Shown: positions 1-64,000 of the stretch, piece after piece | Position numbering within the stretch: the first letter of the stretch is position 1 | How the letters are laid out: each line of letters begins with the position of its first letter | NCBI RefSeq assembly: GCF_020144665.1 | Contig: NZ_JAAHBQ010000003.1 | Location: 27,371-91,370 of the forward strand | DNA length: 64,000 nucleotides | Direction of reading: 5' to 3' | Source of the DNA: Oscillatoria salina IIICB1 | GTDB taxonomy: Bacteria > Cyanobacteriota > Cyanobacteriia > Cyanobacteriales > SIO1D9 | Position numbers and translations under genes: made by a program | The notes under the pieces: generated by a model | The model's database searches: none | The model's input: only the letters and a program-made list of their open reading frames with translations | Told to the model about the DNA's origin: nothing

Positions 1-997
1 CCGAGCTAATTTCCGTATTGGTACTGTCTTCCGAGGTAAAGCTTTCTAAATCATTAGTTCTCATTTCCTCGAAATCGTTTAACCAGCTTAATTCTTTTGC
101 TGAATCAGTTTCCGAGGTCAATATTTCCGGATCGTCACTATTAGTTTCTCCCCAGAAAAAGTCTGATTCATTCACGCTATTGACTAATTTTTTTTCCTCT
201 ATCGATGGTGAGGAAATACTTATTTCTCCTGGGGAATTTTCTTCTTTGTGTAGAGAGCGATTATTATAACTTGTTTCTACATTGGTAGATATTTCATCTA
301 AGTCTAACTCAGCATTTTTTAGCGATTCTTCTGATGCAATTGAATCGGCGATCAAAATTTCTGCTGTTTTCGAGGTAGCACTTGCACTAGAAATTCCCTT
401 TTCTTCTAGAGATGTTTCCGTTTCAATTTCAGTTAAAGAAGGTAAATTTTCGGCAACAAAAGTAACTGGTTGGGGTGGGAACAAAGAAAGCTCCTCTTCC
501 GACTCAATTTCTGGAGCTTCTGATAGTTCTATCGGTGTATTTCTAAGAGAAGGAACTGTAGTTGAAGGACTTATTTGTCGGTTTTCTATTTCTTCAGTTT
601 GACTTTCTCTTGCTATTGCTGGATGTGAAGGTAAACTTTTCCTATTAGTGCTAGGTAGGATATCTAATTTAACAATTTCTTGCCAAGTTTCGCCAAGCAA
701 ATCTGACATAATATCGCCACAACAGCGAAATTCCCAAACACCAGGTTTAAGATAAGTATAAGGAATAACTACCATTAAACCTTGGGAATTAGTGCGACGC
801 GATCGCTTGGAGATCCTGCGTTTTGGTGGTACTGCTTCGGTGTCTAAATGAGTGACGCGAATTTCCACATCACAATTATTTCGGGAAGAATGACTGACAA
901 CCCGATATTTACCTTCTTCTATTTCTAAACTTGGTTTATAAATTTTTTGCCAAGTACGTTCACCTTGTTTTTGAAGCAGAAATTCCCAGTATTCCAT
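1..997 (-). CDS. Conserved hypothetical protein, C-terminus cut by window edge
   Basis: An open minus-strand frame runs from an ATG at 997 to the window edge with no stop, so at least 332 codons are present and the end is missing. The first ~120 residues (MEYWEFLLQKQGERTW onward) look like a compact beta-rich domain ending in a GVWEFRCCGDIMSDLLGE segment. I recall this type of N-terminus in cyanobacterial conserved hypotheticals. The remaining ~210 residues are Ser/Glu/Thr-rich and probably disordered. It lies upstream of nothing on this strand except hisS, whose 3' end is 138 bp away, so the two could be co-transcribed. No function is assigned. The open frames on the opposite strand here are shadows of the low-complexity coding sequence. 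Confidence 0.75.
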   Translation of the reverse strand, partial: MEYWEFLLQKQGERTWQKIYKPSLEIEEGKYRVVSHSSRNNCDVEIRVTHLDTEAVPPKRRISKRSRRTNSQGLMVVIPYTYLKPGVWEFRCCGDIMSDLLGETWQEIVKLDILPSTNRKSLPSHPAIARESQTEEIENRQISPSTTVPSLRNTPIELSEAPEIESEEELSLFPPQPVTFVAENLPSLTEIETETSLEEKGISSASATSKTAEILIADSIASEESLKNAELDLDEISTNVETSYNNRSLHKEENSPGEISISSPSIEEKKLVNSVNESDFFWGETNSDDPEILTSETDSAKELSWLNDFEEMRTNDLESFTSEDSTNTEISS

Positions 998-1135
998 TTT
1001 TTTTTCCCTAGCGATCGAAGGTTGGTGATGGAAGATTTGGTATTGAAGATTTTTGAGTTAAAATTTGGCTCATTTTGCCAATACCTTATTAATTTTCCTC
1101 AGTCACCAGTTCTTATTTACTCTGTTTCATGCTGT

Positions 1136-2419
1136 CTAAATTTTCACTAAAGCATCTATTTGCTGTCGAAGTTTGTCAGTGGAGTTGAGTAACTCAGATT
1201 GTGCGATCGCTAGTTGTTCTTTTGATGCCATCCATTTTAGTTTAACTGTCTGATTTTCAGCTTCAGCATCTCCTAACACCAAGCAAGCTACTGAACCGCT
1301 TTTATCCGCTCTTTTGAATTGTTTAGCAAAGCCACTCCCACTTAAGTCTAAATCTACCGTAAATCCAGCGCTTCTCATCTTTTCTGCCAAAATCAAAGCT
1401 TGGGGTTCGGCTTTTTCTCCTCTAGAAACGAGATAAAAGTCTATGGCTGGATTTGGTGCTGCTTGCATTTGTTGTAATAATAAAATCAAGCGTTCCATAC
1501 CGATCGCCCAACCGACTGCGGGAGTATCGGGACCGCCTAATTCCGATACCAGTTTATCGTAGCGTCCGCCACCACAAACTGCTGTTTGCGCTCCTAAATC
1601 TTGGGATTGAATTTCAAAAGCGGTATGAGTGTAGTAATCTAAACCGCGCACGAGACGAGGATTAATTTGGTAAGTAATGTCTAAATCAGTCAATAACTGC
1701 TGCACTAACTCAAAGTGACGCTGGGAGTCAGTACCGAGATAATCGAGTATTCTCGGTGCATCAGCAGTAATTTCTTGAGTCCTTTTGTCTTTGCTATCCA
1801 AAATTCTCATCGGATTGCGGTTTAAGCGTTCTTGAGAATCTGGATCTAACTCAGCTTGGTAAGGTGTTAAATAGTCTACCAGTGCTTGTTTATAGTTTTC
1901 TCGATCTTCACTGTCACCAACCGAATTCAGACTGAGTTCTAAATTTTTTAGCCCCAAAGCTTGTAAAATATTAGTAGCGAGATTGATAACTTCCACATCT
2001 GCTCTGGGATCTCTCGCACCTAATACTTCAACTCCTAATTGATGAAATTGTCGCTGACGACCAGCTTGAGGACGTTCGTAGCGAAACATCGGTCCTGTGT
2101 ACCAAAGACGTTGTACGCCACCTTGAGCGTAAAGACTTTGTTCAATATAAGAGCGTACCACACCCGCAGTACCTTCTGGGCGTAGAGTCAGCGATCGCTC
2201 TCCTCGATCTAAAAATGTATACATTTCTTTCCCGACTACATCGGTAGCTTCTCCAATACCTCGCTCGAATAAGTCGGTTTGCTCAAAAATTGGCGTGCGA
2301 ATTTCTTGATATACCGCTTTTTGCAGGATTTGTCTGGCTACGGTTTCTATTTGTTGCCAGTAACCAACTTCCTCTGGCAGAATATCTCTCGTTCCTCGTA
2401 TTGCTTGAATTGCGCCCAT
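1136..2419 (-). CDS. hisS: Histidine-tRNA ligase
   Basis: Cytosolic class II aminoacyl-tRNA synthetase that charges tRNA-His with histidine. The 427-residue product has the usual family length. It begins with MGAIQAIRGTRDILPEE, the typical HisRS start. Motif 2 is visible as MFRYERPQAGRQRQFHQLG (~111-129), the histidine-specific signature as LVRGLDYYTHTAFE (~257-270) and GGGRYDKLV, and motif 3 as AVGWAIGMERL. The C-terminal ~100 residues form the anticodon-binding domain. The 290 bp upstream of the start consist almost wholly of short tandem repeats, so any promoter must lie inside them or upstream of the neighbouring minus-strand gene. Confidence 0.97.
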   Translation of the reverse strand: MGAIQAIRGTRDILPEEVGYWQQIETVARQILQKAVYQEIRTPIFEQTDLFERGIGEATDVVGKEMYTFLDRGERSLTLRPEGTAGVVRSYIEQSLYAQGGVQRLWYTGPMFRYERPQAGRQRQFHQLGVEVLGARDPRADVEVINLATNILQALGLKNLELSLNSVGDSEDRENYKQALVDYLTPYQAELDPDSQERLNRNPMRILDSKDKRTQEITADAPRILDYLGTDSQRHFELVQQLLTDLDITYQINPRLVRGLDYYTHTAFEIQSQDLGAQTAVCGGGRYDKLVSELGGPDTPAVGWAIGMERLILLLQQMQAAPNPAIDFYLVSRGEKAEPQALILAEKMRSAGFTVDLDLSGSGFAKQFKRADKSGSVACLVLGDAEAENQTVKLKWMASKEQLAIAQSELLNSTDKLRQQIDALVKI

Positions 2420-2420
2420 A

Positions 2421-2509
2421 TCAGTAAACAGTTAGCAGTTATCAGTTAGCAGTTATCAGGTATCAGTTATCAGGTATCAGTTAGCAGTTAGCAGTTATCA
2501 GTTACCAGT
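2421..2509. repeat. TTAGCAG/TTATCAG heptamer tract
   Basis: Degenerate heptamers of the form CAGTTAG/CAGTTAT are repeated head to tail, starting 2 bp upstream of the hisS start codon. The same motif adjoins the CCCCAAT/CCCCAGT tracts near 52.2, 54.0 and 55.2 kb, so the two heptamer families travel together in this genome. Confidence 0.85.
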
Positions 2510-2709
2510 CCCCAATCCCCAATCCCTAATCCCCAGTCCCCAATCCCCAATCCCTAATCCCCAGTCCCCAATCCCCAGTCCCCAGTCCCCAGTCCCCAGT
2601 CCCCAGTCCCCAGTCCCCAGTCCCCAGTCCCCAGTCCCCAATCCCCAATCCCCAATCCCTAATCCCCAGTCCCCAATCCCCAATCCCTAATCCCCAGTCC
2701 CCAATTCCC
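2510..2709. repeat. STRR1-type heptamer array (CCCCAGT/CCCCAAT)
   Basis: About 28 head-to-tail heptamers of CCCCAGT, CCCCAAT and the variant CCCTAAT. This matches the STRR1 class (CCCCRRT) described in heterocystous cyanobacteria. Read on the minus strand it gives open frames of GDWGLG repeats, which are not genes. The array ends exactly at the stop codon of the next minus-strand gene and fills the hisS leader. Confidence 0.93.
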
Positions 2710-3273
2710 CTAATTGTTATTGTTATTTTGCAACAGAGGACGGACAATGAAAAAGCTCACAGTGAAAGCTGAGAAGACAATCACTCCGATCGCGATCGCT
2801 AGTAACCAACCGTTAACATCAGATGATGAACTTTCTGAGTTAGTGGGACGACGAGATTTATGAGGAATTTCGGCTACCAATTTTTCTGGAGGTGGTGCAG
2901 GAGGATTCATTTTTGGTGGGGGTGGGGGGGGAATTTCCCTAGGTTTGACGGCTTTTGGTGGTGGGGGAACTCGCGCTGGAGTTTCTACGGGATCGAGCGA
3001 GATCGCGGGGGAAAAACTGTTAGCATCCCAGGAAGTCAAAACTTTTTCTAAAGATTGAGCCGATTGGAGAACTTTGGCTACTTCTTGCCGTAACTGGGCA
3101 TTTTGTTGGGCTAACTGCTGATTTTGAGTCTTGAGTGAATCTAGCTGTGCTTGTGTGGTTTGTAACTCGGTTGCTAGTTCCCGATAAACCGAAATTGGCA
3201 CCGAGGGACGATACCTGCTTGCAGCATCAGTAGTAGGATTTTGGGAATAATTAGTTTGGGGATTAGAGGTCAT
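2710..3273 (-). CDS. Coiled-coil, proline-rich single-pass membrane protein, unknown function
   Basis: I do not recognise this 187-residue protein. It can be divided into a Ser/Asn-rich start, a coiled coil at ~28-75 ([17 protein letters not shown] and Gln-rich continuation), a proline-rich stretch at ~100-130 ([17 protein letters not shown]), and one C-terminal membrane helix at ~153-178 ([20 protein letters not shown]). The charged proline-rich part would then face the cytoplasm if the tail is anchored with its C-terminus out. It ends in a run of five Asn codons directly against the heptamer array, so the 3' end may have been shaped by repeat insertion. It lies between hisS and thiD on the same strand. 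Confidence 0.7.
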
Positions 3274-3369
3274 GGCATCATCAACAATTTATATAAGGCA
3301 ATATTTTGCAAAATTTGTCTAATCAATTCGCTGTTTAATTTACCGCGATTTTGGCTCGGGGATGCACCT

Positions 3370-4224
3370 CTAGGTTTGCTTTTCTGTAGCAATCTCCCCG
3401 TGGTTGCCCAGTAGCGCCCAAAAATGTCCTACAGGTCCGCTACCTTGACCAAGATCGAGTGCGTAATTTAGTGCTGCGGTCACGTAATCTTTAGCCAGGC
3501 GAACTGCTGTGAGTGCTTCTTTTCCTCGTGCTAGATTTGCCGCGATCGCGGCACTTAAGGTGCAACCTGTGCCGTGATTATTTTTGGTTTCTACCGTAGT
3601 TGTTCTTAATGTTGACCGCGTTTGCCCATCAAACCACACGTCTGTGCCGCGTAAACTTCCTTCCATTGCTCCCCCTTTTACTAACACTGCTTTTGCTCCC
3701 AATTGATGAATTCGCTCCGCCGCCGCTCTCATATCATCTAATGTATTAATTGTCAAGCCACTTAAAATTTGTGCTTCATAACGGTTAGGCGTGACAATTG
3801 AGGCAATCGGCAGCAAAACATCTCGCAAGCAAGCGACGGCATCGTCATCAATCAACTGCGCTCCACTGCGGGATACCATTACCGGATCGACAACCAAGTT
3901 AGGCAAACTAGATTTTTCCACCTGTTTTGCCACCGCTTGCATAATTTCCGCATTCAGCAACATTCCTGTTTTGACTGCTTGGATCTTAATATCCTTGACA
4001 ACGGTTTCAATTTGTGCATTTACCACTGCGACAGAAATTGCTGCAACTTCAGTCACTTCTAAAGTATTTTGTGCCGTTACGCAAGTAAGACAACTGGTAC
4101 CATGAACGCAGTGGAAAGCGAAAGTGCGTAAATCCGCTTGAATACCCGCACCTCCGCCGCTATCAGAACCAGCGATCGTCATAGCTGCGGGAATCTCAAA
4201 CTGAATTTCACTTAACTTAGACAA
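3370..4224 (-). CDS. thiD: Bifunctional hydroxymethylpyrimidine kinase/phosphomethylpyrimidine kinase
   Basis: Phosphorylates HMP to HMP-P and then to HMP-PP for thiamine synthesis in the cytosol; ribokinase-like fold. The 284-residue product has the N-terminal signature AMTIAGSDSGGGAGIQADL (~14-32), the PNRYEAQIL segment (~141-149), and the C-terminal anion-hole/catalytic motif NNHGTGCTLSAAIAANLA (~214-231). The length is slightly above the ~260-270 usual for the family because of ~13 extra N-terminal residues; a second in-frame ATG at the AMTIAGSD methionine is an alternative start. No TPP riboswitch is apparent in the 79 bp separating it from ftsZ. Confidence 0.95.
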   Translation of the reverse strand: MSKLSEIQFEIPAAMTIAGSDSGGGAGIQADLRTFAFHCVHGTSCLTCVTAQNTLEVTEVAAISVAVVNAQIETVVKDIKIQAVKTGMLLNAEIMQAVAKQVEKSSLPNLVVDPVMVSRSGAQLIDDDAVACLRDVLLPIASIVTPNRYEAQILSGLTINTLDDMRAAAERIHQLGAKAVLVKGGAMEGSLRGTDVWFDGQTRSTLRTTTVETKNNHGTGCTLSAAIAANLARGKEALTAVRLAKDYVTAALNYALDLGQGSGPVGHFWALLGNHGEIATEKQT

Positions 4225-4303
4225 ATTTTCACCTAGCTGAATGTCCTAATTGTTTCCATTATCAAAGTTTTTTTGTCAATAACCTTTGTTTAGTTGTCAC
4301 CTG

Positions 4304-5578
4304 TTAACGTCGGGGAAAACGACGTTGGCGGAGAAAATCAGGAATATCCAAACCACTACCACCGCTACCGCGATCGCTTTCCGGAGCAGAAGTAGGTCTG
4401 ACTGGTGGAGGAGTTACCGGACGATTTTGCGGCGTTGTCGCTCGGCTTGCCGTTGGCGGGGCTTGAGTTTCGCCACTAAAGCCAGTAGCAATCACTGTAA
4501 TTCTAATTTCGCCCTGCATTTTGTCATCAATCACCGCACCAAAAATAATATTTGCATTGGGATCGACAACTTCATAAATCGTTTCCGCCGCCGCATTCAC
4601 CTCGTGGAGAGTCAAATCTCTGCCACCCGTAATATTAAATACCACACCTCTTGCTCCTTCAATCGAAGACTCCAACAGAGGCGAAGAAATTGCCAATTCT
4701 GCGGCTTCGCGAGCGCGAGACTTACCCGAACCAACACCGATACCCATCAAAGCCGATCCCGCATCAGCCATTACCGCTCTCACATCAGCAAAGTCAACAT
4801 TCACCAATCCTGGAATAGTGATAATATCAGAAATACCTTGTACTCCTTGACGCAAAATATCATCAGCCACCAAAAACGCCTCTTGTACAGGCGTTTGTTC
4901 GTTAATGACCAACAACAACTTATTATTGGGAATTACAATCAAAGTATCGACCCGACTTTGTAAAGCCGCAATCCCTTCTTCTGCCTGAGTCGTGCGGCGA
5001 CGACCTTCAAAAGTAAAAGGACGAGTCACCACTCCCACAGTCAGACAGCCAATTTCCTTAGCCACTTCAGCGACAATCGGTGCTGCACCAGTACCCGTAC
5101 CGCCACCCATACCAGCCGTAATAAAGACCAAATCCGTATTTTCCAAAGCCGAGGCAATTTCATCGCGGGATTCCTCAGCCGCTTTTTGACCGATCGCCGG
5201 GTTGCCACCTGCACCCAAACCACGGGTTAATTTTTGTCCGAGTTGCAAGCGTTTCGGGGCGCTAGCTTGAGCCAAAGCTTGAGCATCAGTATTAATCGCC
5301 CAAAACTCAATTCCGCTCACCCCACTCTCAATCATGCGGTTAACGGCATTACAACCACCGCCACCCACACCGATAACTTTTATTTTGGCAAAGCTACTAG
5401 GCACGATGCTATCACCACGATTATCTTCTCTGGGTCTTGCCCTGGAATCATTACCTTGTCCAAAAGGTAAACCAGAATTATTAAAAGAGCGATCGCTATC
5501 TACAGTGACCGAAAAATCACCGTATTCGTTGTTATTGCTATAAGTATTGTTCAGCTTTAGTTTACTATTAACCGTCAT
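4304..5578 (-). CDS. ftsZ: Cell division protein FtsZ
   Basis: Tubulin-like GTPase that polymerises into the division ring. The 424-residue product has a ~63-residue variable N-terminal tail, as in other cyanobacterial FtsZ proteins, followed by [18 protein letters not shown] and the tubulin signature GGGTGTG at 158-164. The T7-loop region [11 protein letters not shown] follows, and the C-terminal end is a Pro-rich linker plus a conserved tail [12 protein letters not shown] that would bind FtsA-like or ZipN-type partners. It lies 404 bp downstream of ftsQ on the same strand, the usual cyanobacterial order. An ATG at 5578 begins the tail; no competing internal start is evident. Confidence 0.98.
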
Positions 5579-5982
5579 TGTATTTGGTGATTGTTAATCG
5601 ACAAATTAATTAATTGAGATTTGAGAACGTAGAAGTAACCTTTATTTAACTATTATCTGATGGCTCAGTGTCAAAAAGCGCGATCGTTTATTTTAGTTTT
5701 CATTCTCAGCCTACCTTCACACTTGTGCGCTTGCTTTTCTGACACTTGTTAAGCTTGAAGATCGCGTCCAGCAACTTCGGAACCTAAACAGACACAATAT
5801 TATTACATCTCTAGAGACTAGCAACCGAGTAGGAAGTAGATTTTTGGTAGTAATTGTACCTGTAGCACCACTGTAATCCAAATCGATTTTGGTGAAAGCG
5901 ATCGCTACGCTTGCTTGTTTCTCGACTAAATCCAAGTCGAGATCTGGTTCAATTGGTGCGATCGCCATTGGCTAGGAGCTAG
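5579..5982. other. ftsQ-ftsZ intergenic region, no gene seen
   Basis: A 404-bp spacer with several HIP1 octamers. One 83-codon minus-strand frame exists (5717-5968) but its sequence looks random and has no recognisable domain. An ftsZ promoter is likely here, but no clear -35/-10 pair can be defended. Confidence 0.5.
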
Positions 5983-6837
5983 CTATTCTTGAGGAGCTGT
6001 ACTTGGGTTTTTGGGTTCTGATGGCTTGGTTTTTAACTGAATAGAAGGAGATTCAGGGTTAGTCAAGTCGAGATAATCAATTTGGCTGGGATGAACGCGA
6101 TCGGACAAAGAACCCATTTTGCCGAGAACCTTAATTTGTTCGCCAAAGTTAGCTGAGTAGGAACCCAAATAAACTTTGCCTAGCTCGGTTTTCAGGACTA
6201 AATTAGCCGGATTTTGCCAATCGATCTCGAAAACTTGCACTGGAGAACGGCTAATTATTTGATAAATTTCCGACCAGTAGTGACGATATTGCTCTGCTTC
6301 GCCAATGACTTTGAGAGTTGGCAGTTTCGTGTCGGGATCGAAACCTGTATAGCTGGTAATTGGCATCCAGACACCTTGTTCGTCTAAAAATCCTACTTCT
6401 GCTTCGCTAGTTCCTGCTTCTTGAACTGACTTGGTTGAGGGAAAAGCGATCGCTACAGGTCGCCTTTCTTGCACTTGGATTGTTACGCTCGGAGGTAACA
6501 ATTGACGGATAACTCTTGCTTTCGCAATCGGTGCAGTGGATTCTAGCTGTTGGGAGAGCAGTTGCGGCTGGAGTTTGAGCAGGGATTCTGGATAAGACAA
6601 TGGTAACAGCAAACGAATCGTCGTTTTGTCCAGAAATTCGTTTCCTTCGATGTCTACTTGTTGGGGTTGTTCGATCGCCCAATAAGGTAACGCGAGCGAC
6701 CAACATAATCCACCTGCCATACCGCTTACTACTAGCGATCGCCACATTGCTTGTAACGATCTGATCTGCCGACGGCGTTGTAATTTTTGCCGCCGTTGTT
6801 TTAATTCTGTGAGAGAAACTGATGCGATGCAATTCAT
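5983..6837 (-). CDS. ftsQ: Cell division protein FtsQ/DivIB
   Basis: Bitopic divisome protein linking the early ring to the septal peptidoglycan machinery. The 284-residue product has a basic cytoplasmic start (ELKQRRQKLQRRRQIRSL), one membrane helix at ~34-52, then a POTRA domain opening with QQVDIEGNEFLDKTTIRLLL and the RQLLPPSVTIQVQERRPVA segment (~109-127), and finally the beta domain with YLDLTNPESPSIQLK near the end. The short acidic/proline tail is variable. Position directly upstream of ftsZ supports the assignment. Confidence 0.93.
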   Translation of the reverse strand: MNCIASVSLTELKQRRQKLQRRRQIRSLQAMWRSLVVSGMAGGLCWSLALPYWAIEQPQQVDIEGNEFLDKTTIRLLLPLSYPESLLKLQPQLLSQQLESTAPIAKARVIRQLLPPSVTIQVQERRPVAIAFPSTKSVQEAGTSEAEVGFLDEQGVWMPITSYTGFDPDTKLPTLKVIGEAEQYRHYWSEIYQIISRSPVQVFEIDWQNPANLVLKTELGKVYLGSYSANFGEQIKVLGKMGSLSDRVHPSQIDYLDLTNPESPSIQLKTKPSEPKNPSTAPQE

Positions 6838-7229
6838 CTACTACCTCTATCGCCGAAGGTCTATAATCTTTTTCTACGGGGACAGTCACCTATAACTAGG
6901 ACAAACTTACCCTTTTTTTAAGGTTAGTTTCTCCTTTTATACCAGCACTTGCTGCGGTGCTGTTTTCATTTAATCACTTCCATACCAAAGTTATCCCTAT
7001 TCTCCTCGTCAACTTAGTATCTCTGGCTACTTGGGTAAAGCCTTGGCAGTAAGAACTAAGATCCTCTTACTCTTGAACTTTCCTTGAATCTACGGATACG
7101 AGCTAACTTCTTTGCTCCCTTTACGGTGATCTCGGTCATTTAACTCTGACCAGAGAAAAATGTAGACTAAATGCTTAGAAGTTTGCACTCACAGTGCCAC
7201 TGCTGTTGCTTAAATAGCGCTCATTTGCA
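6838..7229. other. Divergent intergenic region upstream of ftsQ and the ATPase gene
   Basis: A 392-bp spacer between two divergent genes, so it must hold two promoters. I see no RNA gene or repeat. The minus-strand frame running out of ftsQ (to 6889) is a frame shadow. Confidence 0.5.
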
Positions 7230-8543
7230 ATGAAACTGAATTTAGCAAGATTCTACAAAGCCTGTAATCCAAGTAAAACCTTAGTTCTGACCAATCCTGA
7301 AGACCGTCAGTATTATATTGATTTTTCTGGGGTACGAGGAGGAAAAATCGTTGAAGCATTAGGTCGAACGATCGCTCGTCTTTCCCCAGAAGAACCTACT
7401 TGTCAATTATTTACCGGACATATTGGCTGTGGCAAGTCTACTGAACTATTTCGACTCAAGGCGCAGCTTGAAGAAGAGCAATTTCATGTAGTTTACTTTG
7501 AATCTAGCCGCGATTTGGATATGGCGGATATCAACATTAGTGATATTCTTTTGGCGATCGCTCGTTCGGTGAGTGAAAGTCTTGAGGCAATGGATATTCG
7601 TCTTCAACCAGGTTATTTTGCCAATTTGTTCGGCGAAATTAAAGATTTTCTGCAATCGCCGATTGAATTGGGTGCAGAAGCCGAACTTTCGGTCGGAATT
7701 GCTCGTATTACTGCCAAAACCAAAGAAAGTCCCAAATTACGCGAACAACTCCGCCAATCTCTCGAACCTCGCACTGAAGGTATCCTCCGAGCAATTAATG
7801 AAGAAATTTTAGAACGCGGTATCCAAGAACTAAAATATCGGGGCAAAAAAGGCTTAGTTGTTATTGTCGATAATTTAGACCGAGTTGCTGCTCAAAAGGT
7901 AACTCATGCCCGATTATTACCAGAATATTTGTTTGTCGATCGCGGTCCTCAGTTACGCCGTTTAAAGTGTCATGTGGTTTATACTTTACCCCTTTCGTTA
8001 ATGTTTTCTAATGAATATGAAGCACTGAAAAATCGTCTTGGCGCTGGCGTAGCACCCAAGGTTTTACCAATGGTTCCTCTGCAACAACGAGATGGTAAGG
8101 AAAATACTCAAGGTATGAGTTTGCTCCGACAATTGGTATTAGCAAGAGCTTTTCCTCAATTAGATGAGGAAACTAGATTAAATTTAATTCCCCAAGTTTT
8201 TGATACTCCAGAAACCCTCCAACGCTTATGTCGAATTAGCGGCGGTCACGTGCGAAATTTATTAGGTTTATTGTTTAATTGTTTGCAACAAGAAGATCCT
8301 CCTTTTTCGCAGCAATGTTTAGAAAATGTAATTAAAGGATATCGAGATGATTTACTGTTAGCTATCGATGACCATGAATGGAACTTAATCCAACAAGTAG
8401 TGGAAAGACAAACTATCAAAGGAGAAGAAGAATATCAAATTTTACTTGGGAGTATGTTTGTTTTTGAATATCGCGATCGCTGGGGACGTTGGTTTGATAT
8501 TAATCCTATTTTAAGAGAAACCGATCGCTTTCAAGCTTTCTGA
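7230..8543 (+). CDS. P-loop ATPase, partner of downstream nSTAND-WD40 protein
   Basis: A 437-residue cytosolic ATP-binding protein. The Walker A motif GHIGCGKST lies at ~63-71 and a Walker B strand GLVVIVDNLDRV at ~208-219, giving an AAA/STAND-like NTPase core. The C-terminal third (GGHVRNLLGLLFNCLQ and what follows) looks helical and may be a winged-helix or lid region. The start MKLNLARFYKACNPSKTL is one I associate with a cyanobacterial family of unknown role. It is followed after 298 bp by the giant nSTAND-WD40 gene in the same direction, with a strong hairpin between them. Role inferred only: a regulatory or switch ATPase. No nuclease or membrane segment is visible. Confidence 0.75.
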   Translation: MKLNLARFYKACNPSKTLVLTNPEDRQYYIDFSGVRGGKIVEALGRTIARLSPEEPTCQLFTGHIGCGKSTELFRLKAQLEEEQFHVVYFESSRDLDMADINISDILLAIARSVSESLEAMDIRLQPGYFANLFGEIKDFLQSPIELGAEAELSVGIARITAKTKESPKLREQLRQSLEPRTEGILRAINEEILERGIQELKYRGKKGLVVIVDNLDRVAAQKVTHARLLPEYLFVDRGPQLRRLKCHVVYTLPLSLMFSNEYEALKNRLGAGVAPKVLPMVPLQQRDGKENTQGMSLLRQLVLARAFPQLDEETRLNLIPQVFDTPETLQRLCRISGGHVRNLLGLLFNCLQQEDPPFSQQCLENVIKGYRDDLLLAIDDHEWNLIQQVVERQTIKGEEEYQILLGSMFVFEYRDRWGRWFDINPILRETDRFQAF

Positions 8544-8605
8544 ATCCACAGAGATTTTTTTCGTCACCTTCGCTTTGTTCTCTAGACTTCAATTAGAGAA
8601 ATTTT

Positions 8606-8642
8606 AGCTCTAGAATCGTTAAATCCCAGCGATTCTAGAGCT
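8606..8642 (+). terminator. Perfect 13-bp hairpin between ATPase and nSTAND genes
   Basis: AGCTCTAGAATCG at 8606-8618 pairs perfectly with 8630-8642 across an 11-nt loop, 63 bp after the ATPase stop codon. AT-rich sequence follows but there is no clean T-run, so it could be a terminator, a transcript-stabilising stem or an attenuator that sets the ratio of the two gene products. Confidence 0.55.
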
Positions 8643-8841
8643 AGATAACTAAAATTTAAGTAAAAATAAAATTATCCAATCTTAAGTTAATTAGGCAAAT
8701 TTCCAGGTAAATATTCTCAATTACATTATCATTTTCACAAGTTTTTCACACCTTTTTTGCCCGAAAAAGAGTATTTTATATAAAAAAGTATACATAGCAA
8801 TTAATTTAACAAATGCTGGATCGATAAATTCCGCCAAAACT

Positions 8842-11800
8842 ATGATAAATAAACAAGAGCGAGTAAGTGCTTATAACTTACTTTCCTTATCAACACTTCT
8901 GAGAGCAATTAGACTGAGCGAGGGTCAATTTACACTAATTTTAGTACGCTGCAATTACCAAAGTTTAAAACAGCAAATTTGTCAGCGACTTGACGAAGTT
9001 ACCTCATTAACCAAACGCCAAGTTTTCTTAGCTAACTCAACTACTACCTTATTTACCACTTTACAATTAGAAATTGAGCAGGGCGATCGCACTCCTTTAT
9101 TTGTCTTTGATTTAGATCGTGTCACAGCCCTCGAACAAGTATTAATGGCTAGCAATCAAGTGCGCGATGAGTTTCGCAAAAACTTCCATTTTCCTTTAGT
9201 TCTGTGGGTTAATGATGAGGTACTGCAAAAATTAACTCGCTTTGCTCCTGATTTTAAAAGTTGGGCTGCTGCTTCAATTAAATTTGAATTAAGTATTGAC
9301 AACTTAGAAGAATTATGTATTGAAACCGAAAAAAACTTATTGAAGAAACTGCTAACAGCAGGTTGCCAAGAATTTTTACCCAATCAAGCAATTGACTTAG
9401 CTCCCGGTTGTCGTCAGAGGCAAGAATTAGAATTTGCCAGAGCAGATTTGCCAGGCAAGCAAAGAGAATTATTCTCACAGATAGAAGCATTATGGCAATT
9501 TATACTTGGGCGAGATGCCTTTGCCGAAAACAAATTAGACGAAGCCTTAAACAGATACGAACAAAGTCTAGCAATTTGGGAGGATACCGTAAAGACGGCA
9601 GAGCGATCGCTACCGAACGTAAAATCTACTCATGATCAATTTGGCTTTTTACATTATCACATCGCATTATGCTACACTCGCCAAATCAAAGCCAGAGGCG
9701 AAAAAACCACCTGTTTTGACCGAGCCAAAAGCAATTTGCAAGCCAGTATCGAATTTTTTCAGACCAACTCCCGTTTAGAATTAGTCGCCCAGTTAACCAT
9801 ACAACTAGGGCTTGTCCTTTTCAAGCAAGCTCAGTGGCAAGACTTATGCGAACTTGCTCTCAGCGCCCTCAAACAACCAGCAATTGTTTGTTGTAACGAA
9901 CACACCGCCAGAATTTACGGCTTTCTCGCCCAAGTAGCCCTAGCCCAACTGAAGCCAAAAGCAGCATTGTCTTACGCGCAAATGGCTTTAAACATTCAAA
10001 AATTATCTCGATTACCCAAAACTCATCAAAATCAGGGATTATATTTACTACTTCTAGCCCAAGCCCAATATCAACTAGCAGGCGAAAGTTTACGATTAGC
10101 CAAACGAAACGAATTAATTACGACCAGTATCGAGAACCTCAAACGAGCCAAAGAGCTAGAAAAACTATCAACAGACCCCTTTCGAGAACTTTATTTAGAA
10201 ATTTTAGAGCAACTAATCTCGCTTTACCTAGAACAAAAAGAATATCTACTTGCCTTTGAACTAAAACAAGAGAAAATCAAGATCGAGCAAAAATTTGGTT
10301 TACGTGCTTTTCTCGGTGCTAGTCCATTAGGAACCACTGACAATTGGGAAAATCCCGCCTTTGCTCGCGCGATCGCCGCCTCTGGAAGAAAAAAAGATGT
10401 CACTAGATTGATCGAGCGTCTCAGCCGCAGCGAACATAAACTGACGGTACTTCACGGTGCTTCTGGTGTCGGAAAAAGCTCTTTACTTGGTGCAGGGTTA
10501 ATTCCTGCCCTGAGCGGAGAAATTATCGCCGCCCGCGAAGTCTTACCAATTTTGCACAAGTTAGGCAATTCCTGGGAACAAGAATTAGATCGGACTTTAA
10601 ATACAGCACGAGCAAAATGGCAAACCCAAGCAAAAGAAACTATCCTCAGCAAAGATTCTTCACCATCGACAATGCTCGAAAAATTGCGCTCGATGAGTCA
10701 AAGCAACCTTTTAACAGTGCTAATTTTCGATCAATTTGAAGAATTTTTCTTCACCTGTACCGAAGAAACAGAGCGCTGCAAATTTTATCAATTTTTGCGC
10801 GATTGTCTCAACCTTCCCTTTGTCAAAGTAATTCTCTCTTTACGAGAAGACTATTTGCACTATCTGTTGCAATTAGAACGCTTTGGCAAATTCGAGACAA
10901 TCGACAATAACATCTTGTCACGAAATATTCGCTATCACCTGGGAGACTTAACCTCCGAGCAAGCCAAAACTGCAATCGCAACCTTAGCCAACCAATCTCA
11001 ATTTCCGCTCAACCAAGAACTAATCGAAGTTTTCGTCCAAGATTTAGCCAGAGAAAGAGGAACAGTGCGCCCGATCGAGCTACAAGTAATGGGAGCGCAA
11101 CTACAAGCCGAAAAAATTACCACCCTCGAAGCATATCAACAACTAGGTAGCGACCCAAAAACCGAACTAATGACGCGATCGCTACTCGCTGTCATCGCTG
11201 ATTGTGGTCAAGAACAAGAAGATGCTGCTTGGCAAATTTTATTTTCCTTAACTGACGAACAGGGAACTCGACCTTTAAAAACGAAAAGCGAATTACTCGC
11301 TCATCTACAAACTGCTCTCACTGGTAAAAAAGAAAACCAGAGCGAACAAATAGACTTAATTTTAACAATTCTCATCGGTTCTGGGCTTTTATTTAAAGTT
11401 TGTGAAGAACCCGAAAACCGCTATCAACTTGTTCACGATTATCTCGTCCAACCGATTCGGGAACAATACGATCGCCGCCTCAAAGCCAACTTAGAAGCTA
11501 AATTACATCGAGCCAAACTAGAATTACTCCGCGTGCGCAAACAGCGATTACAAGCTGTTTTTATGGGTAGTACAATGGCTTTACTGGCGATTATTGCCGG
11601 GAATTTAGCCTGGCGAGCCGAAGTACAAAAAAGATTAGCCAGAGAACTTTCTCTGAACGCTGAGTTAAATCGCCTTGCTGCTTCTGCGGAAACTTTATTT
11701 GTCTCTCATCAAGAATTTGATGCTTTACTAGAAAGCTTGAGAGCAGCAAAAAGAATGCAAGCAGAAACTGAAAAACCTCAGCAAAAACTAGGATTACAGA

Positions 11801-13773
11801 AATTTTGGCTAAAAAATCGTTCCCGGCAAGCAATTAAAACTGATACTAAATTAAAAGTCATTACCACCCTAGAAAAAAGTCTTTATGGAGTGCAAGAACG
11901 CAATCGCCTCGAAGGACATGGAGATCTAGTTTTAGATCTGGCTTACTCCCCAGATGGTAAGTATCTGGCTACAGCTAGTCGGGATCGACTAATCAAATTA
12001 TGGCATCCCAATGGTAGTTTACTTGCTAGTTTTAGCGGACATGAAAATACTGTCACCGGCGTAACTTTTTCTCCCGACGGAAAAATATTAGCATCGAGTA
12101 GTTGGGACGGAACTGTCAGACTTTGGCGGTTAAATGGCGAGGAAATTTTCCGAATTCCTGCTCATTCTGGTTATGTTTTGAGTCTTTGCTTTAGTCCCGA
12201 CGGCAAGAGTTTAGTAACTGCTGGATCTCAGGGAACAATTAAAGTCTGGAATTTACAAGGAAAGTTAACCAAAAGCATTTCCGGGCATTCCGGTAATATT
12301 AATAAAGTCAAAATTAGCCCTGATGGTAAACTGATTGCCACGGCTGGGGAAGATCGAACAGTCAGAATTTGGCAGCTTAGTTCCGGAAAATTATTAAGCA
12401 TTCTTCGCGGACATCAAGGTCAAGTTAAGGATCTTGCTTTTAGTCCTCAAGGAGATTTTCTCGCTACTGCTAGCGATGACAAAACTGTTAAACTTTGGCG
12501 AGGTAGTTCATCTGTAGGATTCTATCGAATAGAGAAAACTTTACAGGGACATCAAGACTTTGTTTTAGCTGTTTGTTTCAGCCCCGACGGACGCTTGTTA
12601 GTTTCTGGAAGCGATGACGATACACTAAAATTCTGGAATTTAGAAGGAAAACTAATTAAAACTCTTGAGGGACATCGCGACGGGATAACCGGAATTAGTT
12701 TTTCTCCTCAAGAGCAAATTATTGCTACCAGTAGTAATGATAAAACTGTCAAACTATGGAGTCGTTTTCCCCGTCGTCGGCAAATTTTTCGGGGACATCG
12801 CGATCGCATCCGCGATGTAGCTTTTTCTCCCGACGGGAAAATTATCGCTTCCGCATCTGGCGATCGCACTGTGAAAATTTGGCGCAGAAACGGTAGTTTA
12901 ATCGAAACTCTCGACGGACATCAGGGACAAGTTTACAGCGTTAGTTTTTCCCCAGATGGTGAGAGAATAGCTACCGCTAGCGAAGACAAAACTGTGAAAA
13001 TTTGGCGCAGAAATGGTAGTTTGGTGACGACTTTAACCGGACATCAAGATCGGGTACTGGATGTAAGTTGGAGTCGGGATGCTCAACTTTTAGCAACCGC
13101 GAGTCGCGATCGAAGTGTAAAAATTTGGAGTCGTAACGGCTTGTTGAGAGAAACTTTGCTTAGTCATCAAGCTCGTGTCAATAGTGTTACTTTTAGCTTA
13201 GACAATCAAATTTTAGCAACCGCCAGCGACGACAAAACAGTCAAATTGTGGCGACGATCTCGCACTGGCTATTTTGCTACTACCTCTCCCAAAACTCTTC
13301 TCGGTCATGATAGTTGGGTACTCGATGTAAGTTTTGCTTTCGTACCTGGGGCAAATTCAGCAAAATCACCAGTAACTCAACTGTTGGCTTCTGCTGGCTA
13401 TAACAATACTGTTAAATTATGGAATTTACAAGGACAAGAACTGAGAACTCTTCAAGGTCATACTGATAGCGTAGCGCAAATGAGTTTTAATCCTACCGGG
13501 GAAGTGTTAGCCACCACAACTTGGGACAACCGAGTACAACTGTGGCGACTTGATGATACTTTGTTACAAACTCTTGAAGGACACTCAGCACGAGTTACTA
13601 CCGTCAGTTGGAGTCAAGATGGTAAAGCTTTAGTCACTGGTAGTAACGATAAAACCGCGATCCTCTGGAATCTCGATCTTAGCCAACTGATGAAGATTAG
13701 CTGCAATTGGTTAGCAGACTATTTACAAAATAACCCCAAGGTTAGAGATAGCGATCGCCTGCTCTGTGATTAA
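8842..13773 (+). CDS. nSTAND1-type NTPase with TPR-like region and 14 WD40 repeats
   Basis: A 1643-residue multidomain signalling protein. Residues ~1-165 are an unassigned alpha/beta module without Walker A but with a Walker B-like LFVFDLDRV. Helical TPR-like repeats follow (~210-480). The nSTAND NTPase has Walker A VLHGASGVGKSSLLGAG (~535-551) and Walker B VLIFDQFEEFFF (~624-635). One predicted membrane helix with a coiled flank is at ~908-930 (STMALLAIIAGNLAWRA). Residues ~1022-1625 carry 14 GH...WD-type WD40 repeats, enough for two seven-bladed propellers. STAND proteins switch on NTP-driven oligomerisation after ligand binding; here the propellers are the presumed sensor and the effector is unclear. 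The ATPase gene upstream is the probable partner. Confidence 0.9.
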   Translation: MINKQERVSAYNLLSLSTLLRAIRLSEGQFTLILVRCNYQSLKQQICQRLDEVTSLTKRQVFLANSTTTLFTTLQLEIEQGDRTPLFVFDLDRVTALEQVLMASNQVRDEFRKNFHFPLVLWVNDEVLQKLTRFAPDFKSWAAASIKFELSIDNLEELCIETEKNLLKKLLTAGCQEFLPNQAIDLAPGCRQRQELEFARADLPGKQRELFSQIEALWQFILGRDAFAENKLDEALNRYEQSLAIWEDTVKTAERSLPNVKSTHDQFGFLHYHIALCYTRQIKARGEKTTCFDRAKSNLQASIEFFQTNSRLELVAQLTIQLGLVLFKQAQWQDLCELALSALKQPAIVCCNEHTARIYGFLAQVALAQLKPKAALSYAQMALNIQKLSRLPKTHQNQGLYLLLLAQAQYQLAGESLRLAKRNELITTSIENLKRAKELEKLSTDPFRELYLEILEQLISLYLEQKEYLLAFELKQEKIKIEQKFGLRAFLGASPLGTTDNWENPAFARAIAASGRKKDVTRLIERLSRSEHKLTVLHGASGVGKSSLLGAGLIPALSGEIIAAREVLPILHKLGNSWEQELDRTLNTARAKWQTQAKETILSKDSSPSTMLEKLRSMSQSNLLTVLIFDQFEEFFFTCTEETERCKFYQFLRDCLNLPFVKVILSLREDYLHYLLQLERFGKFETIDNNILSRNIRYHLGDLTSEQAKTAIATLANQSQFPLNQELIEVFVQDLARERGTVRPIELQVMGAQLQAEKITTLEAYQQLGSDPKTELMTRSLLAVIADCGQEQEDAAWQILFSLTDEQGTRPLKTKSELLAHLQTALTGKKENQSEQIDLILTILIGSGLLFKVCEEPENRYQLVHDYLVQPIREQYDRRLKANLEAKLHRAKLELLRVRKQRLQAVFMGSTMALLAIIAGNLAWRAEVQKRLARELSLNAELNRLAASAETLFVSHQEFDALLESLRAAKRMQAETEKPQQKLGLQKFWLKNRSRQAIKTDTKLKVITTLEKSLYGVQERNRLEGHGDLVLDLAYSPDGKYLATASRDRLIKLWHPNGSLLASFSGHENTVTGVTFSPDGKILASSSWDGTVRLWRLNGEEIFRIPAHSGYVLSLCFSPDGKSLVTAGSQGTIKVWNLQGKLTKSISGHSGNINKVKISPDGKLIATAGEDRTVRIWQLSSGKLLSILRGHQGQVKDLAFSPQGDFLATASDDKTVKLWRGSSSVGFYRIEKTLQGHQDFVLAVCFSPDGRLLVSGSDDDTLKFWNLEGKLIKTLEGHRDGITGISFSPQEQIIATSSNDKTVKLWSRFPRRRQIFRGHRDRIRDVAFSPDGKIIASASGDRTVKIWRRNGSLIETLDGHQGQVYSVSFSPDGERIATASEDKTVKIWRRNGSLVTTLTGHQDRVLDVSWSRDAQLLATASRDRSVKIWSRNGLLRETLLSHQARVNSVTFSLDNQILATASDDKTVKLWRRSRTGYFATTSPKTLLGHDSWVLDVSFAFVPGANSAKSPVTQLLASAGYNNTVKLWNLQGQELRTLQGHTDSVAQMSFNPTGEVLATTTWDNRVQLWRLDDTLLQTLEGHSARVTTVSWSQDGKALVTGSNDKTAILWNLDLSQLMKISCNWLADYLQNNPKVRDSDRLLCD

Positions 13774-14189
13774 ATTTAGTTAAGGACATTAGATATTGTT
13801 AATTTGTTGTTTTTCCGGACTGTGGGTAGCTAAACTTGTAAAAGCACTTAACAGACGCAACCTTTTCTCTTTGGGCAGTCTGGAGTAAGGGTTTTGAATT
13901 TAGGCGATCGTCACCATTCACTCACTTAAAAGTTAAATCCTTGAGCGGCGATCGCTGGTAACAGTTGGTGAAGGGTTGAATATTTGCTCAAAAGTAGTTT
14001 CACGGTTACAAGTGCGCTTTACTGCCACCAAAATCAAAGAAAAATCTACCCTAGTTATTTTTCTCTCACCAGAATTCAAAACTGTAAACTAAAATCTAAG
14101 ATAGGTTAACTTTCTCAAGATAGAGTTGACTGTGTTACAGTGAGCGTAATTGTGAGTGCAGCAGTTTCCCACCGTCTCTAGATAGGCTT
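13774..14189. other. Intergenic region upstream of the protease gene
   Basis: A 416-bp spacer with two HIP1-related sites and no coding sequence that I can support. The promoter of the following protease gene is presumably in the last ~100 bp, where TTGACT occurs near 14128, but no convincing -10 element lies at the right spacing. Confidence 0.45.
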
Positions 14190-15485
14190 ATGGTAATAAC
14201 ACAACGCGGGCTAGCTCTCGGTGCAACAGCAGTCGTAATAACAACAATGGCTGTGACGGGTGCTGGAATACATCTTTCTCAAAGTCAGGCTTCTTTGTTT
14301 AGCGACGGACCAAAAGAGTTAGTAGACGAAGTATGGCAAATTATTAACCGTCAATATGTTGATGCTACCTTTAATCAGGTGGATTGGCGGGCAACTCGTA
14401 ACGAATATCTCGACCGAGACTACACTAGCAAAGAGCAAGCCTATGAAGCAATTAGGGAAATGCTCGAGCAACTAGACGATCCCTATACGCGCTTTATGGA
14501 CCCAAAAGAGTTCCAAAATATGCAAATTGATACTGCTGGTGAGTTGACAGGAGTTGGTATTCAAATTGCTAAGGATGAAGAAAGCGATCGCCTAATCGTA
14601 ATTTCCCCGATTGAGGATACTCCTGCTTTTGAAGCGGGAATTTTGGCTAAGGACATTATTACGAAAATAAACGGTCAAAGTACCGAGGGTATGGATGTTA
14701 ATGATGCTGTTAATCTGATTCGAGGTAAGGTCGGTACTCAAGTAATTCTGACGATTAAACGCGGTGAAGAAGAAATAGATTATCCGATTACTCGCGCGAG
14801 AATTCAAATTCATCCAGTTCGCGCTCGTGTCGAAAATACGCCAATTGGTAAAGTTGGTTATATTCGCTTGACTCAGTTTAATGCCCAAGCTGCTAAGGAA
14901 ATGCGCGAGACGATTAAAAACCAAGAAGATGAGAGCGTACAAGGTTATATTCTCGATTTGCGCTCGAATCCTGGTGGTTTGTTGTACTCTAGTATTGAAA
15001 TTGCGCGGATGTGGCTCGATGAGGGTACGATTGTCTCGACTGTAAACCGCCAAGGAGAGGTCGATCGCCAAAGAGCAAATAGTCGTGCTTTGACGGATAA
15101 ACCTTTGGTGTTGCTAGTGGATGGCGGCTCCGCAAGTGCTAGCGAAATTCTCTCGGGAGCGCTCCAAGATAACGATCGCGCGGTTTTGGTCGGTACGAAA
15201 ACTTTTGGTAAGGGTTTGGTTCAATCAGTACGCGGTTTGGGTGATGGTTCAGGTTTAGCGGTGACGATCGCTAAGTATCTTACTCCTGATGGTCGCGATA
15301 TTAATAAACTGGGAATTACACCAGATATCATTTTGGAAATGACTGACGAACAGCGTAAGGATTTACAACTCGATCGCGCGAAAATTGGTACTGCTGAAGA
15401 TCCACAGTTTGCAAGAGGTTTGGAAATTCTCGCTCAAGAAATAAGCGCGGTGAAAAATATCTCCGTAGACGCAACGGCTCAATAA
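14190..15485 (+). CDS. Carboxyl-terminal processing protease, S41 family (CtpB/CtpC-like)
   Basis: Serine protease that trims C-termini of exported or thylakoid-lumen proteins. The 431-residue precursor has a hydrophobic signal or anchor segment at ~7-30 (LGATAVVITTMAVTGAGI), an N-terminal helical region (PKELVDEVWQIINRQYVD), a PDZ domain (~103-190, GELTGVGIQIAKDEESDRL) and the S41 core. The catalytic serine lies in GGSASASEILSGAL (~310-323) and the lysine in GTKTFGKGLVQ (~334-344), the Ser/Lys dyad of this family. Cyanobacteria have three paralogues, CtpA, CtpB and CtpC; this looks more like the B/C types than the D1-processing CtpA, but the sequence alone does not settle it. Confidence 0.93.
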   Translation: MVITQRGLALGATAVVITTMAVTGAGIHLSQSQASLFSDGPKELVDEVWQIINRQYVDATFNQVDWRATRNEYLDRDYTSKEQAYEAIREMLEQLDDPYTRFMDPKEFQNMQIDTAGELTGVGIQIAKDEESDRLIVISPIEDTPAFEAGILAKDIITKINGQSTEGMDVNDAVNLIRGKVGTQVILTIKRGEEEIDYPITRARIQIHPVRARVENTPIGKVGYIRLTQFNAQAAKEMRETIKNQEDESVQGYILDLRSNPGGLLYSSIEIARMWLDEGTIVSTVNRQGEVDRQRANSRALTDKPLVLLVDGGSASASEILSGALQDNDRAVLVGTKTFGKGLVQSVRGLGDGSGLAVTIAKYLTPDGRDINKLGITPDIILEMTDEQRKDLQLDRAKIGTAEDPQFARGLEILAQEISAVKNISVDATAQ

Positions 15486-15605
15486 GGGTTGAGCAAAAAT
15501 ATGGCGCGGGAAAACCTCGTCTCGAAAGCAGCGAGGATACTCACTCTGAGATTGTCTCTGGCTGAAACGGGGTAGCGATCGCTCTACCGAAAGGAAGATG
15601 AACTG

Positions 15606-15797
15606 TCAATGGGGTTGGCATTTACCTGCCCGTATTAATCCCACCCGACGCGCGATCGCCTCTCCAGGGGAAGCAAAAGGTCCCCAGCGCTTTTCCTCGT
15701 CGGGTGCTTGTTTTTCGTCGTCGATAGTATCGCTAGCCACTATTTCGCAGCTACCATTTTTACTCTTGACAATGTACCAAGTTTGTGTATCGCTCAT
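15606..15797 (-). CDS. Small conserved cyanobacterial protein, unknown function
   Basis: A 63-residue soluble protein, MSDTQTWYIVKSKNGSCEIV at the start and WGPFASPGEAIARRVGLIRAGKCQP at the end. I recall this small family (WYIV... WGPF ... EAIARRVGLIRAGKC) as widespread in cyanobacteria, often annotated only as hypothetical. The short alternating strands suggest a compact beta/alpha fold. It lies 35 bp downstream of the 465-residue hypothetical gene on the same strand and could be co-transcribed. The frame on the other strand is a shadow. Confidence 0.8.
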   Translation of the reverse strand: MSDTQTWYIVKSKNGSCEIVASDTIDDEKQAPDEEKRWGPFASPGEAIARRVGLIRAGKCQPH

Positions 15798-15832
15798 TAA
15801 ATCAAATAGTTATCGATGTTTATCTCAGCGTA

Positions 15833-17230
15833 CTACTCCTCAGATGAATCTTTCGCTTTAGCTTCACTTCTCACCTGAGAAAAAATCCGACAATTTTTTA
15901 AAGTTTCTGTATCCATGTTGCTTGCGGCTTCCATCGTAATCAAATTGTAGTTAACATTATCCGTATAAATGGTGAGAGTAACTCTCAAAGTTTCCAGAAA
16001 TACTATCAACCACTGACATTCTGACTCTGGTTCCTGTTCGTAATACTTAATTAAAGACGCAATACAAGTTTCTAAATGGCTATAACTTTGCTTACAAATC
16101 ATTAAAATTTTAAGCAAAACAATGACCAAAGTCAAATATTTCCCTTGAGTTGCTAACAAAGTAAACAACTCCGTTGGTTCTCCTTTTTTTTGCGTCGTCA
16201 AAAATTCTATCAAGCGATTGCTAGTTCTTAAAAGTAAGTTAGTATCCCAGATTTCATCATTATAACTTTCATAAAGTGACTCTAAAAACGAAGCCATATT
16301 TTTATTTAAAATTTCTCCTAATTCACGATTATCTAAAGAATGAATTAAATATTTTAACAAACTTAGCTTAAAGTCTTCATAGTAAAGTCCTTCTGTTTGT
16401 TTAAGAAAAATATTCGCTATATTTTCATAACTAAACTTTCCCCTTTTCACAATAATCTTTTGAATTAAACGCAAAACATCTTCGCCGAGATGAGTGGGAT
16501 TTTTGTACTGTTTAGTATTAGCAGAAAGTGCCGAATTAAACCTCGCTGTATACATTGCTAAATCAAATTTAAACTGTTCTTTTAGTTGTCGAGAAACTGC
16601 TTTAGCTGCCTCTCGTTGTTCTTTAGGTTTATTATAATCAACTGCCTGAGAAGCCAATAAATAAGAAGCATAACGATTACTCCAGCCCTGTACCCTATGA
16701 TGCTTGTAACCAGAAACAAAGAGCTTTAATTCTTCATAATCCTCACTATCAAGAAAATTCAGCAACCATTGTCTAAGCAGTCTTTTAGTAATCGATTGAG
16801 TATGAATTCGTTCAGAAACTTCTGATAAAATATCGATCAATTCTTGAATATATTTAAATTGTCTTCTTGCGCTCCAATTGTTAACTAAAATATAACAACT
16901 TCTTTTGAGAGTAGCGCGGAAAATTTTCTCTCGATCGAGTCCAATAATTTCGTATAATGCTGCTTGAATTGCCGGGTGATTTTCGTAATTTAAAGTAATA
17001 AAAATTTGCTCAAAAGCTTGGAGGACAACTTCAGGAAAATGCTTTTGAACAGTTTTTAAGAAAAAATCACAAATTTGTTCTTGAGCTTCAGAAGCAGGTA
17101 CTTGTCGATTTTCTTCATCGAATTGAGGTTCAGTGTTATATTGACCAAGGGTAATATCTTGGTACTTTTTCTTATTCATGCGGAACTGCTCCTGATTTTC
17201 CATCGGGCGGATAATACTTTGATATCCCAT
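15833..17230 (-). CDS. Conserved hypothetical alpha-helical protein
   Basis: I do not recognise a named family for this 465-residue protein. It has no signal peptide or membrane segment. The sequence after residue ~50 is almost entirely amphipathic helices (for example ICDFFLKTVQKHFPEVVLQA and LYEIIGLDREKIFRATL), resembling a helical-repeat scaffold. Methionines at positions 1, 10 and 18 leave the start uncertain; MENQEQFRMNKKKYQD may be the real N-terminus. A 630-bp non-coding stretch precedes it, and the 63-residue conserved gene follows 35 bp downstream. Confidence 0.7.
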   Translation of the reverse strand: MGYQSIIRPMENQEQFRMNKKKYQDITLGQYNTEPQFDEENRQVPASEAQEQICDFFLKTVQKHFPEVVLQAFEQIFITLNYENHPAIQAALYEIIGLDREKIFRATLKRSCYILVNNWSARRQFKYIQELIDILSEVSERIHTQSITKRLLRQWLLNFLDSEDYEELKLFVSGYKHHRVQGWSNRYASYLLASQAVDYNKPKEQREAAKAVSRQLKEQFKFDLAMYTARFNSALSANTKQYKNPTHLGEDVLRLIQKIIVKRGKFSYENIANIFLKQTEGLYYEDFKLSLLKYLIHSLDNRELGEILNKNMASFLESLYESYNDEIWDTNLLLRTSNRLIEFLTTQKKGEPTELFTLLATQGKYLTLVIVLLKILMICKQSYSHLETCIASLIKYYEQEPESECQWLIVFLETLRVTLTIYTDNVNYNLITMEAASNMDTETLKNCRIFSQVRSEAKAKDSSEE

Positions 17231-17857
17231 CGGCTTATTTAATAATTAAGTGCGTAAGTATTATTCAAAATTTAGCTACAAAAGTCAGTGATAATAACCA
17301 GTTAATAAAGATGACAAATCTCTCACATATATACTGCAAGCAGTTACAGGAAACTTGTGATTTCTCTCACATTGCGGCTACAAACTTATTGTAAGAACAA
17401 GTGAAAGCGACTATCTTCCCTCGCTGGTGAAAAATTTTTTCTCACATTAGAGGTAAATAGTTATTCTTTATTCCATGCTAGCTTTTCTGGCTGACTTTAA
17501 GGAGTAAGTTACCGTCATTTGGAAAAGCGAACTATCTTCTTAGTCAAGAGACAAGTATTGACGATTACAGCTAGTTAAGGGAAAAAGACCCTGACTAAAG
17601 CGATAATCAATAGTTAACTAGCTCGAAGAAGTACGTTTGCTGGGGTTTAGCATCACGTTTGGGTAACTTTCAAAGCTAGAGAAGGGAAAACCAAAGGTTG
17701 TATCGGAGCAATGAGAAGTAATGAGCAATTAAGACTATAGTAGTCGATCTTAAAAAATTATAAAAGAAATTAGCGATCGCCTTTGCTTCAAGGTGCGATC
17801 GCTGTTTTAATTCAGACGAACCCCATCGAGATCGTCCTACTTAAATCTAGAAATATT
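17231..17857. other. Long intergenic region, no protein gene seen
   Basis: A 627-bp stretch with no credible ORF on either strand. It holds the 5' region of the 465-residue hypothetical gene and, at 17772-17803, a hairpin built from two HIP1 octamers. The length would allow a small RNA, but I see no conserved RNA signature such as a tRNA arm or a Yfr1 core. Confidence 0.5.
17772..17803 (-). terminator. HIP1-armed hairpin, probable terminator of the Asp-rich protein gene
   Basis: AGCGATCGC at 17772-17780 pairs with GCGATCGCT at 17795-17803, with a further CCTT/AAGG inner pairing. On the minus strand, T-rich sequence follows the stem, and the stem lies 55 bp past the stop of the 134-residue gene. 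Confidence 0.55.
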
Positions 17858-18262
17858 TTACAAGTCATTCTCGGTAGCATCAGTATTAGCATCGAACTCG
17901 GAGGAGTCAGTAGCATCGACGTTAGCATCTAACCCCGATTCATCAGTAGCATCGACGTTAGCATCTAACCCCGATTCATCGTTAGCATCGATACCGTTAG
18001 GATCGCTTCTAGTTCCTGGATTTATACTACCAGTTGGGTTGACAGTTCTGGTTGGTTCGCTATTAGTATCTGTGTCAATTCCTTCCTCAACTAAACTTCC
18101 TTCTTCAAGTTCTTCAGTAGTTCCCTCGATTGCTTCTTCAGCCGGAGAAGAATTTATTTCTTGGGCTAAAGTTTGAACTCCAAAGCCCCAAAGAAGTAAA
18201 CTCGCGATCGCGAAATTTAATAAGGGAAATATTTTCTGGTTTGTTTGGCGATTAGTAGACAT
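17858..18262 (-). CDS. Secreted acidic repeat protein, unknown function
   Basis: A 134-residue protein of no known family. A signal peptide is visible at ~11-33 (FPLLNFAIASLLLWGFGVQTLAQ) with cleavage likely after AQ. The mature part is very acidic, rich in Asp, Glu, Ser and Thr, and ends in a 12-residue unit of the type ATDESGLDANVD repeated about three and a half times; the DNA shows a matching 36-bp period. It should be exported to the periplasm or beyond and be unstructured; binding of divalent cations is a possibility from composition only. Array length is likely to vary between strains. Confidence 0.7.
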   Translation of the reverse strand: MSTNRQTNQKIFPLLNFAIASLLLWGFGVQTLAQEINSSPAEEAIEGTTEELEEGSLVEEGIDTDTNSEPTRTVNPTGSINPGTRSDPNGIDANDESGLDANVDATDESGLDANVDATDSSEFDANTDATENDL

Positions 18263-18468
18263 TTTTTATCTTCCTATTCAGAAATTTTTTTCAACAATTA
18301 CATTTCTATTAATAGAACGACTTTTTCTTAGTTCCCTCTTTCTCTTGAAATATTTGTTGTTAGCTATGAGTAGCAGAAATTGGTCAATTAATTTAACCTT
18401 TAGCCAGATGTAGATTGCTAAAGGTTAAATGAGATACATAATCAAACTATGCCGATAGTAAGAAAAAT

Positions 18469-19566
18469 TTATTTCTGTAACTGAGCCAAAGTTGCCTCCA
18501 TAACGGCGGTAGTTTGTCCGGAAACTGAGAATAACAAGGCTTCCCGATAAACTCTTCCGGCGGTACTATCTTGCAAATTAGCCGCTCCAGAAGTAGCTAC
18601 TACCGCAGCATGAGAACATCTCAACGCTAAATTAATTACCCAAGCACGTAGTTGTAACTTTTCCTGAAAAGAGAGACTCTCTAACGTCAAAGCCTCAAAC
18701 ATCTGACGACGACATTCATTTAATTCAAGTTCGAGAGATTGAGACGTTTGCTGCAAGAAATTGAGCTTTTTTCTCTCAAAAACGCTTGTGAGGACATCCA
18801 ATCCCGCTTCGGTGCAACCAAGGGCAAAAAAACCATGATTGAGGACATTTTTTTGGTCATTAGCATGAATTGAATTTGCGGGCTTTACCGAAACTAGGCG
18901 ATCGCTAGGTAAAAACCAGTTATTCAGTGTAGCATTAACTGTATTCGTTGCTACCATTGCGCTCAATTCCATTGGTTCGGAAAACTTAATCTTACCTTGA
19001 GAATCACAAATCACGTTGTGAAAAGGAATAATGCCATAAACTTCGCGGCGATCGCTCAAAGTTGCACCGATGATAAAATCATTAAATAAGCCAAAACCAG
19101 TTATCCAAGGTACTTCGCCGTTAATTATATATCCACCCTCAACTTCCATCGCCTTGACTGAGGCTTCCCCTTGTCGTCGTAACTGGGAAAAACCTACTCC
19201 CAGTAAAACTTCACCTGTTCCCATTCGAGGTAAATACTCTCGCTGAAGCGACTCATTACCACTAGCTGTCAGGAAAGAAGCTGCACTTTGATGCTGAGCT
19301 TGGAGAAACGCCAAGGCTCCCGAATAGCGTGCTACCATTGTCTGGAAGCGATAAAAATCACTTTTGCTGAAATTTCCTCCCTTCCAGGTTTGAGGAGCCC
19401 GTAAAGCTAAAAGAGAACGAGATCCTAACCCCTGCAACGCTTCTGCTAGTGCATCTGGTTCCCGATCTATTTTTGCCGCTTGGGGTGCTACTGATTCGCG
19501 CAGATAAGTTTCGGCGATTTTTAGAAGTTGTTGCTGTGGTTGAGTAGTATTTTCTTGTAATTGCAT
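18469..19566 (-). CDS. Acyl-CoA dehydrogenase-like flavoprotein
   Basis: A 365-residue soluble protein with the three-part acyl-CoA dehydrogenase architecture: an N-terminal helical domain (~1-120), a middle beta domain with GVGFSQLRRQG and EVEGGYIINGEVPWITGFG (~128-165), and a C-terminal helical domain containing ALTLESLSFQEKLQLRAWV and CSHAAVVATSGAAN. The family uses FAD to oxidise acyl-CoA thioesters or related substrates. It is shorter than typical dehydrogenases (~380-400), I could not place the catalytic glutamate, and cyanobacteria lack standard beta-oxidation, so a different substrate or a monooxygenase-like role is possible. Neighbours give no pathway clue. Confidence 0.75.
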   Translation of the reverse strand: MQLQENTTQPQQQLLKIAETYLRESVAPQAAKIDREPDALAEALQGLGSRSLLALRAPQTWKGGNFSKSDFYRFQTMVARYSGALAFLQAQHQSAASFLTASGNESLQREYLPRMGTGEVLLGVGFSQLRRQGEASVKAMEVEGGYIINGEVPWITGFGLFNDFIIGATLSDRREVYGIIPFHNVICDSQGKIKFSEPMELSAMVATNTVNATLNNWFLPSDRLVSVKPANSIHANDQKNVLNHGFFALGCTEAGLDVLTSVFERKKLNFLQQTSQSLELELNECRRQMFEALTLESLSFQEKLQLRAWVINLALRCSHAAVVATSGAANLQDSTAGRVYREALLFSVSGQTTAVMEATLAQLQK

Positions 19567-19636
19567 CCGCTAACTAAAGATCGTCTCGATATTCCGATCG
19601 GTTCCTTTTGTAACTAATTGTAACGAAGACGACTCG

Positions 19637-19753
19637 CTAAACTGTGGGTGAAGCTAACGAATAAGCAAACAGGATTAGTCCTAAACCAATAATCGCGCTA
19701 CCGAGAAGAGGAATTCCTTGAATAAGTAAGTAACTGTAAGAATTGCCGTTCAT
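19637..19753 (-). CDS. Putative 38-residue single-pass membrane protein
   Basis: An ATG-started minus-strand frame encoding MNGNSYSYLLIQGIPLLG at the start and ending LILFAYSLASPTV. Nearly the whole length is one hydrophobic helix with a small-residue (GSAIIGLG) patch, typical of small subunits or accessory peptides of membrane complexes. It lies on the same strand as, and 70 bp before, the acyl-CoA-dehydrogenase-like gene. Evidence is only the clean hydrophobic pattern; there is no recognised family. Confidence 0.45.
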   Translation of the reverse strand: MNGNSYSYLLIQGIPLLGSAIIGLGLILFAYSLASPTV

Positions 19754-19994
19754 TATAATACCAATCCAACTTCTTAATTATTATGATTCAATTCTGACTT
19801 AATTGTTTCCTGACAACCTCTTCCTTTTGTCTCATTTTTCAACATTTGTGACTCTGTCTCACGAGTTAAATATCTGGTCAAGATTGTTCAGAAAAATTAC
19901 TAAAATCATTGGCTGCTTAGGGCGAGAAAAATCAAGGTCATTTTCGCGATCGCCACCAAGCATTAATTCAGATCTTCTTTGCTATTCTTCAATT

Positions 19995-20174
19995 TTAGGC
20001 TATGTAGCCCCAAATAAGTTGCCCTAATCTAAATAATTCAAAAGCAACAAAAATACTCAGAATTACCGTCACTAACCTATTTAAAATTGGGTTAGTCCAA
20101 CCAAAAAAAGAGGCAACAAAGTTAAAGATTACGATGCTAGCGGCAACTAAAATCACAAATTTTAAAACACTCAT
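19995..20174 (-). CDS. Putative 59-residue small membrane protein
   Basis: A minus-strand ATG frame starting MSVLKFVILVAASIVIF, with AAGAAA a few bases upstream as a possible ribosome site. Two hydrophobic helices (~4-24 and ~34-47) are separated by a polar turn FFGWTNPILNR, and the end is LFRLGQLIWGYIA. The amphipathic pattern and the Trp/Arg positions look coding rather than random. It lies 241 bp before the 38-residue hydrophobic peptide on the same strand, so the two could form a small membrane-protein transcript. The overlapping plus-strand frame (19803-20027) looks like a shadow. No family recognised. Confidence 0.55.
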   Translation of the reverse strand: MSVLKFVILVAASIVIFNFVASFFGWTNPILNRLVTVILSIFVAFELFRLGQLIWGYIA

Positions 20175-20568
20175 AATTTTTCTTGCACAATGTAAAGAAT
20201 GGTAAAAAAAAGAAAAAAATGGTAAAGTCGGACTAAGAGCTGAGTTTGTACTTTTTCCTCAAGAGGGAATCGAGTGGCGCGATCGCGGTTGTGGAAGTTA
20301 ATTAGGGCTAAAGATGTCTGGGACAGCTAGAAACACCTAATAATTTGCTTTACTTTCGTAAGTTTAACCTAAGCAGCGATCGCTATTGTTAGCAATTAAA
20401 CGCCAAAAGTAAACTCATTGTGAGATAATCACCGAAAAAGCTCCGAGAAGCCTTGCCCTTCAAGGGCGGGGAGGGGTTGTCTTGTACGATAACTTCAGGG
20501 CTACTAAAAGCCTCGACCCTAATCGGCGAGGTTGTTTACCCCAGTAAAATAGACAGCGAAGATTCAGC
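20175..20568. other. Intergenic region before coaD with two IS200/IS605-like end hairpins
   Basis: No protein gene is seen. The first hairpin, near 20453-20485, has the core GCCCTTCAAGGGC followed by GGGGAGG and GTTGTC. The second, near 20506-20540, is CCTCG-loop-CGAGG followed by TTGTTTAC. This GCCTCGCCC-loop-GGGCGGGGAGG-TTGT arrangement is one I know from the right ends of cyanobacterial IS200/IS605 elements. No transposase remains beside it, so these are probably relic or solo ends within the coaD leader. Confidence 0.45.
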
Positions 20569-21156
20569 GTGATAGCAATTTATCCTGGCAGCTTCGATCC
20601 GATTACTCTAGGACACCTCGACATCATCGAGCGAGGCTGTAAACTGTTCGAGCGGGTAATTGTGACAGTTTCGTGCAACCCAAACAAGCAGCCGATGTTT
20701 AGCATCAACCAGAGACTAGAGCAAATTCGTAGTTGTACTGAGCATTTATCGAATGTAAAGGTTGACAGCTTTACAGGTTTAACCGTGCAGTACGCTAGAA
20801 TACATGGTGCGGGAGTTTTGCTCCGGGGTTTGCGAGTCCTTTCTGATTTTGAGAAAGAACTGCAAATGGCTCACACTAATCAAACTTTAATGTCGGAGAT
20901 TGAAACAGTTTTTCTCGCCACTTCTAACGAATATAGTTTTTTAAGTAGTAGCGTAGTGAAAGAGATTGCCAGTTTTGGCGGCACAGTAGATCACCTTGTT
21001 CCTGAGAACGTTGCTCTTGATATTTACCAATGTTACGCAAAGACACATCCCGGAGCGACCCCGAAAGATCCAAACCCATCCAACCAGAACCACCGTCACA
21101 AAGCGGAGGGACAGGTTTCGACATCCAGCGAGAACTCGACAGAATCGAAGAAATAA
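20569..21156 (+). CDS. coaD: Phosphopantetheine adenylyltransferase
   Basis: Catalyses the fourth step of coenzyme A synthesis, joining 4'-phosphopantetheine to AMP from ATP. The start codon is GTG, giving [20 protein letters not shown] with the nucleotidyltransferase T/HxGH motif (TLGH). [18 protein letters not shown] (~84-101) and the ISSS-type ending [18 protein letters not shown] (~124-141) are typical. The family is ~160 residues; here it is 195, with a polar, low-complexity C-terminal extension (from ~158) that lies in a region shared with the next gene in another frame. The overlap with the DivIVA-like gene is 127 bp. Confidence 0.95.
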
Positions 21157-21704
21157 TTCTTTATAGCACCCGTATTTACTTGACTGGGCGCACATTGGTC
21201 GATGAAGAAAAATTACTCGATCAGCTAGATTATGTGCGGCTGAATTTACCAGGGGCTTTTAAAGAAGCTTTAGACATCATCGCCCAAAAAGAGGAAATTC
21301 TCCTACAAGCGGAAGAATACGCTCAAGAAATAGTTGATGCTGCCGAACAACGGGCTTTGGAAATTTTAGACGAAACGCGAATTATTCAGCAAGCAGAATT
21401 AGAAGCCAGTCGCATTCGCGAGGTTGTCCGACAAGAATGTGAGGAAATGCAACGCAAAAATTTCTCGGAAATAGAGCAAATGCGTTTGCAAGCGCGTCAG
21501 GAACTCGAACAACTGCGTCAATTGACTTTGGCTGAATGCGAGGATATTCAAGATGGTGCTGACGAATATGCGGATGCAGTGCTTCAAAACATTGAAAAGC
21601 AGCTATCAGATTTGTTGAGGGTGATTCGTAACGGACGACAGCAATTAAATAATGATACCCAAACTAGGGGGGGACAAGGGGGACAAGGGGGACAAGGAGG
21701 ATAA
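21030..21704 (+). CDS. DivIVA-like/ATP-synthase-b-like coiled-coil protein
   Basis: A 224-residue coiled-coil protein often found after coaD in cyanobacteria and usually annotated as DivIVA-like or hypothetical. The conserved core begins [15 protein letters not shown] (~30-44) and [24 protein letters not shown] (~54-77), then a long coiled coil (~85-210) with alternating Glu, Gln and Leu. The first ~30 residues are Pro/Ser-rich and are encoded inside the coaD 3' end in a different frame; no later Met precedes the core, so the overlap is likely real. The last residues, [11 protein letters not shown], come from a GGGGGACAA-type DNA repeat. Proposed role: membrane-associated organiser. Confidence 0.85.
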
Positions 21705-21781
21705 GGGAAGAGGGGGAGGATAAACGGCTAAGTGTTAACTGTTTACTATACTTGTAGCTATATAGAACAGGATTAAAATTT

Positions 21782-23158
21782 ATGAGTTACGATTACGATT
21801 TATTTGTGATTGGTGGCGGTTCGGGTGGAATTGCGACTGCAAGAAGGGCTACAGACTATGGTGCGAAGGTGGGATTGGCAGAATTCGATCGTTTGGGGGG
21901 AACTTGTGTGAATCGCGGTTGTATCCCGAAGAAGTTGATGGTTTATGCTTCTCATTTTCCGGAAGCTTTTCAGGATGCTGAGGGTTTTGGCTGGAGTCCG
22001 GTAGAAAGTAGCCTCGACTGGCAGAAAATGATTACTGGGGTGAATCAGGAAGTAGAACGTCTTAATGGTGTCTACGACAGAATGTTAGATAAGGCGAATG
22101 TGGATTTTATTGGCGGTTATGCAAAGTTTCTCGATCCCCATACACTAGAAATTGGCGATCGCAAAATTACCGCAGATAAGATTTTAATTGCTGTGGGAGG
22201 ACATCCGGTTAAACCAGATATTCCCGGAATTGAAGAGGCGATCGTTTCTGATGCGATGTTCCATTTGGAAACTCAGCCGAAGCGAATTGCGATTATTGGT
22301 GGTGGTTATATTGGGGTGGAATTTGCTTGTATTATGCACGGTTTGGGTTCGCAAGTAACTTTAATTATCCGTCGAGATTGGATTTTAGCTGGATTTGATG
22401 ACGATATTCGCTTGCAGATTCAAGAGGCGATGCAACAGCATGGGATTCGGGTGTTAACGGGAACTGAACCTAGTAAAATTGATAAGACGGCTGAAGGTTT
22501 GCAGTTGACAACGAAAGGTAAGCATGAGGAGACTTTGGTTGTCGATACGGTTTTAGCGGCGACGGGACGCAAGCCGAATTTGCAAAATATGGGTTTGGAA
22601 AATGCGGGAGTAGAAATAGATAAAGAGGCGATCGCGGTAGATAAGTACAGCCGCACCAGTCAAGAACATATTTATGCGGTGGGTGATTGTACTAACCGCA
22701 TCAATTTGACTCCGGTAGCGATTCGCGAAGGTCGCGCTTTCGCCGATACTGTTTTTGGCGGTCAAGATTGTACGATGGTTTATGAGAATATTCCCACGGC
22801 AGTGTTTTCTACTCCAGAAGGGGCGACAGTAGGTTTAACCGAAGCGGAAGCGCGATCGCAGTATGGCGATGCAGTAGAAGTTTATCGCGCTCGGTTTAAG
22901 TCTACTTACTTCAGTCTCGCGGGACGTGATGAGAAAACGATGATGAAATTAATCGTTGACGGCAATAGCGAGATTGTGGTAGGAGCGCACATGGTTGGCG
23001 CACACGCGGCGGAAATTATTCAAGGTGTAGCGATCGCTGTGAAAATGAAAGCGAAAAAAGCTGATTTTGATGCTACTGTTGGTATTCATCCTACTGTAGC
23101 TGAAGAGTTTGTGACGCTACGCAATCCAGTTATTTCAGAACAGGTTAAACGTCAATAA
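21782..23158 (+). CDS. gor: Glutathione-disulfide reductase
   Basis: NADPH-dependent flavoenzyme that regenerates reduced glutathione in the cytosol. The 458-residue length is standard. FAD-binding VIGGGSGGIATARRA (~9-23), redox disulfide GGTCVNRGCIPKKLM (~40-54), the second dinucleotide-binding motif IAIIGGGYIGVEFACI (~168-183), and the dimer-interface end HPTVAEEF with the catalytic His are all present. It is followed after 8 bp by the YqiA-like hydrolase gene, so the two are probably one transcript. Confidence 0.95.
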   Translation: MSYDYDLFVIGGGSGGIATARRATDYGAKVGLAEFDRLGGTCVNRGCIPKKLMVYASHFPEAFQDAEGFGWSPVESSLDWQKMITGVNQEVERLNGVYDRMLDKANVDFIGGYAKFLDPHTLEIGDRKITADKILIAVGGHPVKPDIPGIEEAIVSDAMFHLETQPKRIAIIGGGYIGVEFACIMHGLGSQVTLIIRRDWILAGFDDDIRLQIQEAMQQHGIRVLTGTEPSKIDKTAEGLQLTTKGKHEETLVVDTVLAATGRKPNLQNMGLENAGVEIDKEAIAVDKYSRTSQEHIYAVGDCTNRINLTPVAIREGRAFADTVFGGQDCTMVYENIPTAVFSTPEGATVGLTEAEARSQYGDAVEVYRARFKSTYFSLAGRDEKTMMKLIVDGNSEIVVGAHMVGAHAAEIIQGVAIAVKMKAKKADFDATVGIHPTVAEEFVTLRNPVISEQVKRQ

Positions 23159-23166
23159 AATCAATT

Positions 23167-23826
23167 GTGAGCGCGACATACATCTATTTACACGGTTTTG
23201 GCTCTTCTCCTTTATCGAATAAAGCGACTTATTTACACTCTCGCTTTGCTAGTTTAGGAATTAATCTGAAAATCCCCAATCTCAATGCTGGGGATTTTTC
23301 TCATCTCACGTTAACCCGACAATTACGCCAAGTTGAGGCACTTTTTGCCGAAACAGATGCTCCTGTTACAATTATCGGCTCTAGTTTTGGCGGTTTGACT
23401 GCGGCTTGGTTAGCCCAGCAACACCCCCAAGTTGAGCGAATTGTCTTACTTGCACCTGCTTTTGGCTTTATCGAAAATTGGCTGCCAACTTTAGGCGAAG
23501 CAGAGAGCGAAAATTGGCAAGAATCTGGATATCGTTTAGTTTATCACTATGGCAAAGGGCGACACTTACCCATTCATTACCAAATTATCACTGATGTAGC
23601 TGGATATAAAGATGTTGAGTTGCAGCGATCGCTACCTACTCTCATTCTCCACGGAATTCATGACGACACGATCCCCATTCAAGCTAGCCGCAATTACGCC
23701 CAAAACCGTCCTTGGGTAAAATTAAGCGAACTCGATAGCGATCATGCTTTGAATAATGTTTTACCCGATATTTGGCAATCAATCCAGGGATTTTGTCAAG
23801 CTACTTTAACACAAATTAATTCCTAG
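23167..23826 (+). CDS. YqiA/YcfP-family alpha/beta hydrolase
   Basis: A 219-residue cytosolic esterase-like protein starting at GTG. The oxyanion motif YIYLHGFGSSPLSNKA (~5-20) is followed by the nucleophile elbow IIGSSFGGLTAAWLA (~69-83, serine in GSSFGG), an acidic residue region LHGIHDDTIPIQAS (~161-174) and the final histidine in SDHALNN (~196-202). The triad is thus complete. YqiA-like enzymes hydrolyse short or CoA-type esters in vitro, but the physiological substrate here is unknown. It follows glutathione reductase by 8 bp. Confidence 0.85.
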   Translation: MSATYIYLHGFGSSPLSNKATYLHSRFASLGINLKIPNLNAGDFSHLTLTRQLRQVEALFAETDAPVTIIGSSFGGLTAAWLAQQHPQVERIVLLAPAFGFIENWLPTLGEAESENWQESGYRLVYHYGKGRHLPIHYQIITDVAGYKDVELQRSLPTLILHGIHDDTIPIQASRNYAQNRPWVKLSELDSDHALNNVLPDIWQSIQGFCQATLTQINS

Positions 23827-23883
23827 CGATCGCCCCAAAATCCCGTGTTTGTTTGTAGTTTCAGCGAGATAAGCGTAAATCTC

Positions 23884-23911
23884 AAAAAGGGTGCGTTAGT
23901 AAGACGCACCC
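23884..23911 (-). terminator. Rho-independent terminator for the holin-like gene
   Basis: GGGTGCGT (23889-23896) pairs with ACGCACCC (23904-23911) around a 7-nt loop. Read on the minus strand the stem is followed by TTTTT (23884-23888), 24 bp past the stop of the minus-strand membrane-protein gene. It may also serve the converging hydrolase gene. Confidence 0.8.
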
Positions 23912-23934
23912 TCACACTTTCGTTGTAATTACAT

Positions 23935-24336
23935 TTATTGTTCTTCAAGCTTTGCTTGTTCGGAATATCCTTCTACACTCATTTGTCCAGGATATTTCTC
24001 CACAAAGTAGTTATTGATGAATGTGTTAACTAACGACAGTAACACGGGGGCTAAGATAAAAGATAGCAAACCAGCTACCCTGAATCCTGGTACAAATAAA
24101 GAAGCTAACCAGAAACATAAGCCATTAACTACCAGGGAAAATGCTCCTAAACTGAGGAAGTTTATCGGTAGTGAAAGCGTGGAAATAACTGGCTTAATAA
24201 ATCCATTAACTAAACCAATAGCCAGCGCGGCAATTATTGCTGCGGGAAAGTTAGCTAAGTCTACTCCTGGAAATACGATGTCTACTACTAGCAAGCTTAA
24301 TGCTGTAGCAAGTATGGTTAACAATGAGCCAATCAT
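23935..24336 (-). CDS. Phage-holin-family (PF04020-like) small membrane protein
   Basis: A four-helix integral membrane protein of 133 residues from the chosen ATG, beginning MIGSLLTILATALSLLVVDI. The pattern PAAIIAALAIGLVNGFIKPVI (helix 2 with the conserved GLVNxxxKP) and FLSLGAFSLVVNGLCFWLAS is that of the holin 4-2/YvlD-type family, common in non-phage bacterial genomes and of unknown function. I chose this start over one 12 codons upstream (24372) because GAAAGGAAAAAAG lies just ahead and the family begins here. No phage genes are nearby, so the name does not imply a prophage. Confidence 0.8.
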   Translation of the reverse strand: MIGSLLTILATALSLLVVDIVFPGVDLANFPAAIIAALAIGLVNGFIKPVISTLSLPINFLSLGAFSLVVNGLCFWLASLFVPGFRVAGLLSFILAPVLLSLVNTFINNYFVEKYPGQMSVEGYSEQAKLEEQ

Positions 24337-24372
24337 AATTTTTTCTTTTTTCCTTTCTTTTACAATCTGCAA

Positions 24373-24686
24373 TATTTTATTGATTTTTTGCTACTTACCA
24401 TTTTGCACTTCGATCGGCTTGAATTGCATCTCTACAGAGATAGATTTTGCTGGGACAATCTCTTAAATAAGCGAGGGTTTATGTCTTTCGATATATAACT
24501 CTAAGTTTCGGTCTGGTTTCGGATTTTTTAGACAAGAAAGCTAAATTTTAGTCAGATAAGCTAATTTGGGGGAAGGATGAGCCAATTAACCGAATAATAC
24601 CTAAGAGAGAGGTAAGAAAAAGCCTTTTTTTGCTAGGTTAAATAAAAGAAGTCGCAATAAAAAATATTAAGAGGAATCCAAATAAG
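24373..24686. other. Intergenic region, no supported gene
   Basis: About 314 bp between divergent membrane-protein genes. A short minus-strand open stretch near 24390-24470 would read LRDCPSKIYLCRDAIQADRS, which looks protein-like, but it has an upstream stop and no start codon; it could be a gene relic. Promoters for both neighbours must lie here. Confidence 0.4.
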
Positions 24687-24872
24687 ATGAATTTATTAAG
24701 AATTATCCTAGCACTTTTTCTACCTCCTGTAGCCGTTTACTTAACGATGGGAGTCAGTCAAGCTCTAATTATCAACATTTTACTCACTTTCTTGGGAATT
24801 CTTCCCGGTAGTATCCACGCTTTGTGGGTAATTGTTAAGCATGAAGAGAAAGCTGGCGAACCGATGGTATAA
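24687..24872 (+). CDS. YqaE/Pmp3-family membrane protein
   Basis: A 61-residue proteolipid with two membrane helices: LLRIILALFLPPVAVYLTMG (~3-22, with the conserved LPPxAV motif) and ALIINILLTFLGILPGSIHALWVI (~26-49, with LGxxPGxIHAxW). These are the hallmarks of the Pmp3/YqaE (UPF0057) family, linked in plants and yeast to membrane potential and salt or cold stress. An AGAGGAAT ribosome site precedes the ATG, and a terminator hairpin follows, so it is likely transcribed alone. Confidence 0.93.
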   Translation: MNLLRIILALFLPPVAVYLTMGVSQALIINILLTFLGILPGSIHALWVIVKHEEKAGEPMV

Positions 24873-24902
24873 AATAAGCTGATTTTTCTCTTCCATCCTC
24901 AA

Positions 24903-24932
24903 AAGGTTGCTCGATGAAGAGCGCCTTTTTTT
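24903..24932 (+). terminator. Probable Rho-independent terminator after the Pmp3 gene
   Basis: An imperfect stem AAGG..GCTC / GAGC..CCTT is followed by a run of eight or more T, about 30 bp after the stop codon. Confidence 0.7.
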
Positions 24933-25143
24933 TATTCTCAAGTTGTTAAAAAAAAATTGATAATTATTCCCCCTTTCCTTGAAGGGAAAGGGGTTGAGGG
25001 CTTAGGTTAGACAATTCCTAATAGCAAATTTTAAGAGGAATGTCTCGCGCTGATAAGCCGATTAGAAATTTATCCCCAGTCTGAAAAAGGGGAGAACTAA
25101 AGGGCGATTTTAGCTTAAATTTGCCGAATGAAATCGCTCTTAA

Positions 25144-25929
25144 TTAAATCTCTGGTTTGTGAGGTTTGTTGTCTTGAAAAGCTTCTTTAGCTGAGTTCCA
25201 CAAATCTTTTAATAACTGCTTGACTCGCTTTTCTTTTTTAGCTAAAGCTGAGCCTGCTTCACCTAATTTTGATTCAAATTCGACTCGCTTTTGCTTAACA
25301 GTTTCAGCGACAACTTCAGGTTTATTTTCGGTTTGATTGTACCAAGTTTTAACTTCGTCTAAATATTTTTGCACTTCTGGATAACGTTCGCCATAACGAG
25401 CAGCTAAATTAGCTCTAATTATTGCCAATTGGGCTTTTAATTGAGCGTAACGTTTTTGAAGTAAAGCAACTTCTTCGCTATCTTTGACAGTTTCGATAGC
25501 GGATTCTAAACTAGTTTTGATCTCGCTAGCTTTGTCTTGACTGCTGTCTTTAATATCGTTGAGGTAAGTATCTACTTCTGCTTCGAGTTCTTTTTCTTCA
25601 CGTTCCATTTGAGCTTCGAGTTTTTCTACTTCTTTTTGAGTTTGAGAAAGTGCTTCGCGTCTTTTGCTACTTGCAGCTTCAATTGCTCCTTCAATAGAGG
25701 CAGTAATTTCTTCTTTTGCTTCTTGTCCTTTAGTTTGCAAATTGTCAATTACGGTGCTGACAGCATCTTTAACTAAAGTGCGAATTTCGCTAGAACCTTC
25801 TTGGAGTTCTGCTATTGCTTGGGAGACGGCATTTTTGACAATTTCGCGAATATTTTCGCTGCGGAGTTTGCCTTCGTTTTTGGCTTTGTTAAGGTCTTCT
25901 GTAACTCGTTCTTTGATAGAATTAGGCAT
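25144..25929 (-). CDS. Long coiled-coil protein, histone-H1-like or apolipoprotein-like
   Basis: A 261-residue soluble protein made almost wholly of charged amphipathic helices, beginning MPNSIKERVTEDLNKAKNEG and containing repeated 11/22-residue-like units (VKDAVSTVIDNLQTKGQEAK, EITASIEGAIEAASSKRREA). Such sequences resemble apolipoprotein or LEA-like helices. A more ordered helical hairpin follows (LLQKRYAQLKAQLAIIRANLA), then a Lys-rich tail. The start was set at the ATG at 25929 because GAGGAAAA stands ~10 bp upstream; a TTG six codons earlier overlaps that ribosome site. I recall similar cyanobacterial hypotheticals, with no defined function. Confidence 0.75.
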   Translation of the reverse strand: MPNSIKERVTEDLNKAKNEGKLRSENIREIVKNAVSQAIAELQEGSSEIRTLVKDAVSTVIDNLQTKGQEAKEEITASIEGAIEAASSKRREALSQTQKEVEKLEAQMEREEKELEAEVDTYLNDIKDSSQDKASEIKTSLESAIETVKDSEEVALLQKRYAQLKAQLAIIRANLAARYGERYPEVQKYLDEVKTWYNQTENKPEVVAETVKQKRVEFESKLGEAGSALAKKEKRVKQLLKDLWNSAKEAFQDNKPHKPEI

Positions 25930-26174
25930 GGTTAAGCTTTTCCTCAAGTGTTTAGTTAATTAAATTTTCTCGCAAAAACGCGAACGTAGGAAAAATTAGT
26001 TTGTTTGAGTATGGTTAATTTTGGTTAGGGGAATTGGTTAATTTTTTAACTTCCTCTTATTCCTTCTCTATGGTCTCTTAGTGTCACCAAAATGTGTTCT
26101 GTCTCTAGACATAAAAGTGAGCTAATTACTGAAAAGTGGCGAAAAAATTAAGATTATTTAATAATGGTGGTTAA

Positions 26175-27167
26175 TTAGGCGATTAATTTAGCGATGACGC
26201 GGTTTCTCCCGGATTGTTTTGCTTGATAAAGGGCTTTGTCAGCTTCAGAGATCAGAGTGTCGTGAGATATCTTAGTGCTAGGAATAACGGTAGCCAAACC
26301 GAGACTAAGAGTAACGATATCGCTAACTTGAGAGCCGTGGTGAGGAATGTTTAAAGCAGCGATGCTAGTACGAATATTTTTAGCAACTTCCATACCTCCT
26401 TCAAGTTTGGTATCGGGTAGAATTACGGCGAACTCTTCACCACCGTAACGAGCAGCCAAATCGGCGGGTCGTCTGATATTCTGTTCAATAACTTTAGCAA
26501 CTTGCTGAAGGCAAAAATCTCCCGCTTGATGTCCGTAAGTATCGTTATAAGCTTTAAAAAAATCCACATCACACATAATCAAGGATAATGAGGAACAACT
26601 ACGCACACCTCGTCTCCATTCGATTTGAAGGCGATCGCTAAAGCAGCGACGGTTAGCAACTCCTGTCAAACCATCCACATTAACCAAACGTTGTAACTCT
26701 TGATTGACGGTTTCAAGTTGTTTAGTCAGCGATCGCTGTTTTTCGAGACTTTGACGTAATTGAATCATCGCCCATCTTTCCGCCAACAGACGACGCACTC
26801 GCTGACGCAAAACCGCCCAATGTATGGGTTTAGTAACGTAATCAGTTGCACCCACTTCAAAAGCGAGATCCACCGAACCTCGATCGTCAAGAGCAGTAAT
26901 CATTAAAACTGGGGGACAATCATCACCGAGGAGAGTTTGCAACTTAGCGCAACAAGTAAAACCATCCATACTCGGCATCATTGCATCTAACAAAATCATC
27001 TCCGGTTGTTGCTGCTGACAAAAAGCCAAAGCTTCTTCTCCATCAGCAACACTAACAACGCGATAACCTTCTTTTTCCATTGCGCGACAGAGAATAATCC
27101 GCAGAGTTTTCTCGTCATCGACAACGAGAATTAAAGGAGGAGTGGAGGCAAAACTTGACTCAATCAT
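26175..27167 (-). CDS. PleD-like response regulator diguanylate cyclase
   Basis: A 330-residue cytosolic protein that makes cyclic di-GMP when phosphorylated. The N-terminal receiver (~12-130) has the acidic pocket VVDDEKTLR, the phospho-acceptor Asp in MILLDAMMPSMDG (~56-68) and the lysine in ATDYVTKPIHW. A coiled linker (~135-165, RQSLEKQRSLTKQLETVNQ) leads to a GGDEF domain (~166-328) with the intact active-site motif GGEEF in ARYGGEEFAVILP. No canonical RxxD inhibitory site is obvious upstream of GGEEF. No histidine kinase gene is adjacent, so it is an orphan regulator. Confidence 0.93.
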   Translation of the reverse strand: MIESSFASTPPLILVVDDEKTLRIILCRAMEKEGYRVVSVADGEEALAFCQQQQPEMILLDAMMPSMDGFTCCAKLQTLLGDDCPPVLMITALDDRGSVDLAFEVGATDYVTKPIHWAVLRQRVRRLLAERWAMIQLRQSLEKQRSLTKQLETVNQELQRLVNVDGLTGVANRRCFSDRLQIEWRRGVRSCSSLSLIMCDVDFFKAYNDTYGHQAGDFCLQQVAKVIEQNIRRPADLAARYGGEEFAVILPDTKLEGGMEVAKNIRTSIAALNIPHHGSQVSDIVTLSLGLATVIPSTKISHDTLISEADKALYQAKQSGRNRVIAKLIA

Positions 27168-27327
27168 TTTGCTTTTCAGATGCTCTAATTGCGAAGCCGC
27201 AACGACGCGCCGATCCTCAAGATCAACCTGTTCGAGTAAGTTTTGACAACCTGTAGTTGTTCCTGAGCGATCGCCTCATGAATTCGGCTTCCTTAAATTC
27301 CGACTCTAAGGCTAATTTATTCGTCGA

Positions 27328-28878
27328 TCAATTAATCCAGCTACTAAACCACATCCGCATTTGGAAACCTTGCTCGGATAAGGGTAAACCAAGATAAATG
27401 GGCAACCAAAACCAGAAAGCTAGTATAATCGACAAAACTACAGCTATACCAGCCCGACGGTAGAATAATTTTTCACTGGCGATCCAGCGTTCAACGATCC
27501 AAGCTAAGGCTAACTGGGCAAATACTGAAGCACTCATATAGTGATAAATAAAAGTGCAACGAGAAACTTTCATCCAGGGCAATAAATTAGCAGCATAGTT
27601 GCAGACTAAGTATAAAGCAATCCAAGTAGTTGTTGTGAGCGAAATTTTACCTAAACCACGCCGAAAAAGCCAGAAAATAAACAATAAAAGTAACAAAAAA
27701 ATTGCTATTGATGACAACCACCATAAAATTGGGTTGCCCATTGCATGAACATCATAGATAACCGTACCCGTACCCGTAGGTAAAGGGGGATATTGGGGAA
27801 CTGTTTCTGTAGTGTTGCGGGCAGTATGGTAAAAATAAGCCACTGGATGCTGCATGAAAATCCAGCTATACCAACGGGAACAATAAGGGTGAGCGTAGAT
27901 TCCGCCGACATTTTGGTGAAAAGTGAGGATTTCTTGTTGCATTTCCCAAAATCCCGGTTTGGGAACCATTAGTAAATGAGGAATCCAACTAATACTATAA
28001 CTGAGAGCGGGAATTATACCTAAATAGAGAACCATTTGCCAAAAATTAAGTTGAGTTAAGTTGGCGATCGCGGTTGAGGAAAGATGCGATTTAGAGAAAC
28101 TTTTCACTCGTCGCTGCCACTTTTTGAGGAAATTTTTCTTGCGAGTTGAGGAAACTTGCTCGTGGTAAGAAAAAATGTTATCAAAGCGAATTGAGGCGAT
28201 CGCGGCAATGATTCCCGGAATTAGCCAAATTAAATATACTCCCAGTAAGAATCCTAAGCCATTCCACTTAATTGCGGCAGATGCACCGAAAAAAATTCCG
28301 GCGATCGCTAGTTGGTTGCGACGTTGGCAGGGGGGTTTTTTTAAGGCTAACAGTAAAAATAACTGTCCGAGTAAACCAAAGCCTACCAGATAAATGTTAT
28401 TCAGGGCGTAGCGCGATTCGACGAGGAATAAGCCGTCAACGGTAGCGAAAATTGCGGCAATTAAGCTGTAACTGCGACGGGAAGTTAATTGATAGGCGAT
28501 CGCTGCGACGATTAAGGGCAAAAACGAACCTATGAAGGCGTTTAGCCAACGATAACTAAATGTGGAACGTAACGAACCTGTAAATCCGTTAATCCGATCG
28601 TGTCCGAAAGGCAGGTGAGAGCCAATCCAGATACCGATCGCGATGATATACTGCGACAAAGGCGGATGGGCGTTAAAAAAATCTTCGCCAATGAGATATT
28701 TATTCGCAAACTTGGCGTAGTATACTTCATCAAAGACTAAGGTATTAAATCTCTCCAAGCCCCAAAAACGTAAAATTAGCGAAATTACCCAAATACCGAC
28801 TAAAGCAAGGGTAAACCACGGGAAGTGAGGCGAAACTGGCGAGGGATTTTGAGTTTTAGGTTGTGGGATTGTCCTCAC
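27328..28878 (-). CDS. Dolichyl-phosphate-mannose-protein mannosyltransferase family (GT39/PMT) protein
   Basis: A 516-residue polytopic GT-C glycosyltransferase. After a short proline-rich start comes helix 1 and the catalytic-loop acidic pair in FNTLVFDEVYYAKFA, then RWLNAFIGSFLPLIVAA, LVESRYALNNIYLVGFGLLG and further helices, ending in FWLPIYLGLPLS. These are the PMT N-terminal and C-terminal four-helix features. It would add mannose or a related sugar to exported proteins or lipids at the membrane. The frame extends to 29115, but I chose the GTG at 28878 because AGGTGA sits 8-9 bases upstream and the longer form would overlap the divergent permease gene. Gene symbol not certain. Confidence 0.87.
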   Translation of the reverse strand: MRTIPQPKTQNPSPVSPHFPWFTLALVGIWVISLILRFWGLERFNTLVFDEVYYAKFANKYLIGEDFFNAHPPLSQYIIAIGIWIGSHLPFGHDRINGFTGSLRSTFSYRWLNAFIGSFLPLIVAAIAYQLTSRRSYSLIAAIFATVDGLFLVESRYALNNIYLVGFGLLGQLFLLLALKKPPCQRRNQLAIAGIFFGASAAIKWNGLGFLLGVYLIWLIPGIIAAIASIRFDNIFSYHEQVSSTRKKNFLKKWQRRVKSFSKSHLSSTAIANLTQLNFWQMVLYLGIIPALSYSISWIPHLLMVPKPGFWEMQQEILTFHQNVGGIYAHPYCSRWYSWIFMQHPVAYFYHTARNTTETVPQYPPLPTGTGTVIYDVHAMGNPILWWLSSIAIFLLLLLFIFWLFRRGLGKISLTTTTWIALYLVCNYAANLLPWMKVSRCTFIYHYMSASVFAQLALAWIVERWIASEKLFYRRAGIAVVLSIILAFWFWLPIYLGLPLSEQGFQMRMWFSSWIN

Positions 28879-28966
28879 GGTAAAATCACCTAATTGAGAT
28901 AGTAGAGATTTAGGTAAACTGTGTCCAATTATGCCAAATGGGATTGCCTGAAATTTTACTCTAAAG

Positions 28967-30430
28967 ATGTTGTTTGTTGACAAAAGCGTTATGAACGATC
29001 GCGAAGTTGAGCGATTAAATCCTCCAGAAACAGCATCTCCTTCCTCACCACCTCCTTCAGAAGGACAAATTTCTCGCTTTTTTCGTTTCCGAGAAAACCA
29101 AACTAACTTTCGCACTGAGATCCTCGCGGGAATCGTCAGTTTCTTGACGATGGCTTATATTTTGGTCGTCAATCCAGTTATTTTATCGAATGGCATTTTC
29201 CTCGAACAACCCCAGGATTTGTTTTCCGAGTTAGTGATGGCAACGAGTCTCGCCGCAGCTATTGCTACTTTAATTATGGGACTTTGGGCAAATTATCCTT
29301 TTGCCCTTGCTCCGGGAATGGGTTTAAATGCTTTTTTTGCTTATTCAGTTGTCCTCGGTTTGGGGATTGATTGGCGAGTTGCGCTGACGGCGATCTTTAT
29401 TGAAGGATTGATTTTTATTCTTCTTACTCTTAGCGATCTTCGTCGTCAAATTGTTACTGCGATTCCTGCTTGTTTGAAACACGCTACGGCTACAGGAATT
29501 GGCTTTTTTATTGCTTATTTGGCTTTAACTGGTAGTGTGGAACAAGGGGGCGCAGGAATTATTATTGCTCCCGAACAAGGCACAATTACCAGTTTAGGAA
29601 ATTTCGCTGAACCGAATACAATTGTCGCCATTATTGGGATTTTAATTACTGCTGCTTTTGTCGCTCGTCGCGTTACTGGGGCGCTGCTTTGGGGTATCCT
29701 CGCTACGGCAATTCTCGGTTGGATTCTGGGGGTTGCTTCTTTACCTGAAGGGATCTTTGCTTTACCTCCTTTACCTGTGGATTTAGTCGGACAAGCTTTG
29801 GTTGGTTTTTCTTTGCTTAGTTGGGAGCAAATTTGGGATTTTCTAGCAATTTTATTTGTCTTTTTGTTTGTTGATTTATTCGATACTATCGGCACTTTAG
29901 CTGGTGTTGCTGTGCAAGCCGGATATATTAATGAAGAAGGAGAGTTACCTCGCGCTAATCAAGCATTAATGGCAGATGCGATCGGTACTACTTGTGGGGC
30001 GTTATTGGGAACTTCTACGGTGACTACTTTTATTGAATCTGCGTCTGGGGTTTTAGAAGGTGGACGTACTGGCTTTACTGCTGTTGTCACCGCAATTTTG
30101 TTTGCAGTTTCTGTATTTTTCATTCCTTTAATTGCTGCAATTCCTGCTTTTGCAACTGTCCCTGCTTTACTGATTGTTGGTGTTTTAATGACGGGAAATG
30201 TGCGCTCGATTCGTTGGGATGACCCTGCTGAATCTATACCTTGTTTTCTGACAATTATTATGATGCCTTTAAGTTTCTCAATTGCTGAAGGGCTGGCTTT
30301 TGGTTTTATTACTTATCCCTTGATTAAAGCTTTTCAAGGTAAAGCACATGAAATTAAATTAATTCTTTGGATTCTCGCTGCTGTTTTTGTGCTTCGATTT
30401 GTGCTTACAGCTACTGGTTTAACTGAGTAG
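28967..30430 (+). CDS. NCS2-family purine (guanine/hypoxanthine) permease
   Basis: An integral membrane transporter of 487 residues with ~12-14 helices. FRTEILAGIVSFLTMAYILVVNP (~43-65) is the signature start of the AzgA-like NCS2 branch. NYPFALAPGMGLNAFFAYSVV (~107-127) and FVFLFVDLFDTIGTLAGVA (~305-323), which holds the substrate-contacting acidic residues, follow. TSTVTTFIESASGVLEGGRTG (substrate-site loop) is also intact. A second ATG at 28991 (MNDREVERLN) is an equally likely start. No purine riboswitch is visible in the ~90 bp before it. Divergent from the mannosyltransferase gene. Confidence 0.92.
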   Translation: MLFVDKSVMNDREVERLNPPETASPSSPPPSEGQISRFFRFRENQTNFRTEILAGIVSFLTMAYILVVNPVILSNGIFLEQPQDLFSELVMATSLAAAIATLIMGLWANYPFALAPGMGLNAFFAYSVVLGLGIDWRVALTAIFIEGLIFILLTLSDLRRQIVTAIPACLKHATATGIGFFIAYLALTGSVEQGGAGIIIAPEQGTITSLGNFAEPNTIVAIIGILITAAFVARRVTGALLWGILATAILGWILGVASLPEGIFALPPLPVDLVGQALVGFSLLSWEQIWDFLAILFVFLFVDLFDTIGTLAGVAVQAGYINEEGELPRANQALMADAIGTTCGALLGTSTVTTFIESASGVLEGGRTGFTAVVTAILFAVSVFFIPLIAAIPAFATVPALLIVGVLMTGNVRSIRWDDPAESIPCFLTIIMMPLSFSIAEGLAFGFITYPLIKAFQGKAHEIKLILWILAAVFVLRFVLTATGLTE

Positions 30431-30599
30431 TTAGTAAGTTTTTAGTTGTCTTAATCTCGAATTGCTGTAACCTAGAAAGAGAAATTAATCCTTCTCATTC
30501 ATTATCTTAGCTAAAACACAATCTAACTCAAAAATAACTGGCGAGCGATCGCTAATTCTTTCTACTTACCGTTTTAGCCATAGCACGTAAGCAATCGAG

Positions 30600-31373
30600 A
30601 TGCAACTAAAAGTAATAACATTTAACATTCGTTACGACAAACCCGATCCCGGAGAAAATAACTGGCAGGTGAGAAAAAAGGCGATCGCGTCCCTGATCGA
30701 TCGTTATTCCCCAGACTTAATCGGCACTCAAGAAGGTAAAGCACATCAGTTACTCGACTTACACCGAATGTTACCAGCTTATCAAAGCGTTGGCAGTTCT
30801 CGCACCCCAGACGGCGCTGGCGAATATTGTGCTATTCTCTATCGTCGCGATCGCTGTCAATGTCTCCAAACCAACGAATTTTGGCTTAGTGACACCCCAG
30901 AAATCCCCGGTAGCGTCGGTGCAAACTGGGGAAATCACCTCCCCCGCATTGTCACTTCTTCAGTATTTGCCCTGACAAACCAAGATAAAAAAGTTACTTT
31001 ATCCAACACTCATTTCGACTACGATAGCACCAAAGCGCGAGACTTAGGAGCAAAATTAATACACTCGCGCCTCAGTAAATTTAACTGGCAAGACTCGTAT
31101 CTTTTCCTCACAGGCGATTTTAACTCTCCTCCCGACAGTTTCCCGCGTCAAACCTTAGCTAATATTCCTCTCCACGATGCTTTAGCCGGAAGAGAATTAA
31201 ACCAACAAATGACCTACCATGAATTTACAGGCAAAGCCTTCGCTGCCATCGATACAATTTATTACGACAAACGCGTCAAATTAAACCAAGTAAAAATAGA
31301 TACCTCTCGCTGGGAAAAAGTTTTCCCCTCAGATCACTTTCCTGTCATCGCCGAATTTGAACAAAATGAGTGA
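30600..31373 (+). CDS. Endonuclease/exonuclease/phosphatase family protein
   Basis: A 257-residue metal-dependent phosphodiesterase-fold protein without signal peptide or membrane helix. Conserved elements are LKVITFNIRYD (~3-13, Asn metal ligand), DLIGTQEGKAHQL (~39-51, Glu ligand), NTHFDY (~137-142, His), LTGDFNSPPDS (~175-185, GDFN) and the terminal SDHFPVIAEF (~243-252, catalytic Asp-His). All catalytic residues are thus present. The family ranges from DNA repair nucleases to inositol phosphatases and sphingomyelinases; nothing here decides the substrate. It lies just before the IS607-type element. Confidence 0.88.
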   Translation: MQLKVITFNIRYDKPDPGENNWQVRKKAIASLIDRYSPDLIGTQEGKAHQLLDLHRMLPAYQSVGSSRTPDGAGEYCAILYRRDRCQCLQTNEFWLSDTPEIPGSVGANWGNHLPRIVTSSVFALTNQDKKVTLSNTHFDYDSTKARDLGAKLIHSRLSKFNWQDSYLFLTGDFNSPPDSFPRQTLANIPLHDALAGRELNQQMTYHEFTGKAFAAIDTIYYDKRVKLNQVKIDTSRWEKVFPSDHFPVIAEFEQNE

Positions 31374-31473
31374 CGCATTCCCCCACCTGTCCCAAGGTGT
31401 GGCATAACAGATCGTATCGTAAACTTTAAATAAAAATATAATCAAATATAGTCATTCATGTTAATATATAGAA

Positions 31474-32049
31474 ATGAAGCTCTCAGACTATGCAAAAAAA
31501 GCAGGAATAAGTTATCGAACAGCCTGGAGGTGGTGGAAACAAGGTATTTTGACAGGTTATCAATCACCGACTGGCACAATTATAATTCTCTCGGAAGAAA
31601 ACTCAAAATCTGACTTGATAGCTTGTATTTATGCGAGGGTTTCTAGTGCAGAAAACAAAGATAATCTAGATCGTCAAGCAGAGCGACTCAAAGATTACTC
31701 CATAGCTCGTGGCTATAAAATTTACAAAATAGTCAAAGAGATAGGGAGTGGGTTAAATGATAATCGTCAACAATTAGGAAAGATTTTAGTAGATCCAAAT
31801 TATAATGTGTTGGTAGTAGAACACAAAGACCGATTAGCCCGATTTGGAACTAATTACATAAAACTTCTCTTAAAAGAACTTAACAAAGAATTAGAAATTG
31901 TTAATCAGAGTGAGGACAAACAAGATGAACTTATGGAAGACTTAATCGCAATTATTACCTCATTTTGTTCTCGAATTTATGGACTGAGAAGGTCAAAAAG
32001 AAAAACCGAGAAAATCATAGCAGAGTTAAAATCAAATGAACAGAAATGA
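31474..32049 (+). CDS. tnpA: IS607-family serine recombinase TnpA
   Basis: A 191-residue transposase catalysing strand exchange through a serine-DNA intermediate. The N-terminal MerR-like helix-turn-helix is MKLSDYAKKAGISYRTAWRW, followed by the resolvase domain with IYARVSSAENKDNLDRQ, where the catalytic serine is in ARVSS (~57). VVEHKDRLARFGTNYIKLLL (~111-130) supplies the conserved Asp/Arg pair of this family. The placement of HTH before the catalytic domain is the IS607 hallmark. Its stop overlaps the tnpB start by four bases (ATGA), so translation is coupled. Full length; no frameshift. Confidence 0.93.
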   Translation: MKLSDYAKKAGISYRTAWRWWKQGILTGYQSPTGTIIILSEENSKSDLIACIYARVSSAENKDNLDRQAERLKDYSIARGYKIYKIVKEIGSGLNDNRQQLGKILVDPNYNVLVVEHKDRLARFGTNYIKLLLKELNKELEIVNQSEDKQDELMEDLIAIITSFCSRIYGLRRSKRKTEKIIAELKSNEQK

Positions 32050-33269
32050 AATTAGCTGAAAGACATATAATTAAGAAAGGACACAAATTTTGGGCAGAGA
32101 TAGATGAATTATCTGGGCAGTCCAAAAATTTGTATAATGCAGCTAATTACATAATTCGTCAAAATTTCATTTATGGTCATGGCTATTTGACCTATAATCA
32201 GATGGATTCTCTGATGAAACAGACTCCACAATATAAAGCCTTACCCGCTAAAGTTTCACAGCAAGTATTAAGAGGATTAGAAAAAAACTGGAAGTCATTT
32301 TTTAGAAGTTTATCAGAATATAAAGAGAATCAATCGAAGTTTCTGGGGAAACCCAAAATCCCAGGTTATAAAAATACAAAAAAGGGAAGAAACTTATTAG
32401 TTTACACCATTCAAGCCATTAGTAAAGTATCTCTGAAGAAAGGATTTATTAACCCCTCCAAAAGTAATATTAAATTTCCCACTAAAGTAGGCAAATCAAT
32501 AGCTGAAGTGAGAATTGTCCCCAAATGTGATTGTTATGTAATCGAGGTAATCTATGAGGAAACTGAACAGTTATTAAAAACTAATAGTCAGATAGCTGCT
32601 ATCGATTTAGGTGTAGATAATTTGATGGCTGTAACTTCAAATCAACCGGGTTTTGTCCCTTTGTTGATTAATGGCAGACCGTTAAAAAGCTTAAATCAAT
32701 TTTATAACCGACGTTGCTCAAAATTACAATCCCTACTTCAAGGTAATCAACAAAACTCTCAAAGAATTCGTCGTCTTACTAGATGTCGAAATCATTTGGT
32801 TGATGATTATCTTCATCAAGCTAGTCGTTATCTCGTGAATCTTTTAATGGCTGAAGAGATTACGACATTAGTAATTGGCTATAATCCGGGTTGGAAACAA
32901 GAAATTGAGTTAGGTTCCCTCAATAATCAAAAATTTGTCACTATTCCTCATAGAAGACTAATTGAGATGATTACTTATAAATGTAAAAAAGAGGGAATAA
33001 AGGTAATTCTTCAAGAAGAATCTTACACCAGTGTTGCCAATTTTCTCAATTTAGATCCTCTTCCCGTCTATGGAGAAGAAACAGAAAAGCCAATCTTTAC
33101 AGGGAAAAGAATTAAGCGAGGTTTGTATAAAAGCGATCGAGGGCAACTTGTTCAAGCAGATGTCATTGGCTCCTATAACATTTTAAGAAAAGCATTCCCA
33201 AATGCGTTTAATCGCTATGGGATAGAGAGGTGTGTAGTTCACCCTAGGAGAATCAATCTCTCAAAGTAA
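32046..33269 (+). CDS. tnpB: TnpB-type RNA-guided nuclease of the IS607-like element
   Basis: A 407-residue protein of the TnpB family, ancestors of Cas12, which cut DNA guided by an RNA from the element's 3' end. An N-terminal OrfB helix-turn-helix part (VSQQVLRGLEKNWKSFF, ~70-86) precedes a RuvC fold with Asp in IAAIDLGVDNLMAV (~D187), Glu in VILQEESYTS (~E324) and Asp in QADVIGSYNILRKAF (~D372). The loop that usually holds a four-cysteine zinc ribbon (~330-365) contains no Cys, as in some cyanobacterial TnpB groups. Translation is coupled to tnpA by a 4-bp overlap. Confidence 0.92.
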   Translation: MKLAERHIIKKGHKFWAEIDELSGQSKNLYNAANYIIRQNFIYGHGYLTYNQMDSLMKQTPQYKALPAKVSQQVLRGLEKNWKSFFRSLSEYKENQSKFLGKPKIPGYKNTKKGRNLLVYTIQAISKVSLKKGFINPSKSNIKFPTKVGKSIAEVRIVPKCDCYVIEVIYEETEQLLKTNSQIAAIDLGVDNLMAVTSNQPGFVPLLINGRPLKSLNQFYNRRCSKLQSLLQGNQQNSQRIRRLTRCRNHLVDDYLHQASRYLVNLLMAEEITTLVIGYNPGWKQEIELGSLNNQKFVTIPHRRLIEMITYKCKKEGIKVILQEESYTSVANFLNLDPLPVYGEETEKPIFTGKRIKRGLYKSDRGQLVQADVIGSYNILRKAFPNAFNRYGIERCVVHPRRINLSK

Positions 33270-33358
33270 AAGCGAAGGAAATTTCTGCAATGAAATTTAG
33301 TCTGTCTATATTTGACTATACTTTTACTAACTATAACCACCGTCACCTAGGATAGATT

Positions 33359-33568
33359 ATGAACAAGAAACTATCTCTCGCCGCGATCGCCTCAGCTATG
33401 ACAGTTGGCGTATTGCTAGGAGTCACAAGTAATGCACAACCTTGCTCATTTAGCAAGTACAAACAAGCCGAATCTCAGCCCACAATTCCTAATTGGGTAG
33501 GATTTATGGCGATGGGCGCGATCGGCAGTAGCATAATTGTCAACGAAATGACTAAAAATTCACTGTAA
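33359..33568 (+). CDS. Small putative secreted or membrane protein
   Basis: A 69-residue protein with a likely signal peptide (KKLSLAAIASAMTVGVLLGV, ~3-22; cleavage possible after SNA) and a second hydrophobic stretch near the end (WVGFMAMGAIGSSIIV, ~46-61). It could be an exported peptide or a two-helix membrane protein. AGGATAGATT lies just upstream of the ATG. No family recognised. It stands directly after the IS607-type element, whose insertion may have separated it from its original upstream sequence. Confidence 0.55.
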   Translation: MNKKLSLAAIASAMTVGVLLGVTSNAQPCSFSKYKQAESQPTIPNWVGFMAMGAIGSSIIVNEMTKNSL

Positions 33569-33744
33569 ATAATTTACTCACTCAGGAAAAACAACTAATA
33601 TCAAAAATTGTCCTGAGAATCCCTCACTAAATCAAAGATTATAGTGAGGGAGTATGTCAATACACTTAAATATTAACTACAAACATTTTTTGTCACCATA
33701 GTCTATGATTTTTATATCGCCGAATTAAAAAGGAAATCTGCTTT

Positions 33745-35385
33745 GTGGCAAAAATGTATCCCGAAACTTTAAACCCTGATGTGAAAAGCCCTGCGGAAAG
33801 ACTTTTATATCAAGCCTTCGCTGAACAATTACCAGACAATTATACCGTTTTACATCAAGTTTCTTGGCAATATCGTCATCCCAATAGTCTTGTTGAAGAT
33901 GGGGAAACAGATTTTGTCATTGTTGAACCTAGTTTAGGTATTTTAATTCTGGAAGTAAAAGGTGGTAAAATACGCTACGATTCTACCCTCGATAAATGGT
34001 ACAGTAATCAACATCAAATCAAAGACCCTTTTTGGCAAGTTCGTCAGAGTAAACACCAACTTATCAAATTACTTAAAGAAAAATCTTATTGGCAAAAACG
34101 CTGGATTGATATCGGACATTGTGTAGCTTTTCCAGATGTAATTGTTCCCCAACGACTACTTCCTGATGCTCCACGGGAAATTATTCTTGATAACAGTAAT
34201 CTTGATAATTTAGCTACTTGGATTAAAGATGTACTAATTTATTACCGTCGTCAGGATAAAAATCAGGAAGCTGGTAATTTTTTCAGCATTCAACGTTTAG
34301 TAAATCTTCTCAAACCATCAATTTATTTGCCATCTTTACTGAGTGCAACTATTCAACATCAGAAACAAGAATTAATTAAACTTAGCGAACAACAATTTCG
34401 CATTCTTGACTTTTTAGGAAGACATCGACGTGCAGCTATTAGTGGTTGTGCGGGTTCGGGTAAAACCTTGTTAGCAATGGAAAAAGTTCGTCGTCTCAGA
34501 GAACAAGAATTTACGGTTTTACTTGTTTGTTATAACAGAGGTTTAGCTAAGTTTTTGCGTCGTTCATTTGTTCGAGATAAAGATTTATATATTTATAATT
34601 TTCATGCTTTGTGTAAAAAACTTGTTAGTCAAGCGAATATATCTCTTACTAAAAAGCAAACTAATAATAAAAATCTTCTTTTCAATGAAATTTATCCCTC
34701 GCTACTTGTGGATGCTGCTAACAAACTTAACTGGAATGTTGATGCAATTGTTGTCGATGAAGGACAAGATTTTCAAACTAACTGGTGGTTAAGTTTAAGA
34801 AGTTTGTTATCAAATCCAGATAATGGCATTTTTTATGTTTTTTATGATGATAACCAAAATCTTTATCAGCAAAAAAGTTATCAGTTTCCTTCAGAATTAG
34901 AAATATCTCCCTTTGTCTTAACCGAAAATTGGCGCAACACTAAAAGAATTCATGACCATGTATTACAATATTATCGTGGCGAAAATTCACTTACTGTCTT
35001 AGGAGAAGAAGGACGAGATCTAGAATTTTATACTTATCCAAGTAACAATAATGAAGCCTTAAAAAGGCAACTTGGTCGTCTTTTATATCGTTTAGTTTTT
35101 GATGAAGGTGTCAAAGCTGATGAAATTGCAATTTTGACAACTACGCGGAAACAATCACTACAAAATCAGCTTGCAGGACAGTTCCGAATTAAAGCAGACC
35201 CAGACCCTTATTGTCAAGAGATTTTGTGCAATACAATTTATTATTTCAAGGGACTAGAAAGTCCGGTAGTAATTTTAGTGGAAACTCAGTTAAATCAAAT
35301 TCCTCAACTGAGAAATCTGCTTTATGTAGGTGCTTCTCGTGCGCGTAATCATTTAATTGTACTACAGCCGGAAGAAGAATTTTAA
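33745..35385 (+). CDS. NERD-domain superfamily I helicase-like protein
   Basis: A 546-residue cytosolic protein. The N-terminal NERD (nuclease-related) domain includes AERLLYQAFAEQLPDNYTV and DGETDFVIVEPSLGILILEVKGG (~53-75), retaining the D..EVK nuclease core. A UvrD-like ATPase follows, with Walker A ISGCAGSGKTLLAM (~232-245), Walker B AIVVDEGQDF (~334-343), LTENWRNT (~391-398) and motif VI YVGASRARNHLIVL (~526-539). The start is GTG, chosen because AGGAAA lies 8 bp before it. Such NERD-helicases occur in defence islands and DNA repair contexts; the adjoining mobile and restriction debris fits an accessory role. Confidence 0.87.
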   Translation: MAKMYPETLNPDVKSPAERLLYQAFAEQLPDNYTVLHQVSWQYRHPNSLVEDGETDFVIVEPSLGILILEVKGGKIRYDSTLDKWYSNQHQIKDPFWQVRQSKHQLIKLLKEKSYWQKRWIDIGHCVAFPDVIVPQRLLPDAPREIILDNSNLDNLATWIKDVLIYYRRQDKNQEAGNFFSIQRLVNLLKPSIYLPSLLSATIQHQKQELIKLSEQQFRILDFLGRHRRAAISGCAGSGKTLLAMEKVRRLREQEFTVLLVCYNRGLAKFLRRSFVRDKDLYIYNFHALCKKLVSQANISLTKKQTNNKNLLFNEIYPSLLVDAANKLNWNVDAIVVDEGQDFQTNWWLSLRSLLSNPDNGIFYVFYDDNQNLYQQKSYQFPSELEISPFVLTENWRNTKRIHDHVLQYYRGENSLTVLGEEGRDLEFYTYPSNNNEALKRQLGRLLYRLVFDEGVKADEIAILTTTRKQSLQNQLAGQFRIKADPDPYCQEILCNTIYYFKGLESPVVILVETQLNQIPQLRNLLYVGASRARNHLIVLQPEEEF

Positions 35386-35592
35386 ACTGGTAATAGGAAT
35401 AATTAATGGTCGATATCCTCTACTAAAAATAATGTCACCTTTTTTGAAGCCAAGTTTTTGAGCTTCGACATCACTCGGATGTCCCCAACGGCGAATCTTT
35501 AACGAATCTGGGTCAAGGTGTTCTAACCTGATATAATAATCCACATCAGCCTTACTAAGGTCATCAATTTTGGTCTTTACATTGACCGCCAT
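35362..35592 (-). pseudogene. hsdS: Fragment of a type I restriction specificity subunit (HsdS)
   Basis: The minus-strand frame reads MAVNVKTKIDDLSKADVDYY, then IRLEHLDPDSLKIRRWG and HPSDVEAQKLGFKKGDIIF. This closely matches the start of a target-recognition domain of HsdS proteins as I remember them (YVGLEHLDPDSLKIRRWG...GDIIFGKRR). Homology stops after GDIIF, where the reading turns into unrelated residues and ends inside the 3' end of the helicase gene. Only ~55 residues of an expected ~400 remain, and no hsdM or hsdR is present, so this is a relic. Confidence 0.75.
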
Positions 35593-35615
35593 TTGCTCAG
35601 ACCAGTTCCAAAAAA

Positions 35616-35840
35616 TTATGCAACAGTAGCTAAAGCTGACAAAATATAATCCCATCCGGTTAAGGAAATAACAATTTCTGGAGAAAATCCTTGAATAACA
35701 CAGCTAACTTTCTCTTTAAGACTAGATAAAGAATCATAATTTTCCCAACTTAAGTGCTGTTTTAAATACTGCCAAACTCTTTCTATAGGATTTAATTCGG
35801 GACTATAAGGTGATTGAAAAGAAATTGATAGAAAAACCGT
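35616..35840 (-). pseudogene. C-terminal fragment of an IS630-type transposase
   Basis: Reading the minus strand from ~35830 to the TAA at 35616 gives QSPYSPELNPIERVWQYLKQ, then HLSWENYDSLSSLKEK and a tail GWDYILSALATVA. PYSPELNPIE..W is the DDE-domain signature (final Glu) of IS630/Tc1-like transposases. The rest of the transposase is missing upstream. It is unrelated in orientation to the N-terminal fragment near 36.4 kb. Confidence 0.8.
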
Positions 35841-35905
35841 GATCCATTTACCACTAAAAATAGCTCAACTTCTGAGAAGATAAATATTGCCAAATAAGTA
35901 GGAAA

Positions 35906-36289
35906 ATGTTTGCAAAAATAAATGTAGCGCAATCAAAGTTTGACTTTGTTAAAAATTGCTTTAAAGATCCTTCTGCTGAACAAGCTAAAGTGGCAATTGC
36001 AATTCGTAATGCAATTGCCACTTTAGGAAAAATTGAAAGTAAATTTATTAGAGCAGAAGCATCTTTTGAAGATCTAGATTCACTCCCTTTTTGGTCTTTA
36101 TGTGGAGATGCTGGATTTAACACAGTAAAATTTATTGAAGCTATTGAGTTAGAACTCGGTATTCACTTTTTAGAAGAAAAAATTGAACATTCGTCAGTAA
36201 GAGACCCCGATCTAAATATACATATGAAAATCCATGAGTTTATTAACGAGTTTTACATATGGTACGAATATAGCCGAGATACGGACTAG
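35906..36289 (+). CDS. Hypothetical protein in decayed island
   Basis: A 127-residue acidic protein of no recognised family, beginning MFAKINVAQSKFDFVKNCF and ending in EFINEFYIWYEYSRDTD. TAGGAAA stands just before the ATG. It is predicted helical, without signal peptide or membrane helix. A perfect 16-bp inverted repeat (35986-36025) lies inside the coding frame and encodes KVAIAIRNAIATL; because of it the antisense strand is also open (35854-36123). The flanks are gene fragments, so this may itself be an orphan remnant. Confidence 0.5.
   Translation: MFAKINVAQSKFDFVKNCFKDPSAEQAKVAIAIRNAIATLGKIESKFIRAEASFEDLDSLPFWSLCGDAGFNTVKFIEAIELELGIHFLEEKIEHSSVRDPDLNIHMKIHEFINEFYIWYEYSRDTD
35986..36025. 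repeat. Perfect 16-bp inverted repeat inside a coding frame
   Basis: TAAAGTGGCAATTGCA (35986-36001) and its exact complement (36010-36025) flank an 8-nt spacer. The dyad would form a strong stem in the mRNA of the 127-residue gene, and resembles palindromic elements that insert in frame into cyanobacterial genes. Confidence 0.85.
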
Positions 36290-36370
36290 ATGGGGGCTTT
36301 TAGGGGTATGATTTTAATACCAGTTACAAAAAACAATGCTACAATCAATCTAGAACTAAGAACTAAGAAG

Positions 36371-36445
36371 ATGAAAGTTGACTACAGCGAAAAAATTTCT
36401 CAGAGTTCCGAAGAGTTAAAAAAGTTACTCGAACGCCTCATCTAA
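36371..36445 (+). pseudogene. N-terminal scrap of an IS630-family transposase/HTH protein
   Basis: A 24-codon frame, MKVDYSEKISQSSEELKKLL followed by ERLI and a stop. This matches the start I remember for IS630-associated helix-turn-helix proteins (MKVDYxEKIxxSxEELKxLLxKQ). It is cut off before the HTH, so only the first ~20 residues survive. Confidence 0.55.
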
Positions 36446-36447
36446 AG

Positions 36448-36876
36448 TCACTCTAACTTCCTCCACACCTGCTCACATTCGTCTGATTCACTCCGCATCT
36501 GACTAACCCATTCTTGAGCATCTTGACCTTTTAACAAATTGGGTACAATTCCACGAAATTATTGTAAGGAACGCTGACGTTTTTTGTTCTTTGTTTCAGC
36601 AATATACTGAAGCAAATGTTCATAATTTGCATCAATAGATTGACCTTCTTCAACCCGCTCATCTTCCTGAATACGCTGTTCTAAATAATGTAAAACTTCA
36701 AGCCGTTCTTCCTTGTTCAAACTATCAATTTGTGTGAAAACATCTTTAACTTTTGGACTCATACTTCCTCCAAAATGTTTCAAATAATCTGGGTTAAAAC
36801 TAAGGTCAGCAGGTAAACCCTTCGCAGCCCCAACTACCCCTAATTTTACTGCTAAATCATAAGCACTTTCTGCCAT
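36448..36876 (-). pseudogene. Antitoxin-like gene interrupted by an in-frame stop
   Basis: From an ATG at 36876 the frame encodes 105 residues (MAESAYDLAVKLGVVGAA... to KKRQRSLQ) ending in TAA at 36559. The same frame then continues open for 34 codons (FRGIVPNLLKGQDAQEWVSQ onward to WRKLE) up to TGA at 36448. The middle part, TQIDSLNKEERLEVLHYLEQ, and the FRGI.P.LL.G.DAQEWV ending are like cyanobacterial type II antitoxins. A single GAA to TAA change would explain the stop. No toxin gene follows. A short 105-residue product could still be made, so pseudogene status is an inference. Confidence 0.6.
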
Positions 36877-36921
36877 TATCCCTGTACCAACCCATCTAAC
36901 ATTTTATCACCTTCGGAATGT

Positions 36922-37038
36922 TTTCGAGCATTACAATCTTTACAACGACGCTCATTGATTGAAAAAGATATGCAGGACGATGAAACCTACTTCACGGTTA
37001 CGCCGATTCTGAAATGGTATCTTCAAACTATAAAATAG
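36922..37038 (+). pseudogene. Possible NB-ARC/STAND winged-helix fragment
   Basis: A plus-strand stretch reads FRALQSLQRRSLIEKDMQDD followed by ETYFTVTPILKWYLQTIK and a stop. LxSLxRRSLIEK....FTLxPVVMxYV is the winged-helix segment found after the NTPase in cyanobacterial NB-ARC-WD40 proteins. Nothing else of such a gene remains here. Confidence 0.45.
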
Positions 37039-37111
37039 ATTTGTTTTTATGTATTAGTTCTTCCTCCTTAGAAAAAATGACTGAGAATTAAGGTAAAAAC
37101 AGAGGAATAAA

Positions 37112-37975
37112 CTATTTAAGGATTTGCTGAAGCATTCGACTTGCTTGGGAACCGTAGCCGCCGCCAAACAAATTAAAATGATTCAAAATGTGATAAAGAT
37201 TATACAAAGTTTTCCTTTGTTTATAACCTTCATCTAATTGCCAAACTTCGTTATAACCGCGATAAAAAGCAGCAGGGAAACCGCCAAATAATTCAGTCAT
37301 TGCCACATCGACTTCACGATCGCCCCAATATGTGGCAGGATCTAAAATAACTGGTTCTCCTGTTACGGTGGAGGCTGCGTTTCCCGACCACAAGTCCCCA
37401 TGTACTAAGGAAGGTTGCGGTTGACGATCTGCTAAAATTGCTCGTACTTGGCTAATTACCTCATTAGTATCGGGGAAACTACCACCTTTACGTTTCGCTA
37501 GTCGCAATTGATAGCCAATTCTGTGTTCGGCGAAAAAGTCTGCCCAATTTTCTGTCCAAGTATTGATTTGTGGTGTGGAACCGATAGTATTGTTGGTGTC
37601 CCAGCCGAATTTATCTGCGCCTTTGGTTTGGTGCATAGCAGCTAGTTTGCGCCCCATTTCGGTAGAGGTTTCGCTACTACTAGAACCAAATTCTAGCCAT
37701 TCCATAACGATGTAGGCAGTTTGGTCTACTGTACCCCAACAAATCGGTTTGGGAACGCGAATTGTTTGGGTTTCATACATTTGTTTTAAACCCAAGGCTT
37801 CGGCGGCAAACATATCCGCAAAGGAAGCAGAATTGATTTTTAAGAAGTAGTTGCAATTTTGTCCTTCGAGACAATAACATTGATTGATACAGCCGCCACC
37901 AACGGAACGACGGTTTTCAAGCTTGAATTTTTCTTGAGTATGGGTTGAGATTTGTTCGGCGATTTGATTCCACAT
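37112..37975 (-). CDS. Fructosamine kinase family protein
   Basis: A 287-residue cytosolic kinase-fold protein that in this family phosphorylates ketoamines (glycated lysines) so that the sugar falls off. RRSVGGGCINQCYCL (glycine loop) is near the start, followed by YFLKINSASFADMFAAEALGL (Lys and Glu), YIVMEWLEF (hinge), LVHGDLWSGNAA (catalytic HGDLWSGN) and ILDPATYWGDREVDVAMTELFGG (DPA metal site plus D-x-A). I chose the ATG at 37975; an ATG 17 codons upstream would begin in a mobile palindromic repeat. The gene follows the M16 peptidase gene on the same strand by 62 bp. Confidence 0.9.
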   Translation of the reverse strand: MWNQIAEQISTHTQEKFKLENRRSVGGGCINQCYCLEGQNCNYFLKINSASFADMFAAEALGLKQMYETQTIRVPKPICWGTVDQTAYIVMEWLEFGSSSSETSTEMGRKLAAMHQTKGADKFGWDTNNTIGSTPQINTWTENWADFFAEHRIGYQLRLAKRKGGSFPDTNEVISQVRAILADRQPQPSLVHGDLWSGNAASTVTGEPVILDPATYWGDREVDVAMTELFGGFPAAFYRGYNEVWQLDEGYKQRKTLYNLYHILNHFNLFGGGYGSQASRMLQQILK

Positions 37976-37991
37976 TTTTAGTAATTCTGAG

Positions 37992-38015
37992 AGAGACGTT
38001 TGGGATAACGTCTCT
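37992..38015. repeat. AGAGACGTT/AACGTCTCT palindromic element, copy 1
   Basis: Perfect 9-bp arms at 37992-38000 and 38007-38015 followed by ACATA. The same palindrome recurs at 57572-57595. Forms of it (GTAGAGACGT...ACGTCTCTACA) are common dispersed repeats in cyanobacterial intergenic DNA. Confidence 0.85.
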
Positions 38016-38037
38016 ACATATACCAAACATCGAACAA

Positions 38038-39333
38038 TTATTCTGGTTTGACAGCAACTACACCATAAGCATCAAAAGAGAGATAGCGTTGTGCAGCTAT
38101 TTGTAAGTCTACCGCTTCGATCGCTTGAATGCGATCGGGATAATTGATTGCTGGGGCTAAATCTCCGATTTGGGATTGATAATATCCGTAGAGGTTAGCG
38201 CGATCGCTGGGTTTTTCGTTGGCAAAAACGAAACGATTTGCTACTTTAGTACGCAGACGAGTTATATCTGCTTCGGCAATTAGTTCGTTGTTGAGTTGGC
38301 GGATGTGTTCGGCGATCGCATTTTCGACTTCGGTAAGATTTTCCGGTGGTAACATTGCATAGATATAAAATGCTCCCTGAATTAATTGCGTCATGTTACT
38401 CGCACCGATGGAAGATACCAGTTGCCGTTCTTCGCGTAAATCCCGAAACAGTCTCGACATCTTACCCTGTCCTAAAATCGCTGCTAGAATGTCCAGGGCA
38501 TAGGTTTCTGCAACCGAGTTCATTCCCGGTACTCGCCACAACATCACTAAACGGGCTTGTTGCAGGGTTTCATCAATGTATTCTCGCCGCACAATATCGG
38601 TAAAACTAGGTTCGGGGAAGAAAGTTTCTCGTTCGCCTAACCAAGGCATTTTCCCCGCAAATTTATCTTCGCTGTAGCATTGTTCAAATCCAGCGTTAAC
38701 AATACCAATTAATTCCTCCACAGGTAAATTACCCACTACCGCCGCCGTCATTAATTCAGGTCGATACCACTGGCTGTGAAAGTTCCGCATTTGTTGCGCT
38801 TCCAGTTGAGAAATTACCTCTGTCGGTCCTAATACCGAACGGCGATAGGGTAAATGCTCGAAACCTGTTCCCATTGCTCGATAAAACGTGCGACGACGAG
38901 GATTATCTTCCGAACGACGAATTTCTTCCAAAATTACTAGACGTTCGCGTGCAAACGCATCGTCAGCAATGCAAGGATTGACAACTACGTCTATTTGCAA
39001 TGGTGCTAACTTGGCAAAATCTTTGGGGGCGGTGGTGATGTAATAGTGAGTATAATCCTGACTCGTGGCGGCGTTGGTAACTGCACCCCGTTCTTCGATT
39101 AAACGTTCAAAGTCCCCTGCTTTCAGTCGGGGTGTTCCTTTAAAAACCATGTGTTCGAGAAAATGAGCCATGCCGTTGATAGCATCGGGTTCGACGGCAG
39201 AACCCACTTTTAACCAGATATTCAAACTTACCGCATCCACGGCCATCTGTTCTGCAACAATAGTTAAACCGTTGGGTAATTGCCTTACTGTGGGCGCATT
39301 CAGGGTTGGAGTCGAAAGCAGAGTTGATGTCAT
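38038..39333 (-). CDS. M16-family zinc metallopeptidase
   Basis: A 431-residue insulinase/mitochondrial-processing-peptidase-like protein. The inverted zinc motif HFLEHMVFKG (~57-66, HxxEH) and the downstream Glu in the YTHYYITT region are intact, so it should be catalytically active. VNPCIADDAFARERLVILEEI (~120-140) and the C-terminal half with LRLREERQLVSSIGA-like sequence (RDLREERQLVSSIGASNM) complete the two-domain fold. No signal peptide, so cytosolic processing or peptide clearance is likely. The family often comes as an active/inactive pair in cyanobacteria; only one member is here. Confidence 0.92.
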   Translation of the reverse strand: MTSTLLSTPTLNAPTVRQLPNGLTIVAEQMAVDAVSLNIWLKVGSAVEPDAINGMAHFLEHMVFKGTPRLKAGDFERLIEERGAVTNAATSQDYTHYYITTAPKDFAKLAPLQIDVVVNPCIADDAFARERLVILEEIRRSEDNPRRRTFYRAMGTGFEHLPYRRSVLGPTEVISQLEAQQMRNFHSQWYRPELMTAAVVGNLPVEELIGIVNAGFEQCYSEDKFAGKMPWLGERETFFPEPSFTDIVRREYIDETLQQARLVMLWRVPGMNSVAETYALDILAAILGQGKMSRLFRDLREERQLVSSIGASNMTQLIQGAFYIYAMLPPENLTEVENAIAEHIRQLNNELIAEADITRLRTKVANRFVFANEKPSDRANLYGYYQSQIGDLAPAINYPDRIQAIEAVDLQIAAQRYLSFDAYGVVAVKPE

Positions 39334-39440
39334 TCGCTAATTACAAATATTTGTTAATTCTGCTTTTATCTTAACTAGGTTAGGGAATTAGGCGATCGCG
39401 CACTTCCTTCTTAACTTTTCTCAACAAATGTTTACAATGT

Positions 39441-39552
39441 GATTGGGGACTGGGAATTGGGGACTGGGAATTGGGGACTGGGGACTGGGGACTGGGGACT
39501 GGGGACTGGGGATTGGGGATTGGGGACTGGGGACTGGGGACTGGAGACTGGG
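39441..39552. repeat. STRR1-type heptamer array in the crtD leader
   Basis: About 16 heptamers of GGGGACT/GGGGATT/GGGAATT, the complement of the CCCCAGT class. The array ends 26 bp before the crtD start codon. It gives a GDWGLG open frame that is not a gene. Confidence 0.93.
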
Positions 39553-39578
39553 TGAAAACTTATTTTTAATACATACTT

Positions 39579-41168
39579 ATGCAAAAAAGTCAAGAAAAAA
39601 CACAAAAAAATCGTGTAGTAGTTGTTGGGGCGGGAATTGGCGGACTCACAGCCGGGGCATTACTAGCTCGTCGAGGCTACGATGTCCTTATTTTAGATCA
39701 GGCGATCGCACCCGGAGGCTGTGCCTCAACCTTCAAACGACGAGAATTTACCTTTGATGTCGGTGCAACCCAAGTAGCAGGTTTAGAGCCTGGAGGCATC
39801 CACAAACGCATCTTTGATGAGTTAGAAATAGAGTTACCATCAGCCACACCTTGCGATCCAGCTTGCGCGGTATTCTTACCAGGAGAAACCGAACCAATTA
39901 GTGTTTGGCGCGACCCGAAAAAATGGCAATTAGAGAGACAAAAACAGTTTCCCAGCAGCGAACCTTTTTGGCAATTAATGTCAAATTTATTTCGTGCTAG
40001 CTGGCGATTTCAAAGTAGAGATCCAGTCTTACCGCCGCGCAATTTATGGGATCTTTGGCAGTTAATTGCTGCCCTCCGTTTAGATACTTTTATCACCGTA
40101 CCTTTTACTTTCATGACCGTAAGTGATGCCTTAAGAGGATATCGGATTTATGATGACAAAAGGCTGCGAACATTTTTAGATTTACAACTAAAACTTTATT
40201 CCCAAGTTGATGCCGATGAAACAGCTTTATTGTATGCAGCAACAGCATTAGGAGTATCTCAAGAACCACAGGGATTATATCATTTACAAGGCAGTATGCA
40301 GGTATTAAGCGATCGCCTCGTTGAAGGATTAGAGAAATACGGCGGTAAACTATTAATGCGCCACACTGTCGAAAAAATTCATACTAACTCAGGAAGAATA
40401 ACTGGAGTTAGCATTCGTAACCAAAAAACTAACGAAATTTGGTTTCAAGCTGCCCATAAAGTAGTTGCTAATGTTACAGTGCATAATTTAGTTAAATTGT
40501 TAGATCTAAACTCTAATCTAGAGAAATCTTCTCCGACAACTTTACAGCAATCGTGGCGACAAAAACTAACTACAAAACTACTTTTTCCTAGTTATAAAAA
40601 AAGAGTAGATAAATTACCTTCACCATCAGGTGCATTTGTAATTTATCTTGGTGTAGAACAAAGTGCCATTCCTAAAAATTGTCCGCCTCACCTACAATTT
40701 CTCTACGACTACGACGGAGAAATAGGTGAAAATAACTCATTATTCGTATCAGTTAGTAAACCAGGAGACGGACGCGCCCCAACCGGAAAAGCGACAATTA
40801 TTGCATCATCATTTACCGATACTCGAAAATGGTGGCGAGGCACAGAAAAAGATTATCAACGCCTAAAACAAGAATATACCGAAAACGCGATCGCTCGCCT
40901 AGCAGAATACTTCCACCTCACCCCAGAAACCATTATCCACACCGAAGCCGCCACACCGCGCACATTTGCCCGTTTTACCGCCCGCGAAGACGGTTTCGTC
41001 GGCGGAATTGGACAAAGAATACCCACATTTGGTCCCTTTAGTTTTGCTACTCGAACCCCAATTGCTAACTTATGGTTAGTCGGCGACTCCACCCACCCAG
41101 GAGAAGGAACCGCAGGCGTTAGTTATTCCGCCCTGACTGTGGTAAGACAAATACAAGCAGATGAATAA
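39579..41168 (+). CDS. crtD: Carotenoid C-3',4' desaturase-like oxidoreductase (CrtD type)
   Basis: A 529-residue FAD-dependent phytoene-desaturase-family enzyme, thought to act on the psi-end of carotenoids during myxol glycoside synthesis. The FAD-binding fold is at the start ([21 protein letters not shown], ~12-31), followed by [20 protein letters not shown] (~46-65), characteristic of the CrtD/CrtO/CrtISO group, and a C-terminal FAD motif [20 protein letters not shown] (~497-516). The choice of CrtD over CrtO or carotene isomerase rests on remembered cyanobacterial annotation of [18 protein letters not shown] and is less certain than the family. Its leader holds a heptamer-repeat tract. 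Confidence 0.82.
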
Positions 41169-41345
41169 CCCAGGAATTAAGACAATTTTTAAGTAATAAT
41201 TTTCCTAATCAACAGAATCAGTTCTTAATGAGTGACTAGCTGATGTTTAAATATATTTTTCTCTTTATTTCCTCTCTTACATTTATGTAGATTTAGCGAT
41301 CGCCAACGTCGTAAAATCTACATACCGAATCAGAATAAAAACAGC

Positions 41346-42155
41346 GTGAAAACCGATACCATATTTTATCGCCTTTTTCAATCTTTTCCCAGCAGCTTCT
41401 TTGAACTGATTCAACTTCCGCCTTCAACAGCAGAAACTTATCAATTTGCCTCAGTAGAAATCAAACAGCTTGCTTTCCGCATTGACGGCGTATTTCTTCC
41501 GGCTACAGAAGCAACTGAAGAACCGATTTACTTTGTTGAAGTCCAATTTCAACCAGACAAAAACTTTTACTCTCGCTTTTTTGCCGAAATCTTTTTGTAT
41601 TTGGACAAAACTGAACTAAAAAACGACTGGCGTGCAGTTGTTATCTATCCGACGCGCAATACTGATAAAGGAGAAATAACGCGCTATCGAGCCTTACTCG
41701 CATCGGAACAAGTTAATCGTCTTTATCTGGATGAATTAGATTTTACTACTGAAGAGACTCTTGGCATAGAAACAGTAAAATTAGTAGTAGCTGACGAGGA
41801 AACAGCACCCGTTCGGGCAAGACAGTTAATTGAGAAAGCCACAACAGAAATAACTGATGCTTCTCGACAAAGAGAGCTAATACAATTAATAGAAACGATC
41901 GTAGTTTACAAGTTTACCAACTTAAGTCGTAAGGAGATTGAAGCCATGTTAGGATTAGGCGACATCAAGCAAAGTAAGGTCTATCAAGAAGCTTTTCAGG
42001 AAGGTGAAGAGCGCGTTAAGCTAGCCGCAGTACCCGCAATGTTGGCTTTAGGGGCATCTGTGGAGTATATCGCTGAGGTATTGGCTATGGATGTGGAGGA
42101 AGTCAGCGAATTAGCCCAAAATCAACCTCAAATCAATTCTGGAGACGAAAATTAA
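41346..42155 (+). CDS. DUF2887/Rpn-family putative nuclease
   Basis: A 269-residue protein, GTG start, of the PD-(D/E)XK-like Rpn/DUF2887 group that is very frequent in cyanobacteria. KTDTIFYRLFQSFPSSFFEL (~2-21) is the family start. FRIDGVFLPATEATEEPIYFVEVQFQ (~44-69) holds the D...E-x-Q nuclease core. The C-terminal part, EIEAMLGLGDIKQSKVYQEA onward with GEERVKLAAVPAMLALGAS, is the usual tail. Rpn relatives promote recombination and cut DNA; cellular role here unknown. A decayed copy of the tail follows directly. Confidence 0.88.
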   Translation: MKTDTIFYRLFQSFPSSFFELIQLPPSTAETYQFASVEIKQLAFRIDGVFLPATEATEEPIYFVEVQFQPDKNFYSRFFAEIFLYLDKTELKNDWRAVVIYPTRNTDKGEITRYRALLASEQVNRLYLDELDFTTEETLGIETVKLVVADEETAPVRARQLIEKATTEITDASRQRELIQLIETIVVYKFTNLSRKEIEAMLGLGDIKQSKVYQEAFQEGEERVKLAAVPAMLALGASVEYIAEVLAMDVEEVSELAQNQPQINSGDEN

Positions 42156-42201
42156 GCGTGATTTGGTGAAAGAGGCGATCGCCTTTTTCCCCTTTCCCCC
42201 T

Positions 42202-42468
42202 TTAAGCGCCAAAGAGAGCAAGGAGATCGAAGCCATGTTAGGATTAGGCGACATCAAGCAAAGCAAGGTCTATCAAGAAGCTTTTCAGGAAGGTATCCAA
42301 GAAGGTGAAAAGCGTGCTGAAAAGCGCGGTAAGTGAGAAGCAGTACCCGCAATGTTGAATTTAGGTGCATCAGTAGAGTATATCGCGGAGGTTTTAGCTT
42401 TGGATGTGGAGCAAGTCCGAGAAATAGCCGAAAATCAGCCTCAAATCAATTCTGGAGAGGAAAATTAA
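42202..42468 (+). pseudogene. Tandem decayed duplicate of the DUF2887 C-terminus
   Basis: The frame SKEIEAMLGLGDIKQSKVYQ, then EAFQEGIQEGEKRAEKRGK, stops at TGA (42334-42336) and continues as VPAMLNLGASVEYIAEVLAL to NQPQINSGEEN and TAA at 42466. It is a near copy of the last ~85 codons of the preceding gene, including sequence after the stop codon, with a TGA interruption and an inserted EGIQEGEKRAEK-type segment. It arose by tandem duplication rather than being an independent gene. Confidence 0.85.
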
Positions 42469-42636
42469 ACGCGATTTGGGGAAAAGCGATCGCAACCTCA
42501 ACTAGCTTGGTGTACTGAACGACAATAGTAAATAACGCAGGTGGGGTGTTAACAGCGATAACCTAAATTTATGGCTCGCCTACCCAAGCAAATTCTACCT
42601 GCAAACTGTTAACGTCAGTACAGTGGGGGATTCTCT

Positions 42637-45600
42637 ATGTTTGTTTATCGCACCTCTGTTTTTAACAATCAAGTAAAAGAACGAAATCTTAGCGATCGCG
42701 TTAACCGTCTCTGTGACGATCTCGAAAGCATGACGGTTGATGAAGTATTGGCACATTTTGAGCGTTTGTATCCTTATCTCAAGCGTAAAGAAGGTAATCT
42801 GCGCTTAATTGCTCGCATCCGTCGCGTAGGGAACGACCAAATTCTTTGCTGGTTAGCGGTTTTTAGGCGTGGTGACAGCAAATACGAGGAATTTTTGCGA
42901 GAACGGGAAAAATTTAGTAACCCCTCTCTGGATGGTCAAATTCAGCATCTTGAAGAATGGCTGCGGGAACAAAAAGCCTCCACAAAGGAAATGCAACCTT
43001 CGCCTCCACCTTTAGACGGAAATTTATTACCTTGGCTCGATCCTCCTTCTTGGCAAAAGCATACTAGCGATGAGGTAGTAATCTATGAAAGTGAAACTTG
43101 GCTAAATTTATTTCAAACTCCAGAAATCCAAAATCAATGGCAAATTTATAATCGTCTCATTGCCAATCTTGCCTCTAATAATGACTCAATTGGCGAAAGT
43201 ACGGGGTTTGATGGCATCAAAATTTATACTGAAAAACAGCATTCTCTTTTATTTAGCAAAATTATTACTTCTGATACTCCCGAAAGGAAAGTTTTGTTTC
43301 TCCTCGCTCCTTTTGCTAAAATACCTTCCCCTGAAGAAATTCAGCACATAGCCGAAGCAAACCAAATCAATTGTTTATCCGAACGACTGCAAATAGATGA
43401 CTTAACTTTTTCTGCCAAACGTGCCTATCCCAGCTATTTATTAGCAGATGAAAAAAGTTGGTTGGCAATCGAAAAAGAAGAAGCCGCCAATTTAGCACTT
43501 TCTGCCGAAGAAGAAGCAATTCTGCATTCAGTTTCTACTTCTAACCCATCTTTACCATTATTTTTAAACGGGCAAGCAGGTAGCGGCAAATCTACAATGT
43601 TGTTCCACCTTTTTGCTGATTACTGTCATCGACACTGGCAGTATTGTCAAGAAGAAAAAAGAGATTTTTTAAGCAAGCCACATCCTTTATTTTTAGCATA
43701 TAACGATCGCCTACTCAAAGTTGCCCAAGAGCGAGTAGCAGCTTTACTAGCATCACATCACCGCTTTCTGGAAAGAAGAGGTGAAGAAATCGAATTTCCA
43801 GATATTAGTCCCTTTTTTCAATCATTACGGACATTTTTACGAGATTTGCTTCCGCCAGAAGAACGCGATCGCTTTCTCGATGCTAATTATATTTCTTTTC
43901 ATCGCTTTCGCCAACTTTGCCGCCGCGCTTGGCGCGGCTATTCACCAGAAAGATGTTGGTTAGTAATTCGGACTTTTATTAAAGGATATCATCTGGATGA
44001 ACGGGATGTTTATCTAGAACTTGAAGATTACCAAGAAATTCCTCGCCGTGAAAGAACTGTTTCCACTGAAGAATTCAAGAAAATTTACGACCATGTTTGG
44101 AAATGGTACAAAAAGCGTACTGAAGAAAATAACGAATGGGACGACCAAGATTTAATCAGAAAAGTGCTACAACTTAAATGTTACAATTCTGAATATACAG
44201 CTATTTTTTGTGACGAAGCGCAAGATTTTACCCAATTAGAATTAAAATTAATCATGCGCTTGTCTGTGTTTTCTAACTACGATTTAGAACATCAGCACGT
44301 TGAAAGTTTGCCTTTTGCATTTGCCGGAGATCCGCTTCAAACTCTCAATCCTACTGGCTTTCGTTGGGCTAGTCTGAAAGCTGCTTTTTACAATGAAGTA
44401 ATTGCCGCGCTTTCGCCGACAGGAAGATTAGGATTAGAAATGAACTTTACTGAATTAGAGTGCAATTATCGCTCAATTCCACCCATTGTCGGCGTGAATA
44501 ACTTAATCCAACTTTGGCGGCGAGTGCTATTTGACATTCCCGAACTCAAACCCCAACATACGAAAAAAAGTGGAGAATTTGCGCCAGAGAAATTTATTTT
44601 ATCGCAAAATATTCAACCAGAAGATATAGTTTTGTATTTGCAAAATACAATTATTATTATTCCTTGCGATGAAGGGGGAGAAATAGATTATGTACAAGAT
44701 GATGAAATTCTCTGTCGTCTAGTTTCCGGAGAAGAAAATGCCGAAGCACCTTGGAATGTTCTCAGCGCGATCGCCGCAAAAGGCTTAGAGTTTAAACAAG
44801 TTGTTCTCTACAAATTTGGCGAAGCTTGCGATCGAAAAGCTTGGAAAACAAACGACGATCGTGGTGAAGAGATTAAATACTTTTTTAATAAGCTTTATGT
44901 GGCGGCAAGTCGCGCCACAGAACGGTTATTTATTATTGATACAGAAACCGGAGAACACAACTTGTGGAAACGAGCAAGTACCGAAGCAGAATTAACTCAA
45001 TTCATTCAACAATTACCTAGAGAAAGAGAGCAAAAACAATGGCAAGAAAGGATAAAATTAATCAGTTTGGGTAATAGCCCCGCCGAATTAGGTACAGATG
45101 ACTTGCAGGCGATCGCGCAAACTTTCGAGACGGAAGGGCTACAGTCACAAGATCCTGACTGGCTAAGGCGCGCCCAAAGAGCATATCTAAAACTTGACAA
45201 TTATACCCAGGCTGTGGTATGCGAAGCTTGGGCACTGAAACTAGAAGCACAATATCTAGAAGCTGGATCTCGCTTTTTACAACTAGAAGAAGTAGAAGAA
45301 GCTTGGAATTGTTTCTGGGAAGGAATGTGTTGGACAGAATTAATTAATTGGTACGAAGAACAAGAAAAACAACCCAATCATCAAATATCAACCGCTCGCG
45401 CTTCAGTTCGTCCTTTAATTAATTTTATGGCAAACAATTACGAACAATCAATTACTCGTCTGCAAGAATTTACTACTTTCTTAGAAACAGAAATAACTAA
45501 CAAAAAACTCGCCGAACATCGCTTCAGCCAACAATGGCAAAACGCCCTCCAAGACTACGCCCAAACTATCTCAAAATTACAGTCAAATCAGCAATTAATA

Positions 45601-46881
45601 CCAAACGAACAATGGCAACGTTTTGGTCAAGTCTTGCTTCAACTTGCCCAAGCTGGATATCAAGAAGATACCTTGACAGCACAAGCGGCTGAATGCTTTT
45701 ACCAAAGTAAAAATTATGCCCAAGCTGTAGAATCTTGGGAACAAATTCAAGCAACTCAAACACCAGAATATAATTTCGCTAAATCTGAGTTAGTGGGAAT
45801 GCCTACAGGATTAGAATATCTGGCAAAAATTTCAGCTTATCAACGCATAATTTTACTTTGGCAACAGACAGGGCAACCTAAAGAAACTGCTTGGTTAAAT
45901 TATGTTGCCCCTGCTTTAGAAGCGCTCAATCAATATAAAAATGCTTTTATTATTTATACTTGGTTAGATCTCCCCAGCAAAGTCCAAACTTGTTGGCAAA
46001 AAGCTACCGACAATCAACCAGAAGTCAAATCTCTCCGGGCTTTACTACATTATTATCTAGGTTATCGCCATTGGGAAAACGCGATCGCTAGCTTAGAAAC
46101 TTATTTATCAACCCTAAAGTCAGCAGAACAAATTGCTTTAAAATTTGACTTCGTTTATCACTTGGCTGCTTCTCGTCTCACCCCCGAAAGTCTCAATACT
46201 GATTTGCGTTTGCGTTATGAAGAATTTATGAAACAAGAGATTATCAATTCTTCTACCTGGCAACAATATCTTTTGATGGAACATTTAGGAATTACGTTAG
46301 AAAAAATTGGCTCTCTTGTCGAAACATTAACATTTTACGAGCAATACATCTCCCACGCAAATACAGACTTACGTTTACTTGCAAGGAAACGCTGGTTAGC
46401 AGTCAAAACCAAACAAAAAGATTACTTCCGTAACCAAGGACAAATTAACAAAGCTGAGAGAATTAACTCAGAAATTACCAGAAAAGCAAAAAATTGGGGC
46501 ATCACTTTAGAAAATCTTTCTCTTGAAGCACCACTTCCACCTAAACAGCGTCCCAATCCCAAAGTTTCTTTCTTAGTCAAAACTCAGACTCGGAAACCGC
46601 AAGTAGAAACTAGACAAATTCGTCATTTACTGATTAAAACAATGAAGGAACGAGGCTTGATTTTAATTAAAGATCTTCTTAGCGAAGAAAAAATTCGCAT
46701 CTCCAGTGCATCTCGCCAAATTCAAATTGGTGCAGTTACAGTAACAGCTAAGGAAAGTGAAAATTTATCCTTTTCTGTGCCTACTAGCGGATATAACGGA
46801 GTGGTTATTTATAACAGTAAAAATGTCCGTCTCGAATTAGAAATTGCTGGCGAAGAAAATAAATCGATCGTCGAACTGTAA
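42637..46881 (+). CDS. Giant UvrD-like helicase with TPR-like C-terminal region
   Basis: A 1414-residue cytosolic protein. Residues ~1-95 form a small alpha/beta module (LYPYLKRKEGNLRLIARIRR, ILCWLAVFRRGDSKYEEFL) whose pattern resembles RelE/ParE-like folds. A superfamily I helicase core follows: Walker A FLNGQAGSGKSTMLFHLF (~308-325), motif II CDEAQDF (~525), ELECNYRS (~605), AAKGLEFKQVVLYKFG (~713) and motif VI YVAASRATERLFII (~752). Residues ~800-1300 are helical TPR-like repeats (YTQAVVCEAWALKLEAQYL, AAECFYQSKNYAQAVESWEQ). The last ~100 residues form a separate domain. Function unknown; the architecture suggests an RNA- or DNA-sensing defence or repair protein. Confidence 0.88.
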   Translation: MFVYRTSVFNNQVKERNLSDRVNRLCDDLESMTVDEVLAHFERLYPYLKRKEGNLRLIARIRRVGNDQILCWLAVFRRGDSKYEEFLREREKFSNPSLDGQIQHLEEWLREQKASTKEMQPSPPPLDGNLLPWLDPPSWQKHTSDEVVIYESETWLNLFQTPEIQNQWQIYNRLIANLASNNDSIGESTGFDGIKIYTEKQHSLLFSKIITSDTPERKVLFLLAPFAKIPSPEEIQHIAEANQINCLSERLQIDDLTFSAKRAYPSYLLADEKSWLAIEKEEAANLALSAEEEAILHSVSTSNPSLPLFLNGQAGSGKSTMLFHLFADYCHRHWQYCQEEKRDFLSKPHPLFLAYNDRLLKVAQERVAALLASHHRFLERRGEEIEFPDISPFFQSLRTFLRDLLPPEERDRFLDANYISFHRFRQLCRRAWRGYSPERCWLVIRTFIKGYHLDERDVYLELEDYQEIPRRERTVSTEEFKKIYDHVWKWYKKRTEENNEWDDQDLIRKVLQLKCYNSEYTAIFCDEAQDFTQLELKLIMRLSVFSNYDLEHQHVESLPFAFAGDPLQTLNPTGFRWASLKAAFYNEVIAALSPTGRLGLEMNFTELECNYRSIPPIVGVNNLIQLWRRVLFDIPELKPQHTKKSGEFAPEKFILSQNIQPEDIVLYLQNTIIIIPCDEGGEIDYVQDDEILCRLVSGEENAEAPWNVLSAIAAKGLEFKQVVLYKFGEACDRKAWKTNDDRGEEIKYFFNKLYVAASRATERLFIIDTETGEHNLWKRASTEAELTQFIQQLPREREQKQWQERIKLISLGNSPAELGTDDLQAIAQTFETEGLQSQDPDWLRRAQRAYLKLDNYTQAVVCEAWALKLEAQYLEAGSRFLQLEEVEEAWNCFWEGMCWTELINWYEEQEKQPNHQISTARASVRPLINFMANNYEQSITRLQEFTTFLETEITNKKLAEHRFSQQWQNALQDYAQTISKLQSNQQLIPNEQWQRFGQVLLQLAQAGYQEDTLTAQAAECFYQSKNYAQAVESWEQIQATQTPEYNFAKSELVGMPTGLEYLAKISAYQRIILLWQQTGQPKETAWLNYVAPALEALNQYKNAFIIYTWLDLPSKVQTCWQKATDNQPEVKSLRALLHYYLGYRHWENAIASLETYLSTLKSAEQIALKFDFVYHLAASRLTPESLNTDLRLRYEEFMKQEIINSSTWQQYLLMEHLGITLEKIGSLVETLTFYEQYISHANTDLRLLARKRWLAVKTKQKDYFRNQGQINKAERINSEITRKAKNWGITLENLSLEAPLPPKQRPNPKVSFLVKTQTRKPQVETRQIRHLLIKTMKERGLILIKDLLSEEKIRISSASRQIQIGAVTVTAKESENLSFSVPTSGYNGVVIYNSKNVRLELEIAGEENKSIVEL

Positions 46882-46890
46882 ACAACAATT

Positions 46891-48720
46891 TTACTGCTTA
46901 CGAGTCAAAGCAAAAACTTCTAGTTTTCCTCGAGGATTATTTTTTCCCGGAACTCGATAAATTTGCATTATTGCTTGGGGATTTACATATACTCTTTGAC
47001 CAATTTGATAATCTGATAAAATATTTCGTTTAGATAACTTGGAACGAGAATTAACTCGCAATAAAAAAAGACTTTTCTTAGCAGGTAAATCAACAGGATT
47101 GAGATAAATTGGTCGGGGAGAGTAAACAGAATTTATTTTGATTCCATCTATTAACAAAGCTGCATCCTTGGGAAGAATTCGATCGAGGATTTGATAATCT
47201 TGGTAAAAAGCTATATTGCGGAGATAAAATTCTGACTTGTTTTCTAATCCCAAAGATACAGGTACAAAATTTTGTGCATAGTAGGTTTGGAGACTTAGCC
47301 AGGGTAGAATTAAAATGAGATTAATAATTAGCCAGTATTTATAAATGACTTTTTTTAATATTTTTTCAGATATATTTATGCCGAATAAGATTACAATTCC
47401 GTATTGAATGCCGCCCAAATAACGAGTTTCATGAGTGAGAAACAAGATAATTATTAAAATCTGAAAAACAAACAAACTAAGAATCGATAAACGCTTGGCA
47501 AGTTTGAGTTTATTTATGAAAATAATTCCCCAAGTCATGAGCCAAATTAGGGGTGAATATCCCAAAAAGGTATGTTCGAGAGAATTTCGTAAACGATTGT
47601 TAATAGCAATTTTTATTCCCTTAAGATAATCACCCTTAGTAGTAGGATAAGTTTGATAAATGGATTCGTTAAATAATTCATTCAACATTGGTCCAAAAGG
47701 AGAACCAGACTGGAAGAAAGTCCAAATTAGCAATGGTAAGTAAAAAATAAACCAAGGTAGCAAAATCATCATGACTACCTTAATTTTTGTTTGCCAAGTA
47801 GGTAAATTTACCCACAAATAAACTATTGATAAACCAAGCATAGTCATCCCTAATGGAAATAAAGTTACTTTAGAACTAACTGAGGACAAAACTAGCAACG
47901 AACAGATAAATCCATAGGTTTGATAGTTAACTTTTTTGAGTAAATCTTCTCTAGTGAATAAAGCAACTATTGCCGACGCTGTAGCTAAATCTCCCATCGC
48001 ATGAGCGCCTCCGGTGACATACCAAACTATAGGATAAATTCCCACGACAATTGGCGTAACACAAAGATAAGCAAAAGCTGATACTTTGAGACGTTCAGCG
48101 ATCGCATACCAACCAAACCAAACTAAAATTAGACTTAAACTCCAACTAACTACGTTCGCAGCATCGGGAAAACCAAGGGCGTGTAGTGGGGTTGTGGAAA
48201 TTTGGAAGTGCATATGTGGCAGAATTGCACCTTCCAAGGGTTCGAGATAAAATTTTAAAGCATGGTCTGTGAGAATTCGACTCGGTAGAAGCAGATGATA
48301 ATGCAACTCGTCGATTTTAGTTGAGGGCGCGATCGCTACTAATAAGTTTATAGTTAGGGCAACTATACCGATAATTAGCGGTAGTTTTCCCCAACCATGA
48401 GGAATTTTCTCAGCAATCGGCGGCTGCAAGGGATAAGCTAACCGATAACAACCTAATCCCCCGACGGTAACTAAAATCAACCAGATACTAATCAACACAG
48501 GTTGAGTTGCTATACCGCACATTCCCACTATTTGAACTGTTAAACTTAAAACTTGAATTCCTAACAACACGCCGACAACTTGTCGCCAAGGACTAGGTAT
48601 CTTTAAACGTGCTAAATGAAGCAAAAGCAAGCCGATTCCTAATATGCCAATAAAAGTAGTAATTCCGATTAAGAAAACTGCTAAAGGAGAATAATTATTA
48701 ATCGCCAAAAACGAGGTCAT
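46891..48720 (-). CDS. Polytopic membrane protein, GT-C glycosyltransferase-like
   Basis: A 609-residue membrane protein with ~12 helices, no signal peptide cleavage site and a long soluble C-terminal end (~520-609). After several helices the loop PSTKIDELHYHLLLPSRIL (~131-149) carries an acidic DE pair in the position of the catalytic residues of GT-C glycosyltransferases such as ArnT/PMT, and PHMHFQISTTPLHALGFPDA follows. This suggests a lipid-linked sugar transferase, though overall similarity to named families is weak. It converges with the helicase-TPR gene (stop codons 10 bp apart). Confidence 0.7.
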   Translation of the reverse strand: MTSFLAINNYSPLAVFLIGITTFIGILGIGLLLLHLARLKIPSPWRQVVGVLLGIQVLSLTVQIVGMCGIATQPVLISIWLILVTVGGLGCYRLAYPLQPPIAEKIPHGWGKLPLIIGIVALTINLLVAIAPSTKIDELHYHLLLPSRILTDHALKFYLEPLEGAILPHMHFQISTTPLHALGFPDAANVVSWSLSLILVWFGWYAIAERLKVSAFAYLCVTPIVVGIYPIVWYVTGGAHAMGDLATASAIVALFTREDLLKKVNYQTYGFICSLLVLSSVSSKVTLFPLGMTMLGLSIVYLWVNLPTWQTKIKVVMMILLPWFIFYLPLLIWTFFQSGSPFGPMLNELFNESIYQTYPTTKGDYLKGIKIAINNRLRNSLEHTFLGYSPLIWLMTWGIIFINKLKLAKRLSILSLFVFQILIIILFLTHETRYLGGIQYGIVILFGINISEKILKKVIYKYWLIINLILILPWLSLQTYYAQNFVPVSLGLENKSEFYLRNIAFYQDYQILDRILPKDAALLIDGIKINSVYSPRPIYLNPVDLPAKKSLFLLRVNSRSKLSKRNILSDYQIGQRVYVNPQAIMQIYRVPGKNNPRGKLEVFALTRKQ

Positions 48721-49138
48721 ATTTTCTTGGTGGTAAGATGCAACACAAATTAGTCCTCAGAAAATTTATCATGAAATCTGAGGAGCGCACTTCAGTAAAA
48801 AAGCTTAATTTAAGTTAGCCTCAATCTTTTGTCTTTAGCTGGAAGATCGTTCAGATGCAGCTTTTGTATAGCAATTAAGTTTAAAAATTTCTGTAACATT
48901 TAATACATTTTCTCAACTTTTCGGAGAATTGTTACTTAAACATAGCGAGGCACGTTCGACTGTAAGTAAAGTCACTGAAATGGGGAAAGCAAATCACAAA
49001 AATTCCGGGATCTTGCTCACGCCAAGGAGCTTGCCGATTAGTCACGATCTCAATAGATAACCATCCGGAAACAGCAATCCGGTATTGGTAGCTTAAATGT
49101 AGAAAAGCCTGTTCAATTAGGTGGAACAGAGTAGAGCG
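48721..49138. other. Divergent intergenic region with an unexplained antisense open frame
   Basis: A 418-bp spacer. A minus-strand frame open from 49177 to a TAA at 48932 reads protein-like (FHLIEQAFLHLSYQYRIAVS, then WREQDPGIFVICFPHFSDF) but has no ATG, GTG or TTG start except a GTG 37 codons before the stop. It may be a relic. No RNA gene is recognised. Confidence 0.4.
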
Positions 49139-49507
49139 ATGAATGATGTAACCGAGTATACAGTAAAAAACATTGTCTTAGCAAGTTGGATCTGGGCTGA
49201 CAACAATCAATCCACTTGCAGCGAGAAAATTGCCCAACAAAAGAAGGAATTTGCACCATTGAAACCATTGCGGCAGTGGCTCGATAACCTGAAAGTAGAT
49301 AATCCTAAATTTGCACGTCGCCTCTGCAAACTAATTCCCTCCCAATGTCCTTTTGAGCGAGAAGTAAAACTATTTGGTCGTCCTATCTTCCATATTCCAC
49401 CGATGTGTAAGCTCAATCCTCTCTACGAAGAATTAATGATGCTGCGTTTCCGGGCTTTATGCTATTTAGCAGACGAATGCGGTGAAGATATCAGCGCCTT
49501 TTGTTAA
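49139..49507 (+). CDS. Mo-dependent nitrogenase C-terminal domain protein
   Basis: A 122-residue soluble protein of the PF06967-type family: PLRQWLDNLKVDNPKFARRL, LIPSQCPFEREVKLFGRPIFHIPPMCKLNPLYEE in pieces, then LMMLRFRALCYLADECGED at the end. The family is named for a domain seen at the end of some nitrogenase-related proteins, but stand-alone copies are widespread in cyanobacteria, including non-fixers, and the function is unknown. Conserved Cys residues (CPFE, PPMCKLNP, ALCYLADEC) could bind metal. I chose the ATG at 49139; a GTG six codons earlier also exists. No nif genes are nearby. Confidence 0.85.
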   Translation: MNDVTEYTVKNIVLASWIWADNNQSTCSEKIAQQKKEFAPLKPLRQWLDNLKVDNPKFARRLCKLIPSQCPFEREVKLFGRPIFHIPPMCKLNPLYEELMMLRFRALCYLADECGEDISAFC

Positions 49508-49566
49508 GATTTCTCTGTTAAACAGTTGTATTAAGCAAGGAAAATCTTGCCCAGAGATAGCAGAGA

Positions 49567-50337
49567 ATGGCGATTATTGCGCTGAAAGCTTGGTATCTAC
49601 CAGAGTACGAACCAATTAGGGAAGTTATCAAACGCCCCCATAACTTGCGTTTGAATCGGAATAGCTTGCTAAAGTCAGGATTGCGAGCCGATTTTTTAGA
49701 CGAGATTGAAGACGTACAAACTGCCGAGTGGTTTGGACGTTACTTAGAAGGAGAGACCGTCGAATTTTACATCGAGGGTAGCGGCGGTTATGCCATCTCG
49801 AACATAGATTTGACAGCACGAGAGATTTATTTCACCAAACAAGAGATCGCAGCGATCTTAGAACCTGCGATCTTTTTCTGCTGGCAAAGAGAATACCCCA
49901 CTGCGAGTAACCAATTGCGGGAAGTTTTGTTAGAGACAATTGAAGAGTTGAATCAGCGATCGCGTCTGAGTTTAACTTTACAAGAATCTCCCCGTCCGAG
50001 TGACAATCCCATGCGACTCAGTAGCGCTCAACTGCGTCAAATCCGCAAATGTTTGTTATTTGTCGCCGACGCAACCCCAGTAGCGCGTCTTACCGACGAA
50101 GAGGAAACCACGAGATTGCTTCCCAGCCCCAATGTTTGTATCGAAATCGGCTACGCGATGCAAAGCAAGCGCACCGGAGAAGTTTTGCTCGCGAAAATGG
50201 AACGTCCCGGTTGGAAGGGAGAATATCCCTTTGACTTACCCAACCAGCAACAGTTATCTTTCACTACAGCAACGGAACTAAGTCAAACCTTGCCACCTTT
50301 GCTCTTAACCTTGCTGCGGCGTTTTAATCTTTTTTAG
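49567..50337 (+). CDS. Hypothetical protein with a possible TIR-like C-terminal domain
   Basis: A 256-residue soluble protein. The N-terminal half starts MAIIALKAWYLPEYEPIREV and includes TAEWFGRYLEGETVEFYIEG; I do not recognise it. The C-terminal ~120 residues have QLRQIRKCLLFVADATPVAR, then SPNVCIEIGYAMQSKRTGEV and GEYPFDLPNQQ. PNVxxExGYA plus a late PFDL is the pattern of the predicted nucleotide-binding TIR-like family (PF10137) found in bacterial defence. Similarity is judged by eye only. It lies 59 bp after the Mo-nitrogenase-domain gene on the same strand. Confidence 0.6.
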   Translation: MAIIALKAWYLPEYEPIREVIKRPHNLRLNRNSLLKSGLRADFLDEIEDVQTAEWFGRYLEGETVEFYIEGSGGYAISNIDLTAREIYFTKQEIAAILEPAIFFCWQREYPTASNQLREVLLETIEELNQRSRLSLTLQESPRPSDNPMRLSSAQLRQIRKCLLFVADATPVARLTDEEETTRLLPSPNVCIEIGYAMQSKRTGEVLLAKMERPGWKGEYPFDLPNQQQLSFTTATELSQTLPPLLLTLLRRFNLF

Positions 50338-50462
50338 TTACTATTATGCAATTGCTGAAGTTACCGAGTTATAAGAGTGCGTGTAGCCAACAACTGGTAA
50401 CTTCCTAGATTTTCTTCCTGTTTGTCGCTGATAATATTTTGGAGGGATTAGGAAAAGAATTT

Positions 50463-50729
50463 ATGCCCAGAACCCCAGACGAATACGCAGTACACTTATT
50501 TTTGTCCACTGGTCATCGCCAAGAAGTTCGCTTTACCACCATTCAAGAATTTCAAAAGTGGTATAGCAACGAATTGATGCCCAAAGCGAGTTCTACTGAT
50601 TTTATCAACGTTCCGATTAAAAATGTTCCCGGCGAATATATGGTTTTACGTCCCGCAAACGTAGTCGCCATCCGGGTAGAACCAATTTTTGCGGGTAGCG
50701 TCGATCGCTCCTTTGCGGACGAGTATTAA
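50463..50729 (+). CDS. Conserved hypothetical small protein
   Basis: An 88-residue soluble protein, MPRTPDEYAVHLFLSTGHRQ to VEPIFAGSVDRSFADEY. The ATG at 50463 was chosen because AGGAAAAG stands ~7 bp before it; the longer TTG-started frame (50439) would place this ribosome site inside the gene. The pattern of short strands (EVRFTTIQEFQKWY, EYMVLRPANVVAIRVEPIF) suggests a compact alpha/beta domain. I recall close relatives as cyanobacterial hypotheticals. A stem-loop follows the stop codon. Confidence 0.72.
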   Translation: MPRTPDEYAVHLFLSTGHRQEVRFTTIQEFQKWYSNELMPKASSTDFINVPIKNVPGEYMVLRPANVVAIRVEPIFAGSVDRSFADEY

Positions 50730-50740
50730 AGAAATTTTTG

Positions 50741-50773
50741 CACTTGAGGTTGACAAAATCACATCCTCAAGTG
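50741..50773 (+). terminator. Perfect 9-bp stem-loop after the small hypothetical gene
   Basis: CACTTGAGG (50741-50749) pairs with CCTCAAGTG (50765-50773) across 15 nt, 11 bp after the stop codon. There is only a weak AAAATTT tail on the plus strand, so termination efficiency is doubtful. Confidence 0.45.
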
Positions 50774-50903
50774 AAAATTTCTGACTAGCTGTTTTATGTT
50801 TAAAAAAAATCTCGGAACACTCACTGGCGTTTAGCAGTCGCAAAGACAACATAATCTAGGGATGCTCTCCGCTACAAAAGCTGATTTACCAAAATTGATA
50901 AGG

Positions 50904-52061
50904 ATGAAAAAAACAATTGCTTTAGTCTCCTTGGGATTGGGACTTACCTTCTCGATTCCCAGTTTGCCAGTAATGGCTCAACTGCGACCGATAAGTGTCA
51001 ACCCTCAGTCCAATGCTTTAGGGATGGACGAGCAAATCTGGGGTACTCCTGACTCACCTGGAGATAAAGATGCGCTGTTGCGATCGATAGACCATAGTTT
51101 ACGTTATTTGTCTACGCCTAGTGCGGCGCGAGCTTATCAACGTTATCCGGTACGAGGAGTTACTCTTTCGCGAGTGCGGCGCTCTTTGGAACGTTTCCGC
51201 GAGTTGGTGGTTACTTCCCAAAGTCCCGCCGAATTACAAGCTGCAATTGAGCGCGAGTTCGTCTTTTATAAGTCGGTGGGGCGAAGCAGTGACGGCAAAG
51301 TTTACTTTACTGCTTATTACGAGCCAATTTATGCCGCTTCGCGCACGCCATCAGCCGAGTATCGCTATCCCCTGTATCGCAAACCGAGTAACTTTTCGAG
51401 TTGGCGGAAACCCCATCCTTCTCGTGCGGAATTAGAAGGAAGAGATGGTACTGGTAGAGGTGGTCGTTTAGCCGGAAACGAGTTAGTTTGGTTACGCGAT
51501 CGCTTTGAAGCTTTTTTGGTTCATATCCAAGGTTCGGCTCGTCTTCAGCTTCCTGATGGCTCGGTGATGACTGTTGGCTATGGAGGTAATACGGATTACC
51601 CTTATAACAGTGTGGGTAGGGAAATGATTAAGGATGGTCTTCATCCTAGGGATGGCTTTACCTTACCGAAGATGATTGAAATTTTTCAGCAGCGCCCGGA
51701 ATTGCTGGATGTATATTTACCTCGCAACAATCGCTTTATTTTCTTCCAAGAAACTCACGGCGCACCAGCAACAGGTAGCCTAAATGTACCCGTGACTGCC
51801 GATCGCTCGATCGCTACAGATAAGTCTCTCATGCCTCCTGGGGCTTTGGCACTCGTCAGAACCGAAATTCCTTATTTTAATCAAGAAGGCGAGCTAGAAT
51901 ACCGACTGGTAAGCCGCTACGTCCTCGATCAAGATACTGGTAGTGCGATTAAATCTCCAGGGCGTGTAGACTTGTTTTTGGGTACTGGTCCAGAAGCAGG
52001 CGATCGCGCTGGGGTTGTTGGTGGACTCGGCGATCTTTATTATCCCCTGTTGAGAAATTAG
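50904..52061 (+). CDS. mltA: Membrane-bound/periplasmic lytic transglycosylase A
   Basis: Cleaves peptidoglycan glycan strands with formation of 1,6-anhydromuramic ends. From the chosen ATG (AAGG just upstream) the 385-residue precursor has a signal peptide MKKTIALVSLGLGLTFSIPS...VMA. The MltA barrel contains GKVYFTAYYEPIYAASRTPS and LVWLRDRFEAFLVHIQGSAR and LPDGSVMTVGYGG. The C-terminal 3D domain carries the conserved aspartates in GSAIKSPGRVDLFLGTG and EAGDRAG. An upstream ATG at 50862 would bury the signal peptide and is unlikely. A heptamer-repeat tract begins at the base after the stop codon. Confidence 0.93.
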   Translation: MKKTIALVSLGLGLTFSIPSLPVMAQLRPISVNPQSNALGMDEQIWGTPDSPGDKDALLRSIDHSLRYLSTPSAARAYQRYPVRGVTLSRVRRSLERFRELVVTSQSPAELQAAIEREFVFYKSVGRSSDGKVYFTAYYEPIYAASRTPSAEYRYPLYRKPSNFSSWRKPHPSRAELEGRDGTGRGGRLAGNELVWLRDRFEAFLVHIQGSARLQLPDGSVMTVGYGGNTDYPYNSVGREMIKDGLHPRDGFTLPKMIEIFQQRPELLDVYLPRNNRFIFFQETHGAPATGSLNVPVTADRSIATDKSLMPPGALALVRTEIPYFNQEGELEYRLVSRYVLDQDTGSAIKSPGRVDLFLGTGPEAGDRAGVVGGLGDLYYPLLRN

Positions 52062-52392
52062 GGACTGGGGACTGGGGACTGGGGACTGGTGAGGTGGGGA
52101 CTGGTGACTGGTGAGGTGGGGACTGGGGACTGGTGAGGTGGGGACTGGGTTCAGTGAACAGTTATCAGTTATCAGTTATCAGTTTATACTCCTTGTCTCC
52201 CTAATCCCCAATCCCTAATCCCTAATCCCCAATACCCAATCCCCAATACCCAATACCCAATCCCCAATACCCAATCCCCAATCCCCAATCCCTAGTCCCC
52301 AATCCCCAATACCCAATCCCCAATCCCCAATCCCTAGTCCCCAATCCCCAATCCCTAGTCCCCAATCCCCAATCCCTAGTCCCCAATCCCCC
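52062..52392. repeat. Inverted pair of STRR1 arrays with TTATCAG heptamers between
   Basis: GGGGACT/GGTGAGGT units run from the mltA stop codon to ~52151; CAGTTAT heptamers occupy ~52156-52182; CCCCAAT/CCCTAGT/ACCCAAT units run from ~52200 to the stop codon of the next minus-strand gene at 52393. The two G- and C-rich arrays are in opposite sense and could pair as a long hairpin between the convergent genes. Confidence 0.92.
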
Positions 52393-52983
52393 TTAATTAG
52401 ATACTTCCGCCATTTCAATAGTGCGATTTTCGATATCTTTGACGAGAAAGTTCAAGGGTTTGTCGCGACGTACTTTGTATCTTAAACGGCGAGACTGCAC
52501 CCGTAAAAGCAGATCTTCTAAACATTCGCGATCGAAACAGACGTGACGCTGGCGATTTTTGTAACCGTAGCTTGCACCAGAAATCACGTGAACTTGAGTA
52601 TTTTTTTTCAGTTGATACCACAAGCCTTCGTTACCATTAAAACCTGTAGTGGTTGTGGTTGTCGGACTAGCGGACATATAAAGAGGATCGATACCAGTTG
52701 CGCCTAAAGTTTGCTCGTAGTTGTAATAATAGTGCAGAGGAACTTCAGCCACAGGTAAGTTAAGCAAACCTTCGTAAAATTGCTTGGCTATCTCTAAATC
52801 AGAAACCATGATTGTATGAACTTTGGGGGCGCTACTGAGAAACATCCACATCGCCCCAGCATAAGCGGCGAGAAGCATCACCATGATGCCTTGAGTAGAA
52901 AATATACTATCTATAGGTGGCAGAAAAGCGCCGGGGTGTAAGTTAAGAGATACAAAATCAAAAATGCTGTTTAATGAGATCAT
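52393..52983 (-). CDS. VOC/glyoxalase-fold membrane-anchored protein
   Basis: A 196-residue protein with one N-terminal membrane helix ([21 protein letters not shown], ~29-49) followed by a vicinal-oxygen-chelate-like domain: [20 protein letters not shown] (~55-74), an insert rich in Tyr and Thr, and [20 protein letters not shown] plus [16 protein letters not shown] at the end. Histidine (VHTIMV, RHVCF) and Glu positions match VOC metal sites only partly, so catalytic activity is uncertain. I recall it as a conserved cyanobacterial protein. Its stop codon abuts the heptamer array. Confidence 0.75.
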
Positions 52984-53242
52984 AGATTGACGAAATTACG
53001 AACTATTGGCTAGTTATGGGTTAGTTTACTATCCTGCCCCAGTTGGAAATAAATTGTATCAATGTAATTATTTCTAGGCTAACTTATTCTTTCCAGGGTT
53101 AACTAGATTAGAAACAAGCTGACAACGACGAAAGTATGAGATTCTTCTTGGGAGAGTACCCGATCGCGGAATCACTGGGTCAAAAGTTCTCAACTAAGCA
53201 TAGAATAACTTCAGATAAGCTGTTACGCTTAAACGAGAAACC

Positions 53243-53917
53243 GTGCAAAGACTACCTCAATTTCCCGAATCAAATCATTCGCTGGTAAAATCTTTATTTC
53301 GCCACAGCGATCGCCAATTGCTCTCCTTGTTCAAAAATCATCCTGAGCGAGGTAGATATTTTACGGCGATTTTCTGTCGCTATAGTCCAATTGTCTATAC
53401 TCTAATTTCCCATTCCGCGCGATCGCCTGTTCAAGCTGATTATTTGTTTGCTCTCACTTGGCGACATATTTTCTACGAAATGCGTGCTTTAAATTTATAC
53501 GATGAGGAAGCTGGAGCAAATACTTTCCAAAATTGGTTGATTAATATGACGGCGGTTTGTATCAACCAAGCTGATTTACCGCCTGTGGAATCAATTAACT
53601 ATAATTTAAAGGCTGCACCGCCGCCGTTGTGGTGTTATCTCGAACAAGCTTTGGAGTTAATACCACCAACCCTACGCTTGATGGTGTTGATGTCGCAAAC
53701 TTTTCACTGGAGCGAAACTCGCATTTCTGCTTATCTCCAAGCCGAGGGAGTAGTTATTTCTCCGGCTGAGGTTGAAGTTAAACTTCAAGAAGGTTATCAA
53801 TTGCTTTCGGAAAATTTACCCGAAGATATTCGCGCGATTTATTTAGGTGAGTCGAAAGCCGATGCTTCCTCAGAGTCGGAAGAGAAAGTTGGAGAGAGTG
53901 AAGGTGTAACGGTTTGA
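53243..53917 (+). CDS. Sigma-70-like/ECF-type putative sigma factor
   Basis: A 224-residue cytosolic protein, GTG start. DRQLLSLFKNHPERGRYFTA, YSPIVYTLISHSARSPVQAD and YLFALTWRHIFYEMRALNL resemble the region 2 helices of sigma factors, with LTWRHIFYE in the 2.3/2.4 position. The second half (EQALELIPPTLRLMVLMSQT, WSETRISAYLQAE) looks like region 4 with a helix-turn-helix (RLMVLM...HWSETRISAYL). Sequence is divergent and a regulator without polymerase binding cannot be excluded. No anti-sigma gene is adjacent. Confidence 0.65.
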   Translation: MQRLPQFPESNHSLVKSLFRHSDRQLLSLFKNHPERGRYFTAIFCRYSPIVYTLISHSARSPVQADYLFALTWRHIFYEMRALNLYDEEAGANTFQNWLINMTAVCINQADLPPVESINYNLKAAPPPLWCYLEQALELIPPTLRLMVLMSQTFHWSETRISAYLQAEGVVISPAEVEVKLQEGYQLLSENLPEDIRAIYLGESKADASSESEEKVGESEGVTV

Positions 53918-53960
53918 ATAGAGAGACTTGGAAGACAAGGGAGACAAGGAGGAGGGGGGA

Positions 53961-54055
53961 TAAACTGATAACTGTTCACTGGTAACTGTTCACTGATAAC
54001 TGAACCCAATCCCCAATCCCCAATCCCCAATCACCAATCACCAATCCCCAATCAC
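53961..54055. repeat. Mixed heptamer tract directly before a TPR gene
   Basis: ACTGATA/ACTGTTC heptamers (53964-54003) are followed by CCCCAAT/CACCAAT units ending at the base before the ATG of the TPR gene, so the leader and ribosome-binding region are built from repeats. A GACAAGGGA-type repeat precedes it near 53935. Confidence 0.9.
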
Positions 54056-54056
54056 T

Positions 54057-55103
54057 ATGAAAAAACAGAGAATTTTACCAGTATTGGTATTAGGATCGAT
54101 AATCTGTCTAACTAATTTTTATCCGGTAACTGCTCAAGAAATAGAAAGACAGCTAAATATTCCTTTTAATAATCGCCGTCAACAAACGATTAGAGATGAA
54201 GCAGATTTACAAATTCGTCTCGGCGCACAAGAAGCACGACAACGCAATCCTGAAAAGGCAATTCCTTTCTTTTTACAAGCATTGGAACTATATCACGAAA
54301 TTGGCGATATCGACGCAATTGGTCAAACTTATGAATATTTGGCTCAAGTTTATATCAATCTCGGACGTTTGAAATCAGCAGAAGATGTACTAAGAAAAAG
54401 ATTATCAGTTGCACGCGATCGCGAAAATTTTCTGGAACAAGTTTTTGCTCTCAATAATCTCGGTACGCTCTTACTCAATACTAGAGATTTTCAAGCCGCA
54501 GACAAATTGTTTAATGAAGCTTGGGAAATTGCTCGTAGCCTTGAAAGCGATGAGGGTATAGGCTTAAGTTTGAGTAATCTCGGCTTATTAGCAGCTTACC
54601 AGCAAGATTACAATCAAGCAATTAAACGCTATCAGGCTGCTTTAACTTTTCGTCGTCAAGTTCCAGATCCTCTCGGAAGAGCAAATACTTTAAATAATTT
54701 GGGTGATGCTTACTTAGCTACCCATCAGTTTAATCAAGCTATTGATGCTTATCTTGTCGCTGAAATTCTCGCTGAGGAAAGTTTAGATTTACGCAATCGC
54801 TACCGCGCTCTGATTGGTCTAGCTGAATCTTATAATGCTCTTGGACTCGATCGCGTAGCTTTGAGAAGATTAGATGAATTATTTACCTTAGCACGGAAAA
54901 ATGAAGATTTATCCCAACAATTGAGCGCTTTACGCTTATCGGCTCAAATTTATAGCACGCAGGGTAATAGACTGGAAGCACAAAGATTTTACCAAGAGGC
55001 GATCGCGTTAGCTAGACTTCTCCAAGATACCCAATTAGAAGCAATTTTACTCAATGAATTGTCTCAAGTTGTTTACAATTTCCCCTACGGTATTCCCTAT
55101 TAA
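54057..55103 (+). CDS. Exported tetratricopeptide-repeat protein
   Basis: A 348-residue protein with a signal peptide (MKKQRILPVLVLGSIICLTN, cleavage likely after VTAQ) and about seven TPR units of the Bub2/PCMF-like type, for example ADLQIRLGAQEARQRNPEKA, LNNLGTLLLNTRDFQAADKL and LNNLGDAYLATHQFNQAIDA. TPR arrays mediate protein-protein contacts; the partner is unknown. It should act in the periplasm. The start codon stands immediately behind a heptamer-repeat tract, with no obvious Shine-Dalgarno, and another tract begins right after the stop. Confidence 0.83.
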   Translation: MKKQRILPVLVLGSIICLTNFYPVTAQEIERQLNIPFNNRRQQTIRDEADLQIRLGAQEARQRNPEKAIPFFLQALELYHEIGDIDAIGQTYEYLAQVYINLGRLKSAEDVLRKRLSVARDRENFLEQVFALNNLGTLLLNTRDFQAADKLFNEAWEIARSLESDEGIGLSLSNLGLLAAYQQDYNQAIKRYQAALTFRRQVPDPLGRANTLNNLGDAYLATHQFNQAIDAYLVAEILAEESLDLRNRYRALIGLAESYNALGLDRVALRRLDELFTLARKNEDLSQQLSALRLSAQIYSTQGNRLEAQRFYQEAIALARLLQDTQLEAILLNELSQVVYNFPYGIPY

Positions 55104-55257
55104 GGGACTGGGGACTGGGGACTGGGGATTGGGGATTGGGGACTGGGGACTGGGGACTGGGGATTGGGGAATAGGAAGATAAACTGATAACTGGTCACTG
55201 ATAACTGATAACTGGTCACTGCTAACTGCTAACTGATAACTGTTCACTGTTCACTGA
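55104..55257. repeat. STRR1 array plus ACTGATA heptamers between convergent genes
   Basis: GGGGACT/GGGGATT units (55104-55166) begin right after the TPR stop codon. ACTGATA/ACTGGTC/ACTGCTA units follow (~55176-55257) and reach the stop codon of the minus-strand SDR gene at 55259. Confidence 0.93.
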
Positions 55258-55258
55258 A

Positions 55259-55954
55259 CTAAGCTTCTCCGTATACTGGAACTAACGCACCACGCAAATC
55301 TTTTGCTGCTTCCGAAGCGAGGAAGCAAATAACTTCCGCGAGAGATTCCGGTTTAACCCACTTATTTGCGTCTTCATCTCCCATTGCTTCTCGGTTCGCT
55401 GGAGTGTCGATTACACTGGGTAAAACGCAATTAGCAGTAATATCTAAACCCTTAGTTTCTTCCGCGATCGCCTGAGTTAATGCTACCACTCCCGCTTTTG
55501 ATGCAGAATAAGCTGCTAATTGTCCCGCCGGTTGCACTGCACCTCTCGAACCTACAGTTACGATTCTACCATAACCATATTCCAGCATTTTTTGCAAGCT
55601 ATATTTACAAACCAAAAATGTTGTATTTAAGTTCAACTCAAAATCTTTCTGCCAATTTTCATAACTATATTCTGCCACTTTTCCCATCGAAAAACCGCCT
55701 ACTAAATGAATTAAAACATCCACCTTTCCCATATCATTAATCAACTGAGCCACTGCTTTTTCCTCAAATAAATTGACAGAAACAAAACGAATACTGGCAA
55801 ATTCTTGAGGGGAAAGATTTTTTTTCAGACGTTCGACTTGCTTTTCATGAATATAGGTAACAGTTAACTTTGCACCTCTGGCTAATAATGCTGGAGTTAC
55901 GCCTAATCCTAAACCTCCAGTACCCCCTGTTAACAATACTTGTTTACCTTGCAT
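55259..55954 (-). CDS. Short-chain dehydrogenase/reductase
   Basis: A 231-residue cytosolic SDR. The cofactor motif LTGGTGGLGLGVTPALLARG (~7-26, TGxxxGxG type) is followed by the NNAG-equivalent HLVGGFSMG, the catalytic serine in IVTVGSRGAVQP, and the YxxxK pair in LAAYSASKAGVVAL (~148-161). IANCVLPS-like DITANCVLPSVIDTP matches the substrate-side loop. The catalytic set is complete, so an NAD(P)H-dependent oxidoreductase is likely; the substrate is unknown. Its stop codon abuts a heptamer tract. Confidence 0.9.
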   Translation of the reverse strand: MQGKQVLLTGGTGGLGLGVTPALLARGAKLTVTYIHEKQVERLKKNLSPQEFASIRFVSVNLFEEKAVAQLINDMGKVDVLIHLVGGFSMGKVAEYSYENWQKDFELNLNTTFLVCKYSLQKMLEYGYGRIVTVGSRGAVQPAGQLAAYSASKAGVVALTQAIAEETKGLDITANCVLPSVIDTPANREAMGDEDANKWVKPESLAEVICFLASEAAKDLRGALVPVYGEA

Positions 55955-56211
55955 GGTGTTTTACTTCTCAGTTTAGTTCTTTCCTGATTCTTGTAACAGA
56001 TCTTACTTCAATTAGTAGGGAGAGAAAAAAATTAGATTTTGCCTAAAATAACCATTAGAAATATTTTTCGCATAATTTGGCATCTTTGTCAATACTAAAC
56101 TTAAAATTAGAGATTTTCTTAACAATATTCTTAACTTCTCAGGCTCTAAAAATTCCGAGTTTTCCAGAGATCCTGGTGAAGTTAGTTATAAGATGAAATC
56201 CGAAACTAACA

Positions 56212-57117
56212 ATGCCCAAGCAACTCCAATTTTACCTCAAACCATTTCTCCTTATTTCGGGAATTAGTTTAATAATGATTCCCTTACTAATTTACATCGG
56301 ATTGTTATTACGTCGTCCACCTCGCACGAACTTAGAAAAGCAGTTATCCGAGGGGATAAACTATCAACGCGAGGCTCGTTATCAACCTCGTCCAATCTTG
56401 CTGCATATTGTTAGTATTGACCTTAATTCACCAGGAGTCAAGCTATTTGTTACACCAGGAGATTCCAATAATCAAGAAATGGATATTAAAGCCCGCACAA
56501 CTTCAGAATTTTTGCAAGAATATAACTTACAATTAGCAATTAATGGGAGTTTTTTCCATCCTTTTGTCGTGCATCATCCTTGGAATTATTACCCCAGAAG
56601 TGGCGATTTTGTCAAGGTAAATGGACAAGCAATTTCTGAAGGCAAAATTTATTCCGAAGCTAGTGCTGGCTGGTATGTTTTTTGCGTTTCTAAAGATAAT
56701 CAAGCGACAATTGGAGGAACAAAATGTCCGAAAAATACGCAACAAGCATTTGCTGGAAGTGCAATCTTAGTTAAAGATGGTCAAGTAGTAGAAAATCCCG
56801 ATAACAATCCAATTGCAAATCAACCAGTTCCTCGGACTGCGGTTGCTATTGACAAAACTGGAAAAAAGTTATGGTTAATTATTGTTGATGGGAGACAACC
56901 TTTTTATAGTGACGGCGTTACTTTAACAGAATTAGCAGAAATAATAACCGATTTAGGCGCAGATCGCGGCTTAAATTTAGATGGTGGTGGTTCGACGACT
57001 TTAGTAATAGACAATGAGGAAAAAACTCAAGTTTTAAATGCTCCTTTTCATACGCGAATTCCCATGCGTCAGCGTCCAATTGCTAACCATTTAGGTGTTT
57101 ATTTTCAAGCTGATTGA
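56212..57117 (+). CDS. Phosphodiester glycosidase family protein
   Basis: A 301-residue protein with one N-terminal membrane anchor (PFLLISGISLIMIPLLIYIG, ~12-31) and a periplasmic NAGPA-like domain. HIVSIDLNSPGVKLFVTPGD opens the domain, ALNGSFF-like LQLAINGSFFHPFVVHHPW follows, and PRTAVAIDKTGKKLWLIIVDG (~215-235) and LGADRGLNLDGGGSTTLVI (~251-269) are the family signatures. Relatives remove GlcNAc from phosphodiester links in mammals and are found in bacterial exopolysaccharide or cell-wall contexts. Substrate here is unknown. Confidence 0.88.
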   Translation: MPKQLQFYLKPFLLISGISLIMIPLLIYIGLLLRRPPRTNLEKQLSEGINYQREARYQPRPILLHIVSIDLNSPGVKLFVTPGDSNNQEMDIKARTTSEFLQEYNLQLAINGSFFHPFVVHHPWNYYPRSGDFVKVNGQAISEGKIYSEASAGWYVFCVSKDNQATIGGTKCPKNTQQAFAGSAILVKDGQVVENPDNNPIANQPVPRTAVAIDKTGKKLWLIIVDGRQPFYSDGVTLTELAEIITDLGADRGLNLDGGGSTTLVIDNEEKTQVLNAPFHTRIPMRQRPIANHLGVYFQAD

Positions 57118-57276
57118 ATTTTTGCCTAGAAATAGAAAATCAGGTCAAATAGAAGATAATTTAGGCGCTTAAATTTATTTTGGGTGCGATCGCAGCGCTC
57201 CTGTCAATCCACCTTAGTATTAAATCCTGTGTTAAAATGAGATTGTCATTGTCAACGATTTTTCTTCAGAAAGATT

Positions 57277-57525
57277 ATGAAACTGGAAAATCAGCAACCT
57301 CAAAAAGCTTCCCTCCCGGAATTTATTTTGCGATTTCTGGGGGGTGCGGCATTAGCTGCATTTCTAGTATTTATTCCCGTCGCCTTGGGTGGGCGAATAG
57401 ATTTGAATTTGTTGCAAGTCAGTATAGCATTATTTCTAGTTATAGGCTGCGGACTGCTATCAAGTTTTTTTGGAAAAAGATTTATTAATGCAGTGATGGC
57501 TTCCCTAGAATCTTTCAGCCTTTAA
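57277..57525 (+). CDS. Small two-helix membrane protein, conserved hypothetical
   Basis: An 82-residue protein with two membrane helices, FLGGAALAAFLVFIPVALGG (~20-39) and SIALFLVIGCGLLSSFFGKR (~49-68). The first ~18 residues are polar (MKLENQQPQKASLPEFILR). AGAAAG stands before the ATG. I recall similar small proteins in cyanobacteria but know no function. The overlapping plus-strand frame that starts at 57180 is a shadow. Confidence 0.7.
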   Translation: MKLENQQPQKASLPEFILRFLGGAALAAFLVFIPVALGGRIDLNLLQVSIALFLVIGCGLLSSFFGKRFINAVMASLESFSL

Positions 57526-57571
57526 ACCCATTTCTTAGCCAAATTTTCCCTGTTACATTATTAAATCAGAT

Positions 57572-57595
57572 AGAGACGTTGCAGCCAACGTCTCT
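57572..57595. repeat. AGAGACGTT palindromic element, copy 2
   Basis: AGAGACGTTG (57572-57581) and CAACGTCTCT (57586-57595), 10-bp perfect arms with a 4-nt loop, then ACAAA. It stands 47 bp after the small membrane-protein gene and may also act as a terminator-like stem. Confidence 0.85.
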
Positions 57596-57615
57596 ACAAA
57601 TTAGTTATGCGTAAA

Positions 57616-57876
57616 TTAGTCATTTTTAGGGCTTTTTTGGCGTAGATGCACTAATAACGGACAAACGCGAAATTTGTGCGAATTTCCCGAAACTTGTCCG
57701 TTAAAACTACCCTGCGATTGTCGCGGTTGTGTCTCGCGAACATTGAGAAAACCACCGACAGTTAAACTATCCCCCGCGTTACTATCCACAAAGCCAATTG
57801 CTAGGGATAAAATTGTTTCGAGGATAGCTAATTTCACTCTTTTTTCTAACCGCATCACGTCACCTGAATTCGACAT
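57616..57876 (-). CDS. Doubtful small hypothetical ORF
   Basis: An 86-codon minus-strand frame beginning MSNSGDVMRLEKRVKLAILE with a hydrophobic helix near ~17-30 and a polar, Gln/Ser-rich end. A 71-codon frame on the other strand overlaps it. No ribosome site or family is clear. It could be a real small gene or an accident of the sequence; I list it because the first 35 residues look protein-like. Confidence 0.3.
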   Translation of the reverse strand: MSNSGDVMRLEKRVKLAILETILSLAIGFVDSNAGDSLTVGGFLNVRETQPRQSQGSFNGQVSGNSHKFRVCPLLVHLRQKSPKND

Positions 57877-58080
57877 GATGTTGTTCTAAAATTTCGGGGA
57901 TCTCCGAAGTCAAGAAATAGCTGAAAGCCTTACTAATTCGCTATTCGGGTGCTTTCGGGATAGCATTCGGTTTCGGTTTCCCGAAACTTTCCCGAAACTT
58001 TTTCCGCGATTTTCATTGTGGTGTTAGCGAAAAATCTCGAATGGAAATTGTCATTCTGAGTGTTAACGAAGAATCTCATA

Positions 58081-58231
58081 GATGTTTCGCTTCGCTCAAC
58101 ATGACATAATTACAGTTATTCTTAAAAGTAAAAATGGGTTTGGGAGATGTTTCGCTTCGCTCAACATGACATAATTACAGTTATTCTCAAAAGCGAAAGT
58201 GGGTTTGGGAGATGTTTCGCTTCGCTCAACA
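58081..58231. repeat. 65-bp tandem repeat, about 2.3 copies
   Basis: The unit GATGTTTCGCTTCGCTCAAC starts at 58081, 58146 and 58211, giving an exact 65-bp period; the third copy is partial and diverges after CAACAT. ATGTT...AACAT inside each unit is a short dyad. The rest of 57877-58291 holds no gene; before the array there are TTTCCCGAAACTTTCCCGAA-type direct repeats and a TGTCATTCTGAG segment of a kind dispersed in cyanobacterial genomes. Confidence 0.9.
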
Positions 58232-58291
58232 TCACTTTGTGAGTGTTATTGTGAAATAGGAATCCTCTCCGCACAGTCAAACTCTCCTACT

Positions 58292-60934
58292 ATGCCTACT
58301 TTTAGTTACGGTGAAAAATCACAACAGAAAGTCCAGGAGTTGCTCGAAGCGTTACTCAATTTTGTTGATGGGGAATTGGGTGACGACTACATTAACGCTA
58401 AAGTGAGCTTTCGCTGGGAAGAAAAAGACAAAAAAAAAGGCGAAGAAAAAGACGAAAAAGACAAAGACGAACTGAAATTAACTGTCGAGACTACTTTGGA
58501 AACGCTGCGACAGTTGATTTATGGGAAGGGAAAAATTGACCCAAAAGCGAAAAAAACCCAACGTAAAGAGATTGGGGCAATTCTGACTCACTACTTGGGG
58601 AAATTTCTGGGAATTTGGGAAGACCGTCGGCTTATTAAACGAGGTTCGGAGAGGTGGGTTTTTGTACTGAAGCTGTGGAGTAAGGACAAAGAGGAAAATC
58701 TGCGGCGGTTTCAAGAAGAGTGGCGAAAGCGTCAGCCGAATAATTCGGTTTCGGTTTCGGTTTCGGTGGAGATGGGGGGAAAGGCTGAGGAAAGTGAGGA
58801 AAATCAGCAAAAACGAGCGATAGGTTTGGAAACGCTGCCGGAAGTGCGGGTTTGGGAAGGAAGAGAAACGCTGGTGGAGAGTTTGCGGGGGAATTTACTC
58901 GTGAGGGAAAATCCTCCGAAGGTAGTGGCTTTGGTGGGACAAGGAGGAATTGGAAAGACTTCGCTGGGGGTGAAACTCCTGGAAGCGGTGGGAGTTGAGC
59001 TTAAACCGCCCAGATTAGGCACGGATTGCGCTTATGATACAGTATTCTACTTTAAAACTGAGCCGGGGACAAGTTTCGATGAAATTGCGGAATTTCTGTT
59101 AGAAAATCTGACGGTTGTAGGGTTGGAAAATTTTCCCGATGCGGCGCAAAAGATTAAGAAAATTATCGCTGAGTTGACAAATCAGCATTGTTTACTATTT
59201 TTAGATAACTTGGAAGTAATTTTACAGCCAGCGAGTGAGGAAAGGGCTGGATATGCCGTAACGCAGGAGTGGGGACAGTTTCTCAATCAGTTGGTTTATA
59301 GCAATCATTGCTCGCAGGTGATATTGACGAGTCGGGAATTGCCGCGAGATTTGGCTGATTCTCGCTGTGTTGGAACTGAACCAGACCCGAATTTGGTATG
59401 TTTAGAAACGGTGGGTGGGGTGGCGGTAGAAGCGGGGGTGAAAATTCTGCGTCAATATCAATTGAAAGACAAGGAAAGCGATTTATTTTGGGTGTCGTCA
59501 AGGGTTGATGGGCAGGTATTTATTTTAACTCAATTGGCGGCAATTGGGAGGAGGAAACCGGGCTATCTTCGCAAGCATCCAGAGTTAGTAACGAAGAAAG
59601 CGGAACCGATTTTATTAGAGCAATTAAAGAGACAAACTGAAGCAGCAAAAGATTTGTTACGGCGGATGTGTGTTTTGCGGGTGGGAATTGATGTTACTGG
59701 TTTGACTTTTTTGCGGCTTTATACGAATGATTTGGCGCAAGATCCGCGTTTTGAAATAGCATCAGAAAGGGAAGAAGCTGCGGAATTAACTGATGGGGAA
59801 ATAGAGGAAACGGAAGCAATTATTCAGCAGTTGGTAGATTGTTCTTTGGTGCAAAGTCGCTACGATGAGGAAGAGTGCGAAACTTATTATGATTTGCATC
59901 GAATTATTGTGGAGTTTCTGCAAGCTGAGTGTAAAAATGAGTTACCTCAATTGCTGGAAACGGTATATAAGTTTTATTGCACGGGGAAGAATGTGGAAAA
60001 TCCCCAAAGTTTAAATGATTTACGTCCGGTTTTGGAGGCGCAATTTTTTGCTTTTCAGTTGGGAAATTATCGGGAAGCTTACCTATTAGTTAATAATCTA
60101 GGAAGTTATTTACGACCTTGGGGACATTGGAATTTATTAAAAGATTTATGCGAAGAAGTTTTACCTTATTTAGATGGGGATTACTATGGAATTTGTTTGC
60201 AATGGATTGGAGTAATTTATCGCGATTTAGGTAGATGGAATGAAGCCAAAAAATATTTTACTGAAGCCTTAGCCAACGCAGAAAAGCAAGAAAGTAAAGA
60301 AGATATAGCTTATTCTGTCGGACTTTTGGGCGAGATTGAGCGAAATCGGGGTAATTGGGACGAAGCTCAAAGGCTGTTTCGACAATCGTTGCAGTTACAC
60401 GAAGAATTAGGCGATCGCACGGGTATGGCTGCTGTTTGGGGAGTTTTGGGCGATATTGAGCGAAATCAGGGTAATTGGGACGAAGCTGAAAAGCTGTATC
60501 GACAATCGTTGCAGTTACGAGAAGAATTAGGCGATCGCGCGGGTATGGCTTCTTCTTGGGGAGTTTTGGGCGAAATTGAGCGAAATCGGGGTAATTGGGC
60601 TGAAGCTCAAAGGCTGTATCGACAATGCTTGCAGATAGAGGAAGAATTAGGCGATCGCGCGGGTATGCCTTACTCTATTGGTTCCCTTGGCGAAGTTGAA
60701 CTAGGTAGAGGTAACTTAGATACAGCAGAAAAATACTTAATTGATGCTTTAGAAAGATTTCAAGCATTAGAAGATGTCCAGTATGTTGCTGAATGTACTT
60801 TTCGCCTTGCTCAAGTATGGCGCAAGCGAGGTAATGAAGAAGTTGCCGAAGAACATTACCATACTGCTTATCAAATCTATCAGCAACTCGGTGCAGCGAA
60901 GGATTTAGAAAAAATTGAAAAGGAATGGAATTAG
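58292..60934 (+). CDS. NB-ARC STAND protein with C-terminal TPR array
   Basis: An 880-residue cytosolic signalling ATPase. I start it at the ATG at 58292, since the frame upstream runs through the 65-bp repeat. The N-terminal ~155 residues (FSYGEKSQQKVQELLEALLN, ILTHYLGKFLGIWEDRRLI, ENLRRFQEEWRKRQP) form a helical module I have seen in cyanobacterial NB-ARC proteins, followed by a VSVSVSV linker. The NTPase has Walker A VALVGQGGIGKTSLGVKLL (~214-232), Walker B CLLFLDNLEVIL (~304) and QVILTSRELPRDLA (~346). The C-terminal TPRs (~640-850) include three nearly identical 40-residue units. Likely sensor and oligomerising switch; the effector is unknown. Confidence 0.9.
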   Translation: MPTFSYGEKSQQKVQELLEALLNFVDGELGDDYINAKVSFRWEEKDKKKGEEKDEKDKDELKLTVETTLETLRQLIYGKGKIDPKAKKTQRKEIGAILTHYLGKFLGIWEDRRLIKRGSERWVFVLKLWSKDKEENLRRFQEEWRKRQPNNSVSVSVSVEMGGKAEESEENQQKRAIGLETLPEVRVWEGRETLVESLRGNLLVRENPPKVVALVGQGGIGKTSLGVKLLEAVGVELKPPRLGTDCAYDTVFYFKTEPGTSFDEIAEFLLENLTVVGLENFPDAAQKIKKIIAELTNQHCLLFLDNLEVILQPASEERAGYAVTQEWGQFLNQLVYSNHCSQVILTSRELPRDLADSRCVGTEPDPNLVCLETVGGVAVEAGVKILRQYQLKDKESDLFWVSSRVDGQVFILTQLAAIGRRKPGYLRKHPELVTKKAEPILLEQLKRQTEAAKDLLRRMCVLRVGIDVTGLTFLRLYTNDLAQDPRFEIASEREEAAELTDGEIEETEAIIQQLVDCSLVQSRYDEEECETYYDLHRIIVEFLQAECKNELPQLLETVYKFYCTGKNVENPQSLNDLRPVLEAQFFAFQLGNYREAYLLVNNLGSYLRPWGHWNLLKDLCEEVLPYLDGDYYGICLQWIGVIYRDLGRWNEAKKYFTEALANAEKQESKEDIAYSVGLLGEIERNRGNWDEAQRLFRQSLQLHEELGDRTGMAAVWGVLGDIERNQGNWDEAEKLYRQSLQLREELGDRAGMASSWGVLGEIERNRGNWAEAQRLYRQCLQIEEELGDRAGMPYSIGSLGEVELGRGNLDTAEKYLIDALERFQALEDVQYVAECTFRLAQVWRKRGNEEVAEEHYHTAYQIYQQLGAAKDLEKIEKEWN

Positions 60935-61029
60935 TAGAGGATGAGAATGTTTTACTGTTTCGCGTCCTTTTCTCTAAATTCTTGCTACATTTAAGTGCAA
61001 TTAGGGATGATTTTTAACATTTTTTCTGT

Positions 61030-61605
61030 TTACCAAAATTTACTTAAATCTAAAGTAAATCCAGGTAAAATATCTTCACCAGAGAGAGAAAGAGGACGTG
61101 CTAAAATTTCAATTTTCGTTTGAGGACGATAAACGGCAATATTTTCGCGTTTGCGGTTAATTAACCATCCTAACTTACAACCGTTGTCGAGATATTCTTG
61201 CATTTTAGCTTGAGTCTTTTTCAGACTATCTGTAGGTGAAAGAATTTCTACGACAAAATCAGGACAGAGGGGGAGAAATTTTTCTCTTTGTTCGGGTGTT
61301 AAACCATTCCAACGAGACTTTTTAATCCAGGAAACATCAGGAGAACGATTTGCATTATTAGGAAGAATAAAACCTGTGGAAGAGTCGCAGACTTCTCCTA
61401 ATTCTGTGGTTTCGTTCCATAGCCATAATTGAGCGGTAATACTGGAGTTGCGTTTGCCAGTTTCTCCTCCCGTGGGTGGCATTATCAAAAGTTCTCCGTT
61501 AGCATTACGTTCTAATTTGAGGTCAGTGTTTTCTTGACAAAGTTGATAAAATTGCTCCTGAGAAATGGGAGCAATTTCAGCAATTTTCAAGGTGATTTGG
61601 TGCAT
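61030..61605 (-). CDS. Uma2-family (DUF820) putative endonuclease
   Basis: A 191-residue PD-(D/E)XK-fold protein of a family hugely expanded in cyanobacteria. The order is LERNANGELLIMPPTGGETG (~33-52), NRSPDVSWIKKSRWNGLTPE (~85-104, catalytic Asp in SPDVSW), LCPDFVVEILSPTDSLKKTQ (~112-131, E-x-x...D) and KMQEYLDNGCKLGWLINRKR (~133-152). All core residues are kept. Its cellular target is unknown. It follows the CHAD gene on the same strand by 30 bp. Confidence 0.93.
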   Translation of the reverse strand: MHQITLKIAEIAPISQEQFYQLCQENTDLKLERNANGELLIMPPTGGETGKRNSSITAQLWLWNETTELGEVCDSSTGFILPNNANRSPDVSWIKKSRWNGLTPEQREKFLPLCPDFVVEILSPTDSLKKTQAKMQEYLDNGCKLGWLINRKRENIAVYRPQTKIEILARPLSLSGEDILPGFTLDLSKFW

Positions 61606-61634
61606 AAAATCCCAACCCTAAACGGTTTCTTAAG

Positions 61635-62615
61635 TTAAGTAGTTAATTTGGTTTTGTTTTTCACTGTTTGTTTGACTGCTATTTCTATCTTAACTGGTGG
61701 TTGAATTTCTGCTTGCCAGATTTCCCAATATTTGCCGATGCGTTCGACAAAATCTTTAGGTTTTTCAGCATAAATTCTCGCGCCTAAATTTTGTGCATAA
61801 AGTTGTAGTTGAGGACGACGACGGTTAAGCAAACTTAAAAGTACGTCTAAGTCTTCTCGATTGTCAAATTGGTCGAACTTAGTGAGAAAATAATCGCGTA
61901 AGATAGCTAAGTCGTGGTCATCTCCTAAGTAGTCAGATAAATTCTTGAGTTGAGAGGTTAATTCTGTCATCATATCCGCCCAAATTGGGGTGAGAATGCG
62001 GAGGTGATACCAAAGATATTTAACTTGTTTGCGCCATTCGTGAAAGTTGGCGACGCTGGGTTCTTCGTTGATAAGTTCAAAGGCTGAAGAACCGCGTTTA
62101 TAAATCTTTTTTAAACCGCCGGATAAAGCTGACCAATTGTTGTTTTCTATTTCCCAGCAATCAACTCGATTTTTTGCTTCGGCTAAGATACCAGCAACTT
62201 CTTTGGTTTTGTCTTCTTTTTCAAGAATTTTGCTGCTAACTATTTCGTAGTTGGTGACTAAATTTTGTCTTATTTCTTGGAAAGCGTCGGGAACGAGATA
62301 AGTGCGAAAATAATCGATTAATTTGTCAAAAGTTTCAATCAAAACTTGGGCATCTCGCACGTCAGAAAGTTCTCTACCAGCGTCGCGAAAGCAAACGTTT
62401 TCTTGTTGGTAACGTTCTTCGCCAATTTCAGCTCTGACCAAACGCAAAACCGCGCGTAGTTTTTTGAGGGATTTGCGGCTATCGTGAACTGCTTCGTTAG
62501 GGTCGTCTTCAGTTTCACCTTTGAGTTTAGCGATCGCACTTTCGAGTTCTTCAGCAGCAATTCTTTTAATTCCTGTGGCGATGGTGAGATCTTCGGCTTG
62601 AAATTGGTAAGACAT
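61635..62615 (-). CDS. CHAD domain-containing protein
   Basis: A 326-residue cytosolic helical protein of the CHAD family, whose positively charged histidine- and lysine-rich surface binds inorganic polyphosphate. EAVHDSRKSLKKLRAVLRLV (~43-62) is the signature first helix. RDAQVLIETFDKLIDYF (~85-101) follows, then NFHEWRKQVKYLWYHLRILT (~191-210), the second conserved H..RK..KYL helix, and DYLGDDHDLAILRDYFL (~230-246). The two tandem CHAD halves are complete. No CYTH or polyphosphate kinase gene is nearby. Possible cotranscription with the Uma2 gene 30 bp downstream. Confidence 0.92.
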   Translation of the reverse strand: MSYQFQAEDLTIATGIKRIAAEELESAIAKLKGETEDDPNEAVHDSRKSLKKLRAVLRLVRAEIGEERYQQENVCFRDAGRELSDVRDAQVLIETFDKLIDYFRTYLVPDAFQEIRQNLVTNYEIVSSKILEKEDKTKEVAGILAEAKNRVDCWEIENNNWSALSGGLKKIYKRGSSAFELINEEPSVANFHEWRKQVKYLWYHLRILTPIWADMMTELTSQLKNLSDYLGDDHDLAILRDYFLTKFDQFDNREDLDVLLSLLNRRRPQLQLYAQNLGARIYAEKPKDFVERIGKYWEIWQAEIQPPVKIEIAVKQTVKNKTKLTT

Positions 62616-62851
62616 AAATAAAAAATTTTCCTGTTAACCTTATCTTAATCTTATCTCTGCTTGTCAAATCTAGGATCTCTCTAGAGTAAAGCTCGATGCC
62701 ATTTTTAATAATTTTTGTTGATAATGAGGAATTTTAACTTAAGCAATGGAAATGAGATTAGTTTATTTTTGTCGAGTTAGCCATGCTCGAGCTACAAGTT
62801 TCGATTAAAATATACAGCTAAAGACAAAAAGCTGGTGAGGAGAATTTTGGC

Positions 62852-63574
62852 TTGCTTACTCTGGGTGTTAACATCGACCATGTAGCGACGATCCGACAGG
62901 CACGACGTACAGTAGAACCAGATCCGGTAGCTGCGGCAGTTTTGGCGGAGTTAGCGGGTGCTGATGGAATTACTGTACATTTGCGCGAAGATCGGCGACA
63001 TATCCAAGATCGTGATGTACGTTTGTTGCGGGAAACGGTACGAACTCATTTAAACTTGGAGATGGCTCCTACGGAAGAAATGGTGGATCTCGCGATCGAA
63101 GTTAAACCAAATTACGTCACTATTGTTCCCGAAAGACGCGAAGAAGTAACCACAGAAGGGGGACTGGATGTGGCTAGTGCTTTAGATCGTTACCGGGACG
63201 TAGTTACACGGTTACAAAGTGCTGGAATTCCTGTAAGCTGGTTTATTGATGCTGATGAAGTACAGATTGAAGCTGCGGCAAAAACTGGCGCTAAGTTTAT
63301 TGAACTCCATACAGGAAAGTATGCTGAAGCCCAAGATGAAGCAACTCGTCAGCAAGAGTTAAACTTTCTCGAGAGAGGAACTAAACAAGCAAAAGCGTTA
63401 GGTTTGCGTGTTAATGCTGGACATGGTTTAACCTATTGGAATGTCTATCCAGTGGCTTGCATTCCCGGTATGGAAGAACTTAACATCGGTCATACGATTA
63501 TTAGTCGTGCGGTGTTAGTGGGTATGGAACGAGCGGTTCGGGAAATGAAATTAGCTATGAATGGTAAGTTATAG
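62852..63574 (+). CDS. pdxJ: Pyridoxine 5'-phosphate synthase
   Basis: Final step of the DXP-dependent vitamin B6 route, joining 1-deoxyxylulose-5-phosphate and 3-amino-2-oxopropyl phosphate. The 240-residue TIM-barrel protein starts at TTG, eight-odd bases after [22 protein letters not shown] (~4-19) holds the active-site His/Arg, [17 protein letters not shown] (~40-56) the second, [19 protein letters not shown] the Glu (~70), and [14 protein letters not shown] (~187-200) and [16 protein letters not shown] (~209-224) the phosphate site. It is followed 73 bp later by ycf54. Confidence 0.97.
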
Positions 63575-63647
63575 TTGATTTTTTTGGTTACCCGTAGCTG
63601 CATTAATAACAAACAACAAACTACTGATTACAAACTACCGATTACTA

Positions 63648-63989
63648 ATGAACGAAGAAACAAAAACTTACTACTACGTTTTGGCAAGTCAGCGCTTTTT
63701 ACTTGAAGAAGAACCTTTTGAAGAAGTTCTCCGAGAGCGCACGAATCACTATCAACGTAATAATAAAGAAATTGACTTTTGGTTAGTGAAACAACCAGCT
63801 TTTTTGGAAGCTCCAGAATTCGCTGAAGTTAAACAAAAGTGTCCTCAACCATCAGTAGCAGTAATTTCGAGCGATCGCCAATTTATTAATTGGTTGAAAT
63901 TACGCTTAGAATATGTTCTCACGGGTGAATTTCAAGCTCCTTCCGAGCAAATTTCCCATCCTCTCGCTTCTCTAGAAACAGCTTGTTGA
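63648..63989 (+). CDS. ycf54: Ycf54-family Mg-protoporphyrin monomethylester cyclase accessory protein
   Basis: A 113-residue soluble protein needed with AcsF/ChlE for the oxygen-dependent cyclase step of chlorophyll synthesis. It begins MNEETKTYYYVLASQRFLLEE, followed by LRERTNHYQRNNKEIDFWLV, KQPAFLEAPEFAEVKQKCPQ and FINWLKLRLEYVLTGEF, all diagnostic of Ycf54. The length fits the family (~105-115). The gene lies 73 bp after pdxJ on the same strand, so co-transcription is plausible. Its presence marks the host as an oxygenic phototroph. Confidence 0.95.
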   Translation: MNEETKTYYYVLASQRFLLEEEPFEEVLRERTNHYQRNNKEIDFWLVKQPAFLEAPEFAEVKQKCPQPSVAVISSDRQFINWLKLRLEYVLTGEFQAPSEQISHPLASLETAC

Positions 63990-64000
63990 GCAAAAATTGT

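Follow-up and report, generated by a model that had tools for sequence, protein, structure and literature searches.

A protein of 1414 residues encoded in the 64,000-nucleotide stretch of the Oscillatoria salina IIICB1 genome analysed here (the window) probably represents an unrecognised single-protein defence effector, as it joins what looks like a RelE-type toxin at its front to a helicase and a long repeat scaffold and has relatives in other bacteria that are often found in virus-defence operons. Its domains run in the order RelE-like domain, second RelE fold, SF1A helicase, TPR-like solenoid and C-terminal domain (Table 1), and the open reading frame has exactly the length and coordinates reported for it in an initial annotation of the sequence. 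The start at M1 is backed by the N-termini of homologues, which align there (M[YF]VY...). We see about even chances that the protein acts as a self-contained, ATPase-gated RelE ribonuclease that halts translation upon sensed infection or stress.

Table 1. Features of the 1414-residue protein and their positions in the window
Feature	Residues	Coordinates	Strand	Basis
Open reading frame, 1414 aa, ATG start		42637-46881	+	ORF list and full-length homologues
RelE-superfamily domain, predicted ribonuclease	1-105	42637-42951	+	AlphaFold2, Foldseek, VIA, profile comparison
Predicted catalytic residues	K49 (42781-42783), R56 (42802-42804), R78 (42868-42870), Y83 (42883-42885)	42781-42885	+	Conservation and spacing
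Second RelE fold, degenerate	142-244	43060-43368	+	VIA matches; conservation
SF1A (UvrD/Rep/PcrA-type) helicase core	287-811	43495-45069	+	Fold match and invariant motifs
Walker A, GQAGSGKS	312-319	43570-43593	+	Motif
Walker B/motif II, DEAQD	526-530	44212-44226	+	Motif
Motif VI, YVAASR	754-759	44896-44913	+	Motif
TPR-like alpha-solenoid	815-1300, modelled to residue 1196	45079-46536	+	AlphaFold2, Foldseek
C-terminal domain	~1310-1414	46564-46878	+	Alignment; no Pfam match

In the AlphaFold2 model, which has a mean pLDDT of 90 for residues 1-300, the first 105 residues are arranged as b1-a1-a2-b2-b3-b4-a3, the topology of RelE, and show the RelE/ParE (BECR-fold) superfamily fold including its C-terminal helix. 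The top 21 PDB matches returned by Foldseek are all toxin-antitoxin structures of the RelE/HigB/YoeB superfamily, and VIA-align matches HigB2 across residues 1-105 (Z 9.4) and T. thermophilus RelE across residues 1-87 (Z 8.7, rmsd 2.0), with Cami1, a CRISPR RelE effector that binds the ribosome, also among the nearest folds (8phj and 8phb, VIA Z 8.8 and 8.6). Profile-profile comparison of this domain with three RelE-superfamily sets gave scores of 19.6-21.0, against a background of 7.4-15.0 in 18 comparisons using other pieces of the same protein. Judged by model and profiles, the resemblance of the N-terminus to RelE exceeds chance. Sequence taken alone is weak evidence for this identity: Pfam ParE_toxin is matched by three of the 60 members, with an E value of 0.031 at best, which falls short of the curated cut-off, and a sequence search of solved structures returned neither a RelE nor a helicase match, so that fold comparison was needed.

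Alanine mutants of R61, R81 and Y87 in E. coli RelE lose mRNA cleavage (PMC2807027). Mapped by spacing, the putative equivalents of these residues and of K52/K54 are present in the first domain, R56, R78 and Y83 being spaced approximately as R61, R81 and Y87 are, and K49 falling at the place of K54. Across 60 homologues, identity is 54/60 at K49, 59/60 at R56, 57/60 at R78 and 59/60 at Y83; of 110 positions, R56, Y83 and R78 rank highest in conservation across phyla, although identity over the rest of the domain is down to about 25%. The motif that the initial annotation had quoted as RelE-like spans residues 48-83. With both a RelE fold and a conserved catalytic pattern, the resemblance proposed there is borne out, and a fold unrelated to RelE is not what we find. 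In its predicted activity, the first domain looks like an intact mRNA-cutting toxin of the RelE type, and the conservation of its catalytic residues makes the idea of a RelE effector directly testable.

A further RelE fold, absent from the initial annotation, occupies residues 142-244, where VIA matches RelE1 (9g12, Z 8.2) and ribosome-bound RelE (4v7j, Z 8.1). E151, W155 and L222 are conserved in this stretch, and the basic catalytic residues are gone.

The complete superfamily I helicase core and long TPR-like array described initially both hold up. Rep, PcrA and UvrD are the best helicase fold matches (Z 15-19; Rep 1uaa reaches Z 18.6 over residues 287-811 and PcrA Z 17.4), Upf1 standing lower in the Foldseek list. 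Together with motifs I, II and III-VI, this fold places the core among the SF1A helicases of the UvrD/Rep/PcrA type, and ATP-dependent unwinding is its putative activity; Pfam helicase matches of the protein stay below their curated cut-offs. Beyond the helicase, the AlphaFold2 model, up to residue 1196, shows the paired helices of a solenoid, for which Foldseek finds the TPR chains of LGN and OGT. The separate end domain is likewise recovered, as a conserved region that is probably beta-rich and variable between lineages. Two other assignments were considered and rejected. The AAA_16 and nSTAND Pfam matches that might indicate a STAND NTPase cover the P-loop only and lie below cut-off, the fold being that of SF1, and the match to GajB of Gabija (E 0.0011) is limited to two short stretches, GajA not lying beside the gene in the window.

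Full-length homologues occur in scattered cyanobacteria and in many other phyla, and the complete architecture is retained in the majority of some 80 loci spread over many phyla. Matches were found in 20 of the 60 genomes of the order and in 22 of the 244 genomes of the phylum; the gene is accordingly not a universal core gene of cyanobacteria, a case that the initial annotation had foreseen as counting against a defence role. Neither Pfam nor NCBIfam gives the protein any match above cut-off, PADLOC gives it no credible match, and our literature search did not find a RelE-UvrD-TPR protein. The protein is nearly missing from plasmids and phages: no full-length copy was found on plasmids, a phage origin was rejected as none of 50,697 phage records matched, and one viral contig carries a match.

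Outside cyanobacteria, the defence context of the homologues is strong. One lies in a type III-B locus, preceded by Cmr1, Cas10, Cmr4, Cmr6 and a CARF-TM protein and followed by Card1 (L105); another has the end of a CRISPR array about 100 bp upstream (L108); a third sits within a type I restriction-modification operon (L110). Others are flanked by a PD-(D/E)XK nuclease and a type III Mod-Res pair (L137), adjoin Dcm and a type II helicase (L132), have SspB, SspD and Cmr3 nearby (L117), or are fused to an ATPase like that of HEC-01A (L121). The 85 nearest non-cyanobacterial neighbours matched 278 PADLOC models and 85 control genes, drawn from eight of the same non-cyanobacterial genomes, matched 33, model counts of this kind being inflated by redundant models. 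A PDC-S11 match at L120 (E 1.6e-11) was left out of the count because one control set gave PDC-S11 too. The array at L108 is the sole convincing CRISPR array near the loci; other candidates from a quick scan were judged to be simple repeats or chance, and at L109 a stretch that looks repeat-like by eye yielded no array in a repeat search.

Within cyanobacteria, the defence context is weak. The neighbours in the window are housekeeping genes, no classical defence gene lies within 4 kb of the gene there, and most cyanobacterial neighbourhoods likewise consist of housekeeping genes in conserved synteny, with a gene tree that is largely vertical. Cyanobacterial neighbours matched 138 PADLOC models as compared with 21 for controls, and a few proteins account for these counts. 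No small antitoxin ORF adjoins the gene in the window, nor does any small neighbour recur, and the protein thus lacks the adjacent antitoxin gene of a type II toxin-antitoxin system. The single-protein defence system proposed initially is therefore favoured by the context outside cyanobacteria and disfavoured by that in cyanobacteria and the window; with so weak a cyanobacterial context and no defence neighbour in the window, it is something that we infer.

Computation shows the folds, the conserved catalytic patterns of both enzymes, the lack of a neighbouring antitoxin and the defence operons outside cyanobacteria; the ribonuclease activity, its ribosome dependence, the order of gating, what triggers it and a part in the defence of Oscillatoria salina are inferred, as follows. 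The first RelE domain would act on mRNA, whose cleavage would most likely take place in the A site of the ribosome; the degenerate second RelE fold and the helicase ATPase would restrain or free this domain. The TPR-like solenoid and the C-terminal domain may sense a trigger or recruit a target, and the helicase may engage a nucleic-acid substrate, for instance single-stranded DNA, transcripts of foreign origin or translation that has stalled. The ensuing turnover of ATP would release the RelE domain and bring translation to a halt, with protection of an abortive or dormancy type as the outcome. More tentatively, and with the odds somewhat against it, the homologues would form an undescribed family of immune effectors in which a UvrD-type motor senses infection and unleashes the intact RelE domain on translating ribosomes by way of its degenerate twin and the solenoid, serving as an add-on to type III CRISPR and to type I and III restriction, and standing alone in cyanobacteria. 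If this is true, bacterial immunity gains a widespread and unnamed effector, and an ATPase motor within the same protein can take the place of an antitoxin or cyclic-nucleotide sensor in controlling RelE ribonucleases.

The same parts could instead have a housekeeping role in ribosome rescue or RNA surveillance. The RelE domain would then cleave the mRNA of stalled ribosomes and the SF1 helicase would clear away RNA or RNA-protein complexes, much as UPF1 and an endonuclease form a module in the nonsense-mediated decay of eukaryotes; in cyanobacteria the protein would be an accessory stress factor and not an immune one. The largely vertical cyanobacterial clade with its stable housekeeping synteny, the presence of Upf1-type helicases in the Foldseek list and the ribosome-dependent active site of known RelE members (PMC2807027) are all consistent with such a role. 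We nevertheless find it unlikely, given that the gene is patchy inside the order, that non-cyanobacterial homologues lie in defence operons and that the top helicase match, UvrD/Rep, is of the DNA-helicase type.

It is about equally improbable that the RelE folds are dead adaptors binding RNA, ribosome or protein, with the helicase and TPR sensor acting on foreign DNA beside restriction-modification and CRISPR as a GajB-like motor. UvrD-type helicases are frequent in defence, the RelE-fold domains of CoCoNuT helicases are of uncertain activity (PMC11090510), and the second RelE fold has lost its basic residues; what the first domain has best kept, however, are the residues that a RelE nuclease needs. 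That same degenerate fold could also be an intramolecular inhibitor of the toxin domain in a selfish, toxin-antitoxin-like addiction module with its antidote built into a single polypeptide. Such stabilisation seems very improbable to us, as the ATPase and solenoid would be superfluous to it, no antitoxin neighbour was found and plasmids and phages hardly ever carry the protein.

Compared with the effector that we favour, the closest precedent is the RTL-bearing CnuH helicases of Type II/III-A CoCoNuTs, which likewise unite an SF1 helicase and a domain of the RelE/colicin-D fold in a defence context and are predicted to be RNA-directed (PMC11090510). CnuH, however, resembles UPF1 and has OB and SmpB-like domains, whereas the present helicase is UvrD/Rep-like; CnuH also lacks sequence conservation with known toxins and requires partners of the McrB/McrC type (PMC11090510). 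In the 1414-residue protein the RelE domain is N-terminal and doubled, keeps the catalytic pattern, and is joined by a TPR-like solenoid after the helicase; among the neighbours that were annotated, a part of the total, there is no McrB-type GTPase or McrC-type gene. Cami1, the CARF-RelE protein of type III CRISPR, is likewise an immune effector with a RelE-fold ribonuclease, and one homologue of the present protein lies in a type III-B locus. Cami1 is gated by CARF binding cyclic oligoadenylate, whereas the present protein has a helicase and solenoid, and scans with Pfam and PADLOC matched no CARF domain in it. The type II toxins RelE, HigB and YoeB share the fold and catalytic residue pattern of the first domain; the present protein differs from them in having no antitoxin gene, in being a huge fusion and in a sequence below the family cut-offs.

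Also similar in architecture are two-domain RelE-UvrD fusions and a distinct cyanobacterial helicase-TPR group whose N-terminus is a weakly recognisable HigB/YoeB domain. L215 and L036-L040 are examples from these two sets, for neither of which our literature search found a paper. Both share the order of toxin fold and helicase, and the UvrD-TPR group also has TPRs, but they carry a single RelE fold and a helicase that Pfam recognises, with 23-27% helicase identity to the 1414-residue protein. By analogy only, human SLFN11 (Schlafen), which is among the helicase fold matches, also unites an RNase and an SF1 helicase in one antiviral chain, with an unrelated nuclease fold and another architecture.

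Profile matches to the 1414-residue protein, whose starting methionine is also the one that opens its homologues, are weak: the Pfam scan gave helicase and P-loop matches that are all sub-threshold, PADLOC gave GajB alone (E 0.0011) and NCBIfam a weak PcrA match alone. Most of the evidence therefore comes from structure, conservation and context. The initial annotation proposed a RelE-like N-terminus fused to a complete superfamily I helicase core and a TPR-like array, and structural models bear out all three parts. With 60 homologues spanning many phyla as the input alignment (A2), AF2 modelled residues 1-300 confidently (pLDDT 90) and placed the elements of residues 1-105 in RelE order. In a Foldseek search of the PDB, toxin-antitoxin structures from the RelE/HigB/YoeB superfamily take the first 21 places, and VIA-align matches the domain to HigB2 (Z 9.4 over residues 1-105), to the ribosome-bound CRISPR effector Cami1 (Z 8.8) and to RelE 2khe (Z 8.7 over residues 1-87, rmsd 2.0). 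Profile-profile scores against three RelE-superfamily sets (19.6-21.0) exceed those of all 18 control comparisons with other pieces of the same protein (15.0 or less). Across 110 positions, conservation is highest at Y83 and R56 (59/60 homologues each) and then R78 (57/60), and K49 is kept in 54/60; judged by spacing and general register alone, 49-56-78-83 lies close to K54-R61-R81-Y87 of RelE. In E. coli RelE, cleavage is lost in R61A, R81A and Y87A, the lysines being less important (PMC2807027).

Residues 142-244 match RelE-family chains independently of the first domain (VIA-align; RelE1, Z 8.2 over residues 142-229; ribosome-bound RelE, Z 8.1 over residues 146-244). E151, W155 and L222 are conserved there, and the basic catalytic residues are absent. 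We read this region as a RelE twin that has degenerated and may serve the first domain as a built-in partner or inhibitor.

The model of residues 1-1196 (pLDDT 88, pTM 0.78) has an SF1A helicase fold over about 287-811 (Rep Z 18.6, PcrA Z 17.4), every motif of which is invariant or nearly so in homologue alignments, followed by paired helices that form a TPR-like solenoid. The last 100 residues, without a Pfam match, are conserved among cyanobacteria and variable in other lineages. By eye, an apparent FHA domain replaces them in one homologue (L084), hinting at exchangeable sensor modules; four others (L111, L112, L116, L118) have in their place a short helical tail resembling, by eye only, that of small cyanobacterial antitoxin-like proteins.

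Matches occur in 20/60 genomes of the order and 22/244 of the phylum, some over the helicase part only. Scanning the genomes of 84,980 species gave 79 loci, most with the whole architecture, in Cyanobacteriota, Chloroflexota, Bacillota, Riflebacteria, Acidobacteriota, Bacteroidota, Pseudomonadota and others. In the helicase tree the window protein lies within a large, mainly vertical cyanobacterial clade; a second cyanobacterial group is separate, and phyla are mixed elsewhere. There is no copy in the phage set and no full-length one on plasmids; a single copy, near an apparent terminase gene, is on a viral (IMG/VR) contig and is possibly prophage cargo. In two cyanobacterial genomes (L079, L102) the gene is broken into two ORFs, which suggests decay or sequencing errors. 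The pairing of toxin and helicase recurs, as a weakly recognisable HigB/YoeB domain opens some proteins of another cyanobacterial helicase-TPR group (L036-L040, with 23-27% identity in the helicase), and cyanobacteria also carry two-domain RelE-UvrD fusions such as L215, whose RelE part scores above the Pfam ParE cut-off.

Coordinates of the helicase protein, related loci in other genomes and other genes of the window
Feature	Location	Strand	Remark
1414-residue helicase protein	42637-46881	+	ATG start
DUF2887/Rpn-family putative nuclease	41346-42155	+	directly upstream of the helicase protein
546-aa protein	33745-35385	+	
911-aa protein	58199-60934	+	about 11 kb downstream
Homologue fused to HEC-01A/AriA-like ATPase	L121:5506-10905	+	ATPase C-terminal, residues 1409-1784
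Homologue with apparent FHA domain	L084:10001-14158	+	
Full-length homologue on viral contig	L219:184-4536	+	
RelE-UvrD fusion	L215:1483 onwards	+	
RelE-UvrD fusions	G008, G023, G024, G027		ORFs of 676-762 aa

For the suggested single-protein defence system, the defence context of the gene neighbourhoods is strong outside cyanobacteria and weak within them. The gene is flanked by CARF-TM and Card1 genes in a type III-B CRISPR locus (L105), by HsdS and HsdR (L110), and by a PD-(D/E)XK nuclease and a type III Mod-Res (L137); elsewhere it starts about 100 bp past a six-copy CRISPR array (L108), comes after a type II RM helicase and Dcm (L132), or has SspB, SspD and Cmr3 nearby (L117). PADLOC models matched by the 85 nearest non-cyanobacterial neighbours number 278 (REase_I, REase_III, MTase_III, Specificity_I, SspB and CARF effectors among them), against 33, mostly generic ATPases and kinases, for 85 control genes from eight of the same genomes, counts that are indicative and carry no formal test because many models are redundant. 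In L121 the homologue is itself fused to a HEC-01A-like ATPase, and next after it lies a 208-aa protein resembling, by eye, a DUF4276/TOPRIM partner.

The most economical reading is a predicted RelE ribonuclease with its own regulation, which several phyla would use as an immune effector; it would regulate itself without need of an antitoxin and be activated via the SF1 ATPase and a TPR-type sensor. For the cyanobacterial gene, a stress or RNA-surveillance role in place of phage defence is the alternative, argued mainly by its conserved, non-island location: cyanobacterial neighbours are mostly housekeeping genes in common synteny, with an FAD oxidoreductase gene upstream in eight loci (the window among them). 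The PADLOC counts of these neighbours exceed control only modestly, through a few proteins. By design, the closest described relative is the CoCoNuT helicase CnuH with its RelE-like RTL domain, which differs in helicase class and partners and lacks toxin-like sequence conservation (PMC11090510).

Elsewhere in the window, the N-terminus of the 546-aa protein resembles the MADS defence kinase MAD6 (NCBIfam E 5.8e-12 over 1-132) and is probably a NERD-type nuclease domain, with an SF1 helicase core behind it. By eye, the 911-aa protein appears to be an ATPase of the STAND/NB-ARC type ending in TPRs, and is possibly another conflict-type gene.
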